64,000 bases of DNA from Bradyrhizobium elkanii WSM2783 (GTDB taxonomy: Bacteria; Pseudomonadota; Alphaproteobacteria; Rhizobiales; Xanthobacteraceae). Under the pieces are notes generated by a model. It saw nothing but the letters and a program-made list of their open reading frames with translations. It was not told where the DNA came from and did no database searches. Below, piece by piece: positions 1 to 64,000 of this stretch; position 1 is the first letter of the stretch; each line of letters begins with the position of its first letter. The stretch spans positions 8,926 through 72,925 of the forward strand of contig NZ_AXAP01000024.1 in assembly GCF_000472865.1 (NCBI RefSeq), read 5' to 3'. The position numbers and the translations under genes were made by a program.

Positions 1-60
1 GCCATCCACGTCTTGCGTCAAAGGAAGTGCTTGAATACTCGAGACAGGCTCGGGCATGAC
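1..60. repeat. Palindromic repeat family A, cut by window edge
   Basis: The end of an element also seen at 15262-15349 and 43162-43250: a 'gccatccacg' segment on the left and 'cgggcatgac' on the right. The left arm lies outside the window. It sits just downstream of the monooxygenase stop codon. Confidence 0.6.
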
Positions 61-72
61 GGTTGATAAAGC

Positions 73-1731
73 TCAGAACGCGGCCGCCCGCTGCTGGCGC
101 GCTGCGCCCGTCATCGCAAAGCCGTCATAGCCCTTCGCCGCGACCTCGTTGCAGATCTGCCGATAAGGCCCGACGCCGCCGATATAGGGCATGAAGATCC
201 GCGGCTTGCCGGGAATGTTGGCGCCCATGTACCACGAATTGGCCTGCGGATAGAGCGTGGTGTAGGCAACCTCGTTGACGTGCGTCACCCATTTGTCTTC
301 GGCCTCCCTTGTCGCCTCCATCGTGTCGAGTTCACGCTCTCGCATGTAGTCGAGGCAATCGCTGATCCAGTCGACATGCTGCTCAATCGAAACGATCATG
401 TTCGACAGCACGGACGGACTGCCGGGCCCGGTGATGATGAAGAGGTTCGGAAAACCGGCACTCATCAGGCCGAGATAGGTGCGCGGTCCCTCGGCCCATT
501 TCCGGTTCAGCGTCAGCCCGTCGCGGCCGCGAATGTCGATCTTTGCCACCGACCCGGTCATAGCGTCGAAGCCGGTCGCCAGCACCAGCGCATCGAGTTC
601 ATATTCGCATGCTGTGGTGCGCACGGCGCTTTCCGTGATCTCCTCGATCGGACTGCTCTTGATGTCAACCAGCGTCACGTTGGGCCGGTTGAAGGTCGCG
701 AAATAGTCGGTATCGACGCAGATGCGCTTGGAGCCGATCGGATGGCTGTTCGGCTGCAGCAGCTTCGCGGTCTCGGGGTCCTTGACGATCTCTGCGATCT
801 TCTCGCGCACGAAGTTTGCGGCGGTATCGTTGGCGGCCTGGTCCAGCGCCAGATTGTTGTAGGCCGACATGAACGTGAGTCCGCCCCGCTGCCAGCGCGC
901 CTCGTATTTGGCACGGCGCTCGTTGTCGCCATCATCGAGCGCGCCGCGATCGGGCAAGTCGGTATAGATGCCGTTGCGCGCCACTTCCCGCTCCACGCGC
1001 CGGATCTCCGGATAGTTCGCGCGAAACCATGCACGTTCCTCATCTAGCAGCTTGGCATTGCGCGCGGGGATCGAGAAATTCGCCGTGCGCTGGAACACGG
1101 TGAGATGGCCCGCCTGCTCGGCGATGACAGGTATCGACTGTATTCCGGATGAGCCGGTGCCGATCACGCCGACGCGCAGGCCCGTGAAATCCACCGGCTC
1201 GTGCGGCCAATGGCCGGTGTGATAGATTTGGCCCTTGAACCGATCGAGACCCTTGATGTCGGGCTTGCGCGCATTCGACAGGCAGCCGGTGGCAAGCACC
1301 ACGAATTTGGCGGTGACGGTCTTGCCGTCGGAGGTGGTCACCGACCAGAGCTTGCTGGTCTCGTCGAATGCGGCCGCATCGATGCGGGTGTCGAACTGGA
1401 TGTCACAACGCAGGTTGAAGTGGTCGGCGACATGGTTGGCGTATTGCAGAATCTCCGGCTGCGGCGCGTAGCGCTCGCTCCAGTCCCATTCCTGCTGCAG
1501 TTCCTCGCTGAATGAATAGGAATACTGCATGCTCTCGACGTCGCAGCGCGCGCCGGGATAGCGGTTCCAGTACCAGGTGCCGCCGACGCCGCTGCCCTGC
1601 TCGTACACTCGCGCGGTAAAGCCGAGACCGCGTAGCCGATGCAGCATGTACATGCCGGAGAAGCCGGCACCAACCACGACGACGTCGTAATGCGCGGCAG
1701 GGCCGCCGGAAGCGGATGGCGAAACGGACAT
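73..1731 (-). CDS. Flavin-containing Baeyer-Villiger-type monooxygenase
   Basis: Predicted FAD- and NADPH-dependent oxygenase of the cyclohexanone-monooxygenase type, inserting oxygen into ketones; the substrate is unknown. The 552-residue protein has an N-terminal FAD-binding GAGFSG (residues 21-26), the Baeyer-Villiger fingerprint FKGQIYHTGHWP (165-176) and a second Rossmann motif GTGSSG (191-196), in the family's usual order and length. The ATG at 1731 is chosen because the Rossmann strand follows about 15 residues later. The frame stays open upstream to 2151, but that part is non-conserved in appearance and would run into the divergent gene. It diverges from a nitronate monooxygenase gene. 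Confidence 0.88.
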   Translation of the reverse strand: MSVSPSASGGPAAHYDVVVVGAGFSGMYMLHRLRGLGFTARVYEQGSGVGGTWYWNRYPGARCDVESMQYSYSFSEELQQEWDWSERYAPQPEILQYANHVADHFNLRCDIQFDTRIDAAAFDETSKLWSVTTSDGKTVTAKFVVLATGCLSNARKPDIKGLDRFKGQIYHTGHWPHEPVDFTGLRVGVIGTGSSGIQSIPVIAEQAGHLTVFQRTANFSIPARNAKLLDEERAWFRANYPEIRRVEREVARNGIYTDLPDRGALDDGDNERRAKYEARWQRGGLTFMSAYNNLALDQAANDTAANFVREKIAEIVKDPETAKLLQPNSHPIGSKRICVDTDYFATFNRPNVTLVDIKSSPIEEITESAVRTTACEYELDALVLATGFDAMTGSVAKIDIRGRDGLTLNRKWAEGPRTYLGLMSAGFPNLFIITGPGSPSVLSNMIVSIEQHVDWISDCLDYMRERELDTMEATREAEDKWVTHVNEVAYTTLYPQANSWYMGANIPGKPRIFMPYIGGVGPYRQICNEVAAKGYDGFAMTGAARQQRAAAF

Positions 1732-1969
1732 GGACGCGGGCTCCCTTGAAGATTCTTTTCGTTGCCGGCCAGCATTCCCCGCGACGCGCCAAAGCGCAAG
1801 GGACAAAGCGCGAGTAGAAGGGAGCTGCATATTTTGCCTTACGGAATGCGTAGCAGCTGCACGCAAGTCGGCGAAAGCCGGTTGGCTTTCCTCTCCGCCA
1901 TGCGCTAGCCTGATCGTTATCAAAATAGAAAAGCAGCCTGAACCTGCCATCGGGAGAGAGAACGCAGCC

Positions 1970-3103
1970 ATGAAATCGCCGATCTGCGACATGCTGGGCA
2001 TCGAATTTCCCCTGCTCGCCTTCAGCCATTGCCGCGACGTGGTCGCAGCGGTCAGCCGCGCCGGCGGATTTGGCGTGCTGGGCGCGACCGTGCATTCGCC
2101 TGAGAGCATCGAGCAGGAACTGAAATGGATCGACGACCACGTCGACGGCAAACCCTATGGGCTCGACGTGCTGATCCCCGAGAACATCTCGACCGCCGGC
2201 GAGAAGAACGTCACCTGGAAGAGCCTGGAACAGCGTATCTCGCCTGAGCATCGCGACTTCACCCGCAATCTCCTGAAGAAATACGGCGTCGAGCTGACGA
2301 CGACCGATGTCGCCGACAACCAGCCGCAGCCGTTCGACGCACAGCGCGCGCTCGAAGTGCTGGACGTCTCCTTCAAGCATCCGATCAGGCTGATCGCGAA
2401 CGCGCTGGGCGTACCGCCGCAGGAGATGATCGACATGGGCCGCAAGCACGGCGTGCCGGTCGCGGCGCTCGTCGGCGCCAAGGAGCACGCGCTGCGCCAG
2501 GTCGCGGCCGGTGTCGACATCCTCGTCGTGCAGGGCACCGAGGCCGGTGGCCACTGCGGCGAAGTCTCGACCATGGTGCTGGTGCCGGAGGTCATCAAGG
2601 CGATCAAGCCGATCCGCGATGTGCCCGTATTGGCCGCGGGCGGTATCATGACCGGGCGCCAGATGGCGGCCGCGATGGCCATGGGCGCCGCCGGCGTCTG
2701 GACCGGCTCGGTGTGGCTCGCGACCGTGGAATCCGAGACCACGGAAACCTTCCGTGAGAAGATGATCGCGGCCTCCTCGCGCGACGCGGTGCGTTCGAAG
2801 GGCCGCACCGGCAAGCCGGCACGGCAGCTGCGCTCGGTCTGGACCGACGCCTGGGACCGCTCACCCGACAGCCCCGGCACGCTGCCGATGCCGCTGCAGA
2901 GCATCATCAGCCGCGACGCCTTCAACTCGATCGACCGCTCCGCGGCGGCCGGCAACGAGAAGGCGCGCGACCTCGTGAGCTATTTCGTCGGCCAGGGCGT
3001 CGGCCTGATCGACAGCGTGAAATCGGCAGGCGCTGTGGTACAGGAATTCAAGGAAGATTTCATCGAGGCGGTCGAACACATGAATGCGCTGGTGGCGGAA
3101 TAG
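1970..3103 (+). CDS. Nitronate monooxygenase (2-nitropropane dioxygenase family)
   Basis: Predicted FMN-dependent TIM-barrel enzyme that oxidises nitronates such as propionate-3-nitronate. The 377-residue protein has the family signature GTEAGGH, with the likely catalytic His195, followed by a phosphate-binding region (AAGGIMTGRQ) typical of the FMN site. The ATG at 1970 follows the purine-rich stretch 'gggagagag' about 10 bases upstream. The same frame is open further upstream but reads through the promoter region shared with the divergent monooxygenase. A family B repeat follows within 4 bases of the stop codon. Some relatives act as enoyl reductases, so the substrate is uncertain. Confidence 0.88.
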   Translation: MKSPICDMLGIEFPLLAFSHCRDVVAAVSRAGGFGVLGATVHSPESIEQELKWIDDHVDGKPYGLDVLIPENISTAGEKNVTWKSLEQRISPEHRDFTRNLLKKYGVELTTTDVADNQPQPFDAQRALEVLDVSFKHPIRLIANALGVPPQEMIDMGRKHGVPVAALVGAKEHALRQVAAGVDILVVQGTEAGGHCGEVSTMVLVPEVIKAIKPIRDVPVLAAGGIMTGRQMAAAMAMGAAGVWTGSVWLATVESETTETFREKMIAASSRDAVRSKGRTGKPARQLRSVWTDAWDRSPDSPGTLPMPLQSIISRDAFNSIDRSAAAGNEKARDLVSYFVGQGVGLIDSVKSAGAVVQEFKEDFIEAVEHMNALVAE

Positions 3104-3106
3104 CGG

Positions 3107-3191
3107 CGTCATTGCGAGGAGCGCAAGCGACGAAGCAATCCACGCCTCCGCAAGCTCAGAGATGGATTGCTTCGCTTCGCTCGCAATGACG
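3107..3191. repeat. Palindromic repeat family B, copy 1
   Basis: Starts 'cgtcattgcgag', ends 'ctcgcaatgacg'; inner arms 'gaagcaatcca' and 'tggattgcttcg'. Fills the gap between the nitronate monooxygenase and the thiolase-like gene. Confidence 0.85.
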
Positions 3192-3246
3192 GGTAAAATG
3201 GCCGGCGAGCCCAATGTCCGAAAGTGAACCAAGAAGACAAGAAGAA

Positions 3247-4758
3247 ATGTCCAATAGCATCCCCGAAGACCGCATCCCAGTCATCGTCGGCGTCGGCGAG
3301 ATCGTCGATCGTCCCAAGGACATCGCTGCAGGCCTCGAGCCTCTCGCGCTTCTCGAAGAAGCGCTCAAGCGCGCGGAAGCCGACAGCGGGGCCAAGCTGC
3401 TCCACGACGTCCAGTCGCTCGACGTCGTCAATTTCCTGAGCTGGCGCTATCGCGATCCGGAAAAACAGCTTGCCGAACGGCTCGGCATCAAGCCGGCGCA
3501 TCTCTATTACGGCCCGGTCGGGGGCGAGAGCCCGATCCGCTATCTGCATGAAGCGGCGCAGCGGATCGCGCGCGGCGAATGCAGCGTGGCGGCGGTCTGC
3601 GGCGCCGAGGCGCAGTCGACCGCGACCAAGGCGGATCGCGGCGGCATCGCCCTGCCCTGGACGCCGTTTGCCCATGATGTCGAGGAGCCGAAGCGCGGCG
3701 CGGCATTCCAGAAGCCGCTGGCGGTGAAGCTCGGCGTGTTCAGGCCGATCACGGTCTATCCGCTCTATGAGTCCGCAACGTCAGCGCATTGGGACCAGAC
3801 GCCACGCGAGGCGCTCGCCGAGTCCGGCGAGCTGTGGTCGACCTATGCAAGCGTCGCGGCTTCGAACCCGAATTCGTGGCTGAAGAAGCGCTTCACGCCG
3901 GAGGAGATCACCACGCCGACGCCGGAGAACCGGCTGATCGCCTGGCCCTACACCAAGCTGATGGTGGCCAATCCGACCGTGAACATGGGCGGCGCGCTGC
4001 TGCTCACCAGCCTCGCCAAGGCGCGCGCGGCCGGAATTCCCGAGGACCGGCTGGTCTATCCGCTCGGCGGTGCGTCGGCGGAAGAACCGCGCGACTATCT
4101 CGTGCGCGACCAGTTCTTCGAAAGCCACGCGCAGAATGCGGTGCTGAAAGCGGTGATGGACCTGGTCGAGGGCGACGGCAGCAAGTTCGACGCGATCGAG
4201 CTCTATAGCTGCTTCCCCTGCGTGCCCAAGATGGCGCGACGCACGCTCGGCCTCGGCCCTGACGTGCAGCCGACCGTCACCGGCGGGCTCACCTTCTTCG
4301 GCGCGCCGCTCAACACCTACATGACACACGCCGCCTGCGCGATGGTGCGCAAGCTCCGCGATGGCGCCAAGCTCGGCCTGCTCTACGGCCAGGGCGGCTT
4401 TGTCACCAAGCATCATGGCCTGGTGCTGTCGCGCGAGGCACCGAAGACGACGCTCAAGCAGGATACCAGCGTGCAGGCGGAAGCGGATCGCAACCGCCGC
4501 ACGGTGCCGGAGTTCATCGCCGAGGCCAGCGGCAAGGGCAAGGTCGAAAGCTTCACCGTGATCTATCGCGGCAATGGCGAGGTCGAGCACGGCGTCGTCA
4601 TGTTGCGCACCGAAGACGACCGCCGCACGCTCGGCCGCGTGCCGGCGAGCGATGCGACGACGTTAGCGCATCTGCTCGGCATGGAGCGCACGCCAGTCGG
4701 CACCACAGGTGACATCGTGATGGCCGATGACGGCGTGCCAGAGTGGCGGGTGGTGTAG
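3247..4758 (+). CDS. Thiolase-fold protein (acetyl-CoA acetyltransferase-like), nucleophile Cys missing
   Basis: The 503-residue protein resembles the SCP2-thiolase/acetyl-CoA acetyltransferase superfamily (IPVIVGVGE start, 'AVCGAEAQ', 'NMGGALLL', late 'MTHAACAM'). Where classical thiolases have the acyl-accepting Cys in a CxSG motif, this protein has GGES with Gly93 at the Cys position, counted back from the conserved helix AAQRI. Ordinary thiolase activity is therefore doubtful; it may bind CoA thioesters or act with a partner. The ATG at 3247 is preferred over the in-frame ATG at 3214 because a purine-rich stretch (aagacaagaagaa) precedes it. Fatty-acid or ketone catabolism is possible given the neighbours. 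Confidence 0.75.
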   Translation: MSNSIPEDRIPVIVGVGEIVDRPKDIAAGLEPLALLEEALKRAEADSGAKLLHDVQSLDVVNFLSWRYRDPEKQLAERLGIKPAHLYYGPVGGESPIRYLHEAAQRIARGECSVAAVCGAEAQSTATKADRGGIALPWTPFAHDVEEPKRGAAFQKPLAVKLGVFRPITVYPLYESATSAHWDQTPREALAESGELWSTYASVAASNPNSWLKKRFTPEEITTPTPENRLIAWPYTKLMVANPTVNMGGALLLTSLAKARAAGIPEDRLVYPLGGASAEEPRDYLVRDQFFESHAQNAVLKAVMDLVEGDGSKFDAIELYSCFPCVPKMARRTLGLGPDVQPTVTGGLTFFGAPLNTYMTHAACAMVRKLRDGAKLGLLYGQGGFVTKHHGLVLSREAPKTTLKQDTSVQAEADRNRRTVPEFIAEASGKGKVESFTVIYRGNGEVEHGVVMLRTEDDRRTLGRVPASDATTLAHLLGMERTPVGTTGDIVMADDGVPEWRVV

Positions 4759-4782
4759 ATCGCGGAAATCGTAGGAAAATTC

Positions 4783-4863
4783 GTAGGGTGGGCAAAGCAC
4801 AGCGTGCCCACCCTCCACGTTCGGTGCAAGGAAAGGTGGGCACGCTGCGCTTTGCCCACCCTA
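4783..4863. repeat. Palindromic repeat family E, copy 1
   Basis: Inverted repeat 'gtagggtgggcaaagc' ... 'gctttgcccaccctac' with nested arms 'gtgcccacc' and 'ggtgggcac'. Together with the next repeat it occupies nearly all of the 311-base gap between the thiolase-like gene and the efflux adaptor gene, where no coding region is visible. Confidence 0.85.
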
Positions 4864-4873
4864 CAATCCTCTT

Positions 4874-5025
4874 CCCTTCTCCCCTTGTGGGAGAAGGTGG
4901 CGCGCATGCAATGCGCGACGGATGAGGGGTTGTCTCCGCGAGCGATTGTGCTTGTGGAGAGAACCCCTCACCCAAGCGAGTCCGTTGCTGGCAACGACGC
5001 AGCCCTCTCCCACAAGGGGAGAGGG
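4874..5025. repeat. Palindromic repeat family D, copy 1
   Basis: Outer arms 'ccttctccccttgtgggag' and 'ctcccacaaggggagag', inner arms 'gatgaggggtt' and 'aacccctcac'. Related to the element at 31320-31447. Confidence 0.8.
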
Positions 5026-5069
5026 CGCAGCAATCGGCTTCGGCGCAATCTCGTAAGGGAGCGCCTCCC

Positions 5070-6266
5070 CTACCCCTTCACGTCCTGCTTTTCGGAGGCC
5101 GTGGTCGGCTTCTTCGCGCCGCCGCCGACCACGCGGACCTGGTCGCCGTCGTTGATGCCGTCGGGCGGGGCGATGATGATGCGGTCGTCGGCGGTGAGGC
5201 CGGAGGCGATCTCGATCTCCTTGCCGAGGTCGCGGGCGATCGTCACCTTCTTGAACAGGATCTTGTCATCGGCGCCGACGGTCGCAACGCGCAGGCCGTT
5301 GCTGTCGAAGATCAGCGCGCTGGCGGGGATGTGCAGCGGAATGGTGTCGCGCTGTAACGTCAGCTTCACATTGGCATAACCGCCGGGCATCAACTCGCCG
5401 CTGGAGTTGTCCAGCGCGAGTTGCATGCGCGTCGTTCCCGAGCTGACATCGACCGCCTGCGAGGACGTTTCCACGGTCGCCGTAAAGGTGCGGTTCGGAT
5501 ATTCCGGCAGCGTGATGACAGCCTTGGCGCCCATCTTGATCGACGGCACGAAGTTCTGCGGCACGTTCACATAGACGCGCAGCTTGGAGATGTCGGAGAC
5601 GATGAACATCGCCGGGCCCGCGCCGCCGCCGGCATTGATCAGCGCGCCGACATCGGTGTTGCGCTCGGTGACGACGCCGTCGAAGGGGGCGGTGATCTTC
5701 TTGTAGCCGGCAAGCGCTTCCAGCCGTTCGACATTGGCCTGACCGGAATTGACGGCGGCCTTCTTGTTGGAGAGATCGGCGGTGCGCTCGTCGATTTCCT
5801 GCATCGAGACGAAGTTCGAGGCAAGCAGCGACCGCCGCCGGGTCAGCGTCGCTTCCGACAGTTTGGCGCTGGCCTGCTGGCTCGCGAGATCGGCCCTGGC
5901 CTGCAGCAATTGCTGGTCGAGGTCGGGCGCCTCGATTTCGGCGATCACCTGCCCGGCCCTGACGCGGGCGCCGATGTCGACGCTCCAGCTCTTCAGGTAA
6001 CCGGACACGCGCGCGAAGATCGGGGCGCGGTAATAGGCTTCCAGCCGGCCCGGCAGGTCGATCGTGGGGTTGAGCACCTTGGCGCTGGGCGGCGCCACCG
6101 CAACACTCGGAATGGCCTGATTCTCGGTCCATTCCTTCAGCTTGGTGCCCTGCTCCTCGCGGGCACGGATGCCGGTGATGACGACGAGGACCAGGCCGAC
6201 ACCGGCGGCAAGCCCGAAAATGCCCAGCTTCCAGCGCGAGACCGGCGGGCGTTGGTCAGTGGGCAT
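5070..6266 (-). CDS. RND efflux periplasmic adaptor subunit (HlyD/MFP family)
   Basis: Membrane-fusion protein that links an inner-membrane RND pump to an outer-membrane channel. The 398-residue protein has one N-terminal membrane anchor (about residues 14-34), a lipoyl/hairpin region with heptad-like Ala/Gln/Leu repeats (about 100-190), then a beta-barrel part ('PFDGVVTERNTDVGALI') and a C-terminal proximal domain. The ATG at 6266 overlaps the 3' end of the upstream permease gene by 11 bases, which indicates translational coupling. In most RND operons the adaptor gene comes first; here it follows the permease. No outer-membrane factor gene is adjacent. Confidence 0.9.
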   Translation of the reverse strand: MPTDQRPPVSRWKLGIFGLAAGVGLVLVVITGIRAREEQGTKLKEWTENQAIPSVAVAPPSAKVLNPTIDLPGRLEAYYRAPIFARVSGYLKSWSVDIGARVRAGQVIAEIEAPDLDQQLLQARADLASQQASAKLSEATLTRRRSLLASNFVSMQEIDERTADLSNKKAAVNSGQANVERLEALAGYKKITAPFDGVVTERNTDVGALINAGGGAGPAMFIVSDISKLRVYVNVPQNFVPSIKMGAKAVITLPEYPNRTFTATVETSSQAVDVSSGTTRMQLALDNSSGELMPGGYANVKLTLQRDTIPLHIPASALIFDSNGLRVATVGADDKILFKKVTIARDLGKEIEIASGLTADDRIIIAPPDGINDGDQVRVVGGGAKKPTTASEKQDVKG

Positions 6267-9200
6267 GCGACATCTCCGGTGCGGCGGCGGCGCTGGCGCC
6301 TTGCTTCTTGTGTACCATACTAAAGACGACGGGAACAAACATGAGTGTGGCGAACGTTGCAAAGATCAGGCCGCCGATCACGGCGCGGCCGAGCGGGGCG
6401 TTCTGCTCGCCGCCCTCGCCCAAGCCGAGCGCCATCGGCGCCATGCCGATGATCATGGCCAGCGCCGTCATCAGCACCGGGCGGAAACGGACGAAACCGG
6501 CCTCGAGCGCGGCGGCAATGGGATCGCCGAGCTGCTCGTAGCGCTCGCGGGCGAAGCTGATGACCAGGACGCTGTTGGCGGTGGCAACACCCATGCACAT
6601 GATCGCGCCGGTCAGCGCCGGCACCGACAGCGTGGTCTCGGTGGTGAACAGCATCCAGACGATGCCGGCGAGCGCTGCCGGCAGCGCGGTGATGATCACG
6701 AACGGATCGGACCAGGACTGGAAGTTCACGACGATCAGGAGATAGATCAGCACGACGGCGCCGAGCAGGCCGAACAACAGGCCGGAGAACGCACTGTTCA
6801 TGGTCTGCACCTGGCCGAGCAGCACCACCGAGCTTCCCTTCGGCACGTCCTTTGCGGTCTCGGCGATCAGCGCCCGCACGTCGGTGGCAACGGCGCCAAG
6901 GTCGCGGCCCTGCGTCGTGGCGTAGATCTGCACCATGGACTGGATGTCGTATTGGGAAACGACCGCGCTCGAGGTCGAGCGCGTGATGTCGGCAATGCCG
7001 CCGAGGATCGGCGACTGCGGATTGCCGGTCGCGGTGATCGGCAGCGTCTGCAAGGCGCTCAGCGAGTCGATCTGGTATTGCGGCGTCTGCATCACGATCG
7101 AATAGGACACGCCGTTATCCGGATTGAGATAATAGGTCGGCGCGACCTGCGAGCTGCCGGCGAGATTGACGACGAGGCTGTTGGTGACGTCGCGCTCGGT
7201 CAGCCCGACATATTGCGCGCGGGTGCGGTCGACATCGATATTGAAGGTCGGGTTGTTTGGCGATTGCTGGATGCGCGCGTCGGCAATGCCGGGAATGCGA
7301 CGGATCCGGCTCAGCAGCTTGTTGGCATAAGCGAAATTGGCATCGAGATTGGCGCCGCGGATCTGCAGGTCGATCGGCGCCGGCGCACCGAAGTTCAGGA
7401 TCTGGCTGACGATATCGGCAGGCAGGAACGAGAAGCTGATGCCGGGGAACATCCGCGGCAGTTGCTCGCGTAGCACCTGGACATATTGCTCGGTCGGCCT
7501 GTGGCCTTCCTTCAGCTTGACCTGGATGTCGCCATCCTGCGGGCCGATCACGCCGGTGTTGTTGTAGGTCATGTTGATGCCGGAGATCGGCATGCCGATA
7601 TTGTCGGCCAGCGTGTCGATCTCCTCCGGCGGGATGATCTTGCGGATCGCCTTCTGCACCTCGGCGAGCTGGTTGGCAGTCTCCTCGACGCGGGTGCCGA
7701 CCTGGGTGCGGACGTGCATCAGGATGTTGCCGGCGTCGACCGACGGAAAGAAGTTGCGGCCGAGGAAGGGCACCAGCAGCATGGACACCGCGACGAAGCC
7801 GAGGAAACAGCTGACGAAGATGGCACGGTGTCCGAGCGCCATCGCCAGCATGTCGCGATAGGCGCGGCGGATGCGCTCGAACCGCGCCTCGAAGCCGCGC
7901 TGGAACAGCTTGAACGGATTGCGCGTCGGCGGCAGCCCGCCCTCGTGATGCACATGGGGCTGCAGCAGATATTTCGCCATTGTCGGCACCAGCGTGCGCG
8001 ACAGGATGAACGACCAGATCATCGCGAACATCACCGCTTCCGCCATTGGCACGAACAGGAAGCGCGCAACGCCGGTCAGGAAGAACATCGGCACGAACAC
8101 GATGCAGATGCAGAGCAGCGAGACGAATGCCGGCGTGACGATCTGGTTGGCGCCGTCGAGAATCGACTGTTCGACCGGCTTGCCCTGCTCCAGATGGTAA
8201 TTGATGTTCTCGATCGTCACGGTGGCGTCATCGACGAGGATGCCGACCGCGAGCGCCAATCCGCCGAGCGTCATGATGTTGAGCGTCTCGCCGATCGCCG
8301 ACAGCATGATGATGGCGCCGAGAACCGACAGCGGGATCGAGACCGCGATGATGATCGTCGACCGCCAGCTCCCGAGGAACAGCAAGATCATCACGCTGGT
8401 GAGCAATGCAGCAATGACGCCTTCGAAGGCGACGCCGGTGATGGCGCCGCGGACGAACACCGACTGATCGCCGATGAAGCCGATCTTCAGCGCGTCCGGA
8501 AGCTGGTCCTTGACGTCGATCACCTTCTGCTTGATGCCGGCGATGATATCGAGCGTCGAGATCGCGCCCGCCTTGAGCACCATCATCAGCACCGAGCGGT
8601 TGCCGTCGACATGGACGATGTTGGTCTGCGGCGGGTTGCCGTCGCGGACGGTGGCGACATCCCGAACATAGACCATGGCGCCGTTGACGGTCCTGATCGG
8701 CAGATTGCCGAGATCCTCCATCTTCAGCGGCGAGTTGTTGAGCTGGATGTTGTATTCGAACTGGCCGATCTTCTGCGTGCCGACTGGCGTGATCAGATTT
8801 TGTGCAGCCAGCGCATTGGCCACGTCCTGCCCCGACAGGCCGCGCGCCTGCAGCGCCGTGGAGTTGAGGTCGATCTGCACCTGACGCTGCTTGCCGCCGA
8901 ACGGGTAGGGTATGGCTGCGCCCGGCACGGTGACGAGCGGCGTGCGGAGCTGGTTGATGCCGATATCGGCGAGGTTCTGCTCGGTCAGCCCCTCACCTGA
9001 CAACGCGACTTGGATGATCGGTACCGTGGAGGCGCTGTAGTTCAGGATCAAAGGCGGTGTCGCGCCCGGCGGCATCTGCTTCAAAAGCGTCTGCGAGATC
9101 GCCGTGACCTGGGCGTTGGCGGTACGGATGTCGACATTCGGCTGGAAGAAAATCTTGATGATGCCGAAGCCGTTGTAGGAATTGGCGACGATATGCTCGA

Positions 9201-9435
9201 TATCGTTGACGGTGGTGGTCAGCGCGCGCTGAAATGGCGTGGTGATGCGCCCGGACATCTGGTCCGGCGGCAGGCCAGTGTACTGCCAGACCACCCCGAT
9301 CACGGGGATGCGGATGTCGGGAAAGATATCGGTGGGCGTGCGCAGCGCGGCGAGCGGTCCGACAATGAGGAGCAGCAGCGCGAGCACGACAAACGTATAC
9401 GGCCGGCTCAGCGCGATACGGACCAGTGCAACCAT
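6256..9435 (-). CDS. RND family efflux permease subunit
   Basis: Inner-membrane proton-driven exporter of the AcrB/MdtB type, 1059 residues, about the normal length. The N-terminal membrane helix follows the start (ALSRPYTFVVLALLLLIVG). The adjacent Asp402-Asp403 pair in the fourth membrane helix (GILVDDATVTIEN) is the known proton-relay signature. The duplicated architecture is visible: large periplasmic loops after helix 1 and after helix 7 (about residue 560 on), and a late helix cluster near residues 880-1040. The ATG at 9435 is chosen because the first transmembrane helix begins 8 residues later. The substrate is not evident; drugs, lipids or solvents are all possible. Confidence 0.92.
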   Translation of the reverse strand: MVALVRIALSRPYTFVVLALLLLIVGPLAALRTPTDIFPDIRIPVIGVVWQYTGLPPDQMSGRITTPFQRALTTTVNDIEHIVANSYNGFGIIKIFFQPNVDIRTANAQVTAISQTLLKQMPPGATPPLILNYSASTVPIIQVALSGEGLTEQNLADIGINQLRTPLVTVPGAAIPYPFGGKQRQVQIDLNSTALQARGLSGQDVANALAAQNLITPVGTQKIGQFEYNIQLNNSPLKMEDLGNLPIRTVNGAMVYVRDVATVRDGNPPQTNIVHVDGNRSVLMMVLKAGAISTLDIIAGIKQKVIDVKDQLPDALKIGFIGDQSVFVRGAITGVAFEGVIAALLTSVMILLFLGSWRSTIIIAVSIPLSVLGAIIMLSAIGETLNIMTLGGLALAVGILVDDATVTIENINYHLEQGKPVEQSILDGANQIVTPAFVSLLCICIVFVPMFFLTGVARFLFVPMAEAVMFAMIWSFILSRTLVPTMAKYLLQPHVHHEGGLPPTRNPFKLFQRGFEARFERIRRAYRDMLAMALGHRAIFVSCFLGFVAVSMLLVPFLGRNFFPSVDAGNILMHVRTQVGTRVEETANQLAEVQKAIRKIIPPEEIDTLADNIGMPISGINMTYNNTGVIGPQDGDIQVKLKEGHRPTEQYVQVLREQLPRMFPGISFSFLPADIVSQILNFGAPAPIDLQIRGANLDANFAYANKLLSRIRRIPGIADARIQQSPNNPTFNIDVDRTRAQYVGLTERDVTNSLVVNLAGSSQVAPTYYLNPDNGVSYSIVMQTPQYQIDSLSALQTLPITATGNPQSPILGGIADITRSTSSAVVSQYDIQSMVQIYATTQGRDLGAVATDVRALIAETAKDVPKGSSVVLLGQVQTMNSAFSGLLFGLLGAVVLIYLLIVVNFQSWSDPFVIITALPAALAGIVWMLFTTETTLSVPALTGAIMCMGVATANSVLVISFARERYEQLGDPIAAALEAGFVRFRPVLMTALAMIIGMAPMALGLGEGGEQNAPLGRAVIGGLIFATFATLMFVPVVFSMVHKKQGASAAAAPEMSHAH

Positions 9436-9588
9436 TGACGAGTTATTCCCCGGAACCCGTAAAATGTACGGGGGATTGGCGCCCCTACAGGCCAATTCAC
9501 TTGCGTCGATCTAGCGAAAAACGGGCCAAAAGCCAACTTTACGCGACGCAATCCGCGTTCACATCCTCGACATAGCTGCCGGGCCGGA

Positions 9589-9614
9589 CCGGCCGCGGGG
9601 TGAACCGCGGCCGG
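9589..9614 (-). terminator. GC-rich hairpin downstream of chemoreceptor gene
   Basis: Perfect 10-bp stem (ccggccgcgg / ccgcggccgg) with a 6-base loop, beginning 24 bases after the chemoreceptor stop codon. No T-run follows it on the minus strand, so factor-independent termination is only a possibility. Confidence 0.35.
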
Positions 9615-9638
9615 GAATTATCGCAACTAATTAAGTAA

Positions 9639-11330
9639 TTAAGCCGCCCGTACCGATTCCAGGAACTTGCTGACCTCGACCTTGAGGCGGCTGCTGTCGC
9701 CGGACAACGCCTTTGCCGCCGACAGCACCTGCGAGGAGGCCGAACCGGTCTCGGTCGCGCCGCGCTGCACGTCGGTGATGTTGGCCGAGACCTGGTGGGT
9801 ACCCTGGGCAGCCTGTTGGACGTTGCGGGAGATTTCCTGCGTAGCCGCGCCCTGCTCCTCCACCGCCGCGGCGATGGTCGAGGAGATCTCCGACAGCCGT
9901 TCGATGGTGTTGCTGATTTCCTTGATCGCGTTCACCGAGTCCTGGGTGGCGGCCTGGATGCCGGTGATCTGCTGGCCGATCTCGCCGGTGGCTTTCGCGG
10001 TCTGCTCGGCCAGCGCCTTCACTTCGGAGGCGACCACCGCAAAGCCGCGGCCGGCCTCGCCGGCGCGTGCCGCCTCGATGGTCGCGTTCAGCGCCAGCAG
10101 GTTGGTCTGGCCCGCGATCGTGTTGATGAGCTCGACGACGTCGCCGATCCGTGCCGCCGCCTTCGAGAGCTCGCTGACACGGTCGTTGGTGCTGCGGGCC
10201 TGGCCGACGGCGTCGCCCGCCATCCGTGCTGATTCCTGGACCTGGCGGCTGATCTCGGTGACGGAGGATGACAGCTCCTCGGTCGCGGACGCCACCGACT
10301 GCACGTTGGTGGACGCCTCTTCCGAGGCGGAGGCGACCGTGGTGGTCAATTCCTGCGAGCGTGTGGCAGTCGAGGAGAGCGTGCCGGCCGCGGCTTCGAG
10401 CTGGGTCGAGGCGGAAGAGACGGTCTGGACGATCTCGCCGATCATGGTCTCGAAATTGCGGGTGATGGCGTCGACCCGGCGGCCGCGCTCGATCTTTGCT
10501 TCGGCGTCGGCGGCTGCAGCCTCGTCGGCGGCCTTCTTGGCGATCAACGCTTCCTTGAACACCTGAAGCGCATCGGCCATCGTGCCGATTTCGGTCTTCT
10601 CGCCCTGGTGCGGGACTTCGGCGGTCAGATCCCCATTTCCGAGCGCCTGCATCGGCTTGACGATGGAGGCGATCCCGGCCGAGACGTCGCGGATCAACAG
10701 GAAACTGATGGCGGCGCCAACAAGCACCGCTGCCAAGAGAATGGCAGCGAGTATCGCGAAGGCGGAAGAGTAGTTGGCGGCGGCGTCCTCCGCAGCCTTG
10801 TCGGCACCCACCTTGTTGAGCTCGATGTCCTTGAGGAGAATCGCGTCGGCGTCGAGCCCGATCTTGTTCACGGTCTTGCTGTTCAGCTCATGCGCGTCAT
10901 GCGGGATCTTGCCGACATCCCTGCGCGACAACGCCATCACCTCTTCGGTGCCCTTCCTGTATCGATCCCAGGTGTCCGACCATTGAGCATAGAGCGCCCG
11001 CTCCTCCCGGGAGGTGATCATCGTTTCATAGCTCTTGCGGGCCTTCATGTTGCCCTCGACAACGGTGACCAGAGTCTTCTCCGCGGCCAGCTTCTCCTCG
11101 AGCGTTTCCGAGAGCATGTGCTCACGGATCACGTTGCGGTAGGTAATGACACCAGCGCGAAGCTCACCGAGCACCCGGACGCTCGGCAGCCAGCTCGTCG
11201 TGATGTCGACCGTATTGGCATTGATCGCCTGCATGTTGCGGACGGCGAGGAGCCCCATGCCCGTCATCGCGAGGAGCAGCAGCGCAACCACGGTGATGAT
11301 CTTGGCGCGGATCGAGTATTTGGCGAACAT
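9639..11330 (-). CDS. Methyl-accepting chemotaxis protein
   Basis: Membrane chemoreceptor, 563 residues. It has a first membrane helix (about residues 11-30), a periplasmic four-helix-bundle type sensor (about 31-190), a second helix (about 190-212), a HAMP linker, and a cytoplasmic signalling domain. The signalling hairpin carries the highly conserved tip ([20 protein letters not shown], about residues 415-435), which contacts CheA/CheW. Ser/Thr/Ala/Glu-rich heptads flank it and hold the likely methylation sites. The ATG at 11330 puts the positively charged segment just before helix 1; an upstream in-frame ATG at 11378 would add a Pro-rich tail. No che genes are near, so it is an orphan receptor with unknown ligand. 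Confidence 0.92.
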
Positions 11331-11507
11331 CTCAGAATCTCTTGGTGTTGCGCGTGTCGGGCACGTCGGGTGATGCAAGGTGCTTTGGTTTAGAAGGATG
11401 CCTTACTGGCAATCAAATCGCGCAACTTCTGAGGTCGCGTTAATTTGTCCCTCCGTAGAGTTACGGTAAATGAAAACCGTCACTAACAAATGAACGAAGC
11501 GATGAGA

Positions 11508-12785
11508 TCAGCGCATCAACGCAAGCGCGTCCGAGAAAAATTGCGGTCCGCCGAAATTGCCTGATTTCAAGGCGAGCAGCATCTCGCCTTTGTTCGCGCC
11601 GACCGCACGCAGAACTGGTACACCAGCGGCGATCTCCACGCCGACGAGAAAACCTGGAATTCGCAAACGATCGACCACGGCGCCTGACGTCTCACCACCG
11701 GCGACCACCAATCGACGCACGCCGTGTTCGACGAGACCTTCCGCGATGTCTGCCATCGCCTGCTCGATGGCATGCCCGGCTGCATCACGGCCATAACGGG
11801 ACTGCAGAGCTGCGACTTCGTCGGGCGTGGCGCTGCTGGCGATCAGCACCGGCCCTTCGCTGATCCGGTCGCGGGCCCAGGCGAGCGCGCGATGGACTTC
11901 ATCCTTGCCGGTCACGATCCGCTCGGGGTCGAGATGCAGCACGGCCATGCTGCGCTCGGCATTGGCGATCTGCTGCAGTGTCGCTTGCGAACAGCTTCCG
12001 GCGAGACAGGCGGCTGGCCCTCCGACCAGCGCCTCGGCCGTCACGCTTGCGGCTTCTGGCCTGACTTTTTCGGAGTCAACCAGCGCCCTAGCAAGCCCGA
12101 GCCCGATCCCGGAAGCGCCGACCGAAACGCGATGATCCAGCGCCACGGTGCCGATGGTGCCGAGGTCGCGGTCGAACACGGCATCGATGATGGCGGCGCC
12201 AAATCCGCCGGCGACGAGATCCGCAAGGCGCGCGCGAACAGCGTCCGGGCCACGCGCAACGGTGGCAAGGTCGACCAGCCCGACCTTGGTCCTGCTCTGG
12301 CATGCCAGCACGCGCACCAGGTTCGAGTCATGCATCGGGTTGAGCGGATGATCCTTGAGCGGGCTTTCATTCAACGGCACCGACCCGACGAATAGATTGC
12401 CCTGGTATACAGTGCGGCCGGTTTCCGGGAATGCCGGCGTGACTAGTACGATGTTGTCGCGGGAGTCCTCACGCAGCGCATCCATCACCGGGCCGATATT
12501 GCCAGCGTCGGTTGAATCGAAGGTCGAGCAGATCTTGAACAGCACATGCGAAGCGCCGCGGCTACGCAGCCATTTCTCGGCCGCGCGCGAGCGGGTGACC
12601 GCCTGGCTCGCCTCGATCGAGCGGCTCTTCAGCGAGACCACCACAGCATCGACCTCGGGCAAAGCGAGATCGTCCGATGGCACGCCAATCGTCTGCACCG
12701 TGCGCAGGCCGGCACGGGTCAGCGTGTTGGCGAGATCGGAGGCGCCGGTGTAGTCGTCGGCGATACAGCCCAGCGCCAAAGTCAT
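11508..12785 (-). CDS. otnK: 3-oxo-tetronate kinase
   Basis: ATP-dependent kinase of the DUF1537 four-carbon acid-sugar kinase family, phosphorylating 3-oxo-tetronate to 3-oxo-tetronate 4-phosphate. The 425-residue length fits. The N-terminal domain begins with the conserved ADDYTGASDLA (residues 9-19) for sugar-acid binding, and the C-terminal nucleotide-binding domain contains 'VVAGGETSGAVV' (about 362-373). Its ATG overlaps the otnI stop by 4 bases (ATGA), giving translational coupling. The product would be the substrate of OtnC, encoded divergently a little further upstream. Confidence 0.9.
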   Translation of the reverse strand: MTLALGCIADDYTGASDLANTLTRAGLRTVQTIGVPSDDLALPEVDAVVVSLKSRSIEASQAVTRSRAAEKWLRSRGASHVLFKICSTFDSTDAGNIGPVMDALREDSRDNIVLVTPAFPETGRTVYQGNLFVGSVPLNESPLKDHPLNPMHDSNLVRVLACQSRTKVGLVDLATVARGPDAVRARLADLVAGGFGAAIIDAVFDRDLGTIGTVALDHRVSVGASGIGLGLARALVDSEKVRPEAASVTAEALVGGPAACLAGSCSQATLQQIANAERSMAVLHLDPERIVTGKDEVHRALAWARDRISEGPVLIASSATPDEVAALQSRYGRDAAGHAIEQAMADIAEGLVEHGVRRLVVAGGETSGAVVDRLRIPGFLVGVEIAAGVPVLRAVGANKGEMLLALKSGNFGGPQFFSDALALMR

Positions 12786-13564
12786 GCTTTTGCTCCGGCA
12801 TAGGGCTTGAACCAGCCGAGGCCATCGACGGTCTTGCCACGCGGATTATATTCGCAGCCGACGAAGCCGGCATAGCCGAGCCGGTCGAGCTCATCGAACA
12901 GGAACGGATAGTTCAGCTCTTCGCCATCGGGCTCGTTGCGCGAGGGGATGCTGGCGATCTGGGTGTGGCCGATGATCGGCATCATCTCACGCAACCGCAT
13001 GGTGACATCGCCATGGATGATCTGGCAGTGATAGATGTCGAACTGCAACTTCAGGTTCGGAATCTTCAACTCGTTGATCAGATCACGTGCAAAGCCGAAA
13101 TCGTTGAGGAAATAGCCGGGCACGTTGCGTGGATTGATCGGCTCGATCACGACGTCGAGGCCATGCGGCGCGAAGAACTCGGCGGCCCATGTAACGGACT
13201 TATAAAATGCCTCGACCGCCTTGCTGTCGCTTCGGTCGGCAATGCCCGCCATCAGGTGCACGCGCTTGACGCCGGTCGCTTCCGCATAAGGGAGCGCGGT
13301 GGCGAGGCTCGCCTGCAGGTCGGCAAACCGCGCCGGCAGCGCCGCGAAACCTTTCTCTCCGGCCGCCCAATCGCCCGGCGGCAGGTTGAACAACGCCTGC
13401 GTCAGGCCGTTCTTGCGCAGCCGCTCGCCGATCTCCTTCGCCGGATGGTCATAGGGAAACAGGAACTCCACCGCGGTAAAGCCGGCTTTCGCCGCAGCCT
13501 CGAAACGGTCGAGGAACGCGACCTCGTTGAACATCATGGTGAGATTGGCGGCAAAGCGGGGCAT
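12782..13564 (-). CDS. otnI: 2-oxo-tetronate isomerase (hydroxypyruvate isomerase family)
   Basis: TIM-barrel isomerase of 260 residues, converting 2-oxo-tetronate to 3-oxo-tetronate in the pathway order LtnD, OtnI, OtnK, OtnC. Hydroxypyruvate-isomerase-family features are seen: an N-terminal 'ANLTMMFNE', 'HLMAGI' in the middle, and a C-terminal metal-site region 'GHTQIASIPSR...CEYNP'. It starts 12 bases after the ltnD stop and overlaps otnK by 4 bases. By sequence alone it could be called hydroxypyruvate isomerase (hyi); the operon context favours the tetronate role. Confidence 0.88.
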   Translation of the reverse strand: MPRFAANLTMMFNEVAFLDRFEAAAKAGFTAVEFLFPYDHPAKEIGERLRKNGLTQALFNLPPGDWAAGEKGFAALPARFADLQASLATALPYAEATGVKRVHLMAGIADRSDSKAVEAFYKSVTWAAEFFAPHGLDVVIEPINPRNVPGYFLNDFGFARDLINELKIPNLKLQFDIYHCQIIHGDVTMRLREMMPIIGHTQIASIPSRNEPDGEELNYPFLFDELDRLGYAGFVGCEYNPRGKTVDGLGWFKPYAGAKA

Positions 13565-13576
13565 CGCGTGTCCTTA

Positions 13577-14491
13577 TTAATTGTGTTCGCCGGGCAGCTT
13601 GGTGCCGGTGACGCGAGCGTACATCCGCGCCACCGAGGCGTCGTCATCACGCCCCATGCCGGCGGCGGCCGTCATCAGGAACATCTGCAGCGCCGCGGCT
13701 GCAACCGGCACCGGGAATTTCGCTGACCGAGCCATGTCCTGGATAATGCCCAGATCCTTGACGAAAATCTCCACCGCGCTGCGCGGCGTGTAGTCGCCGT
13801 CGAGCACATGCGGCATGCGGTTCTCGAACATCCAGGAATTGCCGGCGGAGGCCGTGATCACCTCATAGACCTTGCGGATATCGAGGCCTTGCTTGGCCGC
13901 GAACGCCATGGCCTCCGAGGCGGCGGCGATATGCACGCCGGCGAGTAGCTGGTTGATCATCTTGAACGCGGCGCCCTGCCCGGCCGCATCGCCGAGTTCA
14001 TAGAGCTTGGCCGCCATCGCATCGAGCGCGGGACGGGCTTTTGCGAACGCCGCCGCGCTGCCGGAAGCAAGGATGGTGAGTTCGCCCTGCGCTGCGCGCT
14101 GGGCACCGCCGGAGATCGGGGCATCCAGATAATGCCGACCCGTCGCCTCGAGCTTGGCTGCCAATCGCCGCGCCACATCAGGGTCCATGGTCGCGGAGGA
14201 GACGAACACGGATCCCTTCGGCAACGTCTCGGCGACGCCGTTCTCGCCGAACAGGATCGTTTCGGTCTGGGCGGCGTTGACGACCACGCTGACCACGATG
14301 TCGGCGCCATCGGCGGCTTCCTTCGGCGTCTTGGCGCCCTTGCCGCCGCCCTGGACAAACCGTGCGACGCTGTCGGCCGACACGTCGCAGCCGGTCACCT
14401 CAAAGCCTGCGCGCAACAGCGAGGTCGCCATGCCTGATCCCATCGAGCCGAGCCCGATCACGGCGACGCGGGTTTTTGACTGGTCAGGCAT
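13577..14491 (-). CDS. ltnD: L-threonate dehydrogenase (3-hydroxyisobutyrate dehydrogenase family)
   Basis: NAD-dependent beta-hydroxyacid dehydrogenase of 304 residues, predicted to oxidise L-threonate to 2-oxo-tetronate. It shows the Rossmann GLGSMGSG (residues 13-20), the substrate-binding 'DAPISGG' (123-129) and catalytic Lys177 within GAAFKMIN. The ATG at 14491 lies directly before the Rossmann strand; further in-frame upstream sequence is Arg-rich and unlike the family. It is the first gene of ltnD-otnI-otnK and diverges from otnC across about 90 bases. Erythronate or glycerate dehydrogenases are close relatives, so the exact stereoisomer is inferred. Confidence 0.85.
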   Translation of the reverse strand: MPDQSKTRVAVIGLGSMGSGMATSLLRAGFEVTGCDVSADSVARFVQGGGKGAKTPKEAADGADIVVSVVVNAAQTETILFGENGVAETLPKGSVFVSSATMDPDVARRLAAKLEATGRHYLDAPISGGAQRAAQGELTILASGSAAAFAKARPALDAMAAKLYELGDAAGQGAAFKMINQLLAGVHIAAASEAMAFAAKQGLDIRKVYEVITASAGNSWMFENRMPHVLDGDYTPRSAVEIFVKDLGIIQDMARSAKFPVPVAAAALQMFLMTAAAGMGRDDDASVARMYARVTGTKLPGEHN

Positions 14492-14583
14492 GCGGCGGTC
14501 CCTCACATTTTTCTTCAGGCTTGTCCCCTGCGTATCACGGCTTGGCCGCCGTGCCAAAGCGTGAGACAAGGCGACAAACGGGT

Positions 14584-15249
14584 ATGGCTGCCATGAGCGA
14601 AACAAAGCTCCGTGAGGAAATCTGCCGCTTCGGCCGCTCGCTGTTCGAGCGCGGGCTGACGTCGGGCTCGTCAGGCAATATCAGCGTGAGACTGGACGAT
14701 GGCGGCTGGCTGGTGACGCCGACCAATGCCTCGCTCGGTTTCCTCGACCCTGCCAGGATGTCGCGGCTCGATGCCGATGGGCGGCTGCTCTCGGGCGACG
14801 CGCCGACCAAGGAGGTGCCGCTGCACACCGCGCTTTACCAGACCCGCGGCGCGGCGCGTGCTGTCGTGCATCTGCATTCGACCCATTCGGTGGCTCTCTC
14901 GATGCTGCCCGAGATCGACCCGCGCGCCGCGCTGCCGCCGCTCACCGCCTATTATGTGATGAAATGCGGCCAGACCGCGCTGGTGCCTTATTATCGACCC
15001 GGCGATCCCGCGGTGGCCGACGCGATCAAGGGATTGGCGGGCAAATATTCGTCGGTGCTGCTCGCCAATCATGGGCCTGTGGTTTCAGGCGACACGCTGG
15101 AAGCCGCGGTGTTCGCGACGGAGGAACTGGAAGAGACCGCGAAGCTCTATCTGCTGCTGCGCGGGCTGAACCCGCGCTATCTCTCGCCGGAGCAGGTGGC
15201 GGATTTGACGAAGGTGTTCGGGCTGAAGCTGCCGGAGCATGGGCACTAG
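14584..15249 (+). CDS. otnC: 3-oxo-tetronate 4-phosphate decarboxylase (class II aldolase fold)
   Basis: Zinc-dependent class II aldolase/adducin-family enzyme of 221 residues, expected to decarboxylate 3-oxo-tetronate 4-phosphate to dihydroxyacetone phosphate. Visible family residues are the phosphate-binding 'GSSGNIS', the catalytic-Glu region 'PTKEVPLHTALY', the metal ligands in 'HLHSTHS' and the late His in 'ANHGPVV'. ATG at 14584 or 14593 are both possible; AAGG lies about 12 bases before the first. It is divergent from ltnD and completes the route from threonate/erythronate to central metabolism. Confidence 0.88.
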   Translation: MAAMSETKLREEICRFGRSLFERGLTSGSSGNISVRLDDGGWLVTPTNASLGFLDPARMSRLDADGRLLSGDAPTKEVPLHTALYQTRGAARAVVHLHSTHSVALSMLPEIDPRAALPPLTAYYVMKCGQTALVPYYRPGDPAVADAIKGLAGKYSSVLLANHGPVVSGDTLEAAVFATEELEETAKLYLLLRGLNPRYLSPEQVADLTKVFGLKLPEHGH

Positions 15250-15261
15250 CCCTTCCGAATT

Positions 15262-15349
15262 CGTCATGGCCGGGCTTGTCCCGGCCATCCACGTTCTTTG
15301 CATCCGGAAAGAAAGACCGTGGATGCCCGGGACAAGCCCGGGCATGACG
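15262..15349. repeat. Palindromic repeat family A, copy 2
   Basis: Arms 'cgtcatggccgggcttgtcc' and 'gggacaagcccgggcatgac' with inner 'ccatccacg' / 'cgtggatg'. Lies between convergent otnC and livF. Confidence 0.85.
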
Positions 15350-15364
15350 GAGAACCTACCGTTT

Positions 15365-15446
15365 CGTCGTTGCGAGCGAAGCGAAGCAATCCATTTTTCT
15401 CCGCGCGCGTGGAGAGGTGGATTGCTTCGCTGCGCTCGCAATGACG
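15365..15446. repeat. Palindromic repeat family B, copy 2
   Basis: Inverted repeat 'gttgcgagcgaagcgaagca' ... 'tgcttcgctgcgctcgcaat', directly after the family A element. It ends 10 bases before the livF stop codon. Confidence 0.85.
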
Positions 15447-15456
15447 GGGACGCGGA

Positions 15457-16161
15457 TCAAAGCCCCAGATAGGCCTTGCGCACGTCGGGGTTGGTGCTGA
15501 TCTCAGCCGCCGGGCCCTGCATCAGCACGCGGCCGGTCTGCAGGATGTAGGCGCGGTCGGCGATCTCAAGACATTCGGCCATGCGCTGCTCGACGATCAA
15601 CACGGTCATGCCGGCGTCGCGGATGCGCTTCACTGCCTGGAAGATCTCGTCGACGAGCTTTGGCATGATGCCCTGCGATGGCTCATCGAGCATCAACAGC
15701 CGCGGGCGGGTCATCAGCGCGCGGCCGATCGCGAGCATCTGCTGCTCACCGCCGGACAGCGTCTCGGCGCGCTGCTCCAGCCGCTCCGAAAGCCGCGGGA
15801 ACAATTTGAACACGAGATCGAGCGGCTCGTCACGATTGGCTTCACTGCGGTAGAGATAACTGCCGAGGCGAAGATTGTCGCGCACCGACAGGCGCGGAAA
15901 CAGCCGGCGGTTTTCCGGCACGAAGGCGATGCCGCCCGCGGTGATGACATGCTGCGGCTTGCCGTCGATCCGCACCCCGTCGAAAGTGACGGTGCCCGAG
16001 CGCGGGCGCTCGGCGCCGGCGATGGATTTCAGGAGCGTCGACTTGCCGGCGCCGTTGGCGCCGGCAACGCAGACGATCTCGCCCTTGGCGACCTCGATCG
16101 AGACCGCGGAGATCGCGACCAGCCCCTGATAGGCGGTGGTGACTTCATGCACCGACAGCAT
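15457..16161 (-). CDS. livF: Branched-chain amino-acid-type ABC transporter ATPase (LivF-like)
   Basis: Cytoplasmic ATPase of a HAAT-family importer, 234 residues, typical for LivF. It has Walker A GANGAGKS (34-41), the signature LSGGEQQML, and Walker B 'LLMLDEPSQGI', the last typical of LivF. The ATG at 16161 overlaps the 3' end of livG by 17 bases, so the genes are co-translated; a TTG four codons upstream is less likely. It is the last gene of livJHMGF. Confidence 0.9.
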   Translation of the reverse strand: MLSVHEVTTAYQGLVAISAVSIEVAKGEIVCVAGANGAGKSTLLKSIAGAERPRSGTVTFDGVRIDGKPQHVITAGGIAFVPENRRLFPRLSVRDNLRLGSYLYRSEANRDEPLDLVFKLFPRLSERLEQRAETLSGGEQQMLAIGRALMTRPRLLMLDEPSQGIMPKLVDEIFQAVKRIRDAGMTVLIVEQRMAECLEIADRAYILQTGRVLMQGPAAEISTNPDVRKAYLGL

Positions 16162-16876
16162 GACGATCCCCAAGATAGGCGGTGATGACTTTCGGGTCGC
16201 GCACGACCTCGGTTGGCTTGCCCTCGACCAGCACCTTGCCGAGATCGAGCACGATGGCGCGGTCGACCAGCGGCATCACGATCTCCATGACATGCTCGAC
16301 CATCAGCACGGTGACGCCGGTGTCGCGCACCTTGCGCACGAGTTCGACGCCGGTCTTGGCCTCCACCGGTGTCAGGCCGGTCAAGACTTCATCGAGCAGC
16401 AGCAGTTTTGGTTCGGTCGCGAGCGCGCGGGCCACTTCGAGACGCCGCTTCTCTGATGGCACCAGATCGCTTGCCAGCACGTTGGCACGCGTGCCGAGCC
16501 CGCAGAATTCCAGCACCTCATGCGCCTTGCGGCGGGCGACGCGCATCACGGTGTTGCGGATCAGCGCGCCGACGATGACGTTGTCGATGACCGTCATGGT
16601 CTCGAAGCTTTTCACCACCTGAAAGGTGCGGCCGATGCCACGCTGGCAGCGTTCCGCCGCCGGCAATCTCGTGACATCCTCGCCATCGAACCAGATCGAG
16701 CCTTGAGTGGGCGGCAGCACGCCGGCGATCAGATTGAACAGGGTCGACTTGCCGGCGCCGTTGGGGCCGATCAGCCCGACGATTTCGCCGCGGCCGACCG
16801 AGATCGAGACGTCGCTGTTGGCGACCAGGCCGCCGAACCGCTGCCAGACGCCACGGGTTTCCAGGAGCGCCGTCAT
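16145..16876 (-). CDS. livG: Branched-chain amino-acid-type ABC transporter ATPase (LivG-like)
   Basis: Second ATPase of the importer, 243 residues. Walker A GPNGAGKS (37-44), Walker B '[11 protein letters not shown]' and the LivG-type C-terminal tail ('VITAYLG') are present. The signature loop reads '[15 protein letters not shown]', with LVPSE in place of the canonical LSGGE of livF-type ATPases. This degenerate C-loop is visible in the sequence; some LivG-type subunits vary here. Its ATG overlaps the livM stop (ATGA). The substrate cannot be read from the ATPase. Confidence 0.88.
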
Positions 16877-17865
16877 CGCACGGCCGCCTTGCGCCAAAAG
16901 AACTTGGGCCGTGCGAACAAGCTCACCAGCCCGCGCGGCAGTGCGAGCGAGATCAGCACGATCAGCGTGCCGTAGACGATCAGGTCGACGCCGCGTCCCG
17001 AACCGCCGATGAAGGATCGGGTCAGTTCGGTCAGCGGGATCAGGATCACGGCGCCAAGCACCGGTCCCCACAGCGTGCCGATGCCGCCGAGCACCGCGGG
17101 CAGCGCCATCAGCAGCGAGAACTGGAAGCCCATCACGCTTTCAGGATCGATGTAGGAGACGAACTGTGCGTAGAAGCTGCCGCCGACGGCGACCAGGAAC
17201 GCGGAGACCGCTGCCGCCCCCATCTTGGAATTGAACACGACGACGCCAAGGCTTTCGGCGGCATCCGGATTGTCCTTCACCGCGCGCCACCAATAGCCCC
17301 ATTTGGAGTCCTCAAGCCACCAGGTGACGAACCAGGCGACGCAGGCGAGCGCCAGCGCGAAATAGAAATAAGGCAGCTTGCTGCGCGTGAACTGGAATTT
17401 CAGCCAGCTATCGCCACGCACCGGGATATCGATGCCGAGCGCCGCTCCCGCCCACTCCCAGTTCTGGATCAAGAGCAACCCGATCTCGGCAATCACGATG
17501 GTGGCGATGACGAAATAGTGCCCGCGCAGGCGGAAGCAGGGATAGCCCAGCGCCATCGCGATCAGCGCCGAGAGCGCGCCACCGGCAAGCATGCCGAACC
17601 AGGGCAGCACGCCGAACTTGGTGAACAACAGCGCGGTCGTATAGGCGCCGAGCCCGAAATAAAGCGCGTGGCCGAGCGAAATCTGCCCGCAATAGCCAGA
17701 CAGGATGTTCCAGCTCTGCGAGAGCGCCGCATACATCAGCGTCAGCACCATGACGTTCTGGACGTAGACGTCCTTCACGAACAGCGGCACCAGCGCGGCG
17801 ACGGCCGCAAGACAAAAGGCGATGATCAATTCGCGGCGGCGTCGTCTGGCGAAATCCTTGTCCAT
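16873..17865 (-). CDS. livM: Branched-chain amino-acid-type ABC transporter permease (LivM-like)
   Basis: Inner-membrane permease of 330 residues with about eight to ten hydrophobic segments. It carries LivM-family landmarks: '[23 protein letters not shown]' region (about residues 52-74) and the coupling-helix region '[23 protein letters not shown]' region (about 206-228). Its ATG overlaps the livH stop codon by one base (TAATG), and its own stop overlaps livG. It forms the transmembrane pore with LivH. Confidence 0.9.
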
Positions 17866-18743
17866 TACATCGACCCGAACAGGCCGCGCGGGCGGACGAA
17901 AACGACGAGCAGATAGACAGCGTAGATGCCGACCGATTTCAGCGAGGGCGGCAGGATCAGCGCGGTGGTCGCCTCGACCAGGCCGACGATGATGCCGCCG
18001 GCGAAGGCGCCGAACACGCTGCCGAAGCCGCCGAGCGCCACGGTGACGTAGGCGATCAGCGCGAAGGAGGCGCCGACGTCGGGATAGACATAGAAGAAGA
18101 TCGCCATGATCGCGCCGGCAAGACCAACGAGCGCCGCGCCGAGCCCCCAGCCGAGCGCGAATACCCGGTTCTTGTCGATGCCGACCAGCGCCACCGCACC
18201 CGCATCCTCACGCGTTGCCTCCAGCGCGCGGCCGAAATCGGTGCGGTGGATGAAGAAGTAGAGTCCCGCGAAGGCCGCGATCGACAGCAGCGCGCCGACG
18301 AGCTGCGGCTCCGGCAGGAAGATGCCGCCGACCGAGATAGTTTTCCCGCCGAGCCAGGAATTGGTGACGCTGCGATAGTCCGGCGTGAAGAAGAACTGCG
18401 CCAGTCCGCGCATCACGATGGCAAGGCCGAAGGTCGAGAAGATCTGCACCATGCCGGCATTGGCCTTGGCGCGCACGGCAAAGCGCACGATCAAGAGATA
18501 GACGATCGCCCCGAACACGAACAGAGCCGCCGCCACCAGCGGCGCCGACAATAGCGGGTCGATGGCGAAGAACGCGAACAGGAAGAATGTCGCGTACATC
18601 GCGATCATCAGGAACTCGCCATGGGCGAAGTTCACAACGTCCATCAGGCCGAAGATCAGCGCCAGCCCGACGGCGATCAGTCCATAGAGCAGCCCCATCA
18701 GGAGGCCGCTCGCCAGACTCTGGATAATGGTCTCGGCTGTCAC
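17865..18743 (-). CDS. livH: Branched-chain amino-acid-type ABC transporter permease (LivH-like)
   Basis: Inner-membrane permease of 292 residues. The start region contains the LivH landmark 'GLALIFGLMDVVNFAHGEF' region (about residues 26-44), and a later 'GLAGAIMAIFFYVYPDVG' region (about 202-219) is also typical. About eight membrane helices are apparent. It is separated from livJ by 162 bases that hold a family G repeat, so livJ and livHMGF may be unequally expressed. Confidence 0.9.
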   Translation of the reverse strand: MTAETIIQSLASGLLMGLLYGLIAVGLALIFGLMDVVNFAHGEFLMIAMYATFFLFAFFAIDPLLSAPLVAAALFVFGAIVYLLIVRFAVRAKANAGMVQIFSTFGLAIVMRGLAQFFFTPDYRSVTNSWLGGKTISVGGIFLPEPQLVGALLSIAAFAGLYFFIHRTDFGRALEATREDAGAVALVGIDKNRVFALGWGLGAALVGLAGAIMAIFFYVYPDVGASFALIAYVTVALGGFGSVFGAFAGGIIVGLVEATTALILPPSLKSVGIYAVYLLVVFVRPRGLFGSM

Positions 18744-18776
18744 TGCCGTTTCGCTCCTGTCAACAGATCACTCGAT

Positions 18777-18895
18777 GTCGTCCTGACGAAAGTCAGGACC
18801 CATAACCACGACTGCATCGAGGGATGGATGACAACCAATCATCGCGAGAACGCAGACCTGTGGTTATGGGTCCCGGGCCAAGCCCGGGAGGACGT
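18777..18895. repeat. Palindromic repeat family G, copy 1, inside the liv operon
   Basis: Left arm 'gtcgtcctgacgaaagtca' plus 'acccataaccac', right arm 'gtggttatgggtcccggg' plus 'gggaggacgt'. It fills the livJ-livH spacer; a similar element is at 24417-24535. Confidence 0.8.
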
Positions 18896-18905
18896 AGAGA
18901 GGTGC

Positions 18906-20150
18906 CTACTTCATCGGCCAGACGGCTTCGGCCACTGCCGCCTGCGGCGGGAAGATGGTGACGAACTTGCCGCCGATGTATTGCAGCAGCACCGGATCGG
19001 CGTCGTTGTTCTGGCCCATGTCGTCGAATTTCACGCGCTTCCAGGGCATGATGGTCGCCTCGCCCGGCATGTCGGTCGCGACCAGCGCCTCGCGGATCTT
19101 CTCGCCATCGGTGGACTTGGCGCGATTGATGGCGTCAGCCATCACGATCAGGCCCATGAACTGGCGCGAGGAATAGTCGTTGAAGTCCTTGCCCGAGCGC
19201 TCCTTATACATCGCGTTGATCTTGCCGACCATCGGCCGCTTGGCGGCGAGATCGAGCGAGAAGCTGCCGCGCGAGATCACGCCTTCGAGCTTGTCGCCGA
19301 CCGCGTCATACAGCGCCTTCTCGGAGAAGCCGGCGTCCTGGGCCACGATCGCGGGCGGCTTGTAGCCGAGCTCGGCCATGGTCTTCACGAGCAGGATGCC
19401 GTCGGTGGTGTAGCTCGAGGGCATCAGCACGTCGGCATTACCAGCCTTGAGTTGCTGCACTTCGGCCGACAGCGACGGCGAGTTGGCGCGGTACTTGATA
19501 TCGGCAACGATCTTGTAGCCGCGCTCACGTGCGAGCTTGGTCTGGGCGTTGCCGGAGTCGGTGCCGAAGATGGTATCCTCGTGGAACAGCGACAGCGTGT
19601 CGATCTTGGTGCCCTTCTTCTTCATCGCATCGAAGAAGTCGAACATCGCGGTCGAGAACATCTCGTCATGAGGCGCCGCGCGGAAATAGAATTTCAGGCC
19701 GCGGCGATGCAGGCTCGGCGAGGAATTGTCGGCCGAGATGAAGGGGATCTGGTAACGCTCGCAGATCTGGCTGACGGTGACGGCAACCGCGCTCTGGTAG
19801 GTGCCGACGATGGCGCAGACCTTCTCCTGCGTGATCAGGCGCTCGGCCTCGGCCCGGCCCTTCTGCGGATCGGCCTGGTGATCGGCGAAGACGAGGCGGA
19901 CCTTGGCGCCGCCGAGACCGGACAGGCCCTCGCCCTTGGCGAGCGGCAGCTCGAAATCATAGTTCTTGTTGATGATGTCGGCCGCTGTCTCGAATGCCTT
20001 TTGCGCGTCGACGCCGATCTGGGCGCTGGCGCCGGACAGCGGATAGATCACGCCGATCACCACCTCGCTGGTTTGCGCGCGCGCAGCGATCGGCGCGAGC
20101 GCGGCAGCAGCGGTGGCTCCAAGCAACACATTGCGGCGAGTGATCGTCAT
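18906..20150 (-). CDS. livJ: ABC transporter substrate-binding protein (Leu/Ile/Val-binding family)
   Basis: Periplasmic binding protein of 414 residues (type I fold). It has an N-terminal export signal with a twin arginine, TRRNVLLGA (residues 4-12), a hydrophobic core, and cleavage likely after 'AARA'. The mature protein begins 'VVIGVIYPLSGASAQIG', the family opening. 'VGTYQSAVAVTVSQICE' (about 115-131) is the ligand-binding cleft. It precedes livHMGF on the same strand and lies 90 bases after a DUF1445 gene. The ligand may be an amino acid, amide or related acid. Confidence 0.88.
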   Translation of the reverse strand: MTITRRNVLLGATAAAALAPIAARAQTSEVVIGVIYPLSGASAQIGVDAQKAFETAADIINKNYDFELPLAKGEGLSGLGGAKVRLVFADHQADPQKGRAEAERLITQEKVCAIVGTYQSAVAVTVSQICERYQIPFISADNSSPSLHRRGLKFYFRAAPHDEMFSTAMFDFFDAMKKKGTKIDTLSLFHEDTIFGTDSGNAQTKLARERGYKIVADIKYRANSPSLSAEVQQLKAGNADVLMPSSYTTDGILLVKTMAELGYKPPAIVAQDAGFSEKALYDAVGDKLEGVISRGSFSLDLAAKRPMVGKINAMYKERSGKDFNDYSSRQFMGLIVMADAINRAKSTDGEKIREALVATDMPGEATIMPWKRVKFDDMGQNNDADPVLLQYIGGKFVTIFPPQAAVAEAVWPMK

Positions 20151-20240
20151 TTGCGGAAATTCCCCTTAATTGAAGCGTAGCTATCGAATGAAACGGAAGG
20201 CGGTTGCGGTAAAGCCTCAAGAAACGGCAGGCGCTGCCCT

Positions 20241-21059
20241 TTAGAGCACAGCCAACTGCTTGTTCCTCAGATCAGTGATCAGCATCAATCCCGGCGCATG
20301 CGTGATCGCGAATGGTAGCTTGGCGTTCGCGATCACCGCCTGCGGTGTCACGCCGCACGCCCAGAATACCGGGATCTCATCGGCTTCGACCGGAACCGGA
20401 TCACCATAGTCGGGCTTGGCGATGTCGCTGATGCCAATCAGATGCGGATGGCCGAGATGCACCGGCGCGCCGTGCACCGAGGGAAAACGCGAGGTGACCT
20501 GCACCGCGCGGATCGCATCGGCCGGCTTGAAGGGACGCATCGACACCACCATCGGCCCCGCGAACGGGCCCGACGATCGGCAGGCGATATTGGTGCGGTA
20601 CATCGGCACCCGCACGTTGCGCTCGATGTGACGGATCGGCAGGCCCTCGTCCATCAGCGCTTCTTCGAACGAGAACGAGCAGCCGAGCACGAAGGTGACG
20701 AGATCGTCGCGCCAATGCTGCATGATGTCGGTCGGCTCCTCCACTACCTCGCCGTCGCGCCAGACACGATAGCGCGGCACGTCGGTGCGGATGTCGAGAT
20801 CAAGGCCGAGCGCGGGGATCCGGGGATCGCCGACGTCAGACATGCCGATAATCGGGCATGGCTTCGGGTTGAGCTGACAGAAGCGGTGGAAGGCCCCTGC
20901 GAGCTTTTCTGGCAGGATGGCAAGGTTGCCCTGGACAAAGCCGTTCGCCACGCCGGCGGTGCTCGAAGCCATGCCCTTACGGTACGCCAGCCGGGCCTCT
21001 CGGCTCGGAAGCACGGGGTCGTTGTCACGGGCTTGCTGCGCTGCCGCAAAAACAGTCAT
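20241..21059 (-). CDS. DUF1445 putative hydro-lyase / D-glutamate cyclase family
   Basis: The 272-residue protein matches the UPF0317/DUF1445 (YcsI) family. The recognisable motifs are '[11 protein letters not shown]' (about residues 44-54), '[14 protein letters not shown]' (about 120-133) and '[10 protein letters not shown]' (about 210-219). Characterised relatives include D-glutamate cyclases acting on D-glutamate / 5-oxo-D-proline; others are only called hydro-lyases. The ATG at 21059 is chosen for its fit to family length. Upstream in-frame ATGs would extend into the LysR-operator region. It is divergent from a LysR regulator and reads toward livJHMGF, so it may be the first gene of that unit. 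Confidence 0.85.
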
Positions 21060-21133
21060 TTGACCGACCTGCCTAATATCTCGACAAGCGCAACCAACAC
21101 CATGCGTGCTATAAAGTCTAATCTTCCTTTCTA

Positions 21134-21160
21134 ATCGAATTCGATAAATCCCATTTATCG
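21134..21160. promoter_or_regulatory. Overlapping palindromes with a LysR-type box
   Basis: Two perfect palindromes overlap: atcgaattcgat (21134-21145) and cgataaat-ccc-atttatcg (21142-21160). The second contains a T-N11-A motif, the LysR-family consensus. It lies 18 bases upstream of the LysR ATG and in the divergent promoter region of the DUF1445 gene, so autoregulation and control of the divergent unit are likely. Confidence 0.65.
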
Positions 21161-21178
21161 AGTGGGAAAAAGCTTCCA

Positions 21179-22096
21179 ATGCTTGATTTCAAGTCGATCG
21201 AAACGTTCCTCTGGGTGGTCAAGCTCGGAAGCTTCCGCGGCGCGGCGCAGCGGCTCAACACGACCCAGCCGGCGATCTCCCAACGCATCGCGCAGCTCGA
21301 GCGCGAATTGGGCGTGAAGCTGCTCAATCGCGACCATCGGGTGGCCTCGCCGACGCCAAGCGGCCGGCGGATGATGGTCTATGCGGAGAAGCTGATCGGG
21401 CTGCGCTCGGAGATGATGGCCGAGATCGGCGACCGCTCCGCGATGCGCGGCGTGCTCCGGCTCGGCGTGGCCGAGACCATCGTGCACACCTGGCTGACGC
21501 GCCTCGTCAAGAGCGTCAACGAGGTCTATCCGAACCTGTCGCTGGAGATCGAAGTCGACATCACGCCGAATTTGAGCGCGCGGCTGCTCGCGCAAGAGAT
21601 CGAGCTGGCCTTCGTGGTGGGGCCGCTATCGGCGTCGGGCGTGCAGAGCCGCGTGCTTTGCGATTATCCGATCGGATTTCTGGCGAGCCCGGCGCTCGGC
21701 CTCGGCAATGGCCCGGTGGCGCGGCATGAGCTGGCGCGCTTTCCGATCATCACCTTTCCCCGCAAGACAGTGCCTTACGAAAGCGTGCGCGCGGTGTTCG
21801 AACGGCCAGACCTGCCGCCGATCCGGCTGCACGCAAGCGCCTCGCTGGCAACCGTCATCCACATGGCGATCGAAGGGCTCGGCATCGCCGTGATCCCGTC
21901 GGCCATCGTCGAGAACGAACTCGCCGACGGACGGCTGCAACTGCTCGATACCGACATCAACATGGCGCCGCTCACCTTCAACGCAAACTGGCTCACCTCC
22001 CCCGACATCGCCGCAATCGAGCGCGTCGCCGACCTCGCGCGCCAGATCGCGCAAGCGAGCCCGTCGGTTGACGAGGCGCTGCGGGCGCGTCATTGA
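21179..22096 (+). CDS. LysR-family transcriptional regulator
   Basis: DNA-binding activator or repressor, 305 residues. A winged helix-turn-helix fills residues 1-65 ([34 protein letters not shown]), and the C-terminal part is a co-inducer-binding domain of the periplasmic-binding-protein type. The ATG at 21179 matches the family start. It diverges from the DUF1445-liv unit and precedes the M20 hydrolase gene on the same strand. The effector is unknown but is plausibly the ligand of the liv-type transporter or a product of the adjacent enzymes. Confidence 0.92.
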
Positions 22097-22116
22097 ACGA
22101 ACACCATGTAACGACG

Positions 22117-22195
22117 CGTCATTCCGGGGCGCCCGCAGGGCGAACTTGGAATCTCGAGATTCCGAGTCTGGTCCTTCGGACCATCCCGGAATGAC
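22117..22195. repeat. Palindromic repeat family F, copy 1
   Basis: Starts 'cgtcattccgggg', ends 'cccggaatgac', with inner 'ggaatctcgagattcc'. Its last bases create an ATG (22191) in frame with the next gene, but that ATG belongs to the repeat. Confidence 0.8.
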
Positions 22196-22217
22196 AGAAA
22201 ACGAATGGAACGAACGC

Positions 22218-23468
22218 ATGAGCCGAGCCGCATCCAACCTGCAGATCGATTCCGCCCGCCTCTGGGGCACGATTCATGAAACTGCGAAATTCGGCGCGAC
22301 GCCGAAAGGCGGTGTGCGGCGGCTGACATTGAGCGCCGAGGACAAGCAGGTGCGCGACTGGTTCCGCAAGGCCTGCGAGGACGCAGGGCTTGAAGTCCAT
22401 GTCGACGCGCTCGGCTCGATGTTCGGCCTGCGCAAGGGCCGCGACATGTCGAAACCGCCGATCGGGCTCGGCTCGCATCTCGACACCCAGCCGACCGGCG
22501 GCAAATATGACGGCGTGCTCGGCACGCTCGCCGCGCTCGAAGTCGTGCGCACGCTCAATGATGCCGGCATCGAGACCGAGATGCCGATCTGCATCTGCAA
22601 CTGGACCAACGAAGAAGGCTCGCGCTTCGCGCCGGCGATGATGGCCTCCGCCGCCTATGTCGGCGATTTCACCACTGATGACATCCTGTCGCGCAGGGAT
22701 GCCGAGGGCGTCACGGTTAGCGAGGCGCTTGACAGCATCGGCTATCGCGGCACGACGGCGGTCGGCACGCAAAAATTCTCCGGCTTCGTCGAATTGCATA
22801 TCGAGCAGGGCCCGATCCTGGAAGCCGAGAACAAGACCATCGGCGTGGTCGATTCCGGCCAGGGCGTCTTGTGGTACGACGGCAAGATCACGGGCTTCGA
22901 GAGCCATGCCGGCTCGACACCGATGCCGCTGCGGCGCGATGCGCTGGCGACCTTGTCGGAGATCGTGCTGGCGATGGAGAGCATCGCGAAAAAGCACGGG
23001 CCGAACGCGGTCGGCACAATCGGCGAGGCCGTGATCGCGAAGCCCTCGCGCAACGTCATTCCGGGCGAGATCGCCTTCACCGTCGATTGCCGCAGCGCCG
23101 ATGCCGCCATCATGGACGCGCTGGACAAGGACCTGCGCGCTGCGATCGCCGAGATCGCCGCCCGCCGCAAGGTCGAGGTTACGCTCGACCTGGTCTGGCG
23201 CAAGCCGCCGACGCATTTTGATCCCAAGCTGGTCGATGCCGTCGAGAACGCCGCCAAGCAACTCGGCTATTCGCACCGGCGCATCACCTCGGGCGCCGGC
23301 CACGACGCCTGCAACCTCAACACGTTGATCCCCGCGGCAATGGTGTTCGTACCCTGCAAGGACGGCATCAGCCACAACGAGCTCGAGGACGCAACGCAGA
23401 CCGATTGCGCCGCCGGCGCCAACGTACTGATGCATACGGTGCTGGCACTCGCTGGCGTCGCGTCCTGA
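22218..23468 (+). CDS. M20-family Zn-dependent amidohydrolase (N-carbamoyl-amino acid / allantoate type)
   Basis: Hydrolase of 416 residues that would release ammonia and CO2 from carbamoyl or ureido groups. Metal-site residues are visible: His87 and Asp89 in GSHLDTQ, bridging Asp98, Glu132-Glu133 in NEEGSRF, a dimer-interface 'HIEQGP', and a late 'SGAGHDACN'. This is the pattern of N-carbamoyl-L-amino-acid hydrolase and allantoate amidohydrolase, which cannot be separated here. The ATG at 22218 is chosen over the in-frame ATG at 22191, which lies in a repeat. It is 30 bases before the 2-hydroxyacid dehydrogenase gene. Confidence 0.87.
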   Translation: MSRAASNLQIDSARLWGTIHETAKFGATPKGGVRRLTLSAEDKQVRDWFRKACEDAGLEVHVDALGSMFGLRKGRDMSKPPIGLGSHLDTQPTGGKYDGVLGTLAALEVVRTLNDAGIETEMPICICNWTNEEGSRFAPAMMASAAYVGDFTTDDILSRRDAEGVTVSEALDSIGYRGTTAVGTQKFSGFVELHIEQGPILEAENKTIGVVDSGQGVLWYDGKITGFESHAGSTPMPLRRDALATLSEIVLAMESIAKKHGPNAVGTIGEAVIAKPSRNVIPGEIAFTVDCRSADAAIMDALDKDLRAAIAEIAARRKVEVTLDLVWRKPPTHFDPKLVDAVENAAKQLGYSHRRITSGAGHDACNLNTLIPAAMVFVPCKDGISHNELEDATQTDCAAGANVLMHTVLALAGVAS

Positions 23469-23498
23469 CCGGTCCACCAAGCAAGATGGAGATGTGCC

Positions 23499-24410
23499 GT
23501 GCGCGGGGTTTTTGTCGACGCCAATGAATCGCTTGCCGTGATCTTCGAGCGCCTGGAGAAACCCGGCGATCCCAAGGTGCGCATCCACCGCAATCCCGAC
23601 GTCACGTCCGACCAGCTGCCTAAAGTGCTCGACGGCGCCGAGATCGCCATCATCGACCACACGGCGCTGCCGACCGACATCGCAAAGCAGTGCGGCGGGC
23701 TGAAGCACGTCGTGTTCCTCGGCACCGGCGCGCGCAGCTACATGAATCCGGAGGAACTCGCCGAACTCGGCATCTCCGTGCATCTGATCAAGGGCTATGG
23801 CGACACCGCCGTGGCGGAGTCCGCGATCGCGCTGATGTGGGCCTCCGCCCGCGTGCTGGCGCAGATGGACCGCGAGATGCGCGCCGGAAAGTGGCTGCGC
23901 GAAGACGGCATGCAGCTCACCGGCAAGACGCTCGGCCTGATCGGCTTCGGCGGGATCGCGGCTGAAGTCGCGCGCATCGCGCTGGGATCGGGGATGCGCG
24001 TGATCGCCTGGAACCGCTCGCCGAAAAACTATCCGGGCGTCGACTTCGTCGATCTCGACACGCTGCTCGCGCAGAGCCATGTCGTCTCGCTGCATCTCCT
24101 GCTCAACGATGACACGAGAGGCTTCATCACCCGCGAGCGCATCGCCGCGATGAAGCCGGGCGTCATCTTCGTCAACACCGCCCGGGCCGCCATCGTCGAC
24201 GAAGCAGCGATGATCGATGCGCTGAACTCAGGCCACATCCGCCACGCCGGGCTCGATGTCTTCACCGTCGAGCCGCTGCCTGCCGATCATCCGCTGACAA
24301 AACTGCCAAACGTCACGCTCTCGGCGCATTCCGCCTTCCGCACGCCGGAAGCCAGCGAGAACCTGCTGCATGCCGCCTGGGAGCATTGCCGGCGTATTGT
24401 AAAGGGCTAG
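23499..24410 (+). CDS. D-2-hydroxyacid dehydrogenase family protein
   Basis: NAD(P)-dependent dehydrogenase of 303 residues acting on 2-oxo/2-hydroxy acids. The cofactor-binding fingerprint is GFGGIA within 'TLGLIGFGGIAAEVARI' (about residues 146-162). The catalytic-site regions are 'FVNTARAAIVDE', the Glu in 'FTVEPLP' and the late His in 'LSAHSAF'. GTG at 23499 is the start: GGAG lies 7 bases upstream (23488-23491). It probably forms a unit with the M20 hydrolase. The N-terminal substrate domain is shorter than in phosphoglycerate dehydrogenase, so serine synthesis is unlikely. Confidence 0.87.
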   Translation: MRGVFVDANESLAVIFERLEKPGDPKVRIHRNPDVTSDQLPKVLDGAEIAIIDHTALPTDIAKQCGGLKHVVFLGTGARSYMNPEELAELGISVHLIKGYGDTAVAESAIALMWASARVLAQMDREMRAGKWLREDGMQLTGKTLGLIGFGGIAAEVARIALGSGMRVIAWNRSPKNYPGVDFVDLDTLLAQSHVVSLHLLLNDDTRGFITRERIAAMKPGVIFVNTARAAIVDEAAMIDALNSGHIRHAGLDVFTVEPLPADHPLTKLPNVTLSAHSAFRTPEASENLLHAAWEHCRRIVKG

Positions 24411-24416
24411 ACCCCG

Positions 24417-24535
24417 CCGTCTCCCGGCGAAAGCCGGGACCCATACCGCGTTGTGCTCTCGGCTTACGCGCGGTGGCAGAGGCGCATCATAACCACGGCC
24501 TGTGGTTATGGATCCCCGCTTTCGCGGGGATGACA
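24417..24535. repeat. Palindromic repeat family G, copy 2
   Basis: Left 'ccgtctcccggcgaaagcc', inner 'cataaccacggcctgtggtt', right 'ccccgctttcgcgggga'. It lies between the convergent dehydrogenase genes. Confidence 0.75.
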
Positions 24536-24543
24536 GCGAGCGC

Positions 24544-25623
24544 CTAATCCACCATCTCCGCGACCGCCTTGCCGCAAGCCTCGGTATCCGCATTGCCGCC
24601 GAGGTCGCGGGTGCGGAGCGTGCGTTCGGCGAGCGTGCGTTCGATCGCGCCGACCACCGCGTCCGCCGCCGGCTTCTCGCCGAGATGCTCCAGCATCATC
24701 GCGCCTGACCAGATCATGCCGATGGGGTTGGCGATCCCTTGGCCCGCGATATCGGGCGCCGAGCCGTGCACCGGCTCGAACACCGACGGGAAATCGCCTT
24801 CCGGATTGATGTTGCCCGAGGGCGCAATGCCGATGGTGCCGGTACAGGCCGGGCCGAGATCGGAGAGGATATCCCCGAACAAATTGGAGCCGACCACGAC
24901 GTCGAACCAGTCCGGATGCAGCACGAAGTTCGCGGTCAGGATGTCGATGTGGTACTTGTCCCACTTCACCGACGGATAGTTCTTGGCCATCGCCTCCACG
25001 CGCTCGTCCCAATAGGGCATGGTAATCGAGATGCCGTTCGACTTCGTCGCGGAGGTCAGATGCTTCTTCGGCCGCGACTGCGCGAGGTCGAAGGCGAATT
25101 TCAGGATGCGGTCGACGCCGATGCGGGTCATCACCGTCTGCTGCGTCACGAACTCACGCTCGGTGTCCGGGAACATCCGCCCGCCGACGGACGAATATTC
25201 GCCTTCGGTGTTCTCGCGCACCACCCAGAAATCAATATCGCCGGGCTTGCGGTTCGCGAGCGGCGACGGCACGCCGGGCATCAGCCGCACCGGGCGCAAA
25301 TTGACATACTGGTCGAACTCACGGCGGAACTTGATCAGCGAGCCCCACAGCGAGACGTGATCCGGAATCTTGGCCGGCCAGCCGACCGCGCCGAAATAGA
25401 TCGCGTCGTGCTTGCCTATCTGCTCCTTCCAGTCATCCGGCATCATCTGGCCGTGCTTCTCGTAATAGTCATAGGAGGCGAAATCGAAATGGTCGAACTG
25501 CACGGCGACGCCATGTTTCTTCGCGGCGGCCTCGAGCACACGCAGCCCCTCCGGCATCACCTCCTTGCCGATGCCGTCGCCGGGAATGACCGCGATCCGA
25601 TACTGTTTCTTTGCGTTGGCCAT
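24544..25623 (-). CDS. Tartrate dehydrogenase / beta-decarboxylating dehydrogenase
   Basis: NAD-dependent, Mn/Mg-dependent dehydrogenase of the isopropylmalate-dehydrogenase superfamily, 359 residues. Landmarks are the N-terminal 'AVIPGDGIGKEV', 'VVRENTEGEYSSVGGR', 'SATKSNG' and the metal-Asp region 'SNLFGDILSDLGPACTG' with 'FEPVHGSAPDI'. The overall pattern is that of tartrate dehydrogenase/D-malate dehydrogenase (TtuC/DmlA-like) rather than LeuB. The ATG at 25623 is preferred over 25632. The enzyme would send tartrate or malate to glycerate/pyruvate. It diverges from an SDR gene. Confidence 0.85.
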   Translation of the reverse strand: MANAKKQYRIAVIPGDGIGKEVMPEGLRVLEAAAKKHGVAVQFDHFDFASYDYYEKHGQMMPDDWKEQIGKHDAIYFGAVGWPAKIPDHVSLWGSLIKFRREFDQYVNLRPVRLMPGVPSPLANRKPGDIDFWVVRENTEGEYSSVGGRMFPDTEREFVTQQTVMTRIGVDRILKFAFDLAQSRPKKHLTSATKSNGISITMPYWDERVEAMAKNYPSVKWDKYHIDILTANFVLHPDWFDVVVGSNLFGDILSDLGPACTGTIGIAPSGNINPEGDFPSVFEPVHGSAPDIAGQGIANPIGMIWSGAMMLEHLGEKPAADAVVGAIERTLAERTLRTRDLGGNADTEACGKAVAEMVD

Positions 25624-25798
25624 GAAGAACACCCTTGTGATTTGCCCGGCTTGAGGCGCCGTCTATTCTCGCGCCCTGCAATGGACCAAACTTCGCCCCG
25701 GCGCAACGCTGCAGTGCAATGTTGACGGTCAAGGCGTGATCCACCTACCAATTCCGCCGACTTTTCTCCGATCCCCTCCAGCAACAGCGAGTATTGCC

Positions 25799-26572
25799 AT
25801 GGACCTGCATCTGCGCGGCAAGCGCGTTCTGATTACCGGCGCCTCCAAGGGCATCGGCGCGGCCGCCGCCGAAGCCTTTGCCGAGGAAGGCTGCCATCTG
25901 CTGCTGGCCGCCCGCAGCGGCGACCAGTTGAAGGCGCTGGCCGACCGACTGCGCTCGGCCCACCAGATCGATGCCGCGACGTCGGTGGTCGACCTGCGCA
26001 AGCCGGAGGATCTGGCGCGATTGTCCAAAGAGGCAGCCGACATCGACATCCTCGTCAACAATGCCGGCGATATTCCCGGCGGCTCGATCGACAAGATCGA
26101 TGAGGCGACCTGGCGACACGCCTGGGAACTCAAGGTGTTCGGCTATATCAATCTCACCCGCGCGATCTACGCACAGATGAAGGCGCGTGGCGGCGGCGTG
26201 ATCATCAACGACATCGGCGCCGCCGGCGAGAAATTCGATGCCAACTACATCGCCGGCAGCGCCGGCAACGCCGCGCTGATGGCGCTGACCCGCGCGCTCG
26301 GCGGCAAGAGCCTTGCCGACAACATCCGCGTCGTCGGCATCAACCCCGGTCCCGTCGGCACCGACCGGCATGTCACGCTGCTCAAGACCCGCGCCAAACA
26401 TCAGTTCGGCGACGAGAACCGCTACAAGGAATTCCAGAAGAGCCTGCCACTCGGCCGCCCTGCCCACGCGCGCGAGATCGCCGACCTCATGGCGTTCCTG
26501 GCATCCGACCGCGCGGGTTATACGTCAGGCGTGATCTATACGGTGGATGGCGGCATCAGCGCAGGGTGGTGA
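25799..26572 (+). CDS. SDR-family protein with altered active site
   Basis: Rossmann-fold short-chain dehydrogenase-like protein of 257 residues. The cofactor motif GASKGIG (14-20), 'NNAG' and the C-terminal 'GxxxxVDGG' pattern are normal. The catalytic YxxxK is not: Tyr150 is followed by I-A-G-S, so Ser154 stands where Lys should be, and the usual catalytic Ser region reads NDIGAAG without Ser. It may use a different mechanism or lack reductase activity. The ATG at 25799 is chosen to match family starts. It is divergent from the tartrate dehydrogenase-like gene. Confidence 0.82.
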   Translation: MDLHLRGKRVLITGASKGIGAAAAEAFAEEGCHLLLAARSGDQLKALADRLRSAHQIDAATSVVDLRKPEDLARLSKEAADIDILVNNAGDIPGGSIDKIDEATWRHAWELKVFGYINLTRAIYAQMKARGGGVIINDIGAAGEKFDANYIAGSAGNAALMALTRALGGKSLADNIRVVGINPGPVGTDRHVTLLKTRAKHQFGDENRYKEFQKSLPLGRPAHAREIADLMAFLASDRAGYTSGVIYTVDGGISAGW

Positions 26573-26582
26573 TGGCTACCAC

Positions 26583-26666
26583 CGTCATTGCGAGCGAAGC
26601 GAAGCAATCCATCGCATCCGCGGAGACAGTATGGATTGCTTCGTCGCTCACGCTCCTCGCAATGAC
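26583..26666. repeat. Palindromic repeat family B, copy 3
   Basis: 'cgtcattgcgagcgaagcga' ... 'cgctcctcgcaatgac'. Lies between convergent genes, 10 bases after the SDR stop codon. Confidence 0.85.
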
Positions 26667-26675
26667 AGGTGGGCC

Positions 26676-27521
26676 TCACTCGCCCTCGCACAACCGCCGG
26701 ATCAGCGTCGTGATCCGGCCATTCGGCGACATCATCTCGTCCATGATTGAAAAATGGTCAGCGCCGGGAATCTCCTCATACGTCACGGGCAATCCGTAAT
26801 TGGCGCGGTGCCCGGCAAAATCGGCGGTCTGCTTGCGCAGGAGCGGCAGTTCGCCGCTGCCGACCACAAGCGACAGCGGCTTCGGCGGCCCGCCCGCCTG
26901 CTCCATCGGAGAATTGCGGTGGGAAGCCGCCTCGTCGAGCCCGAGCTTGACGTTGAGATAGCTCATCCGGATCGGCTCGAGATCATAGATGCCAGAGATC
27001 GCGACCCCGCCCCGCACATGCGGATGCGACAGCGCCATCGCGGTCAGATGACCGCCGGCCGACCAGCCGGAGACGACAAGCTCGGTTTCGGCCGCGCCCA
27101 GCGCCGGCAACTGTTTCGCGAGGAAGTCGGTGCCGGCGTGGATCTCGGCGACGATCTCGTCGAGCGTCGCCTCAGGCGCGAGCGTGTAGCCGATCAGCGC
27201 GACATTGATGCCGTGCGCCATCGGCCCTTCGGCCATTACCGTGAAGAACTCTTTCGATCGCATCTGCCAATAGCCGCCATGGATGAACAGCAGCGTCGGC
27301 GCGCGCTCGCCCGCTTTGAGGAAATCGATGCGGTTGCGCTCACGCGGGCCATAGCGGAGATCGATGTGATTGGGATGGCGCTTGCGCAGCTCGGCGGAGC
27401 GCTCGCCCCAGCCCGCAACGATGTCACCGCTGCCTAAAACTGCGGCACCGTTGTTAAGGCCGCGGTCTCGCTCCTCCTGGCTCATGTCGCGCCAATCGAG
27501 CGCAGAGAAGGGTGTCGTCAT
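26676..27521 (-). CDS. Alpha/beta hydrolase, arylformamidase-like
   Basis: Serine hydrolase of 281 residues. The oxyanion-hole motif HGGYW (81-85) is characteristic of kynurenine-formamidase/arylformamidase-type enzymes, and the nucleophile elbow is GWSAGG with Ser154. A late acid/His pair is likely in 'VVGSGELP' and 'GADHFS'. No other tryptophan-catabolism gene is near, so the true substrate may be another N-formyl or ester compound. It is divergent from the amidase gene, and both could act on amide substrates. Confidence 0.82.
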   Translation of the reverse strand: MTTPFSALDWRDMSQEERDRGLNNGAAVLGSGDIVAGWGERSAELRKRHPNHIDLRYGPRERNRIDFLKAGERAPTLLFIHGGYWQMRSKEFFTVMAEGPMAHGINVALIGYTLAPEATLDEIVAEIHAGTDFLAKQLPALGAAETELVVSGWSAGGHLTAMALSHPHVRGGVAISGIYDLEPIRMSYLNVKLGLDEAASHRNSPMEQAGGPPKPLSLVVGSGELPLLRKQTADFAGHRANYGLPVTYEEIPGADHFSIMDEMMSPNGRITTLIRRLCEGE

Positions 27522-27619
27522 CAGCAGATCTCCGGTTCCAGCCATTCCCCCAGCACGTTTCCACTTTTCCGGAAATTGGTCTAGAGCACTATTCCCTCCG
27601 CTATTACGAACTGCAATCA

Positions 27620-29053
27620 ATGGAGATGCGAGTGACGGATCAAGGCCTGGTGCGGGAGAGCGCCTGCACAGTCGTCGACAAATTGCGGGCGGGCGATGTC
27701 ACCCCGCTTGACCTGCTCGACGTCCTGGAAAAACGGATCACCGAAGTCGACGACAAGGTCAACGCGCTCCCGATCCTGTGCTTCGACCGTGCCCGGCAGC
27801 ACGCCAAGGCGTTGATGCAGAAGCCGGCCGCTGAGCGTGGCCTGCTCGCCGGCCTGCCGGTGCCGATCAAGGATCTCACGAATGTCGCCGATGTGCGCAC
27901 CACGCAGGGATCGCCGATCTTCAAGGATACCGTCGCCACCAGGTCCGATATCGTCGTGACGAATCTGGAAGCGAACGGCGGTGTGGTCTACGCCAAGTCG
28001 AACACCCCTGAATTCGGGGCCGGCGCCAACACCTTCAACGAGGTATTCGGCGCGACGTTGAACCCCTGGGATACGTCGCGCTCGGCAGCCGGCTCTTCCG
28101 GCGGAGCGGCGGTCGCGCTTGCGACCGGAATGGCATGGCTTGCCCACGGCACCGATATGGGTGGATCGCTGCGCAATCCAGCCAGCTTCTGCGGCATCGT
28201 CGGAATGCGGCCCAGCATCGGCCGCGTCGCCCACACGCCGAGCGCCATGATCGATCGCAACCTGACCGTTCACGGCCCGATGGCGCGCAACGTCGAGGAT
28301 CTCGCGCTGCTGCTCGACGCGATGAGCGGCGAGTATGCCGCCGACCCGCTGTCGCTGCCGGCGCCGACGGCGTCGTTCCTGTCAGCGACGCGCTCCGGCA
28401 AGAGGCCGAAACGCATCGCCTATTCGCCCGACCTCGGCATCACCCCGGTTGATCCCGAAGTAAAGGCGATCACGCGCAGAGCGGCGGAACGCTTTGCCGA
28501 AGCAGGCGCCATCGTCGAGGAAGCGTATCCCGACCTCAGCGAAGCTCATGAATGCTTCCACGTGCTGCGCGCGTTCGACTTCGCTGTAACCAAGGCGGCG
28601 CTGCTTCGCACCAAGCGCGACATGCTCAAGCCGGAGGTGATCTGGAACATCGAGGAAGGCCTGAAGTTGACGGTCGAGCAACTCGAGCGCGCAGAGGCCC
28701 AGCGCGTCGCCATGACGGCACGCACCCTCGAATTCTTCGGTAGCTACGACCTGTTGCTGACGCCTGCGACCATCGTCGCGCCGTTCCCGATCGAGAACCG
28801 CTATGTCGCTGAATGCGACGGCAAGAAGTTCGAGAATTACGTGCAGTGGCTCGGCATCGTCTATGCGATCACACTTGCGTGTTGTCCGGCGCTGTCCCTG
28901 CCCTGCGGCTTCACCGCCTCCGGCCTGCCGGTCGGATTGCAGATGGTGGCACCGCCACGCGGCGAAGCTCAGCTATTGGCCGGCGCGAAAGTGCTGGAGG
29001 ATATTTTGGGCGTGCACTGCACCACTCCGATCGATCCGCGGGCGCCGAGATAA
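27620..29053 (+). CDS. Amidase (amidase signature family)
   Basis: Predicted amide hydrolase of 477 residues. The Ser-cisSer-Lys triad can be placed: Lys84 in PIKD, the cis-Ser in 'SAAGSSGGAA' (about residue 159) and nucleophile Ser183 in 'DMGGSLRNPA'. It is a stand-alone amidase and not GatA, since no gatB/gatC is adjacent. The ATG at 27620 has no clear ribosome-binding site. An in-frame GTG at 27632 has GGAG (27622-27625) at 6-base spacing and may be the true start, giving 473 residues. The likely substrate is an aliphatic or aryl amide. Confidence 0.88.
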   Translation: MEMRVTDQGLVRESACTVVDKLRAGDVTPLDLLDVLEKRITEVDDKVNALPILCFDRARQHAKALMQKPAAERGLLAGLPVPIKDLTNVADVRTTQGSPIFKDTVATRSDIVVTNLEANGGVVYAKSNTPEFGAGANTFNEVFGATLNPWDTSRSAAGSSGGAAVALATGMAWLAHGTDMGGSLRNPASFCGIVGMRPSIGRVAHTPSAMIDRNLTVHGPMARNVEDLALLLDAMSGEYAADPLSLPAPTASFLSATRSGKRPKRIAYSPDLGITPVDPEVKAITRRAAERFAEAGAIVEEAYPDLSEAHECFHVLRAFDFAVTKAALLRTKRDMLKPEVIWNIEEGLKLTVEQLERAEAQRVAMTARTLEFFGSYDLLLTPATIVAPFPIENRYVAECDGKKFENYVQWLGIVYAITLACCPALSLPCGFTASGLPVGLQMVAPPRGEAQLLAGAKVLEDILGVHCTTPIDPRAPR

Positions 29054-29062
29054 GGATCTCTC

Positions 29063-29168
29063 CCCTCATGGTGAGGAGGCGCGCAGCGCCGTCTCGAACC
29101 ATGAGGCCCCGATCTCACCCGCGGCCCATCCTTCGAGACGCCTGCTCCGCAGGCTCTCAGGATGAGGG
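29063..29168. repeat. Palindromic repeat family C, copy 1
   Basis: Segments 'cctcatggtgagg', 'gtctcgaaccatgagg', 'catccttcgagacgc' and 'ctcaggatgagg' form two nested inverted pairs. Lies between the amidase and the MHS transporter. The rest of this 251-base gap shows no gene. Confidence 0.8.
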
Positions 29169-29304
29169 CTATCGAGAGGAGAAAGACACGCCCATCGGCA
29201 ATTGCGCTGGCGACATTTGACGTGCTACCGGGGCCGCAACCAGTTCCCGACCTCGTGAAGTGTGTCGGGCCGGATGATCAAATTGCCGTGCGTGGAGTTC
29301 CAAT

Positions 29305-30627
29305 ATGACAGATCAGGCCGCCAGGATCGCCGACGAGCCCCTCGACATTCAGGACGTCGAACGACGGATCAAGGCGATCTTCATTGGCTCGGTCGGCAAT
29401 CTCGTCGAGTGGTACGACTTCTACGCCTACACGGCGTTTGCGCTGTATTTCGCGCCAGCGTTCTTTCCTGGCAACGATCCGGTGGTGCAGCAGCTCAATG
29501 CGGCCGTGATATTCGCCGCGACCTTCCTGATGCGGCCGCTCGGCGGCTGGCTGTTCGGCTTCATCGCCGACCGTTACGGACGGCGGCTGTCGCTCACGAT
29601 CTCCGTGGTCTGCATGTGTTTCGGCTCGCTGATCATCGCGGTGACGCCGACCTACGCCACGATCGGCTTTGCCGCGCCCGTGATCCTTGCGCTGGCGCGC
29701 GTGATCGAGGGTCTCAGCCTCGGTGGCGAATATGGCGCGAGCGCCACCTATCTCAGCGAAGTCGCCGACGCCAAGAATCGCGGTTTCTATTCGAGCTTCC
29801 AATACGTCACCTTGATCGGCGGCCAGCTCACCGCGATCATCGTGCTGCTCCTGCTGCAGAAGGTGTTCTTGACGCCGGAACAGCTCAAGGACTGGGGCTG
29901 GCGGATTCCCTTCGCGATCGGTGCGGCGCTTGCCGTGATCGCAGCGGTGATGCGGCGCAGCCTGCAGGAGACCGACGCCTTCGAGGAAGCAAAGAAGGTC
30001 AGCAAGCCGACCGGCTCGATCACGAAGCTTCTGAACTATCCGCGCGAACTGCTGCTGGTGGTCGGGCTGACCGCGGGCGGCACCGCGGCTTTCTACACCT
30101 TCACCACCTACATGCAGACCTTCGTCAAATTGTCGGTCGGCCTCACCGAGGACCAAACCACTTTCGTGATCTTCGGCTCGCTGATCTTCGCGACCATTCT
30201 GCAACCGCTCTACGGCGCGCTGTCCGACCGGATCGGCCGCAAGCCGCTCCTGATCTTCTTCGGTGTCGCCGGCACGCTCGCGACCGTTCCGATCCTGACC
30301 ACGCTGAAAGATACCAAATCGCCCTTCATCGCGTTCCTCTTGATCTGCGGCGCCTGGATCTTCACCGCCGGCTACACGTCGATCAACGCTGTGGTGAAGG
30401 CCGAACTGTTTCCGACCAATGTCCGCGCGCTCGGCGTCGGCCTGCCCTATGCGATCACGGTGTCTCTGTTCGGCGGCACAGCGCCCGCGATCGCGCTCTA
30501 TTTCAAGAGCCTTGGGCACGAACAATGGTTCTACTATTACCTCAGCGGCATGATCTTCCTCTCGCTCCTGATCTATGCAACCATGCGCGACACCAAGCAT
30601 GAATCAGCGATGCATCGCCACGAGTGA
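29305..30627 (+). CDS. MFS transporter, metabolite:H+ symporter (MHS) family
   Basis: Inner-membrane carrier of 440 residues with about 12 hydrophobic segments, resembling alpha-ketoglutarate permease (KgtP). Seen are the early 'GSVGNLVEWYDFYAYTAF' region (residues 28-45), the MFS motif A in 'GFIADRYGRR' (about 90-99) and 'EGLSLGGEYGASATYL' (about 138-153), all typical of MHS dicarboxylate/betaine-type symporters. GGAG lies about 8 bases before the ATG. It is followed after 6 bases by the sulfite-oxidase-like gene. Substrate is a small organic acid by family. Confidence 0.88.
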   Translation: MTDQAARIADEPLDIQDVERRIKAIFIGSVGNLVEWYDFYAYTAFALYFAPAFFPGNDPVVQQLNAAVIFAATFLMRPLGGWLFGFIADRYGRRLSLTISVVCMCFGSLIIAVTPTYATIGFAAPVILALARVIEGLSLGGEYGASATYLSEVADAKNRGFYSSFQYVTLIGGQLTAIIVLLLLQKVFLTPEQLKDWGWRIPFAIGAALAVIAAVMRRSLQETDAFEEAKKVSKPTGSITKLLNYPRELLLVVGLTAGGTAAFYTFTTYMQTFVKLSVGLTEDQTTFVIFGSLIFATILQPLYGALSDRIGRKPLLIFFGVAGTLATVPILTTLKDTKSPFIAFLLICGAWIFTAGYTSINAVVKAELFPTNVRALGVGLPYAITVSLFGGTAPAIALYFKSLGHEQWFYYYLSGMIFLSLLIYATMRDTKHESAMHRHE

Positions 30628-30633
30628 CGACAA

Positions 30634-31299
30634 ATGGCTGACGACCAGGAGCCGCCGCCGGAAAGCAAGCTGACGCGCAGCAAGGAGCGCTGGGCGCGCG
30701 AAGGCCGCTTCCTCACCGGCAGGATCACGCGTCCCGACGAGCAACGCCTGCCGCCGGGCCAGCATCTCACCCGCGACTGGCCGACGCTCGATCTCGGATT
30801 GACGCCCGAGATTCCCCGCGAGCGCTGGCGGCTCGACGTCTATGGCGCGGTGGAACATCCGGTGTTCTGGGATTGGGCGCAGTTCACCGCGCAGCCGCAA
30901 TCGCAATTCGTCTCCGACATCCATTGCGTCACCACCTGGTCGCGCTACGACAATCAATGGCAGGGTCTTGCGACCCGCGATCTCTTGGCCGCCTGCCAGC
31001 CACATGAGGATGCGCGCTTCGTGGTGCTGCATTCCTATGACGGCTACACCACCAATCTGGCGATTGAGGATTTTGCCGCCGAGGACGCGCTGCTTGCGCA
31101 TGGCTGGTCAGGCAAACCGCTGACCGAGGAGCATGGCGGCCCCGTGCGGCTCGTGGTGCCGCATCTCTATTTCTGGAAGAGCGCCAAATGGCTGCAGGCG
31201 ATCGAATTCGTGACGCAGGACAAGCCCGGCTATTGGGAAGTCCGCGGCTATCACAATCGCGGCGATCCCTGGAAGGAAGAACGTTATTCGGGTGATTGA
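30634..31299 (+). CDS. Sulfite-oxidase-like molybdopterin oxidoreductase
   Basis: Mo-cofactor protein of 221 residues containing only the sulfite-oxidase Mo-pterin fold. Cys98 in DIHCVTTWS is the expected Mo ligand. There is no signal peptide or membrane segment and no heme or dimerisation domain, so it is probably cytoplasmic. Short Mo-only proteins of this kind are common and of unknown substrate. It starts 6 bases after the transporter gene, so the two are likely co-transcribed. Confidence 0.85.
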   Translation: MADDQEPPPESKLTRSKERWAREGRFLTGRITRPDEQRLPPGQHLTRDWPTLDLGLTPEIPRERWRLDVYGAVEHPVFWDWAQFTAQPQSQFVSDIHCVTTWSRYDNQWQGLATRDLLAACQPHEDARFVVLHSYDGYTTNLAIEDFAAEDALLAHGWSGKPLTEEHGGPVRLVVPHLYFWKSAKWLQAIEFVTQDKPGYWEVRGYHNRGDPWKEERYSGD

Positions 31300-31319
31300 C
31301 TGTTGTCGGTGGCGTTCTT

Positions 31320-31447
31320 CACCTCTCCCGTAGGGAGAGGTCGAATTTAGAGCGTAGCGAGAAATTCGGGTGAGGGGTTACGCTCTATCGAGGGACCTGA
31401 ACCCCTCACCCGGCGCTGCACGCCGACCTCTCCCTATGGGAGAGGTG
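31320..31447. repeat. Palindromic repeat family D, copy 2
   Basis: Arms 'cacctctcccgtagggagag' and 'ctctccctatgggagaggtg', inner 'gtgaggggtt' and 'aacccctcac'. It occupies the spacer between the Mo protein and the hydrolase-OsmC gene. Confidence 0.85.
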
Positions 31448-31474
31448 AAGGGAAAACCGTGATGGAGGGTAGCC

Positions 31475-32701
31475 GTGCCGACTGAACGCTTCCAGTTCGC
31501 AAGCTCGGAAGGACACCAGCTCGCCGCCGCGCTGGATACCCCAGACGGCGAGATTCACGCCTATGCGCTGTTTGCGCATTGCTTCACCTGCGGCAAAGAC
31601 GTGCTGGCCGCCAAGCGCATCGCGGTCGCGCTTGCCGCCAAAGGCATCGCGGTGCTGCGCTTCGATTTCACGGGGCTCGGCTCCAGCGAAGGCGATTTCG
31701 CCAATTCGACGTTCTCCTCCAACGTCGCCGATCTCGTCCGCGCCGCCGATCACCTGCGCGAAACCCGCAAAGCGCCCGATCTCCTGATCGGCCACAGCCT
31801 CGGCGGTGCCGCGATCCTCGCCGCGGCCGCGCAGATACCAGAAGCGAAGGCCATCGTCACCATCGCCGCGCCGTCCGATCCCGCCCATGTCACCCACTTG
31901 CTCAAGGACCAGGTCGAGAACATCCGCGAGCAAGGCGAAGTCGAGGTTTCGCTCGCCGGCCGGCCGTTCCGCATCAAGCGCGAATTCCTCGATGATATCG
32001 CCGAGCAGAATCTGCTGGCGCGGGTCGCAAAGCTGCACAAGGCGCTGTTGATCATGCATGCGCCGACCGACGACACTGTCGGCATCGAGAACGCCACCAA
32101 GCTGTTCATCGCGGCAAAGCACCCCAAGAGCTTCGTCTCGCTCGCCGACGCCGATCATCTCCTCTCAGACAAGCGAGACACCAGCTATGCCGCCGACGTT
32201 ATCGCGGCCTGGTCGGAGCGCTATGTCGGGCCGGCGGTGCTCGGGCCTCCGGTAGATCTCACCGAGGCGCCGCGCCATGTCGTGGTGCGCGAGACGCGCG
32301 ACAGCAAGTTCCAGCAGATCGTCACCGTCGGCCCGCACCGATTGCTGGCGGACGAACCGGCCGCCGTCGGCGGCAAGGACTCAGGGCCCGGCCCTTACGA
32401 TCTCGTGCTCGCGGGACTTGGCGCCTGCACCTCGATGACGATGCGCATGTACGCCGACCGCAAGGCGCTGCCGCTCGATCGCGTCACGGTGACGCTGACG
32501 CACAGCAAGATTTACGCCAAGGATTGCGCGGAGTGCGAGACGCGCGACGGCATGCTCGACCAGATCGACCGGATCATCAAGATCGATGGCCCCTCGCTCG
32601 ACGACGACCAGCGCAAGCGGCTGATGGAGATCGCCGACAAGTGCCCGGTGCACCGGACGCTGACGTCGGAGGTGCGGATCGTGACGAAGGCCGCGGATTG
32701 A
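31475..32701 (+). CDS. Bifunctional alpha/beta hydrolase - OsmC fusion protein
   Basis: A fusion of 408 residues. The N-terminal half (1-250) is an alpha/beta hydrolase with nucleophile Ser108 in GHSLGG. The C-terminal half (about 270-408) is an OsmC-type peroxiredoxin with the two redox cysteines, Cys318 in 'GACTSMT' and Cys390 in 'KCPVH'. OsmC proteins reduce organic hydroperoxides; coupling to a hydrolase suggests repair or release of peroxidised acyl esters, which is inference. GTG at 31475 is the start, with GGAGGG (31464-31469) 5 bases upstream. The fusion is known from several proteobacteria. Confidence 0.9.
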   Translation: MPTERFQFASSEGHQLAAALDTPDGEIHAYALFAHCFTCGKDVLAAKRIAVALAAKGIAVLRFDFTGLGSSEGDFANSTFSSNVADLVRAADHLRETRKAPDLLIGHSLGGAAILAAAAQIPEAKAIVTIAAPSDPAHVTHLLKDQVENIREQGEVEVSLAGRPFRIKREFLDDIAEQNLLARVAKLHKALLIMHAPTDDTVGIENATKLFIAAKHPKSFVSLADADHLLSDKRDTSYAADVIAAWSERYVGPAVLGPPVDLTEAPRHVVVRETRDSKFQQIVTVGPHRLLADEPAAVGGKDSGPGPYDLVLAGLGACTSMTMRMYADRKALPLDRVTVTLTHSKIYAKDCAECETRDGMLDQIDRIIKIDGPSLDDDQRKRLMEIADKCPVHRTLTSEVRIVTKAAD

Positions 32702-32735
32702 GAAAGTCTTGCACCCGCTAGCCGCCGGACATCGG

Positions 32736-32820
32736 CGTCATTGCGAGCGAAGCGAAGCAATCCATCTCGCCACTTGCTGAGGCATGGATTGCTTCGTCGC
32801 TTCCGCTCCTCGCAATGACG
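32736..32820. repeat. Palindromic repeat family B, copy 4
   Basis: 'cgtcattgcgagcgaagcga' ... 'cgctcctcgcaatgacg'. Lies between convergent genes. Confidence 0.85.
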
Positions 32821-32831
32821 GCGTCAATCCA

Positions 32832-33836
32832 TCACGGCCGCAGGATCACGCGGTCACGCGAGGAGCCGGCCACGGCGAGGAACGCTTGCTTCGCCTGCTC
32901 CAGCGGATAGATCGCGCTCGCCTCGATCGGAAACGGCCTCAGGTGCCCGCTCGCAAATCCGGGGCCGAGTTCACGCAGCACAGCGCCGGTCGCAATCGAC
33001 GACAAGCCCAACGTGTCGATGCCGACATAAGTGTGCTGGCCACGATAGAATTCGAGGATGTTGAACTGCACGATGCGGTCGACGGCCGCGATCAGGATCT
33101 GCCGCCCACGCAGCGCCAGAGATTTGTGCGCGGCCTGAAAATAGGGATCGCCAACCGTGTTGAAGACGATGTCGGCGCCCTTGCCGCCGGTGAGTTCGCG
33201 CACGCGCGCCGCCACATCGGTGCTTGAGGCATCGATCATCTCGACCTTCGCGTTGCTGTGCCCTTCGTAGGGCTCGCTCTTGCGGGCCACGCCGATGACA
33301 CGCGCGCCTTGCCAGGTCGCGATCTGCACCGCTGCCTGCCCGACCTTGCCATTGACGCCCATCACCAGCACGGTCTCGCCTGGCTTCGGCAGCCCGGCGC
33401 GGCGAAAGCCTTCGATCGCGGTCACAAAGGGCACGCCGATGCCGGCGGCCTCCTCCCATGAAATGCCCTTAGGTTTTTCCACCACTGCGTCTGCCTCGAC
33501 CACGAGATGCGTCGCATGCGTGCCATCGCGGCGAATGCCGAGATCGCCGGACGAGCCGAACACCTCGCGCCCAATCCACCCCTCGGGCCCGTCGATGACG
33601 ACGCCGGCATAGTCGCGGCCCGACGTGCGCGGAAACACCGCGTAAGGCATCAGCCCGGTCGCGGCCTTCACATCGGATGGATTGACGGCGGCAGCCTTGA
33701 TCTCGATCAGCACCTCGTTCGCGGCGCGCGACAGCGCGTGCGTTTCCACGGTCAGCGCAAGTGAGGCGGGATTGTCGGCCTTCGCCGACAGGCGAACGCA
33801 GCTGGCTTTGACGGTTTGGTTGCTTGGTGTCGGCAT
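32832..33836 (-). CDS. Zinc-binding-type alcohol dehydrogenase / quinone oxidoreductase
   Basis: Medium-chain dehydrogenase/reductase of 334 residues. The NADPH-binding motif is in 'MGVNGKVGQAAVQIATWQG' (about residues 159-177). The N-terminal GroES-like domain ('EVLIEIKAAAVNPSDVK') lacks the cysteine cluster of structural zinc, as in quinone oxidoreductases. It probably reduces an activated C=C or a quinone. It lies downstream of paaK on the same strand but is separated by a family B repeat and about 170 bases, so membership of the paa unit is unproven. Confidence 0.82.
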   Translation of the reverse strand: MPTPSNQTVKASCVRLSAKADNPASLALTVETHALSRAANEVLIEIKAAAVNPSDVKAATGLMPYAVFPRTSGRDYAGVVIDGPEGWIGREVFGSSGDLGIRRDGTHATHLVVEADAVVEKPKGISWEEAAGIGVPFVTAIEGFRRAGLPKPGETVLVMGVNGKVGQAAVQIATWQGARVIGVARKSEPYEGHSNAKVEMIDASSTDVAARVRELTGGKGADIVFNTVGDPYFQAAHKSLALRGRQILIAAVDRIVQFNILEFYRGQHTYVGIDTLGLSSIATGAVLRELGPGFASGHLRPFPIEASAIYPLEQAKQAFLAVAGSSRDRVILRP

Positions 33837-33870
33837 GGAGGTGTTAATCCGTTACGGGCGGTGCCAGCCC

Positions 33871-33947
33871 CGTCATTGCGAGCGGAGCGAAGCAATCCAT
33901 GTCTCCACAAGGGGCAAGATGGATTGCTTCGCTCCGCTCGCAATGAC
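33871..33947. repeat. Palindromic repeat family B, copy 5
   Basis: 'cgtcattgcgagcggagcga' ... 'tcgctccgctcgcaatgac'. Lies between paaK and the quinone oxidoreductase gene. Confidence 0.85.
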
Positions 33948-34008
33948 AGGAGGAAAGAGCGGCGCACTCCAACCTGCCCCTCGCTCGGAGCGGCCGCTAT
34001 GCAGAGAG

Positions 34009-35340
34009 TTACCCCCTCGGTCGCTTGTCGTAAACCCGTTTGGCCTTGCCGAGCGAACGCTCCAGGGTTTCGGGGGCGACGGCTTGAACGCGCGCGGTGA
34101 TGCCGATCGTATTCTTGATGAAAATCGAGACCTTCTCGGCATGCACGGCAAGGCCGCTGCCGTCCCAGCTTTCGGGGCGGGCTTCGGCGAGCACCGTCAT
34201 CTCGTCCATGCGGCCTTCGCGCGAGAGCTCGATGATGAAATGGCCGCCGCACCAGTCGGTCGCGAGCAGCGCCTCCTCGATCTGGGTCGGAAACACGTTG
34301 ACGCCACGCAGGATGATCATGTCGTCGGAGCGGCCGGTCACCTTCTCCATCCGCCGCATGCCCGGCCGCGCGGTGCCCGGCAGCAAGCGCGTGAGGTCGC
34401 GGGTGCGGTAGCGGATCACGGGAAAGGCTTCCTTGGTCAGCGAGGTGAAGACCAGTTCGCCCTTCTCGCCGTCGGGCAGCACTTGTCCGGTCTCGGGATC
34501 GATCACTTCAGGATAGAAATGATCTTCCCAGATGTGCAGCCCGTCCTTGCTCTCCACGCATTCCTGCGCAACGCCGGGGCCGATCACCTCCGACAGGCCA
34601 TAGATATCGGTCGCGTCCATGTCGAAGGCGTGCTCGATCTCGGCGCGCATCGCGTTGGTCCAGGGTTCGGCGCCGAAGATGCCGAACTTCAGCGATGATT
34701 GTCGCGGCTCGAGCCGCTGCCGCCTGAACTCGTCCAGGATCGCCAGCATATAGCTCGGCGTCACCGTGATGATGTCGGGCCGGAAGTCGTTGATGAGCTG
34801 CACCTGACGTTCGGTCATGCCGCCGGAGACCGGCACCACGGTGCAGCCGAGCTGCTCGGCGCCGTAGTGCACGCCGAGGCCACCGGTAAACAGGCCATAG
34901 CCGTAGGCATTGTGGATGATCATGCCGCGGCGGCCGCCGGCGGCGCGGATCGAGCGCGCCATCACGTCCGACCAGATGTCGATATCGGCCTGCGTGTAGC
35001 CCACCACAATCGGCTTGCCTGTCGTGCCGGAAGAGGCATGGACGCGCACCAGCCTTTCGCGCGGCACCGCGAACATGCCGAACGGATAATTGTCGCGCAG
35101 GTCGGTCTTGGCCGTGAACGGGAATTTCGCGAGGTCGGAAAGCTCCCTGAAATCGGACGGATGCACGCCGGCCGCATCGAAGACGCGCTTGTAATGCGCA
35201 ACGTTGTCATAGGCGTGCTGCAGCGACCATGCCAGCCGCTTGGTCTGCAGTGCCATGATCGCGTCGCGCGAGGCGCCCTCAGTTTCATCCATCTCAGCGC
35301 TGTAACCACTTCCCGTCGACTTGAGCTTTGGCACGGCCAT
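34009..35340 (-). CDS. paaK: Phenylacetate-CoA ligase
   Basis: AMP-forming ligase that activates phenylacetate to phenylacetyl-CoA, the entry step of the paa route. The 443-residue length matches PaaK. The P-loop-like AMP-binding motif is SSGTTGKP (103-110); 'YGLSEVIGPGVA' and the C-terminal 'GRSDDMIILRGVNVFPTQIE' region are also typical of PaaK. The ATG at 35340 is chosen; upstream in-frame sequence overlaps paaI. It follows paaI by 20 bases and is the last gene of the paa cluster. Confidence 0.94.
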   Translation of the reverse strand: MAVPKLKSTGSGYSAEMDETEGASRDAIMALQTKRLAWSLQHAYDNVAHYKRVFDAAGVHPSDFRELSDLAKFPFTAKTDLRDNYPFGMFAVPRERLVRVHASSGTTGKPIVVGYTQADIDIWSDVMARSIRAAGGRRGMIIHNAYGYGLFTGGLGVHYGAEQLGCTVVPVSGGMTERQVQLINDFRPDIITVTPSYMLAILDEFRRQRLEPRQSSLKFGIFGAEPWTNAMRAEIEHAFDMDATDIYGLSEVIGPGVAQECVESKDGLHIWEDHFYPEVIDPETGQVLPDGEKGELVFTSLTKEAFPVIRYRTRDLTRLLPGTARPGMRRMEKVTGRSDDMIILRGVNVFPTQIEEALLATDWCGGHFIIELSREGRMDEMTVLAEARPESWDGSGLAVHAEKVSIFIKNTIGITARVQAVAPETLERSLGKAKRVYDKRPRG

Positions 35341-35360
35341 GGCGCGTTTCCTTCGATCGT

Positions 35361-35825
35361 CTATTTTTGCTTGGTCTCGTTGTCCGCTGTCGGCAGCCAT
35401 GAGCCGCCGATCACGCGAGAATGGCCGCGAAACTCGGCGATCACATCATCGCCTGCCGTGACGCGGACGTCATAGATTCCGGACCGTCCGTTGCGCGAGA
35501 TCTCGCGTGCGGTGGCGATCAGGCGGTCGCCGAGCTTGCCGGGCCGGATGAAGGTGATGCTGCCTTGCGCGGCGACGACGCGTTCATTGTGGCTGTTGCA
35601 GGCAAAGGCGAACGCGGAATCGGCCAGCGTGAAGATGAAGCCGCCATGGGCGATGCGTTGGCCGTTGACCATGTGCGGCGCGATCGTCATCGCAAGCGTC
35701 GCCTGCCCCGGCTTGATCTCGACGATCTCCATGCCGAGGCCCTTGCTGGCGTCGTCCTCCTTCCACATCGCCTCGGCGCAGGCGCGGGCGAGGTCCTCAG
35801 GCGAAAGCGTGGCCTTGACGTTCAC
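35361..35825 (-). CDS. paaI: Phenylacetate-pathway thioesterase (hotdog fold)
   Basis: Hotdog-fold acyl-CoA thioesterase of 154 residues that frees CoA from dead-end ring-hydroxylated or epoxide-derived thioesters. The catalytic loop 'HGGFIFTLADSAFAFACN' (about residues 60-77) is typical of PaaI. The start is taken as GTG at 35825, because AGGGAG sits at 6-base spacing; an ATG further upstream (35870) adds a Pro/Gly-rich tail. It lies between paaE and paaK on the same strand. Confidence 0.9.
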   Translation of the reverse strand: MNVKATLSPEDLARACAEAMWKEDDASKGLGMEIVEIKPGQATLAMTIAPHMVNGQRIAHGGFIFTLADSAFAFACNSHNERVVAAQGSITFIRPGKLGDRLIATAREISRNGRSGIYDVRVTAGDDVIAEFRGHSRVIGGSWLPTADNETKQK

Positions 35826-35915
35826 GTTCAACTCCCTGTCGCCGGGCCCGTTACATGGGCCTCTTGGCATGATTTGTGAGACGCGCTGCCCTGCCTGTCA
35901 ACGCGACTTGAAGCT

Positions 35916-36995
35916 CTATACGTGGTCGTAGTCGACCATGACCTTGTCCGAGCACGGCCGCGCCTGGCAGGTCAGGATGAACCCGGCCTGCAATTCCCAC
36001 GGCTCCAGCGAATAATTCAGCTCCATCTCCGCCTTGCCTTCGACCAGTTTGGCGCGGCAGGTCGAGCACATGCCGCCCTTGCAGGCGAAGGGCAGATCGA
36101 TGCCCGCACGCAGCGCCGCGTCGAGGATGGCTTCGCCGTCCGCAACCGGCACCTCGCGCCGCTTGCCGTCGATGATCAGCGAGGCCAGCGCCTTCGGCGG
36201 TGCGCCCGGCTCCACGATCTTTTTCGGCCGCGGTTTGCCGCCGAACTCGGAGACGAAGCGCTCGACGTGGATCTTGTCATCGCCGAGGCCAAGGTCGCGG
36301 CAGGTCGCCTCGATCTCCTCGCTCATCCCGATCGGGCCGCAGATGAAGACGTGATCGACACTTGCCGCCGGCACCAGTGAGCGCAACAGCACCCTCACCT
36401 TCTCGCCGTCGAGCCGGCCGTGCAGGATCGGAATGTCCTGCTCCTCGCCCGAGATGACGTGGAACAGCGAGAACCGCTGCAGGAAGCGATCCTTCAATTC
36501 CTCCAGCTCTTCGAGGAACAGCATGCCTGAGGTCGAGCGGTTGCCGTAGAACAGGAAGAAGCGGCTTTGCGGCTCGCGCGCCAGCACGCCCTTGACGATC
36601 GACAGGATCGGCGTGATGCCGCTTCCCGCGGCAAAGCCGACGTAAATCCGGGCCTCCTCCGGCGCCGGCGCGACGCCGAAGCGGCCGGTCGGCGTCATCA
36701 CATCGAGTTCGTCGCCGGCTTTAAGGTCTTCCGCCGCCCAGTTCGAGAACGCGCCGCCATCGACCTTCTTCACGGCAATGCGCAATTCGCCATCATCAGG
36801 GCCGGAACAGATCGAATAGGATCGGCGTACTTCCTCGCCGTCCAGCATGGTGCGCAGGGTCAGATATTGACCAGGCGCAAAGCTGTAATCGCTTGCGAGT
36901 TCCTTCGGAATCGCAAACGTCATCGATATCGCGTCCGCGGTCTCGCGGCGCAGGTCGTTAACGGCAAGGCGATGGAATCGGGGTGAGAGCGACAT
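35916..36995 (-). CDS. paaE: Phenylacetyl-CoA epoxidase, reductase subunit
   Basis: Electron-transfer subunit that passes electrons from NADPH through FAD and a 2Fe-2S cluster to the PaaAC core. The 359-residue protein has a flavin domain ('RRSYSIC'), a nucleotide-binding domain ('GSGITPILSI') and a C-terminal plant-type ferredoxin with Cys305, Cys310, Cys313 and Cys343 (C-x4-C-x2-C...C). The ATG at 36995 has GAGG-type purines just upstream; an in-frame GTG at 37001 is less likely. A family B repeat separates it from paaD. Confidence 0.94.
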   Translation of the reverse strand: MSLSPRFHRLAVNDLRRETADAISMTFAIPKELASDYSFAPGQYLTLRTMLDGEEVRRSYSICSGPDDGELRIAVKKVDGGAFSNWAAEDLKAGDELDVMTPTGRFGVAPAPEEARIYVGFAAGSGITPILSIVKGVLAREPQSRFFLFYGNRSTSGMLFLEELEELKDRFLQRFSLFHVISGEEQDIPILHGRLDGEKVRVLLRSLVPAASVDHVFICGPIGMSEEIEATCRDLGLGDDKIHVERFVSEFGGKPRPKKIVEPGAPPKALASLIIDGKRREVPVADGEAILDAALRAGIDLPFACKGGMCSTCRAKLVEGKAEMELNYSLEPWELQAGFILTCQARPCSDKVMVDYDHV

Positions 36996-37008
36996 AGTCA
37001 CCTCTTCC

Positions 37009-37092
37009 CGTCATTGCGAGGAGCGAAGCGACGAAGCAATCCATAGCGCCGCGAGTTGAGGCATGGATTGCTTCGCTGCGCTCGCAATGACG
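37009..37092. repeat. Palindromic repeat family B, copy 6, inside the paa operon
   Basis: 'cgtcattgcgaggagcgaag' ... 'cgctgcgctcgcaatgacg'. It fills most of the 107-base paaD-paaE spacer and could form a long hairpin in the mRNA. Confidence 0.85.
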
Positions 37093-37102
37093 GCATCATG
37101 GA

Positions 37103-37606
37103 TCAATGACACTTGAAATAATCGAATGGTTCGCGGCAGCTCCTGCAGCGCCACAGCGCCTTGCAGGAGGTCGAGCCGAATTCGGACAGCAATTCGGTGT
37201 CTTCGGACCCGCATTGCGGACACGCCACCCGTTGCCGGCCGAACAGCGCGCGGCGTGAGCTGCCGGGCAGCGGCGGTGCGATACCGTACTCCTTCAGCTT
37301 GCGGCGGCCATCCTCGCTCATCCAGTCGGTGGTCCAGGCCGGCGATAGCACAGTGCGGATCTTCGGGCCGCGAATGCCCTCGCGCTCGAGCGCCAGCTCG
37401 ATCTCCAGCGCAATCACGTTCATGGCGGGGCAGCCGGAATAGGTCGGCGTGATCGCGACCTCGACCCGCCCGTCCTGAACCGCGACATCGCGCAGCACGC
37501 CGAGATCGGCGATGGTCAGCACGGGAATCTCGGGATCGACCACTTGTGCAGCCGCGTCCCAGGCGCGCCGGCGCAGATCGGCATTGCTGATGACAGCGCT
37601 CACCAT
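37103..37606 (-). CDS. paaD: Phenylacetyl-CoA epoxidase subunit PaaD
   Basis: Small accessory protein of 167 residues required for the phenylacetyl-CoA epoxidase. The N-terminal MIP18/DUF59 domain shows 'VVDPEIPVLTIADLGVLR' (about residues 22-39) and 'YSGCPAMNV'; the C-terminal part has Cys pairs (CPQC ... CRSC) suggesting a zinc or Fe-S site. PaaD-type proteins are thought to help Fe-S or iron delivery. The start overlaps the paaC stop by 7 bases, indicating coupling. Confidence 0.92.
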   Translation of the reverse strand: MVSAVISNADLRRRAWDAAAQVVDPEIPVLTIADLGVLRDVAVQDGRVEVAITPTYSGCPAMNVIALEIELALEREGIRGPKIRTVLSPAWTTDWMSEDGRRKLKEYGIAPPLPGSSRRALFGRQRVACPQCGSEDTELLSEFGSTSCKALWRCRSCREPFDYFKCH

Positions 37607-38376
37607 GTCGCCCCCGGAAAGGTTCGCTGCAGCGACTGCAATTCGCTGAGGACATGGCCGAGATGCTCGCTGTGCCGGCCGCTGCGGCCGCCCTGCTGCA
37701 TCCAGTTGCTCGCCGGCAAGCGAAGCGTCGCCTCGTCCACCACAGCGGTTATCGTCTTCAGCCATTGCGGATGCAGCAGCGCCGGGTCGACTGCGATACC
37801 GGCATCGATCAGGCCGCGCTCAGAGTCGTCGACGGCGAACATCTCGCCGGTGAAGGACCAGAGATCCTCAATCGCCGTCTGTGCGCGGCGATGGCTTTCC
37901 TCGGTGCCGTCGCCGAGCCGGATGATCCATTCCGACGAATGCCTGAGATGATAGGCGCTCTCCTTCTCGGATTTCGCCCCGATCGCCGCGAGCGTCGCAT
38001 CCTTCGACTGCATCATCGCACGCCAATAGAGATCGGCGAAGGCGGCATGGAAGAACTGCCGCACCATGGTGCGCCCGAAATCGCCGTTCGGCTGCTCGAC
38101 CAGGAGGAGATTGCGGTACTGCCTGACGTCGCGCAGATAAGCGAACTTGTCCTCGTCGTTGTCCTTGCCCTCGAGCTTGGCGGCGTAGCTGTAAAGCTCG
38201 CGCGCCTGTCCGAGGAGATCGAGCCCCATATTGGCGAGCGCCATGTCCTCTTCGAGCGTTGGCGCGTGTCCGCACCATTCCGACAGACGGTGGCCCAGGA
38301 TCAGCGCATCGTCGGCGCGCCGCAGCGTGTAGAGCACGAGCGGCGTTTCGGAGACCTGGATGTTGGCGATGGTCAT
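37600..38376 (-). CDS. paaC: Phenylacetyl-CoA epoxidase, structural subunit
   Basis: Ferritin-like helical subunit of 258 residues that pairs with PaaA in the hydroxylase core but lacks the catalytic di-iron site. Features of the family are 'LYTLRRADDALILGHRLSEWCG' region (about residues 15-36) and 'RQYRNLLLVEQPNGDF' (about 85-100). It is separated from paaB by 112 bases with a family B repeat, so ribosome access depends on its own start region. Confidence 0.93.
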   Translation of the reverse strand: MTIANIQVSETPLVLYTLRRADDALILGHRLSEWCGHAPTLEEDMALANMGLDLLGQARELYSYAAKLEGKDNDEDKFAYLRDVRQYRNLLLVEQPNGDFGRTMVRQFFHAAFADLYWRAMMQSKDATLAAIGAKSEKESAYHLRHSSEWIIRLGDGTEESHRRAQTAIEDLWSFTGEMFAVDDSERGLIDAGIAVDPALLHPQWLKTITAVVDEATLRLPASNWMQQGGRSGRHSEHLGHVLSELQSLQRTFPGATW

Positions 38377-38397
38377 CGATCAGTCCACTTGCTCAGT

Positions 38398-38481
38398 CGT
38401 CATTGCGAGGAGCGAAGCGACGAAGCAATCCACGTCTCAGCAAGTGGCGCTATGGATTGCTTCGCTTCGCTCGCAATGACG
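38398..38481. repeat. Palindromic repeat family B, copy 7, inside the paa operon
   Basis: 'cgtcattgcgaggagcgaag' ... 'cgcttcgctcgcaatgacg'. Fills the paaB-paaC spacer. Near-identical in its ends to the copy at 37009. Confidence 0.85.
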
Positions 38482-38488
38482 AAGGCGG

Positions 38489-38776
38489 CTACATATGTCC
38501 GACTTCCTCGGGCACGTCGTAAAACGTCGGGTGCCGGTAAATCTTCGACTCCGCCGGTTCGAACATCATGCCCTTCTCGGCCGGGTCGGAGGCGGTGATC
38601 GCGCTCGACGGCACCACCCAGATCGAAAGGCCCTCGCCGCGGCGGGTGTAGATGTCGCGCGCGGCCTGCAGCGCCAGCGTAGCGTCGGCGGCATGCAGCG
38701 AGCCGACATGCTTGTGCGCAAGCCCGTTGCGACTGCGGATGAAGACTTCCCAGAGCGGACTATTCGGCGTGGCCAT
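38489..38776 (-). CDS. paaB: Phenylacetyl-CoA epoxidase subunit PaaB
   Basis: Small subunit (95 residues) of the PaaABCE epoxidase, thought to help bring the core and reductase together. Family landmarks are 'PLWEVFIRSRNGLAHKHVGS' region (residues 7-26) and 'YTRRGEGLSIWVVPS' (about 43-57). The C-terminal 'YDVPEEVGHM' is also typical. It begins 10 bases after the paaA stop. Confidence 0.94.
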   Translation of the reverse strand: MATPNSPLWEVFIRSRNGLAHKHVGSLHAADATLALQAARDIYTRRGEGLSIWVVPSSAITASDPAEKGMMFEPAESKIYRHPTFYDVPEEVGHM

Positions 38777-38786
38777 CTCGGCCTCC

Positions 38787-39779
38787 CTATTCGGCTGCCT
38801 GCGCGAACTGCCGGCGCTTGCGCTTCTCGGCGTAAGCGGCCGCCGCCTCGCGCACCCAGGCGCCCTCGTCATGCGCCTTACGACGCGCAGCGAGACGATC
38901 GCGGTTGCATGGACCGTTGCCCGCGAGCACCTGCTTGAATTCGTCCCAATCGATCGGGCCAGGCACCCAGTGGCCGGCTTCATCCTGCTTCATCTCGGAA
39001 TCGGGAATGGTGAGGCCGAGGAACTGCGCCTGCGGCACGGTTGCATCGACGAATTTCTGCCGCAGCTCGTCGTTGGAGAAGCGCTTGATCTTCCATTTGG
39101 TCGAGGTGTCGCTGTGCTGGCTCACTTTGTCGGGCGGACCGAACATCATCAGCACCGGCCACCACCAGCGGTTCAGCGCATCCTGCGCCATTGCCTTCTG
39201 CTCATCGGTGCCGCGGCACAACGTCAGCATGATCTCGAAACCCTGGCGCTGATGGAACGACTCTTCCTTGCAGACGCGGATCATCGCTCGCGCATAAGGA
39301 CCGTAGGAGCAGCGGCACAGCGGGATCTGGTTCATGATGGCGGCGCCATCGACCAGCCAGCCGATGGTGCCGATGTCGGCCCATGTCAGTGTGGGATAGT
39401 TGAAGATCAAGGAATACTTGGCCTTGCCCGTCAGCATCGCGTCGACGAGCTCTTCGCGCGAGGTGCCGAGCGTCTCGGCCGCGGCATAGAGGTAGAGCCC
39501 GTGGCCGCATTCGTCCTGTACCTTGGCGAGCAGCGCGGCCTTGCGGCGCAGCGTCGGCGCGCGCGTGATCCAGTTGCCCTCGGGCAGCATGCCGACGATT
39601 TCGGAATGAGCGTGCTGGGAAATCTGCCGCGTCAGCGTCTTGCGATAGGCCGCGGGCATCCAGTCGTTCGGCTCGATGCGCTCGTCGGCATCGATGCGCG
39701 CCTGAAACGCGGCGGCGCGCGCGGCGTCCTCGACATTGCGGTCATCTGCGTCAGACGTATTCAGCGCCTGCGTGTACAT
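38787..39779 (-). CDS. paaA: Phenylacetyl-CoA epoxidase, catalytic subunit
   Basis: Di-iron oxygenase subunit of 330 residues that forms the ring-1,2-epoxide of phenylacetyl-CoA. The di-iron ligand motifs are seen: DECGH with Glu90 and His93, and EESFH with Glu173 and His176. A strong Shine-Dalgarno (gggagg, complementary to 39787-39792) lies 7 bases before the ATG. It is the first gene of the paaABCDE-I-K run, with an AT-rich promoter region carrying a palindrome. Confidence 0.95.
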
Positions 39780-39830
39780 GCCCGACCTCCCGAATTTTAT
39801 TGTCTTTAATCTATATCAAAATTCTAATTC

Positions 39831-39848
39831 TTGCAAGCATTCTTGTAA
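39831..39848. promoter_or_regulatory. Candidate PaaX operator upstream of paaA
   Basis: Imperfect palindrome ttgcaag-catt-cttgtaa (one mismatch per arm) in a 74-base AT-rich spacer between paaX and paaA. Read on the minus strand, TTGCAA and a downstream TATAGA about 15 bases later could be -35 and -10 boxes, which would place the palindrome over the -35. Binding by PaaX is inference. Confidence 0.45.
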
Positions 39849-39853
39849 TATAT

Positions 39854-40723
39854 TTACGCATCCTCAAACCGCCGTGAAAGTTCCACGCCGGGCTTCGGCA
39901 GCGGCCCGTCCTCAGTGGTCGCATGCCGGTCAAGCCATTGTTCGGATAAGGCCAGCACGCCGCGATAGATTTCGCCGCAGAGCTTTCGCGCTGCACTCCC
40001 CGGCCAGTCCTTCGGCAACAGCGCCATCGGCAGCAGCGGATCGCGCAGCACCACGCGGCGGTAGTAATGGATCAGGAGGATGCGGGCCGTGAACGCGTCG
40101 GCGTCGGTGAGTTCCTCTCCGCGCGCGAGCCAGCCGCGCAACGGCTCGAACGTCCTGATGAATTTCTGATAGGCATCCGCGGTGCGATCGAGCGGCCAGC
40201 TCTCGCTGAGCAGCCGCCGCCCGTTTTCATCTTCGGCCGAAACGTCCAGACGGATGGCGCTAGCGGCCTCTTCAGGGATCGGCACGCCCGACGGCGCGAC
40301 CCACACGCCCGGCAGCGGACTGCCGAAGCCGGCGTTCTTCAGCGCCTCGCGCGCGGCATCGCGATCCTCGCCATTGCCGATCAGCAGCAGTTCGAAACGC
40401 CCGGTCCAGTCCGACTGCGGCGGATCGTAGATGTGCCTGGTCGCGGTGTCGAAGGTTTGCCGGCCCCTCTCATTCAGTCGGTAGAAGCTGTTGCGGCCGA
40501 CCTTGTTGCGCTCGAGCCAGCCGTCGGCGGCGAGCCGCGACATCGCGGTGCGCACCACGCCGCCGTCGGTGTCGAGGAAGGCGAAGAAATCCAGCAGCGT
40601 GCCGAGCCACACGCAGCCGCCGCGCGGGACGATAGCGTCGCCGAACACGGTGATGACGATGGAGCCGGTGCGCGAGGGCTCGCGCTTCAACTGGTCGATG
40701 ATGCGGTCAAGCGGCTGCGGCAT
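39854..40723 (-). CDS. paaX: PaaX-family transcriptional repressor
   Basis: Phenylacetyl-CoA-responsive repressor of the paa genes, 289 residues. The N-terminal winged helix appears in 'VVRTAMSRLAADGWLERNKVGR' region (about residues 56-77), followed by the central PaaX domain and a helical C-terminal part. It lies directly upstream of paaA on the same strand. Two in-frame ATGs are possible, 40723 and 40735; the first gives the usual PaaX start (MPQPLDRI). Both lie in a small palindrome, atgcgt-cc-acgcat (40722-40735). Confidence 0.92.
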   Translation of the reverse strand: MPQPLDRIIDQLKREPSRTGSIVITVFGDAIVPRGGCVWLGTLLDFFAFLDTDGGVVRTAMSRLAADGWLERNKVGRNSFYRLNERGRQTFDTATRHIYDPPQSDWTGRFELLLIGNGEDRDAAREALKNAGFGSPLPGVWVAPSGVPIPEEAASAIRLDVSAEDENGRRLLSESWPLDRTADAYQKFIRTFEPLRGWLARGEELTDADAFTARILLIHYYRRVVLRDPLLPMALLPKDWPGSAARKLCGEIYRGVLALSEQWLDRHATTEDGPLPKPGVELSRRFEDA

Positions 40724-40787
40724 GCGTCCACGCATACCGCGTTTCGCGTTGGGGCGACAATGTTGCTTGTGGTAGGCAGCCGGGCTG

Positions 40788-40903
40788 CATCCTTCGAGAC
40801 GCGGCCAAGAGGCCGCTCCTCAGGATGAGGTCTGGCAGGGGGCGCGCTGTTAGACCCTCATGGTGGGGCGGCCTCTTGGCCGCGTCTCGAACCATGAGGC
40901 CCC
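40788..40903. repeat. Palindromic repeat family C, copy 2
   Basis: 'catccttcgagacgcggcca' ... 'tggccgcgtctcgaaccat', with 'ctcctcaggatgagg' and 'ccctcatggtgg' inside. Lies between paaX and the upstream hydrolase gene. Confidence 0.8.
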
Positions 40904-40909
40904 GACGCA

Positions 40910-41680
40910 CTACCGGTCCGGATCCGGATAAACCATGGCGCGCCAGCCGCCACGATCGAACGGCGCCCACTCCCCTTCGCGCTGCGCCAGCCGGTCGGCG
41001 ACCGCGTAGACGGCGGCGGGATGGTGGCCCATGCCGCAATGGCTGCTTTCGACCTCGATGCTTTCCGACATCGCCGAGGCCTGCTCGCGGCAGCCTTGCC
41101 AGGCGCAGATGCCATCGGTGCGGCTGAAGATCGCCGTGGTCGGCACCGGAGGCGCGCTGGCCAGCGATCCACCGAAGCGCGGGTCCTCTTCCTCGGCGCG
41201 GCGGCCGCTCGCGATCTCATAGACCTGCCAGGCGTTGGTCGATTTTGGCCCGGCCGCAAAGGGGCTACCGAGCGTGATCACCTGGCGCACGCGCTCAGGC
41301 ATCATCTTGGCGAGTTGGCGAGCATAGAGGCCGCCGAGGCTCCAGCCGACGAGCGAGACCTTGCGGCCATGGCTGTCGTTCATGTCCTGCACGAGATCGA
41401 CCATCGCCTGCTGCACGCCCGCGCGCAGGCCGAGATTGCGGCCCTGGCGCCAGCCGCTGACCGCGTAGCCCTTGCTGCTCAGGAACTCGCGCAGCGGCCG
41501 CGTCGAGAGATCCGATGCGACGAGGCCGGGCAGCACCAGCACCGGATGACCATCGCCGCGCGGCGCGAGGCTCAACAGCGGCAAAGCGCCGAGGAAGGCG
41601 CCGAGTTCGTGGATGGCGCGCCCCTCCAACAGCATCAACGTCCTGGACGGCGGGCGAAGCGTCTCTGCGGCAAGGGGCAC
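40910..41680 (-). CDS. Alpha/beta hydrolase, lipase/esterase-like
   Basis: Serine hydrolase of 256 residues with nucleophile Ser114 in GWSLGG and an early 'GDGHPVLVLPGL' motif. It is clearly paralogous to the hydrolase at 53270-54070: both share the 'GHPVL-LPG' start, 'SDLS...R.YL...GY', 'GRKVS-GWSLGG-YAR' and a C-terminal 'ANRLAQ/DRLAQ...F-R' segment. No signal peptide is obvious. The substrate is unknown; lipid or PHA-related esters would fit the neighbourhood. Confidence 0.8.
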   Translation of the reverse strand: MPLAAETLRPPSRTLMLLEGRAIHELGAFLGALPLLSLAPRGDGHPVLVLPGLVASDLSTRPLREFLSSKGYAVSGWRQGRNLGLRAGVQQAMVDLVQDMNDSHGRKVSLVGWSLGGLYARQLAKMMPERVRQVITLGSPFAAGPKSTNAWQVYEIASGRRAEEEDPRFGGSLASAPPVPTTAIFSRTDGICAWQGCREQASAMSESIEVESSHCGMGHHPAAVYAVADRLAQREGEWAPFDRGGWRAMVYPDPDR

Positions 41681-41777
41681 GGCATCTCCTTCCCGCCGGC
41701 CTTCGCATTGCGGCAGCCGGCCAACGGATCAATAGGCAATTAAAGCTAGGGAAACGGCTTTCTACTTTCAAGCTAAC

Positions 41778-41795
41778 CAGATCACACAGATCACA
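41778..41795. repeat. Short tandem direct repeat
   Basis: Two adjacent copies of cagatcaca in the spacer between DUF445 and the hydrolase gene, about 100 bases upstream of the hydrolase start. Possibly a protein-binding site; no further support. Confidence 0.4.
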
Positions 41796-41821
41796 ACAAA
41801 AACGCTCGCGTTCCCGATCGG

Positions 41822-43108
41822 TCACACCAGCCGCAGCAAATATTCGATGGTGTACAAGATCAATCCGGCAAGGCCGCCGATCAGCGATCCATTGAAGCGA
41901 ATATATTGCAGGTCCCTGCCGACGTTGATCTCGAGCAGCGAGATCAATTGCTGCATGTCCCAGGCCTTCATCTGATCGGCGATGAAGGTCGAAACGCCGC
42001 TCTTCTGGTCGGCGACCACTGTCCGCAGGATCGCGACCAACCCCTCGTTGATCTCGGCGCGCAGCTCAGTGTCGCCGGCCAGCGCTTCACCCGCCTCCAC
42101 GAACATCCTGGCCAGATACTGCTGCAGGACCTGCGTCTCTCCAGAGGCGCTGCGTTCGATGAAGTCCTTCAGGTTCGACCAGATGTTGCGCGCGAGGCCT
42201 TCAAGTTCCGGCCGCGCCAGCAGATCGCGCTTCAATCGGTTGATGCGATCGGCAAAGGCACGATCGCTGCCGAGCCGCTCGACGAACGACAGCAGCATGC
42301 GGTCGAACTCGCCGCGGAACGGATGCTTCGGATCGTCACGGACTTCCTCGAAGAATTTCGTCGCGGAGGCGATGATCCGGTTCACGACGAATTTGTCAGC
42401 GCGATAGAGCCTCAGGAGCGTCGGCATTTCCGCGCGGACCTTGTCGCGGATGACAGCCATGGTCTCCTTCGTCGTCAGCGTCTGGTGCAGGACGCGCAGG
42501 ATGTCGTCGAGCAGGCCCTCGTGCTTTCCCTCCTGCACGAAGCCGCGCAGCGTGCCGGCGGCAAGCGGCGCCAGATCGATCGCCAGCAGTTGCGCGGTGA
42601 CGCGGCGGCTGACGAACTTCATCGATCCCGAATTCTCCGTCGCCGAGAACGCCTCCGGCAACAGACGCAGCAGAAAGCGAGCGAGATCGGTCGAGCGCTT
42701 GCGGTCGCGCAGCCAGTCGGCGATGAAAGCGCCGAAATCGATCTCGCGCAGCTTGGCCTCCACCGGCCCTGCTTCGAGGAAATTCTTCTCGATGAATTCG
42801 CCGAGCTTCTCGGCGATGCGGCCCTGATTGCTCTGGATGATCGCGGTGTGCGGGATCGGCAATCCCAAGGGACGCTTGAACAAGGCGACCACCGCATACC
42901 AGTCGGCGAGCCCGCCGATCGTCGCCGCTTCCGCAAAGGCCGCGATGAAGCCGAACACGGGATGCACCGGCAACAACGCTTTCGCGACGAGGAACAGCAC
43001 GAACGTCGCAACTAACACCCCGGTCGCCAGCCACTTCACGCGCCGCAACTCCGCCGCGCGGATCGCGTCGGCGGGAGTGGCGATGGTGAAGGTGGCGGGA
43101 AGGGTCAT
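41822..43108 (-). CDS. DUF445 family membrane protein
   Basis: Predicted inner-membrane protein of 428 residues. It has N-terminal hydrophobic helices (about residues 28-65), a long helical central region rich in Leu/Arg/Glu and a C-terminal hydrophobic anchor (about 408-428). 'FAEAATIGGLADWYAVVALFKRP' region (about 57-79) is the family landmark. The function of DUF445 (YjiN-like) proteins is not established. It lies between a hydrolase and a phasin gene, both also on the minus strand. Confidence 0.8.
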   Translation of the reverse strand: MTLPATFTIATPADAIRAAELRRVKWLATGVLVATFVLFLVAKALLPVHPVFGFIAAFAEAATIGGLADWYAVVALFKRPLGLPIPHTAIIQSNQGRIAEKLGEFIEKNFLEAGPVEAKLREIDFGAFIADWLRDRKRSTDLARFLLRLLPEAFSATENSGSMKFVSRRVTAQLLAIDLAPLAAGTLRGFVQEGKHEGLLDDILRVLHQTLTTKETMAVIRDKVRAEMPTLLRLYRADKFVVNRIIASATKFFEEVRDDPKHPFRGEFDRMLLSFVERLGSDRAFADRINRLKRDLLARPELEGLARNIWSNLKDFIERSASGETQVLQQYLARMFVEAGEALAGDTELRAEINEGLVAILRTVVADQKSGVSTFIADQMKAWDMQQLISLLEINVGRDLQYIRFNGSLIGGLAGLILYTIEYLLRLV

Positions 43109-43161
43109 GGAGGTTCAACCACGGTTGGTTGGCTGCGATCATATCGCGCCACACCCACTGC

Positions 43162-43250
43162 CGTCATGGCCGGGCTTGTCCCGGCCATCCACGTCTTGGT
43201 GCATGCGGCAAGAAGGCGCGTGGATGCCCGGGACAAGCCCGGGCATGACG
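43162..43250. repeat. Palindromic repeat family A, copy 3
   Basis: 'cgtcatggccgggcttgtcc' ... 'gggacaagcccgggcatgac', nearly the same as the copy at 15262. It lies right after the phasin terminator. Confidence 0.85.
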
Positions 43251-43253
43251 AAG

Positions 43254-43282
43254 CAAAAAAGAAGGCCCGCAATCGGCGGGCC
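43254..43282 (-). terminator. Rho-independent terminator of the phasin gene
   Basis: Read on the minus strand: a perfect 7-bp stem ggcccgc / gcgggcc with a 5-base loop, followed by TTCTTTTTT. It lies 33 bases after the phasin stop codon. Confidence 0.85.
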
Positions 43283-43315
43283 TCGGAAAACCGTTGCTTG
43301 GCAGGCCTGACGCGA

Positions 43316-43792
43316 TCAGGCCGTCTTGTTGTAGACCTTGGCGAAATTGTCCTGCGCGGACTTCGCACCTTCGGTGACGAGCTTGCCGACATATTCAGTC
43401 GCAGACTTGGCCCGCGAGACGAACACTTCGCCGCGCGCACGCACCAGGTCCGACTGGATCTGCACCGCGTCGTTCAGCGACTTGGCGGAAGCCAGCTTGT
43501 CGATACCGTTGAAGAACGCTTCCGCGTCCTGATAGATCGCCTCCTGGATATTGCGGCTGATCTTGGCGGCCTCGGAAACCGAACCGGCAACGGCGGATTC
43601 GATCACGGCGGTCACCTTTTCCGAGCCGGCGTGCAAGTCTGCGGCACGAACCTTGGCGGTCTCGGCCTGCTTCTTCACGAACTCACGGGCGGCTTCCGGC
43701 ACTTCCAGGTTCTGCAGCTTGGTAAAAGCTTCGGTCACAGGCGCAAAGGCCTGCTTGACGCTATCAAAAACGGAATTGGTCTCGGTGGTCAT
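43316..43792 (-). CDS. Phasin family protein
   Basis: Small (158 residues), mostly helical, Ala/Glu/Lys-rich protein that coats polyhydroxyalkanoate granules. The phasin pattern is seen in 'FTKLQNLEVPEAAREFVKKQ' region (about residues 23-42) and the heptad-rich middle. It has no membrane segment. A GGAGAG ribosome site is present. It has its own promoter region with a large palindrome and its own terminator, so it is likely a single-gene unit. It lies close to phaE-phaC. Confidence 0.9.
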   Translation of the reverse strand: MTTETNSVFDSVKQAFAPVTEAFTKLQNLEVPEAAREFVKKQAETAKVRAADLHAGSEKVTAVIESAVAGSVSEAAKISRNIQEAIYQDAEAFFNGIDKLASAKSLNDAVQIQSDLVRARGEVFVSRAKSATEYVGKLVTEGAKSAQDNFAKVYNKTA

Positions 43793-43877
43793 AGGGTCTC
43801 TCCATCCTCGGTTAGAGCTATGGGCTCACCCCGTCCAAATCTGGCCCAGGGCGTCATCCTTATGCCATGGTTAATGG

Positions 43878-43905
43878 TGCATCGCAATATATATGTTGCG
43901 ATGCA
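43878..43905. promoter_or_regulatory. Large palindrome upstream of the phasin gene
   Basis: Perfect 10-bp inverted repeat tgcatcgcaa / ttgcgatgca around tatatatg, 85 bases before the phasin ATG. On the minus strand, TTGCGA in the second arm and CATAAG after 17 bases make a weak sigma-70-like promoter. TGC/GCA-rich palindromes resemble known PhaR operators, so this may be a PhaR site (inference). Confidence 0.6.
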
Positions 43906-43970
43906 GTATCACAAATCTGTGAACAGCCGCAATATCGGGCGAATTGCCCGTCAGGCAGGCTGCAGCCTGG

Positions 43971-44570
43971 TCAAACCTGAGGCTGGACCGCCCCCGGCAG
44001 GCCGTAGGCCTCCATCTGAGCCCGGACCTGCGCCACATTGTGCCCGAGCACCACGATGTCGGGGGTCGCGCCGGCGACATCCCGGACATGGTCGCGCAGC
44101 AGCGCCTCGGCCCGGAAGCCGAGGCCCTCGAAGAGGGCAATCGCGCTACGCTGGTCGACCGTCATCTGCACCGACAGCTTCTCGAGGCCAGCGCTGAGCG
44201 CAATGGCAAACGTCTCCTGCGCCAGCGCCCGCCCCACCCCCTGCCCGCGGACGTCCAAGGACACCACCATCCGGATCTCGCCGACATGGGGCGACCAGGA
44301 GTGACGGTCGCGCACCAGCGTGCCGCAACCGATCACGACGCCATCCCTCAGCGCCAGCAGGCTCATGATGTCGCCGCGGTCGATCTCGTTGAGCCACGCC
44401 GATAGCACCTTCGGCTCGCTGATGTTGCGCGGCAGGAACAGCAGATCATGCGTCGGCAGCTTTTGCGCGAAAGCTAGCACCGCGGCTTCGTCGGCGCGCG
44501 ACATCAGACGGAATTCGATCTCGCCGGCCTCGGTCTTGACGCGCCGTGGATAGGGACGTGTCTCACTCAT
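43971..44570 (-). CDS. GNAT-family N-acetyltransferase
   Basis: Acetyl-CoA-dependent acetyltransferase of 199 residues. The acetyl-CoA-binding motif is 'VRGQGVGRALAQETFAIA' (about residues 108-125), the GNAT motif A. The ATG overlaps the phaC stop codon (ATGA), so its translation is coupled to phaC. The substrate is unknown; an amine or protein target linked to PHA metabolism is possible but speculative. The C-terminal part (about 185-199) is low-complexity. Confidence 0.86.
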   Translation of the reverse strand: MSETRPYPRRVKTEAGEIEFRLMSRADEAAVLAFAQKLPTHDLLFLPRNISEPKVLSAWLNEIDRGDIMSLLALRDGVVIGCGTLVRDRHSWSPHVGEIRMVVSLDVRGQGVGRALAQETFAIALSAGLEKLSVQMTVDQRSAIALFEGLGFRAEALLRDHVRDVAGATPDIVVLGHNVAQVRAQMEAYGLPGAVQPQV

Positions 44571-45664
44571 GTCGATCGCTGCCCCAGCCAGGAATCCAGT
44601 TTCGGCCACAGCCGCTTGATCGCATTGGCGCCGGCTACCAGGCTGACATGGCCACCTTTGAGGACCACCTCCTCCTTGTCGGTCGAGCCGACTTTCGCGA
44701 TCAAGTGTCGCGCCGCCTCATAGGGCACGATGTGATCGTGCTCGGCGACAGCGTGCAGAATCGGCACCTTGACGTTCGCAAGCTTCGCCGGACGCCCGCC
44801 GACCGACATGGCGTCGTTATAGAGCTTGTTGTCCCACATCAGGTCCTTGGTGATGGTCCGGAAATAGTCGCCGGCGAGCGGCAGCGTGTCGGTCGCCCAG
44901 CGGTCGAACATCCGGTACGACTTCACGAACTCGTCGTTCCAGATGTTGTCCCAGAGCTGCACCTGGCTTGGCGCGCGCGAAGCCGGCCGCAGCATCTCGA
45001 ACGATGACAGGATCAGTTCGGGCGGCATGTTGCCGACGCTATCGATCAGGCGGTCGACGTCGAAATAGCGCCGGTCGGCGAAATTCGAGAACAGCGTCAT
45101 CTCGCGGAAGTCGATCGGCGTGGTGAAGCAGATCAAATTCTTCATCGGCCCGTCGTGGAAGATCGAGCCATAGAGCAGCGACAGCACGCCGCCGAAGCAA
45201 TAGCCGATGACGGAGACATCGGTCTCGCCGCAATCCTGCTGCACGCGGCGAACACAGTCCGGAATGAAGTCGAGGACGTAATCCTCCATCCTGAGGTTCT
45301 TCTCTTCCGGTTTCGGCGCGGTCCAGTCGAGCATGTAGACGTCGTAGCCGCGCCTGAGCAGGAATTCGATGAAACTCTGGCCGGGCACCATGTCGAGGAT
45401 ATAGCCGCGATTGGTGGTGGCCATCACGATCAGGACCGGCACGCGATAGATTTCATCCGCCAGCGGTCGATAGTGGTAGAGCTGCATGGTTCCACGGCTG
45501 GCCAGCACATCCTTTGGCGTGGAGCCGAGCGCGGGACCCGAGGTCGAGAGATATTCGACGCCCTTGATGCTGCGCTGGATCGCGCGCTGCACCTCGGATT
45601 GAATGCGCTCCGCGATCGACGCTGCGTCGATCCCCAAGGACGCGTTCATCGAGGGCGCGTTCAT
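44567..45664 (-). CDS. phaC: Class III poly(R)-hydroxyalkanoate synthase, PhaC subunit
   Basis: Catalytic PHA synthase subunit of 365 residues, the length of class III enzymes and shorter than class I/II. The modified lipase box GYCFGG carries catalytic Cys156. Other family regions are 'YMLDWTAPKPEE' (about 110-121), 'ICFTTPIDF' and the late His region 'KGGHVSLVAG'. It polymerises 3-hydroxyacyl-CoA. Its ATG at 45664 overlaps the phaE stop (ATGA), and its stop overlaps the GNAT start. Confidence 0.93.
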   Translation of the reverse strand: MNAPSMNASLGIDAASIAERIQSEVQRAIQRSIKGVEYLSTSGPALGSTPKDVLASRGTMQLYHYRPLADEIYRVPVLIVMATTNRGYILDMVPGQSFIEFLLRRGYDVYMLDWTAPKPEEKNLRMEDYVLDFIPDCVRRVQQDCGETDVSVIGYCFGGVLSLLYGSIFHDGPMKNLICFTTPIDFREMTLFSNFADRRYFDVDRLIDSVGNMPPELILSSFEMLRPASRAPSQVQLWDNIWNDEFVKSYRMFDRWATDTLPLAGDYFRTITKDLMWDNKLYNDAMSVGGRPAKLANVKVPILHAVAEHDHIVPYEAARHLIAKVGSTDKEEVVLKGGHVSLVAGANAIKRLWPKLDSWLGQRST

Positions 45665-46044
45665 TTTTGCGCTTTCTCCGCAGGCGGGCGTTTGGTGCGT
45701 GGCGGCCGCGGCTTGCCGGCTGTCGCACTTTCCACATTGCCCGCGCTGCGGTTCATCTCGCTCAGCAGTGCCTTGATCTCGTCGAGCTGGCTTTCGATCG
45801 ATTGCAGGCGCTCGGCCATGCCGACGAGCTGCGCCCGGCTCGGCAGGTTCATGCCCACCAGATACTTCTCCATGAGCTCCGCGAACTGCTTCTGCGCGCC
45901 GGCCGCGACGCCGCCGGCCTGGTTCATCATCCGGCTGAATTCCGGCGTTCCCATTGCCTTGTTGGCGAAGGAATTGAATCCCTTTTCCAGCTCGCCGATC
46001 ATCGTCTGCCAGACGACAGCAGGATCGTTGCCCTTGTCGGCCAT
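45661..46044 (-). CDS. phaE: Short PhaE-like PHA synthase subunit
   Basis: A 127-residue, Met/Gln/Leu-rich helical protein with a coiled-coil-like stretch ('MAERLQSIESQLDEIKALLSEM' region, about residues 76-97) and a Pro/Lys-rich tail. Position directly upstream of and translationally coupled to a class III phaC, plus the C-terminal helix, supports a PhaE role. Typical PhaE is much longer (about 300 residues or more), so this is a reduced form or a different PhaC partner. The name is therefore tentative. Confidence 0.65.
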   Translation of the reverse strand: MADKGNDPAVVWQTMIGELEKGFNSFANKAMGTPEFSRMMNQAGGVAAGAQKQFAELMEKYLVGMNLPSRAQLVGMAERLQSIESQLDEIKALLSEMNRSAGNVESATAGKPRPPRTKRPPAEKAQK

Positions 46045-46220
46045 TGGCGCTCTCCCACGTGCTTGCGAGCGCTTGCCACGCTTCTCTTTGCGCTCCATAC
46101 GACACCGTTGCAGGCAGCCGGTCAACCCAAGCTGACATTGAACGCCGCGTCAGAAAGCTTCTGCGCTGCGGCAAAGCGTGGCATACAGTCGTCCATCAAG
46201 AACCCAGCCGAGGAGGCCCC

Positions 46221-47141
46221 GTGACCACCCTCGTCCACCGGCCGCCGCAGATGATCCGCGCCAACGGCATCGACATCTGCTACGAGATCTTCGGCGACGA
46301 GAGCGCCGAACCGATGCTGCTGATCATGGGACTCGGCGCCCAGATGATCCATTGGGACGACAAGTTCTGCGAACAGCTCGCCGCGCGCGGCTTTCGCGTG
46401 ATCCGCTTCGACAACCGGGACATCGGCCAGTCCGGCAAGCTCACAGGCGGCAAGCGGCTGACGGCGTTCGAAATGCTGAGACTGCGTCTGTTCGGGATCC
46501 CCGTCGCCGCACCCTACAGACTGATCGATATGGCCAAGGACACGGTCGGCCTGATGGACGGGCTCGGGCTGAAGTCTGCGCATCTGGTCGGCGCCTCCAT
46601 GGGCGGCATGATCGCGCAGGAAGTCGCGATCTCGTTTCCGCAAGTCGTGCGCTCGCTCACCTCGATCATGTCGACGACAGGCAATCCGAAGATCCCGCCG
46701 CCGACCCGCGAGGCCGGGGCCATACTTATGGCGCCGCCGCCAAGGACGAAGGACGAATATATCGAGCGCTTCGCCAAGACCTGGAAGGTCCTGCGCGTCG
46801 GTTCCTTCCCGGAGGATGAGGCGCTCGATCGTTCGCGGGCGCTGCGCACCTATGAACGCGGCCTCAATCCCGCCGGCGTCGGCCGCCAGCTCCGCGCCAT
46901 CCTCGCCTCCGGCAGCCGCAAGCAACGCCTCGGCGCGGTGAAAGCGCCGACACTCGTCATCCACGGCACCGTCGATCCGCTGGTGCACCCGGCCGGCGGC
47001 AAGGACACCGCGGCCTCGATCCCGGGCGCAAAACTCCTGATGATCGAGGGCATGGGCCACGCATTGCCGATCCCGATGTGGCCAGAGATCATCGACGCCA
47101 TCGCTGAGCACGCGCATGGAGCTGTGGGAAGGGCGGCGTGA
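46221..47141 (+). CDS. Alpha/beta hydrolase
   Basis: Serine hydrolase of 306 residues with nucleophile Ser126 in GASMGG, an early 'LLIMGLGAQMIHWDD' segment and a late acid/His region ('HGTVDPLVHPAGG', 'GMGHALP'). The start is GTG at 46221 with AGGAGG 4 bases upstream (46211-46216). It diverges from phaE-phaC-GNAT across about 175 bases. Resembles esterase/hydroxyalkanoate-depolymerase-like enzymes but has no lid or binding domain that would prove it. Confidence 0.82.
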   Translation: MTTLVHRPPQMIRANGIDICYEIFGDESAEPMLLIMGLGAQMIHWDDKFCEQLAARGFRVIRFDNRDIGQSGKLTGGKRLTAFEMLRLRLFGIPVAAPYRLIDMAKDTVGLMDGLGLKSAHLVGASMGGMIAQEVAISFPQVVRSLTSIMSTTGNPKIPPPTREAGAILMAPPPRTKDEYIERFAKTWKVLRVGSFPEDEALDRSRALRTYERGLNPAGVGRQLRAILASGSRKQRLGAVKAPTLVIHGTVDPLVHPAGGKDTAASIPGAKLLMIEGMGHALPIPMWPEIIDAIAEHAHGAVGRAA

Positions 47142-47148
47142 CGGAATC

Positions 47149-47233
47149 GTAGGATGGGTGGAGCGCAGCGAAACCCATCATTGCCACCAAGCGCATAGAC
47201 GCGATGGGTTTCGCTTCGCTCTACCCATCCTAC
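47149..47233. repeat. Palindromic repeat family E, copy 2
   Basis: Arms 'gtaggatgggtggagcgca' and 'gctctacccatcctac', inner 'gcgaaacccatc' / 'gatgggtttcgc'. Between the convergent hydrolase and P450 genes; related to the copy at 4783. Confidence 0.85.
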
Positions 47234-47242
47234 AATTTGTGG

Positions 47243-50200
47243 CTATCCGCCCGCCCAGACGTCGAGCACATACCTGTTCTTCGCGCCGAGGTCCTCGATC
47301 CAGCGCGTCGCTGCGCCGGCATCGTCCCCATTGTGCTCGCGACGGATCGACATCAGGGTCGCCTTGACATCCGGCTCCATCTTGCTGCCGTCGCCGCAGA
47401 CATAGATGATCGCGCCCTTCCCGATCAGGTCCCAGACGCGGTTCTTCTGGGCGGCAATCAGGTCCTGCACGTAGGTCTTCGAGCCATTGAGCCGCGAGAA
47501 CGCGATGTGCAGCTCGGTGACGCCATCGGCGGCGAACGCCTTCAACTCGTCGGCATAGATTAAATCCTGATCCGGATGGCGGCAGCCGAAGAACAGCATT
47601 GCCGGCCCCAGATTGGCGCCCTGCGACTTGCGATGCGCTCGCTCCTGGAGGAAGCCGCGGAACGGCGCCAGGCCCGTGCCGGGGCCGATCATGATCAGCG
47701 GCACCGACGCATCGTCGGGCAGGCGGAAGCCGGCCTTGGTCTCGCGCACGGTGGCATGGACGGTGTCGCCGACGCGGCGGCCGGAAAGATAGTTTGAGCA
47801 GATGCCCTTATAGATGCCGCGGCCCGAATTCGCCGGCGCCTCCACGACGCCGACGGTGACGCTGCAGCGCGCGGGATCGCCCGAGGGCGAGGACGAGATC
47901 GAATAATAGCGCGGCGCCAGCAGCGACAGCATTTCCAGATAGATGTGGAACGGCAATTCGCAGGCCGGATGCTCCTCCAGGAGATCAAACACCGATTTGC
48001 GCTTGTCCATCACCTCGCTGCGATAACGTTCACCGGACGCATCGTCGTCGCCGACGTAGGCGAGCAGCTTCGGCTTCGTCATCGGGCAGCGCGTATGCTC
48101 GGCCATCACCTGGATCTGCTTGCGGGTTGCGACCTGCTGCAGCTCCACGAACTCGGTGAGCAACCGCCCGATAGAGATCGCATCGCCTACCGGCAGCTGC
48201 GCGCGACGGCCTTCCGTCACCTGCAGCCTGATCTGGTCCGCCGGCAGGAAGCCGAAGCGGCGCGCGACCTGGTCCACCAGCGTCGGATCGTTGCGCGGCA
48301 CCACGCTCAAATGATCGCCGACGCGGTAGGTGATGCCGGGCGGTAGTTGCACCTCGATGTGCCGTGTCGAACGCTCGGACGGATTGGCGCCGGACTTGTT
48401 CTGCAGTTCCGCATTCTCCAGCACCTTCATCGCAACCGCGCCGCCCTGCGCGACGATGGCATTGACCGAGGCCGGCGCTACCGGCTCGACCGCATAGAGC
48501 GGCTCGTCCTCTGGCGTGCGGGTGAAGTTCCAGTCGATCCCGAATTCCTTGGTCGCGACCTGCGCGGCGGCCGGAAACCATTTCTGGAACTGGCCGTCGA
48601 GATCGGCCCTAGCATCGCCCTCGCCGCGCGGATAGACGGCGCGGGCGCCGCGGGCGGCGAGCTGCTCGTCGATGAAGCGCGGCACCGACTGGTACGTCGC
48701 CGCCCAATCGCTGTTGCCGCAGCCGAACACTGCGTAGCGCACGCCGGCAAACGCGTCCTTCGGCAGATCGCTGCCGAGCCATTTGACGAACTCCGTCGCG
48801 TTGTCGGGCGGCGCGCCATTGTAGGAGGCGCAGATGATCAGGACGCCGCCTTCACTCGGCAATTTCCCGACATAGTCGTCGAGCGGACCGAGCCTGGTGT
48901 TGAAGCCATTGACCTCCGCAAGATCGGCCATCCGCGTCGCCAGTTCCTCGGTCGAGCCAAGATTGGAGCCGTAGAGCACCAGCATCGGCATGTTGTGTCC
49001 CAGGCGCGGTTTCGGCCGAGGCGCCCTCGGCGCGGCCGACGCCGCCGCGGCCGCGCCAGCGAAGACGCCGCGCTCCCTGTCCTCGCGCGGGCGCACCTTG
49101 ATCTTGAAGTCTTCGGGCTTGATCGTCAGCGTTTCCTTCAGGTGCATCTGGTAGCGATGCACGTCGATCAGTTTGAAGCGCTGCAGGATCATGCCGAGCG
49201 CGAGCGCCGCTTCATGCATCGCAAAGCCGCGGCCGATGCAGGCGCGCTGGCCGTTGCCGAACGGCTTCCAGGCATTGATCGGCCGCTTGGCCTCAGCCTC
49301 GCGGCTGAAATTCTCAGGGTCGAAGACATCAGGATTCGGACCCCAGACGCTGGGGTCGCGATGCAGCGCCATCACCAGGACAGTGATGAACGTGTTCTTC
49401 TTGAGCTTGTACTTGCCGCCGATGGTCTCGTCCTGCAGCGGTGCGATGCCATAGGCCGGCGCCGGCGGCCACAGCCGCAGCGCCTCCTTCAGGACTTGCG
49501 TGATGTAGGTGAGCTGGGTGACCTGCTGATAGGTCGGCTTGGCGTCGATATCGGGGCCGAGCACGCGGTCGACCTCCTCATACGCCTTCTTCAGCACCTC
49601 GGGATGTTTCAACAGCGCATAGATCGTGCTCGACAACAGGCCGCTCGTGGTCTCATGCCCCGCGATCAGGAATGTGTTGATCTGGTAGCGGATGTTGACG
49701 TCGTCGAGCTGCTCGCCGGTGACGCGGTCGATGCCGGTCATCATCGCGGCCAGCATGTCCTTCTGGCCCTCGCCGACATCGGACTGGCTCCGCCTGCGCT
49801 CGGCGATGATCTCGTCGACCATCTTGTTCATGAACGAGACGTCCTCAGTGAGCGTCTTGCGTCGCTGGCGCATCCACAGGCGCTCCAGCGGCAGGCCGCG
49901 GGTCATCATGATGGTCTCGAGGGAGCGCACCAGCGACTCCACGAAGGGGTGATAATCGCGGCGATAGAACGAATTGAAGCGATAATCGAAGCCGCAGAGC
50001 CCGATCGTGTCGAGCGTCAGCGCCGTCATGTCGTGGACGACATCGATCTCCTCGTCGGCATTGAGCCGCTCCCATTTCTTCACGAGCTGCTCGGCGATAT
50101 CGACCATGCTGGGATGGTAGGACTGCATGGCGCGGTTGCCGAATGGCTGCAGCAGGATGTTGTGCGCCTTGCTCCAGTTCGGCTCCTTGGTGTCGGCGGT

Positions 50201-50476
50201 GAACAGGCCGTCGCCGCCGACCGCGCGCACACGCCGCAGCGAGCCGCGCACCGCTTTGTCAAAGCGCTTTTCATCCGAGAGCTCGTCGACAAGGTCATGG
50301 CCGGAGACGATCACGAGCGGGGCGCCCATCATGTCGAGCCAGTAGATCGGCCCGAGCTCTTTGGCGAGCCGCACCAGATGCTGCACCGGAGCGGTCGAAT
50401 CCAGCGACAGCATGTTGCCGACCACGGGCATGGTCGGCGGATGCGGGATCGGAGCCAGTCGGTTGCCGGATGGCAT
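47243..50476 (-). CDS. Self-sufficient cytochrome P450 / NADPH-P450 reductase fusion (CYP102 type)
   Basis: Fused fatty-acid hydroxylase of 1077 residues. The N-terminal P450 part has the I-helix AGHETT (272-277) and heme ligand Cys413 in FGNGQRACIGRG. After an Ala-rich linker (about 470-490), the FMN domain begins with 'LYGSNLGSTEE'. The FAD domain shows 'YYSISSSPSGDP' and the NADPH part 'IGPGTGLAPFRGFLQER' and 'FGCRHPDQD'; the end, 'VWAGG', fits the family. The domain order equals P450 BM3. It follows an epoxide hydrolase gene, separated by a family F repeat, and is likely part of a lipid-modifying unit. Confidence 0.95.
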   Translation of the reverse strand: MPSGNRLAPIPHPPTMPVVGNMLSLDSTAPVQHLVRLAKELGPIYWLDMMGAPLVIVSGHDLVDELSDEKRFDKAVRGSLRRVRAVGGDGLFTADTKEPNWSKAHNILLQPFGNRAMQSYHPSMVDIAEQLVKKWERLNADEEIDVVHDMTALTLDTIGLCGFDYRFNSFYRRDYHPFVESLVRSLETIMMTRGLPLERLWMRQRRKTLTEDVSFMNKMVDEIIAERRRSQSDVGEGQKDMLAAMMTGIDRVTGEQLDDVNIRYQINTFLIAGHETTSGLLSSTIYALLKHPEVLKKAYEEVDRVLGPDIDAKPTYQQVTQLTYITQVLKEALRLWPPAPAYGIAPLQDETIGGKYKLKKNTFITVLVMALHRDPSVWGPNPDVFDPENFSREAEAKRPINAWKPFGNGQRACIGRGFAMHEAALALGMILQRFKLIDVHRYQMHLKETLTIKPEDFKIKVRPREDRERGVFAGAAAAASAAPRAPRPKPRLGHNMPMLVLYGSNLGSTEELATRMADLAEVNGFNTRLGPLDDYVGKLPSEGGVLIICASYNGAPPDNATEFVKWLGSDLPKDAFAGVRYAVFGCGNSDWAATYQSVPRFIDEQLAARGARAVYPRGEGDARADLDGQFQKWFPAAAQVATKEFGIDWNFTRTPEDEPLYAVEPVAPASVNAIVAQGGAVAMKVLENAELQNKSGANPSERSTRHIEVQLPPGITYRVGDHLSVVPRNDPTLVDQVARRFGFLPADQIRLQVTEGRRAQLPVGDAISIGRLLTEFVELQQVATRKQIQVMAEHTRCPMTKPKLLAYVGDDDASGERYRSEVMDKRKSVFDLLEEHPACELPFHIYLEMLSLLAPRYYSISSSPSGDPARCSVTVGVVEAPANSGRGIYKGICSNYLSGRRVGDTVHATVRETKAGFRLPDDASVPLIMIGPGTGLAPFRGFLQERAHRKSQGANLGPAMLFFGCRHPDQDLIYADELKAFAADGVTELHIAFSRLNGSKTYVQDLIAAQKNRVWDLIGKGAIIYVCGDGSKMEPDVKATLMSIRREHNGDDAGAATRWIEDLGAKNRYVLDVWAGG

Positions 50477-50512
50477 ATGGGAATGTCTCCTGATCTCGCC
50501 TTTAGCTCACCC

Positions 50513-50619
50513 CGTCATTCCGGGGCGCGCGGAGCGCGAGCCCGGAATCCATCGCGCCGCATGCGCAGGCGGAGAAATGGATTCCGGGCTCGATGCTGGC
50601 GCATCGCCCCGGAATGACG
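50513..50619. repeat. Palindromic repeat family F, copy 2
   Basis: Starts 'cgtcattccgggg', ends 'ccccggaatgacg', inner 'ggaatccatcg' ... 'atggattccgg'. Occupies most of the epoxide-hydrolase to P450 spacer. Confidence 0.85.
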
Positions 50620-50643
50620 ATCGGAGTTGCTTGATGCGCGCGT

Positions 50644-51636
50644 TCACCCAAACCGCCTTCTACGCCATTCGATCAGCTTGGCACTGACTTCTTCCGGCTT
50701 CTCCTGCTGTGTCCAATGGCCGCTGTCTTTGACCAGGTATTTCTCGAGATCCGGGATGAGCTTGTCCATGCCATCGGCCGACGACGGCGGCAGCACCGCG
50801 TCGTTCTCGGCCATGATCATCAGCGACGGCACGCGCACAATGTGATCGAGCCCTTCGGAGCGCTGCCAATTGCGCGACATGTTGCGGTACCAGTTGATGC
50901 CGCCGGTGAAGCCGGTCTTGGTGAAGGCATCGACGAACACCTGCTTTTCTTCCGGCGACAGGATCGGCGTGCGCGGATCGTGCTGGGCATCGTAATTCGC
51001 GATCATCTGCGGGAAAGCCAGGTTGAGCCGCGGCGAGGCGCCGACGCCGGCCACCACCTCCTCCGCCGGAGCGTCGGGCCGCCGTGCCGGCTTGCGCATG
51101 AAGGCATCAAAGGTCTGCTCGACCCGGCTGCCAAATATCTTGTCCGGCTCGTGCGCGGGGTCCTGGAACTGGATGATATACATGTGCTCGCCGAAGCGCT
51201 TGCGCAAAAGTTCGATCGGATCGGCCCAGGCGCGGTTGGTGTGCGGGGTATTGATGCCGACCACACCGGCGACGCGGCCCGGATGCCGAAGCGGCATCTG
51301 CCAGACCACGAAGCCGCCCCAGTCATGGCCGACGAAGACGGCCTTTTCGATCTGGAGATGATCGAGCAGGCCGACGAGATCGGCGGTCAGTTGCTCGATA
51401 TCATAGGCCTCAACCGGCTCCGGCCGGTCGGTCACGCCATAGCCGCGCTGGTCCGGCGCGATCACGCGGATACCGGCTTCGCTCAGCGCCTTGATCTGGT
51501 GGCGCCAGGAAAAGGCGAGCTCCGGCCAACCGTGGCAGAGCACCATCGCCGGCCGGTCGGACCTGGGTCCGGCTTCATAGAAGCCCATGCGGATGCCGTT
51601 GGTCTGGGCGAATTGCAGCGGGGGCATTTCCATCAT
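50644..51636 (-). CDS. Epoxide hydrolase (alpha/beta hydrolase fold)
   Basis: Soluble epoxide-hydrolase-type enzyme of 330 residues. The oxyanion HGWPE motif (35-39) and the nucleophile Asp105 in GHDWGG are the family pattern; the late 'HWTQQEKPEEV' supplies the catalytic His. It hydrates epoxides to diols. Its ATG comes 11 bases after the WS/DGAT stop codon. Together with the P450, it could open epoxides made from unsaturated fatty acids, which is inference. Confidence 0.9.
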   Translation of the reverse strand: MMEMPPLQFAQTNGIRMGFYEAGPRSDRPAMVLCHGWPELAFSWRHQIKALSEAGIRVIAPDQRGYGVTDRPEPVEAYDIEQLTADLVGLLDHLQIEKAVFVGHDWGGFVVWQMPLRHPGRVAGVVGINTPHTNRAWADPIELLRKRFGEHMYIIQFQDPAHEPDKIFGSRVEQTFDAFMRKPARRPDAPAEEVVAGVGASPRLNLAFPQMIANYDAQHDPRTPILSPEEKQVFVDAFTKTGFTGGINWYRNMSRNWQRSEGLDHIVRVPSLMIMAENDAVLPPSSADGMDKLIPDLEKYLVKDSGHWTQQEKPEEVSAKLIEWRRRRFG

Positions 51637-51647
51637 CGAGACGATCC

Positions 51648-53195
51648 TTATTCAGCGGCGCTTTTGGTCTCGGCTGGCGGCGGCACGAACGCCGCCTCCA
51701 GCGCCTCGAATTCGGCCGGCAGCATGTCGCACAAAATCTGCACATGCGGAATGATGTTCGCGCCGGCGACGAAACCGAAATCGAGCTGGTCGCGATAACT
51801 CTGCACGGTGATGTTGAGCGCAAGGCCGTGGGTCGCGATCGACACCGGGAAGATGTGCAGCAGCTCCGCGCCCGCCGCGTAGAGCGTCTGCCTCGGCCCC
51901 GGCACATTCGAGACGGTGATGTTGGCTGCCGGCGGCAGCACATTCGACAGGTCCGAGCGGCTGTAGAGCAGCGCCAGGATCTGCACCAGGATCGGCGCGC
52001 CCAGCATCGAGACATTGGAGACCTGCGGCATGAACGCCCGCAGCGGATGCGACATCTCCTTCGCCTTGGTGGATTGCGCGATGATCGCTTCCAGCCGCGC
52101 CCTGGGATCCTCGACGTTGGTCGCGATCGAGCAGATCATGCCGAACACTTGGTTGTTCGATTCGGTATTGCCCTCCTCGCGCAGCGAGATCGGTACCGCC
52201 GCGGTCAGCGATTTGTTCGGCAGCGCGCCCTGGCTGATCAAATGGCGGCGCACCACGCCGGAGGCGAGCGCCAGCACGACGTCATTGAGCTTGCCGCCGG
52301 CCGCCTTTGCCACCGCCTTGGCGCGAGACAGCGAAACCGAAGTGCCGGCAAAGCTGCGCTCCGAGGAGATCGCCTTGTTCAGGATGGTCGGCGGCGACAC
52401 CATGCTGGCGAGGCTTTCGCGCGATTTTGGATCGGAGACCTTGGTCACGACTTCCGACACGCTTTTCAGCATCGCCGGCACGGCGCTTGCGAACTTGATT
52501 GCGTTCTCGATCTGGAACATGGCGTTGTCGAACAGGATCGAGCCGAGATCGCTCTTGCCCGAGCGCGGCAGCTCGATCGTCCTTGGCGCCGCCGCGGCAT
52601 CGAACGGCTGGGTCCAGAGCAGCTGATAGGAATCGATCAGGTTGGCCGCAATGTCGCGTGGTTCCTGCGCGACCTTCCGCGCGATCGGCGGGTCGACCTT
52701 CCGCGGGATCGGCGAGATGTCGTAGATCATGCTGGTGAGCGCAGCGCCCGCGCCGCCGTCGATGCAAGCATGGTGCATCTTGGAGTAGAGGCCGATCTCG
52801 TTGTTCTGCATGCCCTCGAAGACATAGAACTCCCACAACGGCCGGGCGCGATTGAGCAGCTTGGCATGGATCCAGCCGACGAGGCGCTCCAGCGTGGCGC
52901 GGTCATGCGGCGCCGGCAGGCTGCCGCGGAAGATGTGGCGGTCGATGTCGAACTGGTCGTCCTCCACCCAGGAAGGGTGGTCGATGTCGAGCGGTGCCTT
53001 CTCCAGGCGCGATTTCAGGATCGGCGCGATGTGCAGTCGCGAGGCGATCATCGCCTTGAAGTCTTCGAAGAAGTCGCCCTTGTAGTCGTCGGGCAGGCGG
53101 AAGATCGCCATGCTCCCGACATGCATCGGCATTTCCGGCGTTTCCAGATAGAGAAACGACGCGTCCAGCGACGACAGTTTCTTGGCGTCGGCCAT
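51648..53195 (-). CDS. Wax ester synthase / diacylglycerol acyltransferase (WS/DGAT)
   Basis: Acyl-CoA-dependent acyltransferase of 515 residues forming wax esters or triacylglycerol. The catalytic HHxxxDG motif is HHACIDG (141-147). Other family regions are 'PLWEFYVFEG' (about 118-127) and 'LNDVVLALASGVVRRHL' (about 305-321), and 'SNVPGPRQTLY' (about 430-440). A GGGAGG ribosome site precedes the ATG. It lies in one-direction order with an alpha/beta hydrolase, an epoxide hydrolase and a P450. Confidence 0.94.
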   Translation of the reverse strand: MADAKKLSSLDASFLYLETPEMPMHVGSMAIFRLPDDYKGDFFEDFKAMIASRLHIAPILKSRLEKAPLDIDHPSWVEDDQFDIDRHIFRGSLPAPHDRATLERLVGWIHAKLLNRARPLWEFYVFEGMQNNEIGLYSKMHHACIDGGAGAALTSMIYDISPIPRKVDPPIARKVAQEPRDIAANLIDSYQLLWTQPFDAAAAPRTIELPRSGKSDLGSILFDNAMFQIENAIKFASAVPAMLKSVSEVVTKVSDPKSRESLASMVSPPTILNKAISSERSFAGTSVSLSRAKAVAKAAGGKLNDVVLALASGVVRRHLISQGALPNKSLTAAVPISLREEGNTESNNQVFGMICSIATNVEDPRARLEAIIAQSTKAKEMSHPLRAFMPQVSNVSMLGAPILVQILALLYSRSDLSNVLPPAANITVSNVPGPRQTLYAAGAELLHIFPVSIATHGLALNITVQSYRDQLDFGFVAGANIIPHVQILCDMLPAEFEALEAAFVPPPAETKSAAE

Positions 53196-53269
53196 GGCTC
53201 CCTCCCGGTGATTGTCGCGCGGCGCCTTGCTGGCGCTCTCATTCGGACGGCCGCTTGCTGCGGCGTCGA

Positions 53270-54070
53270 TCAGGATTGTGCCTGTTCCGGGGGTGGATAG
53301 GCAATGGCAAAGGGGCCGGACCGATCAAAATGACTGAACTCGCCCTCCGCCTGCGCCAGCCGATTGGCCACCGCCCAGAGCGCCGCGGGATTGACGCCGA
53401 GCCCGATATGGCTTGCGAGCAGCACCTCGATATTTTCGGCTGTTGCCGACGGACGCAGCACGCTGGTGCGCCAGTTCACGATGCCGTCGGCGCGCGAGTA
53501 GATCGAGGTGGTCGGCACCGGCATGTCGCCGGCGATCGCCTGCCGGACCTCGGGAGCGTCATCGACGCTCTCGCCTGTCAGCGCCTCGTAGAGCCGCGTC
53601 GCGTTGGTGGCGCGGATATCGCCGGCAAAGGGGGAGCCGAGCGTGATGACGGAGCGCACCATCTCCGGCGCGTTCAGCGCCAGATCGCGCGCATAGACGC
53701 CGCCAAGGCTCCAGCCGATAACGCTCACCTTGCGTCCGGTGGAGTCGCTGATCCGCCGCAACAGATCGCGCAGCGAGGCGCGCATCCGGCTGAGGCCGCG
53801 GACATTGCGACCAAAGCTCCAGGCATAGGTGTCATAGCCGAGCGCCTTCAGGTACCGCCGCATCGGCGCCATTGACAGGTCGCTTGCCAGGAATCCCGGC
53901 AGCGTCAGCACCGGATGGCCGTCCCCTCTCGGCGCACGCATCAAAAGCGGCAGCAGCAGGAGGCTCGAATTGAACTCGAACAGGCCCCTGCCCTCGGCCA
54001 GCATCAGACAGATGTTCGGTGGACGCAGCCGGCGTTCGCTCTCCTCACGGCTGCCATCCACGGCCGTCAT
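53270..54070 (-). CDS. Alpha/beta hydrolase, lipase/esterase-like
   Basis: Serine hydrolase of 266 residues with nucleophile Ser121 in GWSLGG and 'GDGHPVLTLPGF' near residue 50. It is paralogous to the protein at 40910-41680 along most of its length. It starts immediately after the DUF6489 stop codon and lies 74 bases before the WS/DGAT start, suggesting a lipid-ester substrate. No export signal is obvious. Confidence 0.82.
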   Translation of the reverse strand: MTAVDGSREESERRLRPPNICLMLAEGRGLFEFNSSLLLLPLLMRAPRGDGHPVLTLPGFLASDLSMAPMRRYLKALGYDTYAWSFGRNVRGLSRMRASLRDLLRRISDSTGRKVSVIGWSLGGVYARDLALNAPEMVRSVITLGSPFAGDIRATNATRLYEALTGESVDDAPEVRQAIAGDMPVPTTSIYSRADGIVNWRTSVLRPSATAENIEVLLASHIGLGVNPAALWAVANRLAQAEGEFSHFDRSGPFAIAYPPPEQAQS

Positions 54071-54319
54071 CTATTTCCTGTCCTTCTTCGAGGTGCTGCC
54101 GAGGCCCGCCATCGCCACGAACATGTCCTGGAAACGCTCGGCCAGCTTGGGATCGAGCCAGCTCTGCATCAAAGCTTCCGGCGATACCTTCTCGATGTTC
54201 GAGGTCATCTGCTGCTGCAGCTTTTCCATGACCGCCGTCTGCATCGGCGCGACATCCGGCAGGCCGAAGAACTGCCGGGCTTCGAGCGGCGTGCAATCTA
54301 TTTCGACATTGACCTTCAT
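54071..54319 (-). CDS. DUF6489 family small protein
   Basis: An 82-residue hydrophilic protein of unknown function. The opening 'MKVNVEIDCTPLEARQFFGL' matches the DUF6489 pattern; the middle is Gln/Met-rich and helical, with a charged C-terminus (SKKDRK). GAGGAG lies 6 bases before the ATG. It is directly abutted by the downstream hydrolase start, so the two are co-translated. The Met/Gln-rich helical character resembles that of small granule- or phasin-associated proteins (resemblance only). Confidence 0.75.
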   Translation of the reverse strand: MKVNVEIDCTPLEARQFFGLPDVAPMQTAVMEKLQQQMTSNIEKVSPEALMQSWLDPKLAERFQDMFVAMAGLGSTSKKDRK

Positions 54320-54463
54320 GACCGCTCCTCAATGCAGTTGACGCAAGAACATGACCCGGAATCGATTCTTCGAAAGGATCATGCCGTGGTGCAGTATCGC
54401 CGCGAGAGGGCTGGTCACGCAAGCGGGACGATGACGGCAGGCGGCAGGCGTCGCCTGCCAGGG

Positions 54464-55717
54464 TCAACCAAAGCGCTCGACCGCAAACGGCTTCGCATCC
54501 GCAAACGGCGTCTCGCCGGTCATCATCTCCGCAAGCAGCCGGCCGCTCACGGGCCCTAGCGTCAATCCGTGGTGCTGATGGCCGAAATCGAACCAGAGCC
54601 CGGGGTGGCGCGGCGCCTTGCCGATCACCGGCAGCATGTCCGGCAGGCAAGGCCGCGCGCCCTTCCAGGGCTTTGCCTCGACGGGATCGCCGAGCGGAAA
54701 CAGGTTGCGCGCCCGCGGTACCGCCCGCTCGACCTGCACCGGGGACGCCGGTGCGTCGCGATGGGCGAACTCGACACCGGTGGTGAGCCGGATGCCGCGG
54801 TTCATCGGCGCCAGACAATAGCCGAGATCGGAATCGAGCACGGGATGATTGAGCACGGCGTTATCGCCCGGCTTCAGGTGCAAATGATAACCGCGCTTGA
54901 CCTGAAGCGGGATCGCATAGCCGAGCGGGCCGAATACCTGGTCGGACCACGGGCCCATCGCGACCACCACCTCGCGGGCGGTCACACTGCCCTCGCTGAT
55001 GGCCACCCGCCATCGTCCGCCGGACTGTTCGAGCGTGCGGGCGTCGCCGACAAAGAAGCGGCCGCCCCTGCGGCCGAACAACGCGGCATAGGCCTTTGCC
55101 AGCCCGCCGGGATCGACGATCGAGCCCGGCGCCGGCGAATATATCGCGCCGGCGAAGTCACCCGACAGGTTCGGCTCACGCGCGGCGATGCCCTTGGCAT
55201 CGAGGACTTCGTTGGTGACGCCATATTGCTTCGCACGCTCGGTATCGCGCACGGCCTTGGCGAAGGTCGCTTCGCTGCGATAGAGTTTGATCCAGCCGGT
55301 CTTGCGCAGCAATTCCGGAACGCCGGCTTCTGCAATCAACGCCTCGTGCTCGATCAGGCTCTGTCGGATCAACGGCATCTCGGCGAGCGCGCTGTGCAAT
55401 GCACCCTCAGCCGAGGAGGCGAAGTAATAGCGCGCGAGCCATGGCAGGAAGATCGGCAGGTCGGCGAAGCGGTAGCGCACCTGCGGCGCGCGGTTCAGCG
55501 CATAGCGGAGCAGTTCGCCGAAATCCCGCGGGAACATGTAGGGAAAAACCGAGGCGCATTCGATGATGCCGGCATTGCCGTAACTCGTCTCCTCGCCGGC
55601 AACATCATGCCGGTCGACGAGGACGACATCGCGGCCTCGTTTTTGCAGATGCAAGGCGGCTCCAACACCGACCATGCCAGCCCCCAGGACAACGACGTCG
55701 GCCCTCAGTTCCGCCAT
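54464..55717 (-). CDS. FAD-dependent D-amino-acid dehydrogenase-like oxidoreductase
   Basis: DadA/glycine-oxidase-family flavoenzyme of 417 residues. The FAD-binding GAGMVGVG is at residues 12-19, and the C-terminal FAD/substrate region is 'GHQHHGLTLGPVSGRLLAEM' (about residues 381-400). These enzymes oxidise D-amino acids to imino acids and pass electrons to the respiratory chain. It diverges from the peptide transporter genes across about 190 bases. A 7-bp hairpin (54443-54459) lies 4 bases after its stop codon, without a T-run. Confidence 0.85.
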   Translation of the reverse strand: MAELRADVVVLGAGMVGVGAALHLQKRGRDVVLVDRHDVAGEETSYGNAGIIECASVFPYMFPRDFGELLRYALNRAPQVRYRFADLPIFLPWLARYYFASSAEGALHSALAEMPLIRQSLIEHEALIAEAGVPELLRKTGWIKLYRSEATFAKAVRDTERAKQYGVTNEVLDAKGIAAREPNLSGDFAGAIYSPAPGSIVDPGGLAKAYAALFGRRGGRFFVGDARTLEQSGGRWRVAISEGSVTAREVVVAMGPWSDQVFGPLGYAIPLQVKRGYHLHLKPGDNAVLNHPVLDSDLGYCLAPMNRGIRLTTGVEFAHRDAPASPVQVERAVPRARNLFPLGDPVEAKPWKGARPCLPDMLPVIGKAPRHPGLWFDFGHQHHGLTLGPVSGRLLAEMMTGETPFADAKPFAVERFG

Positions 55718-55908
55718 CAGTACTCCGAAAGTTCAATGTTACGCGCACGCCCGGCCAGCGAGCGTCAAGCTAATGATTGCGGCACCTCTGCGCAAACTGA
55801 TCTCACGTCTTACGGGAAATCGCGCTTGCGCACCCGGTAAACTTTGGCAACATTGGCATGCAATATCCAAACAGCGCATCGCGGGGCCAAGACGGGGAAC
55901 AGGTTCAA

Positions 55909-57501
55909 ATGTCGGTACGCCAGTATCTGCTTGCGGCAATAAGTCTTGCCATCGTCGCGACGACGACATCTGTTTCAGCCCAGACGCTGCGCTACGCCAA
56001 TCAGGGCGATCTGAAATCGCTGGATCCGCATACGCTGAACGAGACGACCACGCATGCCCATCTCGGACAGGTCTATGAAGGACTCACCGCGCGCGACAAG
56101 GATCTGAAGATCATTCCGGCGCTCGCGGAAAGCTGGGAGACGCCGGAGCCGACCCGCTGGCGCTTCCATCTGCGCAAGAACGTCAAGTTCCAAAACGGCG
56201 ATCCCTTCACCGCCGACGACGTGGTGTTCTCGGCCGACCGCGTCCGCGCCAAGGGCTCCAACCTGCAGACCCGCATTCCTGCCGATGCCAAGGTCGTCAA
56301 GGTCGACGACTACACCGTCGATTTCATCCTGACCTCGCCCAATCCCATCCTGAATTCGCAATGGGATACTTGGTACATCATGGACAAGAAGTGGGCTGAG
56401 GCGAACAACGCCACGCAGCCCACGCCGGCATCCGCGACCACGCCGAGCTTTGCCTCGCTCAACGCCAACGGCACCGGGCCTTTCATGATCGAAAGCCATC
56501 AGCCCGGCGTGAAGACGGTGTTCAAGGTCAATCCGAACTGGTGGCAGAAGCCCGAACACAATTTGAAGGAAATTGTCTTCACCCCGATCGCCTCCGATGC
56601 GACCCGCGTCGCCGCGCTGCTCTCGGGCGAGGTCGACATCATCGAGCCGGTTCCGATCCAGGACATCTCACGCGTCGATTCCAGTCCGAACGCGCAGGTG
56701 CTGAAGGGGCCGGAGCTCCGCACCATCTTCCTCGGCATGGACCAGAGCCGCGACGAGTTGCTCTACTCCAACATCAAGGGCAAGAACCCGTTCAAGGACG
56801 TCCGTGTCCGCGAAGCCTTCTACAAGGCGATCGACATCGAACTGATCAAGAACCGCGTGATGCGCGGATTGTCGACGCCGTCGGCGCTGATGGTCGCGCC
56901 GCAACTGTTCGCGCTGTCGAAGGATTTCACCCGTCCGAAATTCGATCCCGACGGCGCCAAGAAGCTCCTGACCGCAGCCGGCTATCCCGACGGCTTCGAA
57001 GTCACCATGGATTGTCCGAACGACCGCTATGTCAACGACGCCGCGATCTGCCAGGCCGTGGTCGGCATGCTCGCCCGCATCGGCGTGAAGGTGAACCTGC
57101 TGGCGCAGCCGAAAGCGCAGTATTTTGCAAAAATCCTGAAGCCCGGCGGCTACCAGACCTCGTTCTACATGCTGGGATGGACGCCGGGCACGCTCGACTC
57201 GCACAACGTGATGTATGACATCATGGGCTGCCGCGACGATCCGAAATCGGCGCGCGGCGAGACCAATCTCGGCGGCTACTGCAACAAGGAATTCGACGCC
57301 GTCGCCGACAAGGTGCTGCAGGAGACCGACACCGCCAAGCGCGACCAGTTGATCAAGGCCGGCTTCGAGATCGCGATGAAGGACTGGGCCTATATCCCGC
57401 TGCATCAGCAGGCGCTGGCCTGGGGTGTCTCGAAAAAATTGAAAGTGGTGCAGCGCCCGGACAACCAGGTGCTGCCCTACTGGATGGTCAAATCGGAATA
57501 A
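55909..57501 (+). CDS. Peptide ABC transporter substrate-binding protein (family 5)
   Basis: Periplasmic binding protein of 530 residues, SBP_bac_5 family. The N-terminal secretion signal (MSVRQYLLAAISLAIVATTTSVSAQ region) ends in a likely cleavage after 'VSA'. The family opening 'KSLDPHTLNETTTHAHLGQVYEGL' region and 'WRFHLRKNVKFQNGDPFTADDVVFS' region (about 80-105) are clear. It is followed by permease and ATPase genes. Ligands may be oligopeptides, dipeptides, or related compounds such as opines. A terminator-like hairpin separates it from the permease. Confidence 0.9.
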   Translation: MSVRQYLLAAISLAIVATTTSVSAQTLRYANQGDLKSLDPHTLNETTTHAHLGQVYEGLTARDKDLKIIPALAESWETPEPTRWRFHLRKNVKFQNGDPFTADDVVFSADRVRAKGSNLQTRIPADAKVVKVDDYTVDFILTSPNPILNSQWDTWYIMDKKWAEANNATQPTPASATTPSFASLNANGTGPFMIESHQPGVKTVFKVNPNWWQKPEHNLKEIVFTPIASDATRVAALLSGEVDIIEPVPIQDISRVDSSPNAQVLKGPELRTIFLGMDQSRDELLYSNIKGKNPFKDVRVREAFYKAIDIELIKNRVMRGLSTPSALMVAPQLFALSKDFTRPKFDPDGAKKLLTAAGYPDGFEVTMDCPNDRYVNDAAICQAVVGMLARIGVKVNLLAQPKAQYFAKILKPGGYQTSFYMLGWTPGTLDSHNVMYDIMGCRDDPKSARGETNLGGYCNKEFDAVADKVLQETDTAKRDQLIKAGFEIAMKDWAYIPLHQQALAWGVSKKLKVVQRPDNQVLPYWMVKSE

Positions 57502-57515
57502 AGCTTCGTCACTCC

Positions 57516-57550
57516 AAGGTCCCGGCAGCCCCGCGCTTCCGGGACCTTTT
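57516..57550 (+). terminator. Attenuator-like hairpin after the binding-protein gene
   Basis: Perfect 10-bp stem aaggtcccgg / ccgggacctt with a 13-base loop, then a T-run (ttttgctt). An outer pair gtcact / agtgac surrounds it. It probably reduces transcription into the permease genes, so the binding protein is made in excess. Confidence 0.75.
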
Positions 57551-57594
57551 GCTTAGTGACAGGAAATCACCAACGCTTCGGGTGAAAGGAACAG

Positions 57595-58575
57595 ATGCTC
57601 GCTTTCACGCTTCGCCGCGCCGTTCAAGCCATCGGGGTGATGATCGCCGTCGGGATCATCGCCTTCGCGATGTTCCGTTTCGCCGGCGACCCCGTCAGCC
57701 AGATCGTCTCGATCGACACGCCCGCGGCCGAGCGCGAGGCGGTGCGCAAGTCGCTCGGGCTCGACGATCCCGTGCTGGTCCAGTTCGCGCGCTATTTTAT
57801 CAACGCGGCGCAGTTCAAGTTCGGCGTCTCCTATCAGTTCCGGCAGCCGGTCTCGACACTGCTCGCCGAACGGATGCCGGCGACGCTGGAACTCGCGGTC
57901 TGCGCCACCATCTTCGCGATGGTGTTCGGCATCCTCATGGGCGTCTATGCCGCGCTGAGGCGCGACACGCTGCTTGCCAAACTATGCCAGGCGGTGTCGC
58001 TGATCGGCATCTCGCTGCCGACCTTCCTGATCGGCATCCTCCTGATCTATTTGTTCGCGGTGACCCTGGGCTGGCTGCCTTCATTCGGCCGCGGCGAAGT
58101 AGTGCGGATCGGCTGGTGGACCACTGGCCTGCTCACGGTGTCCGGACTCAAGGCGCTGATCATGCCCTCGATCACGCTCGGCCTGTTCCAGATGACGCTG
58201 ATCATGCGGCTGGTGCGCGCGGAGATGCTGGAAGTGCTGCGCGCCGACTATATCCGCTTTGCCCGCGCCCGTGGACTGACCACGCGCGCCATTCATTTCG
58301 GTCACGCGCTGAAGAACACGCTGGTTCCCGTCATCACCGTGGCCGGCCTGCAATTTGGCTCGGTTATTGCATTCTCGATCATCACCGAGTCCGTGTTCCA
58401 GTGGCCGGGCATGGGATTGATGTTCGTGCAGGCGGTGCAAAACGTCGATATCCCGATCATGGCGGCGTATCTTCTGATGGTCTCGCTGATCTTCGTCACG
58501 ATCAACCTCGTGGTCGACATCCTCTACACCATCGTCGACCCGCGCCTGCGCGCCACCGTCAGCCGTCCGGCTTGA
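57595..58575 (+). CDS. Peptide ABC transporter permease (DppB-like)
   Basis: Inner-membrane permease of 326 residues with about six membrane helices. The first helix follows the start (FTLRRAVQAIGVMIAVGIIAF region). 'RADYIRFARARGLTTRAIHFGHALKN' region (about 214-239) is the coupling segment (EAA-like), and the C-terminal 'DILYTIVDPRLR' is the family end. It is downstream of the binding-protein gene and its hairpin and 10 bases before the second permease. Confidence 0.92.
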   Translation: MLAFTLRRAVQAIGVMIAVGIIAFAMFRFAGDPVSQIVSIDTPAAEREAVRKSLGLDDPVLVQFARYFINAAQFKFGVSYQFRQPVSTLLAERMPATLELAVCATIFAMVFGILMGVYAALRRDTLLAKLCQAVSLIGISLPTFLIGILLIYLFAVTLGWLPSFGRGEVVRIGWWTTGLLTVSGLKALIMPSITLGLFQMTLIMRLVRAEMLEVLRADYIRFARARGLTTRAIHFGHALKNTLVPVITVAGLQFGSVIAFSIITESVFQWPGMGLMFVQAVQNVDIPIMAAYLLMVSLIFVTINLVVDILYTIVDPRLRATVSRPA

Positions 58576-58585
58576 GGGCCACAGC

Positions 58586-59545
58586 ATGTCCGACGCAGTC
58601 GTCCAAGACCAGACCGAAGCCGCGCACGCTGGTGCAAGCTGGTTCCGTCGCGCCGTCGACAGCGACCTGTTCTATTCCTTCCGCCGCTCGAAGCTGACGA
58701 TGCTCGCGGCCGCCGTCACCCTGCTGTTCTTCCTGCTCGCGATCCTTGCTTCCGTACTCGCCGTGCAGAACCCGTTCGATCCGGCGCAGCTCCAATTGAT
58801 GAACTCACGCATCTCGCCACTCTGGACCGCGGACGGCCAGAGCCCGTTCCTGCTCGGCACCGACGAACAGGGCCGCGATGTGTTCTCCGCCATTCTCTAT
58901 GGCTTGAGGATTTCGCTTATCGTCGGCGTGCTCGGCGTCGTCTTCGCCGGCGCGATCGGAATCACGCTCGGGCTGATCGCGGGCTATCTCGGCGGCGCCG
59001 TCGACGCCGTGATCATGCGGATCGCCGACGTGCAGCTCACCTTCCCGGCGATCCTGATCGCGCTGATCGTCAATGGCGTTGCCAAATCCGTGTTCGGCAA
59101 CCGGCTCGATCCGATGAGCATGCTCGCCGTCCTCGTGGTCGCGATCGGGCTGAGTTTCTGGGTGCAATATGCCCGTACCGTGCGCGGCTCGGTCATGGTG
59201 GAGAAGAACAAGGATTATGTCGCCGCCGCGCAACTGATCGGTCTGCCCGCGCCCAAGATCATGCTGCGCCACGTGCTGCCCAACACGATGGGCCCGATCC
59301 TCGTCATCGCCACCATCAACCTGGCGCTCGCTGTTATCACCGAGGCGACGCTGTCGTTCCTGGGCTCAGGCATGCCCGACACCATGCCCTCGCTCGGAAC
59401 GTTGATCCGGATCGGCAACAATTATCTCTTCGCCGGCGAATGGTGGATCGTCGCCTTTCCCGGCATTGCGCTGGCCGGCTTGATCCTCTCGATCAACCTG
59501 CTCGGCGATTGGCTGCGCGACGCGCTCAATCCGAAGCTCCGATGA
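58586..59545 (+). CDS. Peptide ABC transporter permease (DppC-like)
   Basis: Second permease, 319 residues. An early membrane helix (about residues 34-55) is followed by the periplasmic segment with 'LLGTDEQGRDVFSAILYGLR' region (about 88-107), typical of DppC/OppC. The EAA-like coupling loop is in 'VAAAQLIGLPAPKIMLRHVLPN' region (about 212-233). The stop overlaps the ATPase start by 4 bases (ATGA). Confidence 0.92.
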   Translation: MSDAVVQDQTEAAHAGASWFRRAVDSDLFYSFRRSKLTMLAAAVTLLFFLLAILASVLAVQNPFDPAQLQLMNSRISPLWTADGQSPFLLGTDEQGRDVFSAILYGLRISLIVGVLGVVFAGAIGITLGLIAGYLGGAVDAVIMRIADVQLTFPAILIALIVNGVAKSVFGNRLDPMSMLAVLVVAIGLSFWVQYARTVRGSVMVEKNKDYVAAAQLIGLPAPKIMLRHVLPNTMGPILVIATINLALAVITEATLSFLGSGMPDTMPSLGTLIRIGNNYLFAGEWWIVAFPGIALAGLILSINLLGDWLRDALNPKLR

Positions 59546-60524
59546 CCGTGCCTGTCCTCTCCGTGCGTGACCTGAAGGTGGAGTTCGTCACCCGCCGCGC
59601 GACGTTGCGCGCGATCGACGGCGTCTCCTTCGAGATCGCCAAGGGCGAGGTGCTGGGCGTGGTCGGCGAATCCGGCGCCGGCAAGTCGGTCACGGGCCTT
59701 GCTGTCATTGGCCTGATCGATCCGCCCGGCCGCATCTCCGGCGGCGAGATCCTGCTCTCGGGCATGCGCATCGATCATTTGCCGCCGGAGGAAATCCGGC
59801 GCGTGCGCGGCAAACGCATCGGCATGATCTTCCAGGATCCGCTGACGAGCCTCAACCCGCTGTACCGGATCGGCGACCAGATCGTCGAAACTATCCGCAC
59901 CCATACCAACCTGTTGGAAAGTGCCGCGCGAAAACGTGCCGTCGACCTGCTCGCCGAGGTCGGCATCCCCGCGCCGGACAAGCGCGTCGACGGCTATCCG
60001 CATGAATTCTCCGGCGGCATGCGCCAGCGCGTCGTAATCGCGCTCGCGATCTGCGCCGAGCCGGAACTGATCATTGCCGACGAGCCGACCACCGCGCTCG
60101 ACGTTTCTGTACAGGCGCAGATCATCGCATTGATCAAGCGGCTCGGCCGCGATCATGGCACCGCCGTGATGCTTGTGACCCACGACATGGGCGTGATCGC
60201 CGAGACCTGCGACCGCGTCGCGGTGATGTATTCCGGCCGCATCGCCGAGATCGGCCCGGTGCAGGACGTCATCCGCAATCCGCTGCATCCCTACGCCAAG
60301 GGCCTGATGGGCGCGATCCCGACGCTTGCCGGCGAGGACAAGCGATTGGTGCAGATTCCTGGCTCGATGCCGCGATTGTCGGCGATTCCGCCGGGCTGCC
60401 CGTTCAACCCGCGCTGCGCTTTTGCCTTCGACCGCTGCCGGGTCGAGCGTCCCGAACCGATCCGCCAGGGCGCGCAGGCCGTCGCCTGCCATCTCTACGA
60501 CCACGCCGCGAAGGAGAGTGCGGC

Positions 60525-60528
<4 letters not shown>
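59542..60528 (+). CDS. Peptide ABC transporter ATPase (DppD-like)
   Basis: ATPase of 328 residues, OppD/DppD family. Walker A GESGAGKS (about residues 42-49), signature 'FSGGMRQRV' (about 156-164) and Walker B '[12 protein letters not shown]' are seen. The C-terminal cysteine-containing region (PGCPFNPRC...C) is characteristic of the family. Its start overlaps the dppC-like stop and its stop overlaps the next ATPase start, indicating a coupled operon. Confidence 0.93.
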
Positions 60529-61520
<992 letters not shown>

Positions 61521-61615
61521 ACACAACGATGCGAGGTAGCCATGCCGGCCGCGCCGTTGGCAGCGGCCCGCGCCTGTGATCAAGTGCGCCCGCAAAGAAC
61601 AACTGGTGGCCAACG

Positions 61616-63421
61616 ATGAGCAATATCAATCCCGATCCGTTCACGACGCGTCCCGAGATCGAAGGCACTTTCGGCGTCGTCACCTCCACGCACTGGATCG
61701 CGACCGCGGTCGGCATGGCCACGCTGGAAAAAGGTGGCAACGCCTTCGACGCCGGCGTCGCCACAGCCTTCACGCTGCAGGTGGTCGAGCCGCACCTGAA
61801 CGGCCCCGGCGGCGACGTGCCTGTCATTGTGCACGATGTCAGGCGCGGCAAGACCGAGGTGATTTGCGGCCAGGGCCCCGCGCCGGCGAAGGCGACGATC
61901 GCGCATTATCGCAGCGAGGGGCTGGAGATGGTCCCCGGCACCGGCCTCCTCGCCGCCTGCGTGCCCGGCACATTCGAGTCCTGGATGCTGCTGCTGCGCG
62001 ATTACGGCACGCTGAAGCTGCGCGATGTGCTCGAGCCCGCGATCGCCTATGCCGGCGAAGGCTTTCCGCTGGTCGAGCGCGCCTGCGCCACTATCCAGAC
62101 GGTAGAGCAACTGTTCCGCAAGCACTGGCCGACCTCGGCCGAAGTTTATCTTCCGAATAACGAGGTGCCCAGGCCCGGCACGATCTTCACCAACAAGCGC
62201 CTGTCGGAAACCTACGCCCGCATCCTGAAAGAAGCGGAAAGCGCAGGCGGCGACCGCGTCGCGCAGATCGAGCGCGCGCGCCAAGTGTGGTCGAAGGGCT
62301 TCGTCGCCGAGGCGATCGACAAATTCTGCCGGACCCAGGAGGTGATGGACGTCTCCGGCTCGCCGCATCGCGGCGTGCTGTCGGCTGACGACATGGCGCG
62401 CTGGCAGCCGACGATCGAAGCGCCGCTGACCTACGATTACGGCCGCTACACCGTCTGCAAGGCCGGTGTCTGGAGCCAGGGCCCGGTGATGCTGCAGCAG
62501 CTTGCGCTGCTGAAAGGCTTTGACCTCGACGGCCTCGATCCCACCAGCGCCGATTTCATCCATCTGCAGATCGAATGCGCCAAGCTCGCTTACGCCGACC
62601 GCGAGACGTTTTACGGCGATCCGAACTTCACCGATATCCCGATCGAGACGCTGCTGTCGGATGCCTATAACGACGAGCGCCGCAAGCTGATCTCGAAGGA
62701 CAAGGCTTCGCTCGACTTCATCCCCGGCTCGGTCGAAGGCTTTGGCGCGATGGTCAAGCTGCGCCGCGCCGAGGGCCATCGCGAGGCGGTCGGCGCGATG
62801 GGCGCGGGCGAGCCCACCGTCGGCCGCTTCGGGGAGGTGCGCGGCGACACTGTGCATTTCGACATCATCGACAAGGCCGGCAACATGATCTCGGCGACGC
62901 CCTCCGGCGGCTGGCTGCAATCCTCACCTGTCATCCCCGAGCTCGGCTTCTGCCTCGGCAGCCGCGCGCAGATGTTCTGGCTGGAGGAGAACCATCCGGC
63001 CGCGCTGGCGCCGGGCAAGCGCCCGCGCACCACGCTCTCGCCCACCATGGCGCTGCGCGACGGCGAGCCGTATCTGGCCTGGGGCTCGCCGGGCGGCGAC
63101 CAGCAGGATCAGTGGATCACGCAGTTCTTCCTGCGCCACGTCCATGCCAAGCTCAATCTGCAGGAGGCGATCGACGCGCCGGCCTGGCATTCCGAGCATT
63201 TCCCGATCTCGTTCTGGCCACGCACCGCGCGCCCTGGCGTGCTTGTGGTCGAGGGCCGCGTGCCCAAGGCGAGCATTGACGAGTTGCAGCGTCGCGGCCA
63301 CATCGTCGAAGTCGGTCCCGACTGGTCGGAAGGACGGCTGACCGCGGCTTCACGGTTGGGCCGCAAGCGCCGCGCTGCAGCCAACCCACGCGGCATGCAG
63401 GGCTACGCCGCTGGAAGGTAG
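61616..63421 (+). CDS. ggt: Gamma-glutamyltransferase family hydrolase
   Basis: N-terminal nucleophile hydrolase that cleaves gamma-glutamyl bonds. The 601-residue proenzyme has the conserved early region 'ATLEKGGNAFDAGVATAFTL' region (about residues 36-55) and the autoprocessing Thr412 in GDTVHFDIID, consistent with large and small subunits of about 410 and 190 residues. The late 'GSPGGDQQDQW' forms the oxyanion site. No signal peptide is present, so it is probably cytoplasmic. It follows the peptide transporter, which may import its substrates. Confidence 0.9.
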   Translation: MSNINPDPFTTRPEIEGTFGVVTSTHWIATAVGMATLEKGGNAFDAGVATAFTLQVVEPHLNGPGGDVPVIVHDVRRGKTEVICGQGPAPAKATIAHYRSEGLEMVPGTGLLAACVPGTFESWMLLLRDYGTLKLRDVLEPAIAYAGEGFPLVERACATIQTVEQLFRKHWPTSAEVYLPNNEVPRPGTIFTNKRLSETYARILKEAESAGGDRVAQIERARQVWSKGFVAEAIDKFCRTQEVMDVSGSPHRGVLSADDMARWQPTIEAPLTYDYGRYTVCKAGVWSQGPVMLQQLALLKGFDLDGLDPTSADFIHLQIECAKLAYADRETFYGDPNFTDIPIETLLSDAYNDERRKLISKDKASLDFIPGSVEGFGAMVKLRRAEGHREAVGAMGAGEPTVGRFGEVRGDTVHFDIIDKAGNMISATPSGGWLQSSPVIPELGFCLGSRAQMFWLEENHPAALAPGKRPRTTLSPTMALRDGEPYLAWGSPGGDQQDQWITQFFLRHVHAKLNLQEAIDAPAWHSEHFPISFWPRTARPGVLVVEGRVPKASIDELQRRGHIVEVGPDWSEGRLTAASRLGRKRRAAANPRGMQGYAAGR

Positions 63422-63460
63422 CGGGCGAAAAGCGATCGGGCCGCGGGGCGGCAAGCTAAC

Positions 63461-63556
63461 CCCTCATGGTGAGGAGCGCGTAGCGCGTCTCGAACCATGA
63501 GGCCCCGCTGGTGGCCTCATCCTTCGAGACGCGCTGCACGCTCCTCAGGATGAGGG
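63461..63556. repeat. Palindromic repeat family C, copy 3
   Basis: 'ccctcatggtgaggagcgcg', 'gcgtctcgaaccatgagg', 'catccttcgagacgcgc' and 'gctcctcaggatgagggg'. Lies between convergent ggt and the RidA-like gene. Confidence 0.85.
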
Positions 63557-63569
63557 GATATAGCGCGCT

Positions 63570-64000
63570 TTAGATCACCAGCTCTCGCAGCACGCGGCGG
63601 CAATCCATCTCGTATTCGAGATCGACCACCGGCGGCCGGGCGAAGTGCCAGGTCAGGCCGGCGCGGGTGGCGCCGCGGCGCACCAGTTCATCGGCGAGAT
63701 GCGGATGGAAATCGTGCACGGTGTAGACCTGCACGCCGGTGGTGTCCTGCCAGGTGGAACCGAATTCGGCGAGCCGCCGCTCCATTTCGCCGACGGTGAA
63801 GCGCACCTTCTCCTTCCAGGCTTCCGCGCTCACGTCGCGATAGCGCACGATGCGCTCGGGATAGCTGCCGGTACCGCCGCGCGCCTCGGCGCCGCCGGCG
63901 ATGACGAAGGACGGCGAGGTTCCCGTGCTCGGGCGTGTGAACGAGAATGCGTAGAATGACGGCTCGGCGGGAGGATCGATTTCGGGACAGACATTGCTGC
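63570..64000 (-). CDS. RidA-like (YjgF/UK114-type) protein, 5' end outside the window
   Basis: The frame is open from the window edge to the stop at 63570 with no stop codon, giving at least 143 codons. An internal GTG at 63848 is therefore not the real start. The C-terminal half, with 'FTVGEMERRLAEFGSTWQD' region, 'VQVYTVHDFHPHLADEL' region and 'LEYEMDCRRVL', resembles the RidA/YjgF fold that hydrolyses imines and enamines. Close relatives include amino-muconate deaminase-like proteins. The assignment is tentative. A RidA role fits the neighbouring D-amino-acid-dehydrogenase-like gene. Confidence 0.6.
   Translation of the reverse strand, partial: SNVCPEIDPPAEPSFYAFSFTRPSTGTSPSFVIAGGAEARGGTGSYPERIVRYRDVSAEAWKEKVRFTVGEMERRLAEFGSTWQDTTGVQVYTVHDFHPHLADELVRRGATRAGLTWHFARPPVVDLEYEMDCRRVLRELVI

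Follow-up and report, generated by a model that had tools for sequence, protein, structure and literature searches.

Whether neighbouring genes at positions 47,243–54,319 of a window taken from a Bradyrhizobium elkanii WSM2783 contig act together on lipids, and which of them belong together, is the question raised by this locus. The window, meaning the whole stretch of DNA that was analysed, comprises 64,000 nucleotides. The sequence-only reading had grouped five genes running in one direction with short or no gaps, and all five open reading frames were indeed present over this span in the window's list, all on the minus strand. Along the run, the intergenic gaps were 0 bases between DUF6489 and the hydrolase gene hydA, 74 between hydA and the wax ester synthase / diacylglycerol acyltransferase (WS/DGAT), 11 between WS/DGAT and the epoxide hydrolase (EH), and 167 between EH and the P450. 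Given the common strand and the short gaps, the five genes are a candidate operon. The identities proposed earlier for WS/DGAT, soluble EH, BM3-type self-sufficient P450 and DUF6489 protein agreed with domain and family models or with solved relatives. Judged from their sequences, the enzymes appear individually to be of known kinds, while a joint role of the set is a proposal.

The P450 (47,243–50,476, minus strand, 1077 aa) carried the Pfam domains p450, Flavodoxin_1, FAD_binding_1 and NAD_binding_1 in a single protein, i.e., a heme domain fused to an FMN/FAD/NADPH reductase as in the CYP102 plan. Its best solved relatives were full-length bifunctional P450/reductases, the top one scoring 1021 bits. 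Under CYP102 naming, identity to CYP102A1 (P450 BM3 of Bacillus megaterium) must exceed 40%, and 86 of 149 positions were identical to a BM3 fragment (58%), within the heme-domain stretch only. Heme Cys413, ExxR and Thr276 were kept in 122/122 aligned copies, and Phe87, the heme Cys and the I-helix Thr are common to BM3 and the window P450. The window P450 differs from BM3 in being accompanied by EH and WS/DGAT, and in that the residues aligned with BM3's carboxylate anchors Arg47 and Tyr51 are Ala52 and Ile56. Both anchors are a trait of BM3 and are not required for CYP102. As they are replaced, free fatty acid may not bind as it does in BM3.

The anchors were absent in all 112 close copies (the window's own and duplicates counted), which would suit a P450 whose substrate is a different acyl compound, for example an N-acyl signal, or a terpenoid, with EH acting on the epoxide of that substrate. 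This alternative is considered very unlikely, as the nearest solved bifunctional P450 likewise lacked both anchors in the alignment, and the WS/DGAT alongside, together with an acyl-CoA ligase inside the run, argues for fatty acyl chains. In two genera this long-chain ligase (FadD, over the NF005463 cut-off) separated EH from P450; none was present in locus L064, a close relative of the FadD-bearing genome G208. Its position inside the run points to fatty acids, and its occurrence there and near related P450–WS/DGAT loci elsewhere fits the fatty-acid theme of the sequence-only reading. The available part of PMC9281120 credits B. diazoefficiens with a CYP102A6.

EH (50,644–51,636, minus strand, 330 aa) was assigned to the soluble alpha/beta-fold epoxide hydrolases from its structural relatives and catalytic residues. 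Its best solved relative was EphA (E 1.7e-72), and the mammalian-type enzyme 1cqz was matched at E 5.5e-63. The Asp-His-Asp residues, two cap tyrosines and HGxP motif typical of soluble EHs were all found: Asp105, Tyr153, Tyr250 and Asp279 were kept in 119/119 aligned copies, and His307 in 118/119, the remaining copy being truncated. Among the best 25 of 29 NCBIfam matches, none exceeded its cut-off and none was an epoxide hydrolase model; the best match listed was a haloalkane dehalogenase subfamily, at 98.5 of 265 bits. The Asp nucleophile, two cap tyrosines and Asp-His pair are shared with EphA-type and mammalian-type soluble EHs, whereas the genomic partners are not alike, and the 330 aa of the window EH are too few to include the N-terminal domain found in the mammalian type (554 aa).

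WS/DGAT (51,648–53,195, minus strand, 515 aa) scored 412.3 bits against TIGR02946, over the cut-off of 309.95, and carried the HHxxxDG motif. The HHxxxDG, ND and PLW residues were kept in 115/115 aligned copies, and acyl-CoA dependent ester synthesis is predicted for the enzyme. The motif, both domains and the score over the family cut-off are shared with the WS/DGAT structures 7nxg and 6chj. The window WS/DGAT differs from that family in its association with a P450 and an EH, the neighbours of other WS/DGATs having been compared in the fetched loci only.

The lipase-like alpha/beta hydrolase hydA (53,270–54,070, minus strand, 266 aa) was placed weakly by family models, with 21.2 bits against Lipase_2 (cut-off 20.3) and four other Pfam matches below theirs. 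A GxSxG motif was found, and the Ser121, Asp195 and His221 triad, assigned by motif, was kept in 84/84 aligned copies. According to the locus maps, hydA was missing in several lineages in which the three other enzymes were retained; it is a frequent but dispensable partner.

Synteny in other Bradyrhizobium genomes, the check that the sequence-only reading proposed, was borne out: P450 was found in 112, WS/DGAT in 111 and EH in 114 of the 117 congeneric genomes, nearly always together. All 111 genomes with WS/DGAT also carried P450, and five of the 117 lacked both; EH was retained without them in G030, G064 and G097. The wider family draw comprised 198 genomes, G145 being left out since it held only a WS/DGAT fragment. 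WS/DGAT and P450 (75% or more) occurred together in 38 of them, P450 alone in 4, WS/DGAT alone in 0, and neither in 155. This WS/DGAT was never found without P450 in any genome searched for both. For the five Bradyrhizobium genomes lacking the pair, a single clade was rejected (AU p 0.0007), so that at least two joint losses are required if absence means loss. The count is stated as a lower bound because FastTree gave four places and IQ-TREE moved G040 and G047.

Beyond Bradyrhizobium, the WS/DGAT–EH–P450 order was retained in seven genera. Within 27 loci outside Bradyrhizobium, EH adjoined P450 in 26/26 loci with both genes (FadD ignored), and WS/DGAT adjoined EH in 22/22. Conserved adjacency alone was rejected as proof of a unit, because all 12 neighbouring pairs in the region behaved alike, each pair being separated in at most one of the loci carrying both genes. 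The same 12/12 would be expected if the genes worked independently and had been inherited as neighbours in a chromosomal region whose order is seldom broken in this family. Such a reading is improbable, for the three genes were inverted as one block in five of six loci of the Tardiphaga genus (g26) while the neighbouring convergent hydrolase kept its orientation, and P450 and WS/DGAT were jointly absent from genomes not grouping in a single clade, with the EH between them kept in three of these. A grouping of P450, hydrolase and WS/DGAT in other families, in another order and with WS/DGATs only about 38–46% alike, also speaks against it. The argument for a unit rests on joint absence and block inversion, not on adjacency.

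The functional set is redrawn on this evidence as a WS/DGAT–EH–P450 core, usually with hydA leading. Of the five genes grouped originally, the core proved syntenic in genus and family, hydA is dispensable, and the DUF6489 gene is judged to be a neighbour, not a member. The latter (54,071–54,319, minus strand, 82 aa; 54.4 bits against PF20099, gathering cut-off 23.6) was rejected because it was present in 117/117 Bradyrhizobium genomes, including the five lacking P450 and WS/DGAT, lay across the rearrangement from the core in five of six g26 loci, and was seen in none of the 7 Afipia-genus (g25) loci. On the other side, a convergent alpha/beta hydrolase (46,230–47,141, plus strand, start codon approximate; Abhydrolase_1, 85.5 bits) adjoined P450 in 23/24 loci with both. 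As it still pointed the same way relative to the flanks at loci with an inverted core, it was judged to lie outside the core.

The role proposed for the three-gene module, with hydA usually leading, is that long-chain fatty acids are captured and partly converted to oxygenated, esterified neutral lipid; this proposal is held at about even confidence. It draws on the kept catalytic residues, the one-strand order and short gaps across the family, and the constant company of WS/DGAT with P450, and substrate and product are both deduced from the genes. The hydrolase would free fatty acids, which P450 would hydroxylate or epoxidise at double bonds. EH would open epoxides, its own module's or plant-derived, to diols, and WS/DGAT, supplied with FadD-made acyl-CoA, would esterify the hydroxyl groups to a wax-, estolide- or triacylglycerol-like storage lipid. 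Plant membrane lipids may serve as substrate once nitrogen fixation in the nodule declines. A more specific version is put forward tentatively and is rather doubtful: CYP102 hydroxy or epoxy acids, EH diols and the co-inherited WS/DGAT would form a bacterial pathway dedicated to oxygenated neutral lipids, stored as FAHFA- or estolide-like esters and used by Bradyrhizobium and its relatives at nodule decay. The genes need not form a strict three-step pathway, since EH occurred without P450 and one locus, L032, had P450 without EH or WS/DGAT.

These partial sets also bear on a reading confined to uptake and detoxification, in which P450 and EH would oxidise and disarm unsaturated fatty acids and epoxy-oxylipins of the host, WS/DGAT would, separately, turn ordinary acyl chains into stored triacylglycerol, and no oxygenated ester would be formed. 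Senescing nodules are one example of such a setting. Three genomes that keep EH but neither partner, and three loci (L029–L031) where P450 and EH stand but WS/DGAT is lacking, fit this reading, as does the discussion, in the part of PMC9281120 available, of BM3 as a guard against unsaturated fatty acids. It is nevertheless rather unlikely: WS/DGAT without P450 was found in 0/38 genomes of the family and 0/111 of the genus, suggesting that WS/DGAT uses the product of P450.

Published expression data touch on both readings. In the bacteroid transcriptome of the soybean symbiont B. diazoefficiens, blr2881 (epoxide hydrolase) and blr2882, which is the P450 by tag order only, were listed under a post-symbiotic pattern, that is, a rise once nodule nitrogen fixation has waned, and this counts in favour of the proposed module as well as of detoxification (PMC6321122). 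There, blr2881 is named solely in Table 4, which includes genes that another legend assigns to a reciprocal pattern, similar to the post-symbiotic one. The co-expression check suggested by the sequence-only reading is answered in part: EH and, by gene order, P450 shared a pattern, while nothing is printed for the WS/DGAT gene, blr2880 by gene order, in PMC6321122.

A polyhydroxyalkanoate (PHA) gene set forms a conserved neighbourhood at 43,316–46,044 (minus strand: PhaR-like, PhaC, GNAT, phasin). The subunit at 45,661–46,044 was weakly PhaR-like (TIGR02132, 24.5 of 148.4); the class III-like PhaC at 44,567–45,748 (start approximate) scored 311 bits against TIGR01836, below the cut-off of 365.3; and the phasin at 43,316–43,792 scored 113.4 against TIGR01985, over 99.7. 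The module might supply this synthase with oxidised fatty acids as hydroxyacyl-CoA for a mixed polymer. PhaR-like, PhaC and phasin genes were mapped near P450 in several genera, Cys-Asp-His of PhaC was kept in 77/77 aligned copies, and G064 and G097, which lack P450 and WS/DGAT, also had no PhaC at its locus position. Against this most unlikely role, 6/6 g26 loci kept the core, with PhaC not found within 20 kb, and P450s of this family attack the chain close to its far end, not at carbon 3. In addition, blr2885 showed poor or no expression under microaerobic conditions in culture, according to the part of PMC10888616 available.

The repeat noted earlier before P450 was confirmed in the EH–P450 gap (50,477–50,643), as a dispersed palindromic element outside the gene set. 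It folded strongly (−94.6 kcal/mol, z −6.87), with its end motif at 50,514 and 50,606 in opposite orientation. A control function for the set was rejected: the end motif had 180 genome copies (87 forward, 93 reverse; backwards control 0), and gap length varied among loci (quartiles 133–170, minimum 31). Searches for control signals yielded 3 FixK2-type boxes in the window versus 3.0 expected, none of them in the locus, 0 sigma-70-like promoters in 47,100–54,500 versus 1.1 expected, and no Rfam match anywhere in the window.

The mymA gene set of M. tuberculosis, compared by description only, likewise brings together, in a single run, a monooxygenase, a hydrolase resembling lipases, genes similar to WS/DGAT and an acyl-CoA ligase; it differs in having a flavin monooxygenase rather than a P450 and in lacking EH. 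FAHFA lipids (fatty acid esters of hydroxy fatty acids), for which the available part of PMC9242854 describes ATGL as a synthase and conservation from yeast to mammals, correspond to the product type proposed for the module, but are made by other enzymes, and the product here is proposed from genes alone. Among the listed titles and abstract openings of the open-licence PMC literature, no description of this gene combination was found. CYP102 enzymes have been much engineered while their natural job is still discussed, and a set co-inherited throughout the genus, in which an acyltransferase and an epoxide hydrolase accompany the P450, offers a testable natural context. The module also bears on whether oxidised fatty acids are esterified in bacteria, and is a lead on symbiont use of plant lipids once nitrogen fixation stops.

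In other families, related P450s lay near a distant WS/DGAT and a hydrolase of the hydB type, with FadD at some of these loci. The grouping of P450, hydrolase and WS/DGAT, with or without FadD, seems older than the family, and EH seems to have joined within the family of Bradyrhizobium, Tardiphaga and Afipia. The window itself contains hydB (40,910–41,680, minus strand), a relative of hydA with about 50–52% to hydA in other genomes; in other families, hydrolases of the hydB type are the ones found next to the distant WS/DGAT.

Five genes had been read at 47243–54319 as running in one direction with short or no gaps, and five complete ORFs were confirmed there, all on the minus strand. They encode DUF6489 (54071–54319), the alpha/beta hydrolase hydA (53270–54070), a WS/DGAT (51648–53195), an epoxide hydrolase (EH, 50644–51636) and a CYP102-type P450 (47243–50476), with successive gaps of 0, 74, 11 and 167 bases. 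For DUF6489, WS/DGAT and the domains of the P450, the Pfam and NCBIfam assignments were concordant, while hydA gave only weak, lipase-like matches. The solved relatives of the P450 are bifunctional P450/reductases, those of EH are EphA and mammalian-type epoxide hydrolases, and those of WS/DGAT are two WS/DGATs. Taken singly, the enzymes are of known kinds.

Synteny was examined in 117 Bradyrhizobium genomes, at thresholds of E 1e-150 for WS/DGAT, 1e-100 for EH, 1e-60 for the hydA/hydB type and 1e-10 for DUF6489. P450 orthologues were found in 112/117 genomes, WS/DGAT in 111 (partial in G038 and G050), EH and a hydA/hydB-type hydrolase each in 114 (EH partial in G076), and DUF6489 in all 117. 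The P450 match was in two pieces in G072, G090 and G100, which may reflect a frameshift or an assembly error. A second, partial CYP102-like match of 47% identity was noted in G053 (C1:5556984-5559359).

All five genes lay on one contig in 106/117 genomes (coordinates read by eye, unscripted), so that the synteny expected in other Bradyrhizobium was borne out. Among the remaining 11, genes were absent in five (G030, G040, G047, G064, G097), contigs were broken in four (G089, G050, G099, G074), and hydA was missing in G082 and truncated in G009. P450 and WS/DGAT were jointly present or jointly absent in 116/117 genomes; in the exception, G089 (87% complete, ~1020 contigs), the P450 stands at a contig start.

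The five genomes with genes absent lack both P450 and WS/DGAT. EH and DUF6489 remain in G064 and G097, EH, hydA and DUF6489 in G030, hydA and DUF6489 in G040, and DUF6489 in G047. In a tree of eight concatenated proteins, some missing, from 96 loci, a single clade of these genomes was rejected (AU p 0.0007). At least two joint losses therefore follow, provided that the ancestor had both genes, as is suggested by their presence in other genera.

The family sample comprised 198 genomes of 47 genera, including 11 Bradyrhizobium (WS/DGAT E 1e-80, P450 E 1e-120). WS/DGAT was found in 39 genomes (9 genera) and P450 in 51 (16 genera), some copies being just 38–59% alike. With P450 counted at ≥75% identity (a fragment in G284), G145 left out for its fragmentary WS/DGAT, and kinship uncorrected, both genes occurred in 38 genomes, WS/DGAT alone in none, P450 alone in four (G206, G220, G252, G255) and neither in 155. 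At the same WS/DGAT threshold, 11/297 genomes of the order were positive, 10 of them from the same family, and 3/385 of the class, two of them Bradyrhizobium.

WS/DGAT was present in 27 non-Bradyrhizobium genomes, 24 of which were fetched (G201, G235 and G270 were left out). Adjacency was counted in 27 loci, from 23 of these 24 genomes (G284, with its locus split over two contigs, was excluded) and from four without WS/DGAT. EH and P450 were adjacent in 26/26 loci having both, with an intervening FadD ignored and P450 alone in one; WS/DGAT and EH were adjacent in 22/22. EH stood alone in four further loci, three of them lacking WS/DGAT and the fourth, L014, having it on a separate contig (L042). 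The hydA-WS/DGAT pair was adjacent in 11/11 (single member in 13) and DUF6489-hydA in 6/6 (single member in 19, some perhaps from the stretch end). The test covered 12 neighbouring pairs, SBP-DAO through phasin-DUF445, and each was adjacent wherever both genes occurred, save P450 and the convergent alpha/beta hydrolase (46230–47141, plus strand; 23/24). Because all tested pairs behave alike, adjacency alone proves little; the core of WS/DGAT, EH and P450 is set apart from its neighbours by co-retention.

The order WS/DGAT-EH-P450 was kept in seven non-Bradyrhizobium genera (g6, g17, g20, g25, g26, g40, g43), and g28 had no WS/DGAT. Over all the loci gathered, with duplicates included and always on the same strand, the median WS/DGAT-EH gap was 18 bases (range 12–203, n=105) and the median EH-P450 gap 147 (31–2002, n=110). 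When the G208 WS/DGAT was used as query, 80 named loci were obtained, the best 80 of 223 relatives, which contain WS/DGAT by construction and of which at least 14 duplicate places already fetched. They were mostly from Bradyrhizobium, with Tardiphaga (g26; L092, L096), Afipia (g25; L100, L114, L126), a Rhodopseudomonas MAG and others. EH adjoined WS/DGAT in 80/80 of these best 80, and P450 came next in 75, once with FadD between; the five without P450 (L069, L078, L108, L123, L141) stop ≤1.7 kb from WS/DGAT.

In Tardiphaga, the WS/DGAT-EH-P450 block was inverted with respect to the phasin and DUF6489 genes that flank it, one on each side, in 5/6 loci (L012, L016, L020, L043, L045; not L044). 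The inverted block lies on the opposite side of the convergent hydrolase, whose orientation to the flanks is unchanged. Seven Afipia loci (L011, L015, L018, L025-L028) kept hydA-WS/DGAT-EH-P450 with no DUF6489 in view, and four of genus g40 (L013, L017, L021, L022) kept DUF6489-WS/DGAT-EH-P450 without hydA. Of the five-gene set proposed in the sequence-only reading, the three-gene core stands, hydA becomes an optional partner and DUF6489 is to be dropped. Outside Bradyrhizobium, P450 and EH were kept with WS/DGAT missing from the locus in L029, L030 and L031, and P450 was kept with both others missing from the locus in L032 (G220). EH without P450, and one P450 locus without EH, count against a strict pathway; that no WS/DGAT was seen without P450 counts for a module.

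The gene between EH and P450 was a long-chain-fatty-acid–CoA ligase (FadD) in genera g17 (L010, its duplicate L109, and L014) and g43 (L019), with NF005463 scores of 894.9 bits in L010 and 873.1 in L019 (cut-off 869); L064, with a WS/DGAT near that of G208, had no FadD in the locus. A P450 61–63% alike was grouped with DUF445, a hydrolase of the hydB type and a WS/DGAT ~38–46% alike in another family (genus g66; L049, L050, L054), as well as in G949, which belongs to another order. The g66 grouping was more dispersed in L051/L052, and only P450 was visible in L053. FadD came next in L049 and L050, cut by the stretch end; beside the G949 WS/DGAT (L144 11110-11381) it matched in two pieces only, start and end, as though without the middle. 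No EH relative was found in the g66 loci or the G949 stretch at the thresholds used, and no WS/DGAT was in view beside the related P450s of L055-L057. Within the family, G142 and G145 carry similar sets with a distant WS/DGAT. Since the hydB type adjoins WS/DGAT in other families, hydA may be a duplicate that accompanied the newer WS/DGAT. In the window, hydA and the related lipase-like hydB (40910–41680) bracket the region.

In alignments including duplicates, the tested catalytic residues were invariant in WS/DGAT (115 copies), hydA (84), P450 (122) and PhaC (77), and were kept in 119 copies of EH, save for a His missing in one truncated copy. Compared with a fragment of BM3 (CYP102A1 of Bacillus megaterium), the P450 retains Phe87, whereas Arg47 is replaced by Ala52 and Tyr51 by Ile56. 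Neither Arg47 nor Tyr51 occurred in any of 112 close copies, and both are likewise missing from the aligned nearest solved relative. A PHA set made up of a weakly PhaR-like subunit, a class III-like PhaC, a GNAT protein and a phasin (43316–46044, minus strand) is conserved near P450 in several genera; the window PhaC scores under the family cut-off, yet keeps Cys-Asp-His.

The genes for EH, P450, the convergent hydrolase, the PhaR-like subunit and PhaC lie five in a row, an order that fits blr2881, blr2882, bll2883, blr2884 and blr2885, the last described as a shorter PHB synthase paralogue (PMC4029623). From this gene order we infer that blr2882 is the P450. It is named in the Figure 8 legend of a soybean nodule study among genes of a post-symbiotic pattern, flat at 34–49 days and raised at 55–95 days (pattern mean 2.62-fold; PMC6321122). 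The gene lists there are examples. In them, blr2881, 'Epoxide hydrolase', stands in Table 4 among genes following the Figure 8 pattern and is absent from the 33 genes of that figure, and Table 4 also holds genes, e.g. bll4403 and bll2675, from the preceding legend's list, apparently of a similar reciprocal-symbiosis pattern (PMC6321122).

The gene set is real and widely conserved, and functionally plausible. The facts pull both ways, among them the seven genera, the convergent hydrolase outside the inverted block and the caveat to Table 4 (PMC6321122). The chemistry suggested for the core, in which fatty acids are oxidised, epoxides opened and the products esterified, is a reasoned guess. By title or abstract start, no description of the WS/DGAT-EH-P450 combination was met among the open-licence PMC papers listed.

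The EH-P450 gap (50477–50643) contains a palindrome of -94.6 kcal/mol (z -6.87; 0/200 shuffles equally stable). Its end motif, GTCATTCCGGGGCG, has 180 genome copies (87 forward, 93 reverse; backwards control 0), which at many of the listed sites form opposed pairs spaced ~70–130 bases. The palindrome is a dispersed element, present in the gap by happenstance. The element was also noted at 22118–22130. A short inverted repeat, AAACCCATC / GATGGGTTT (47172–47230), lies in the interval between the convergent hydrolase gene and the P450 gene, where both end.
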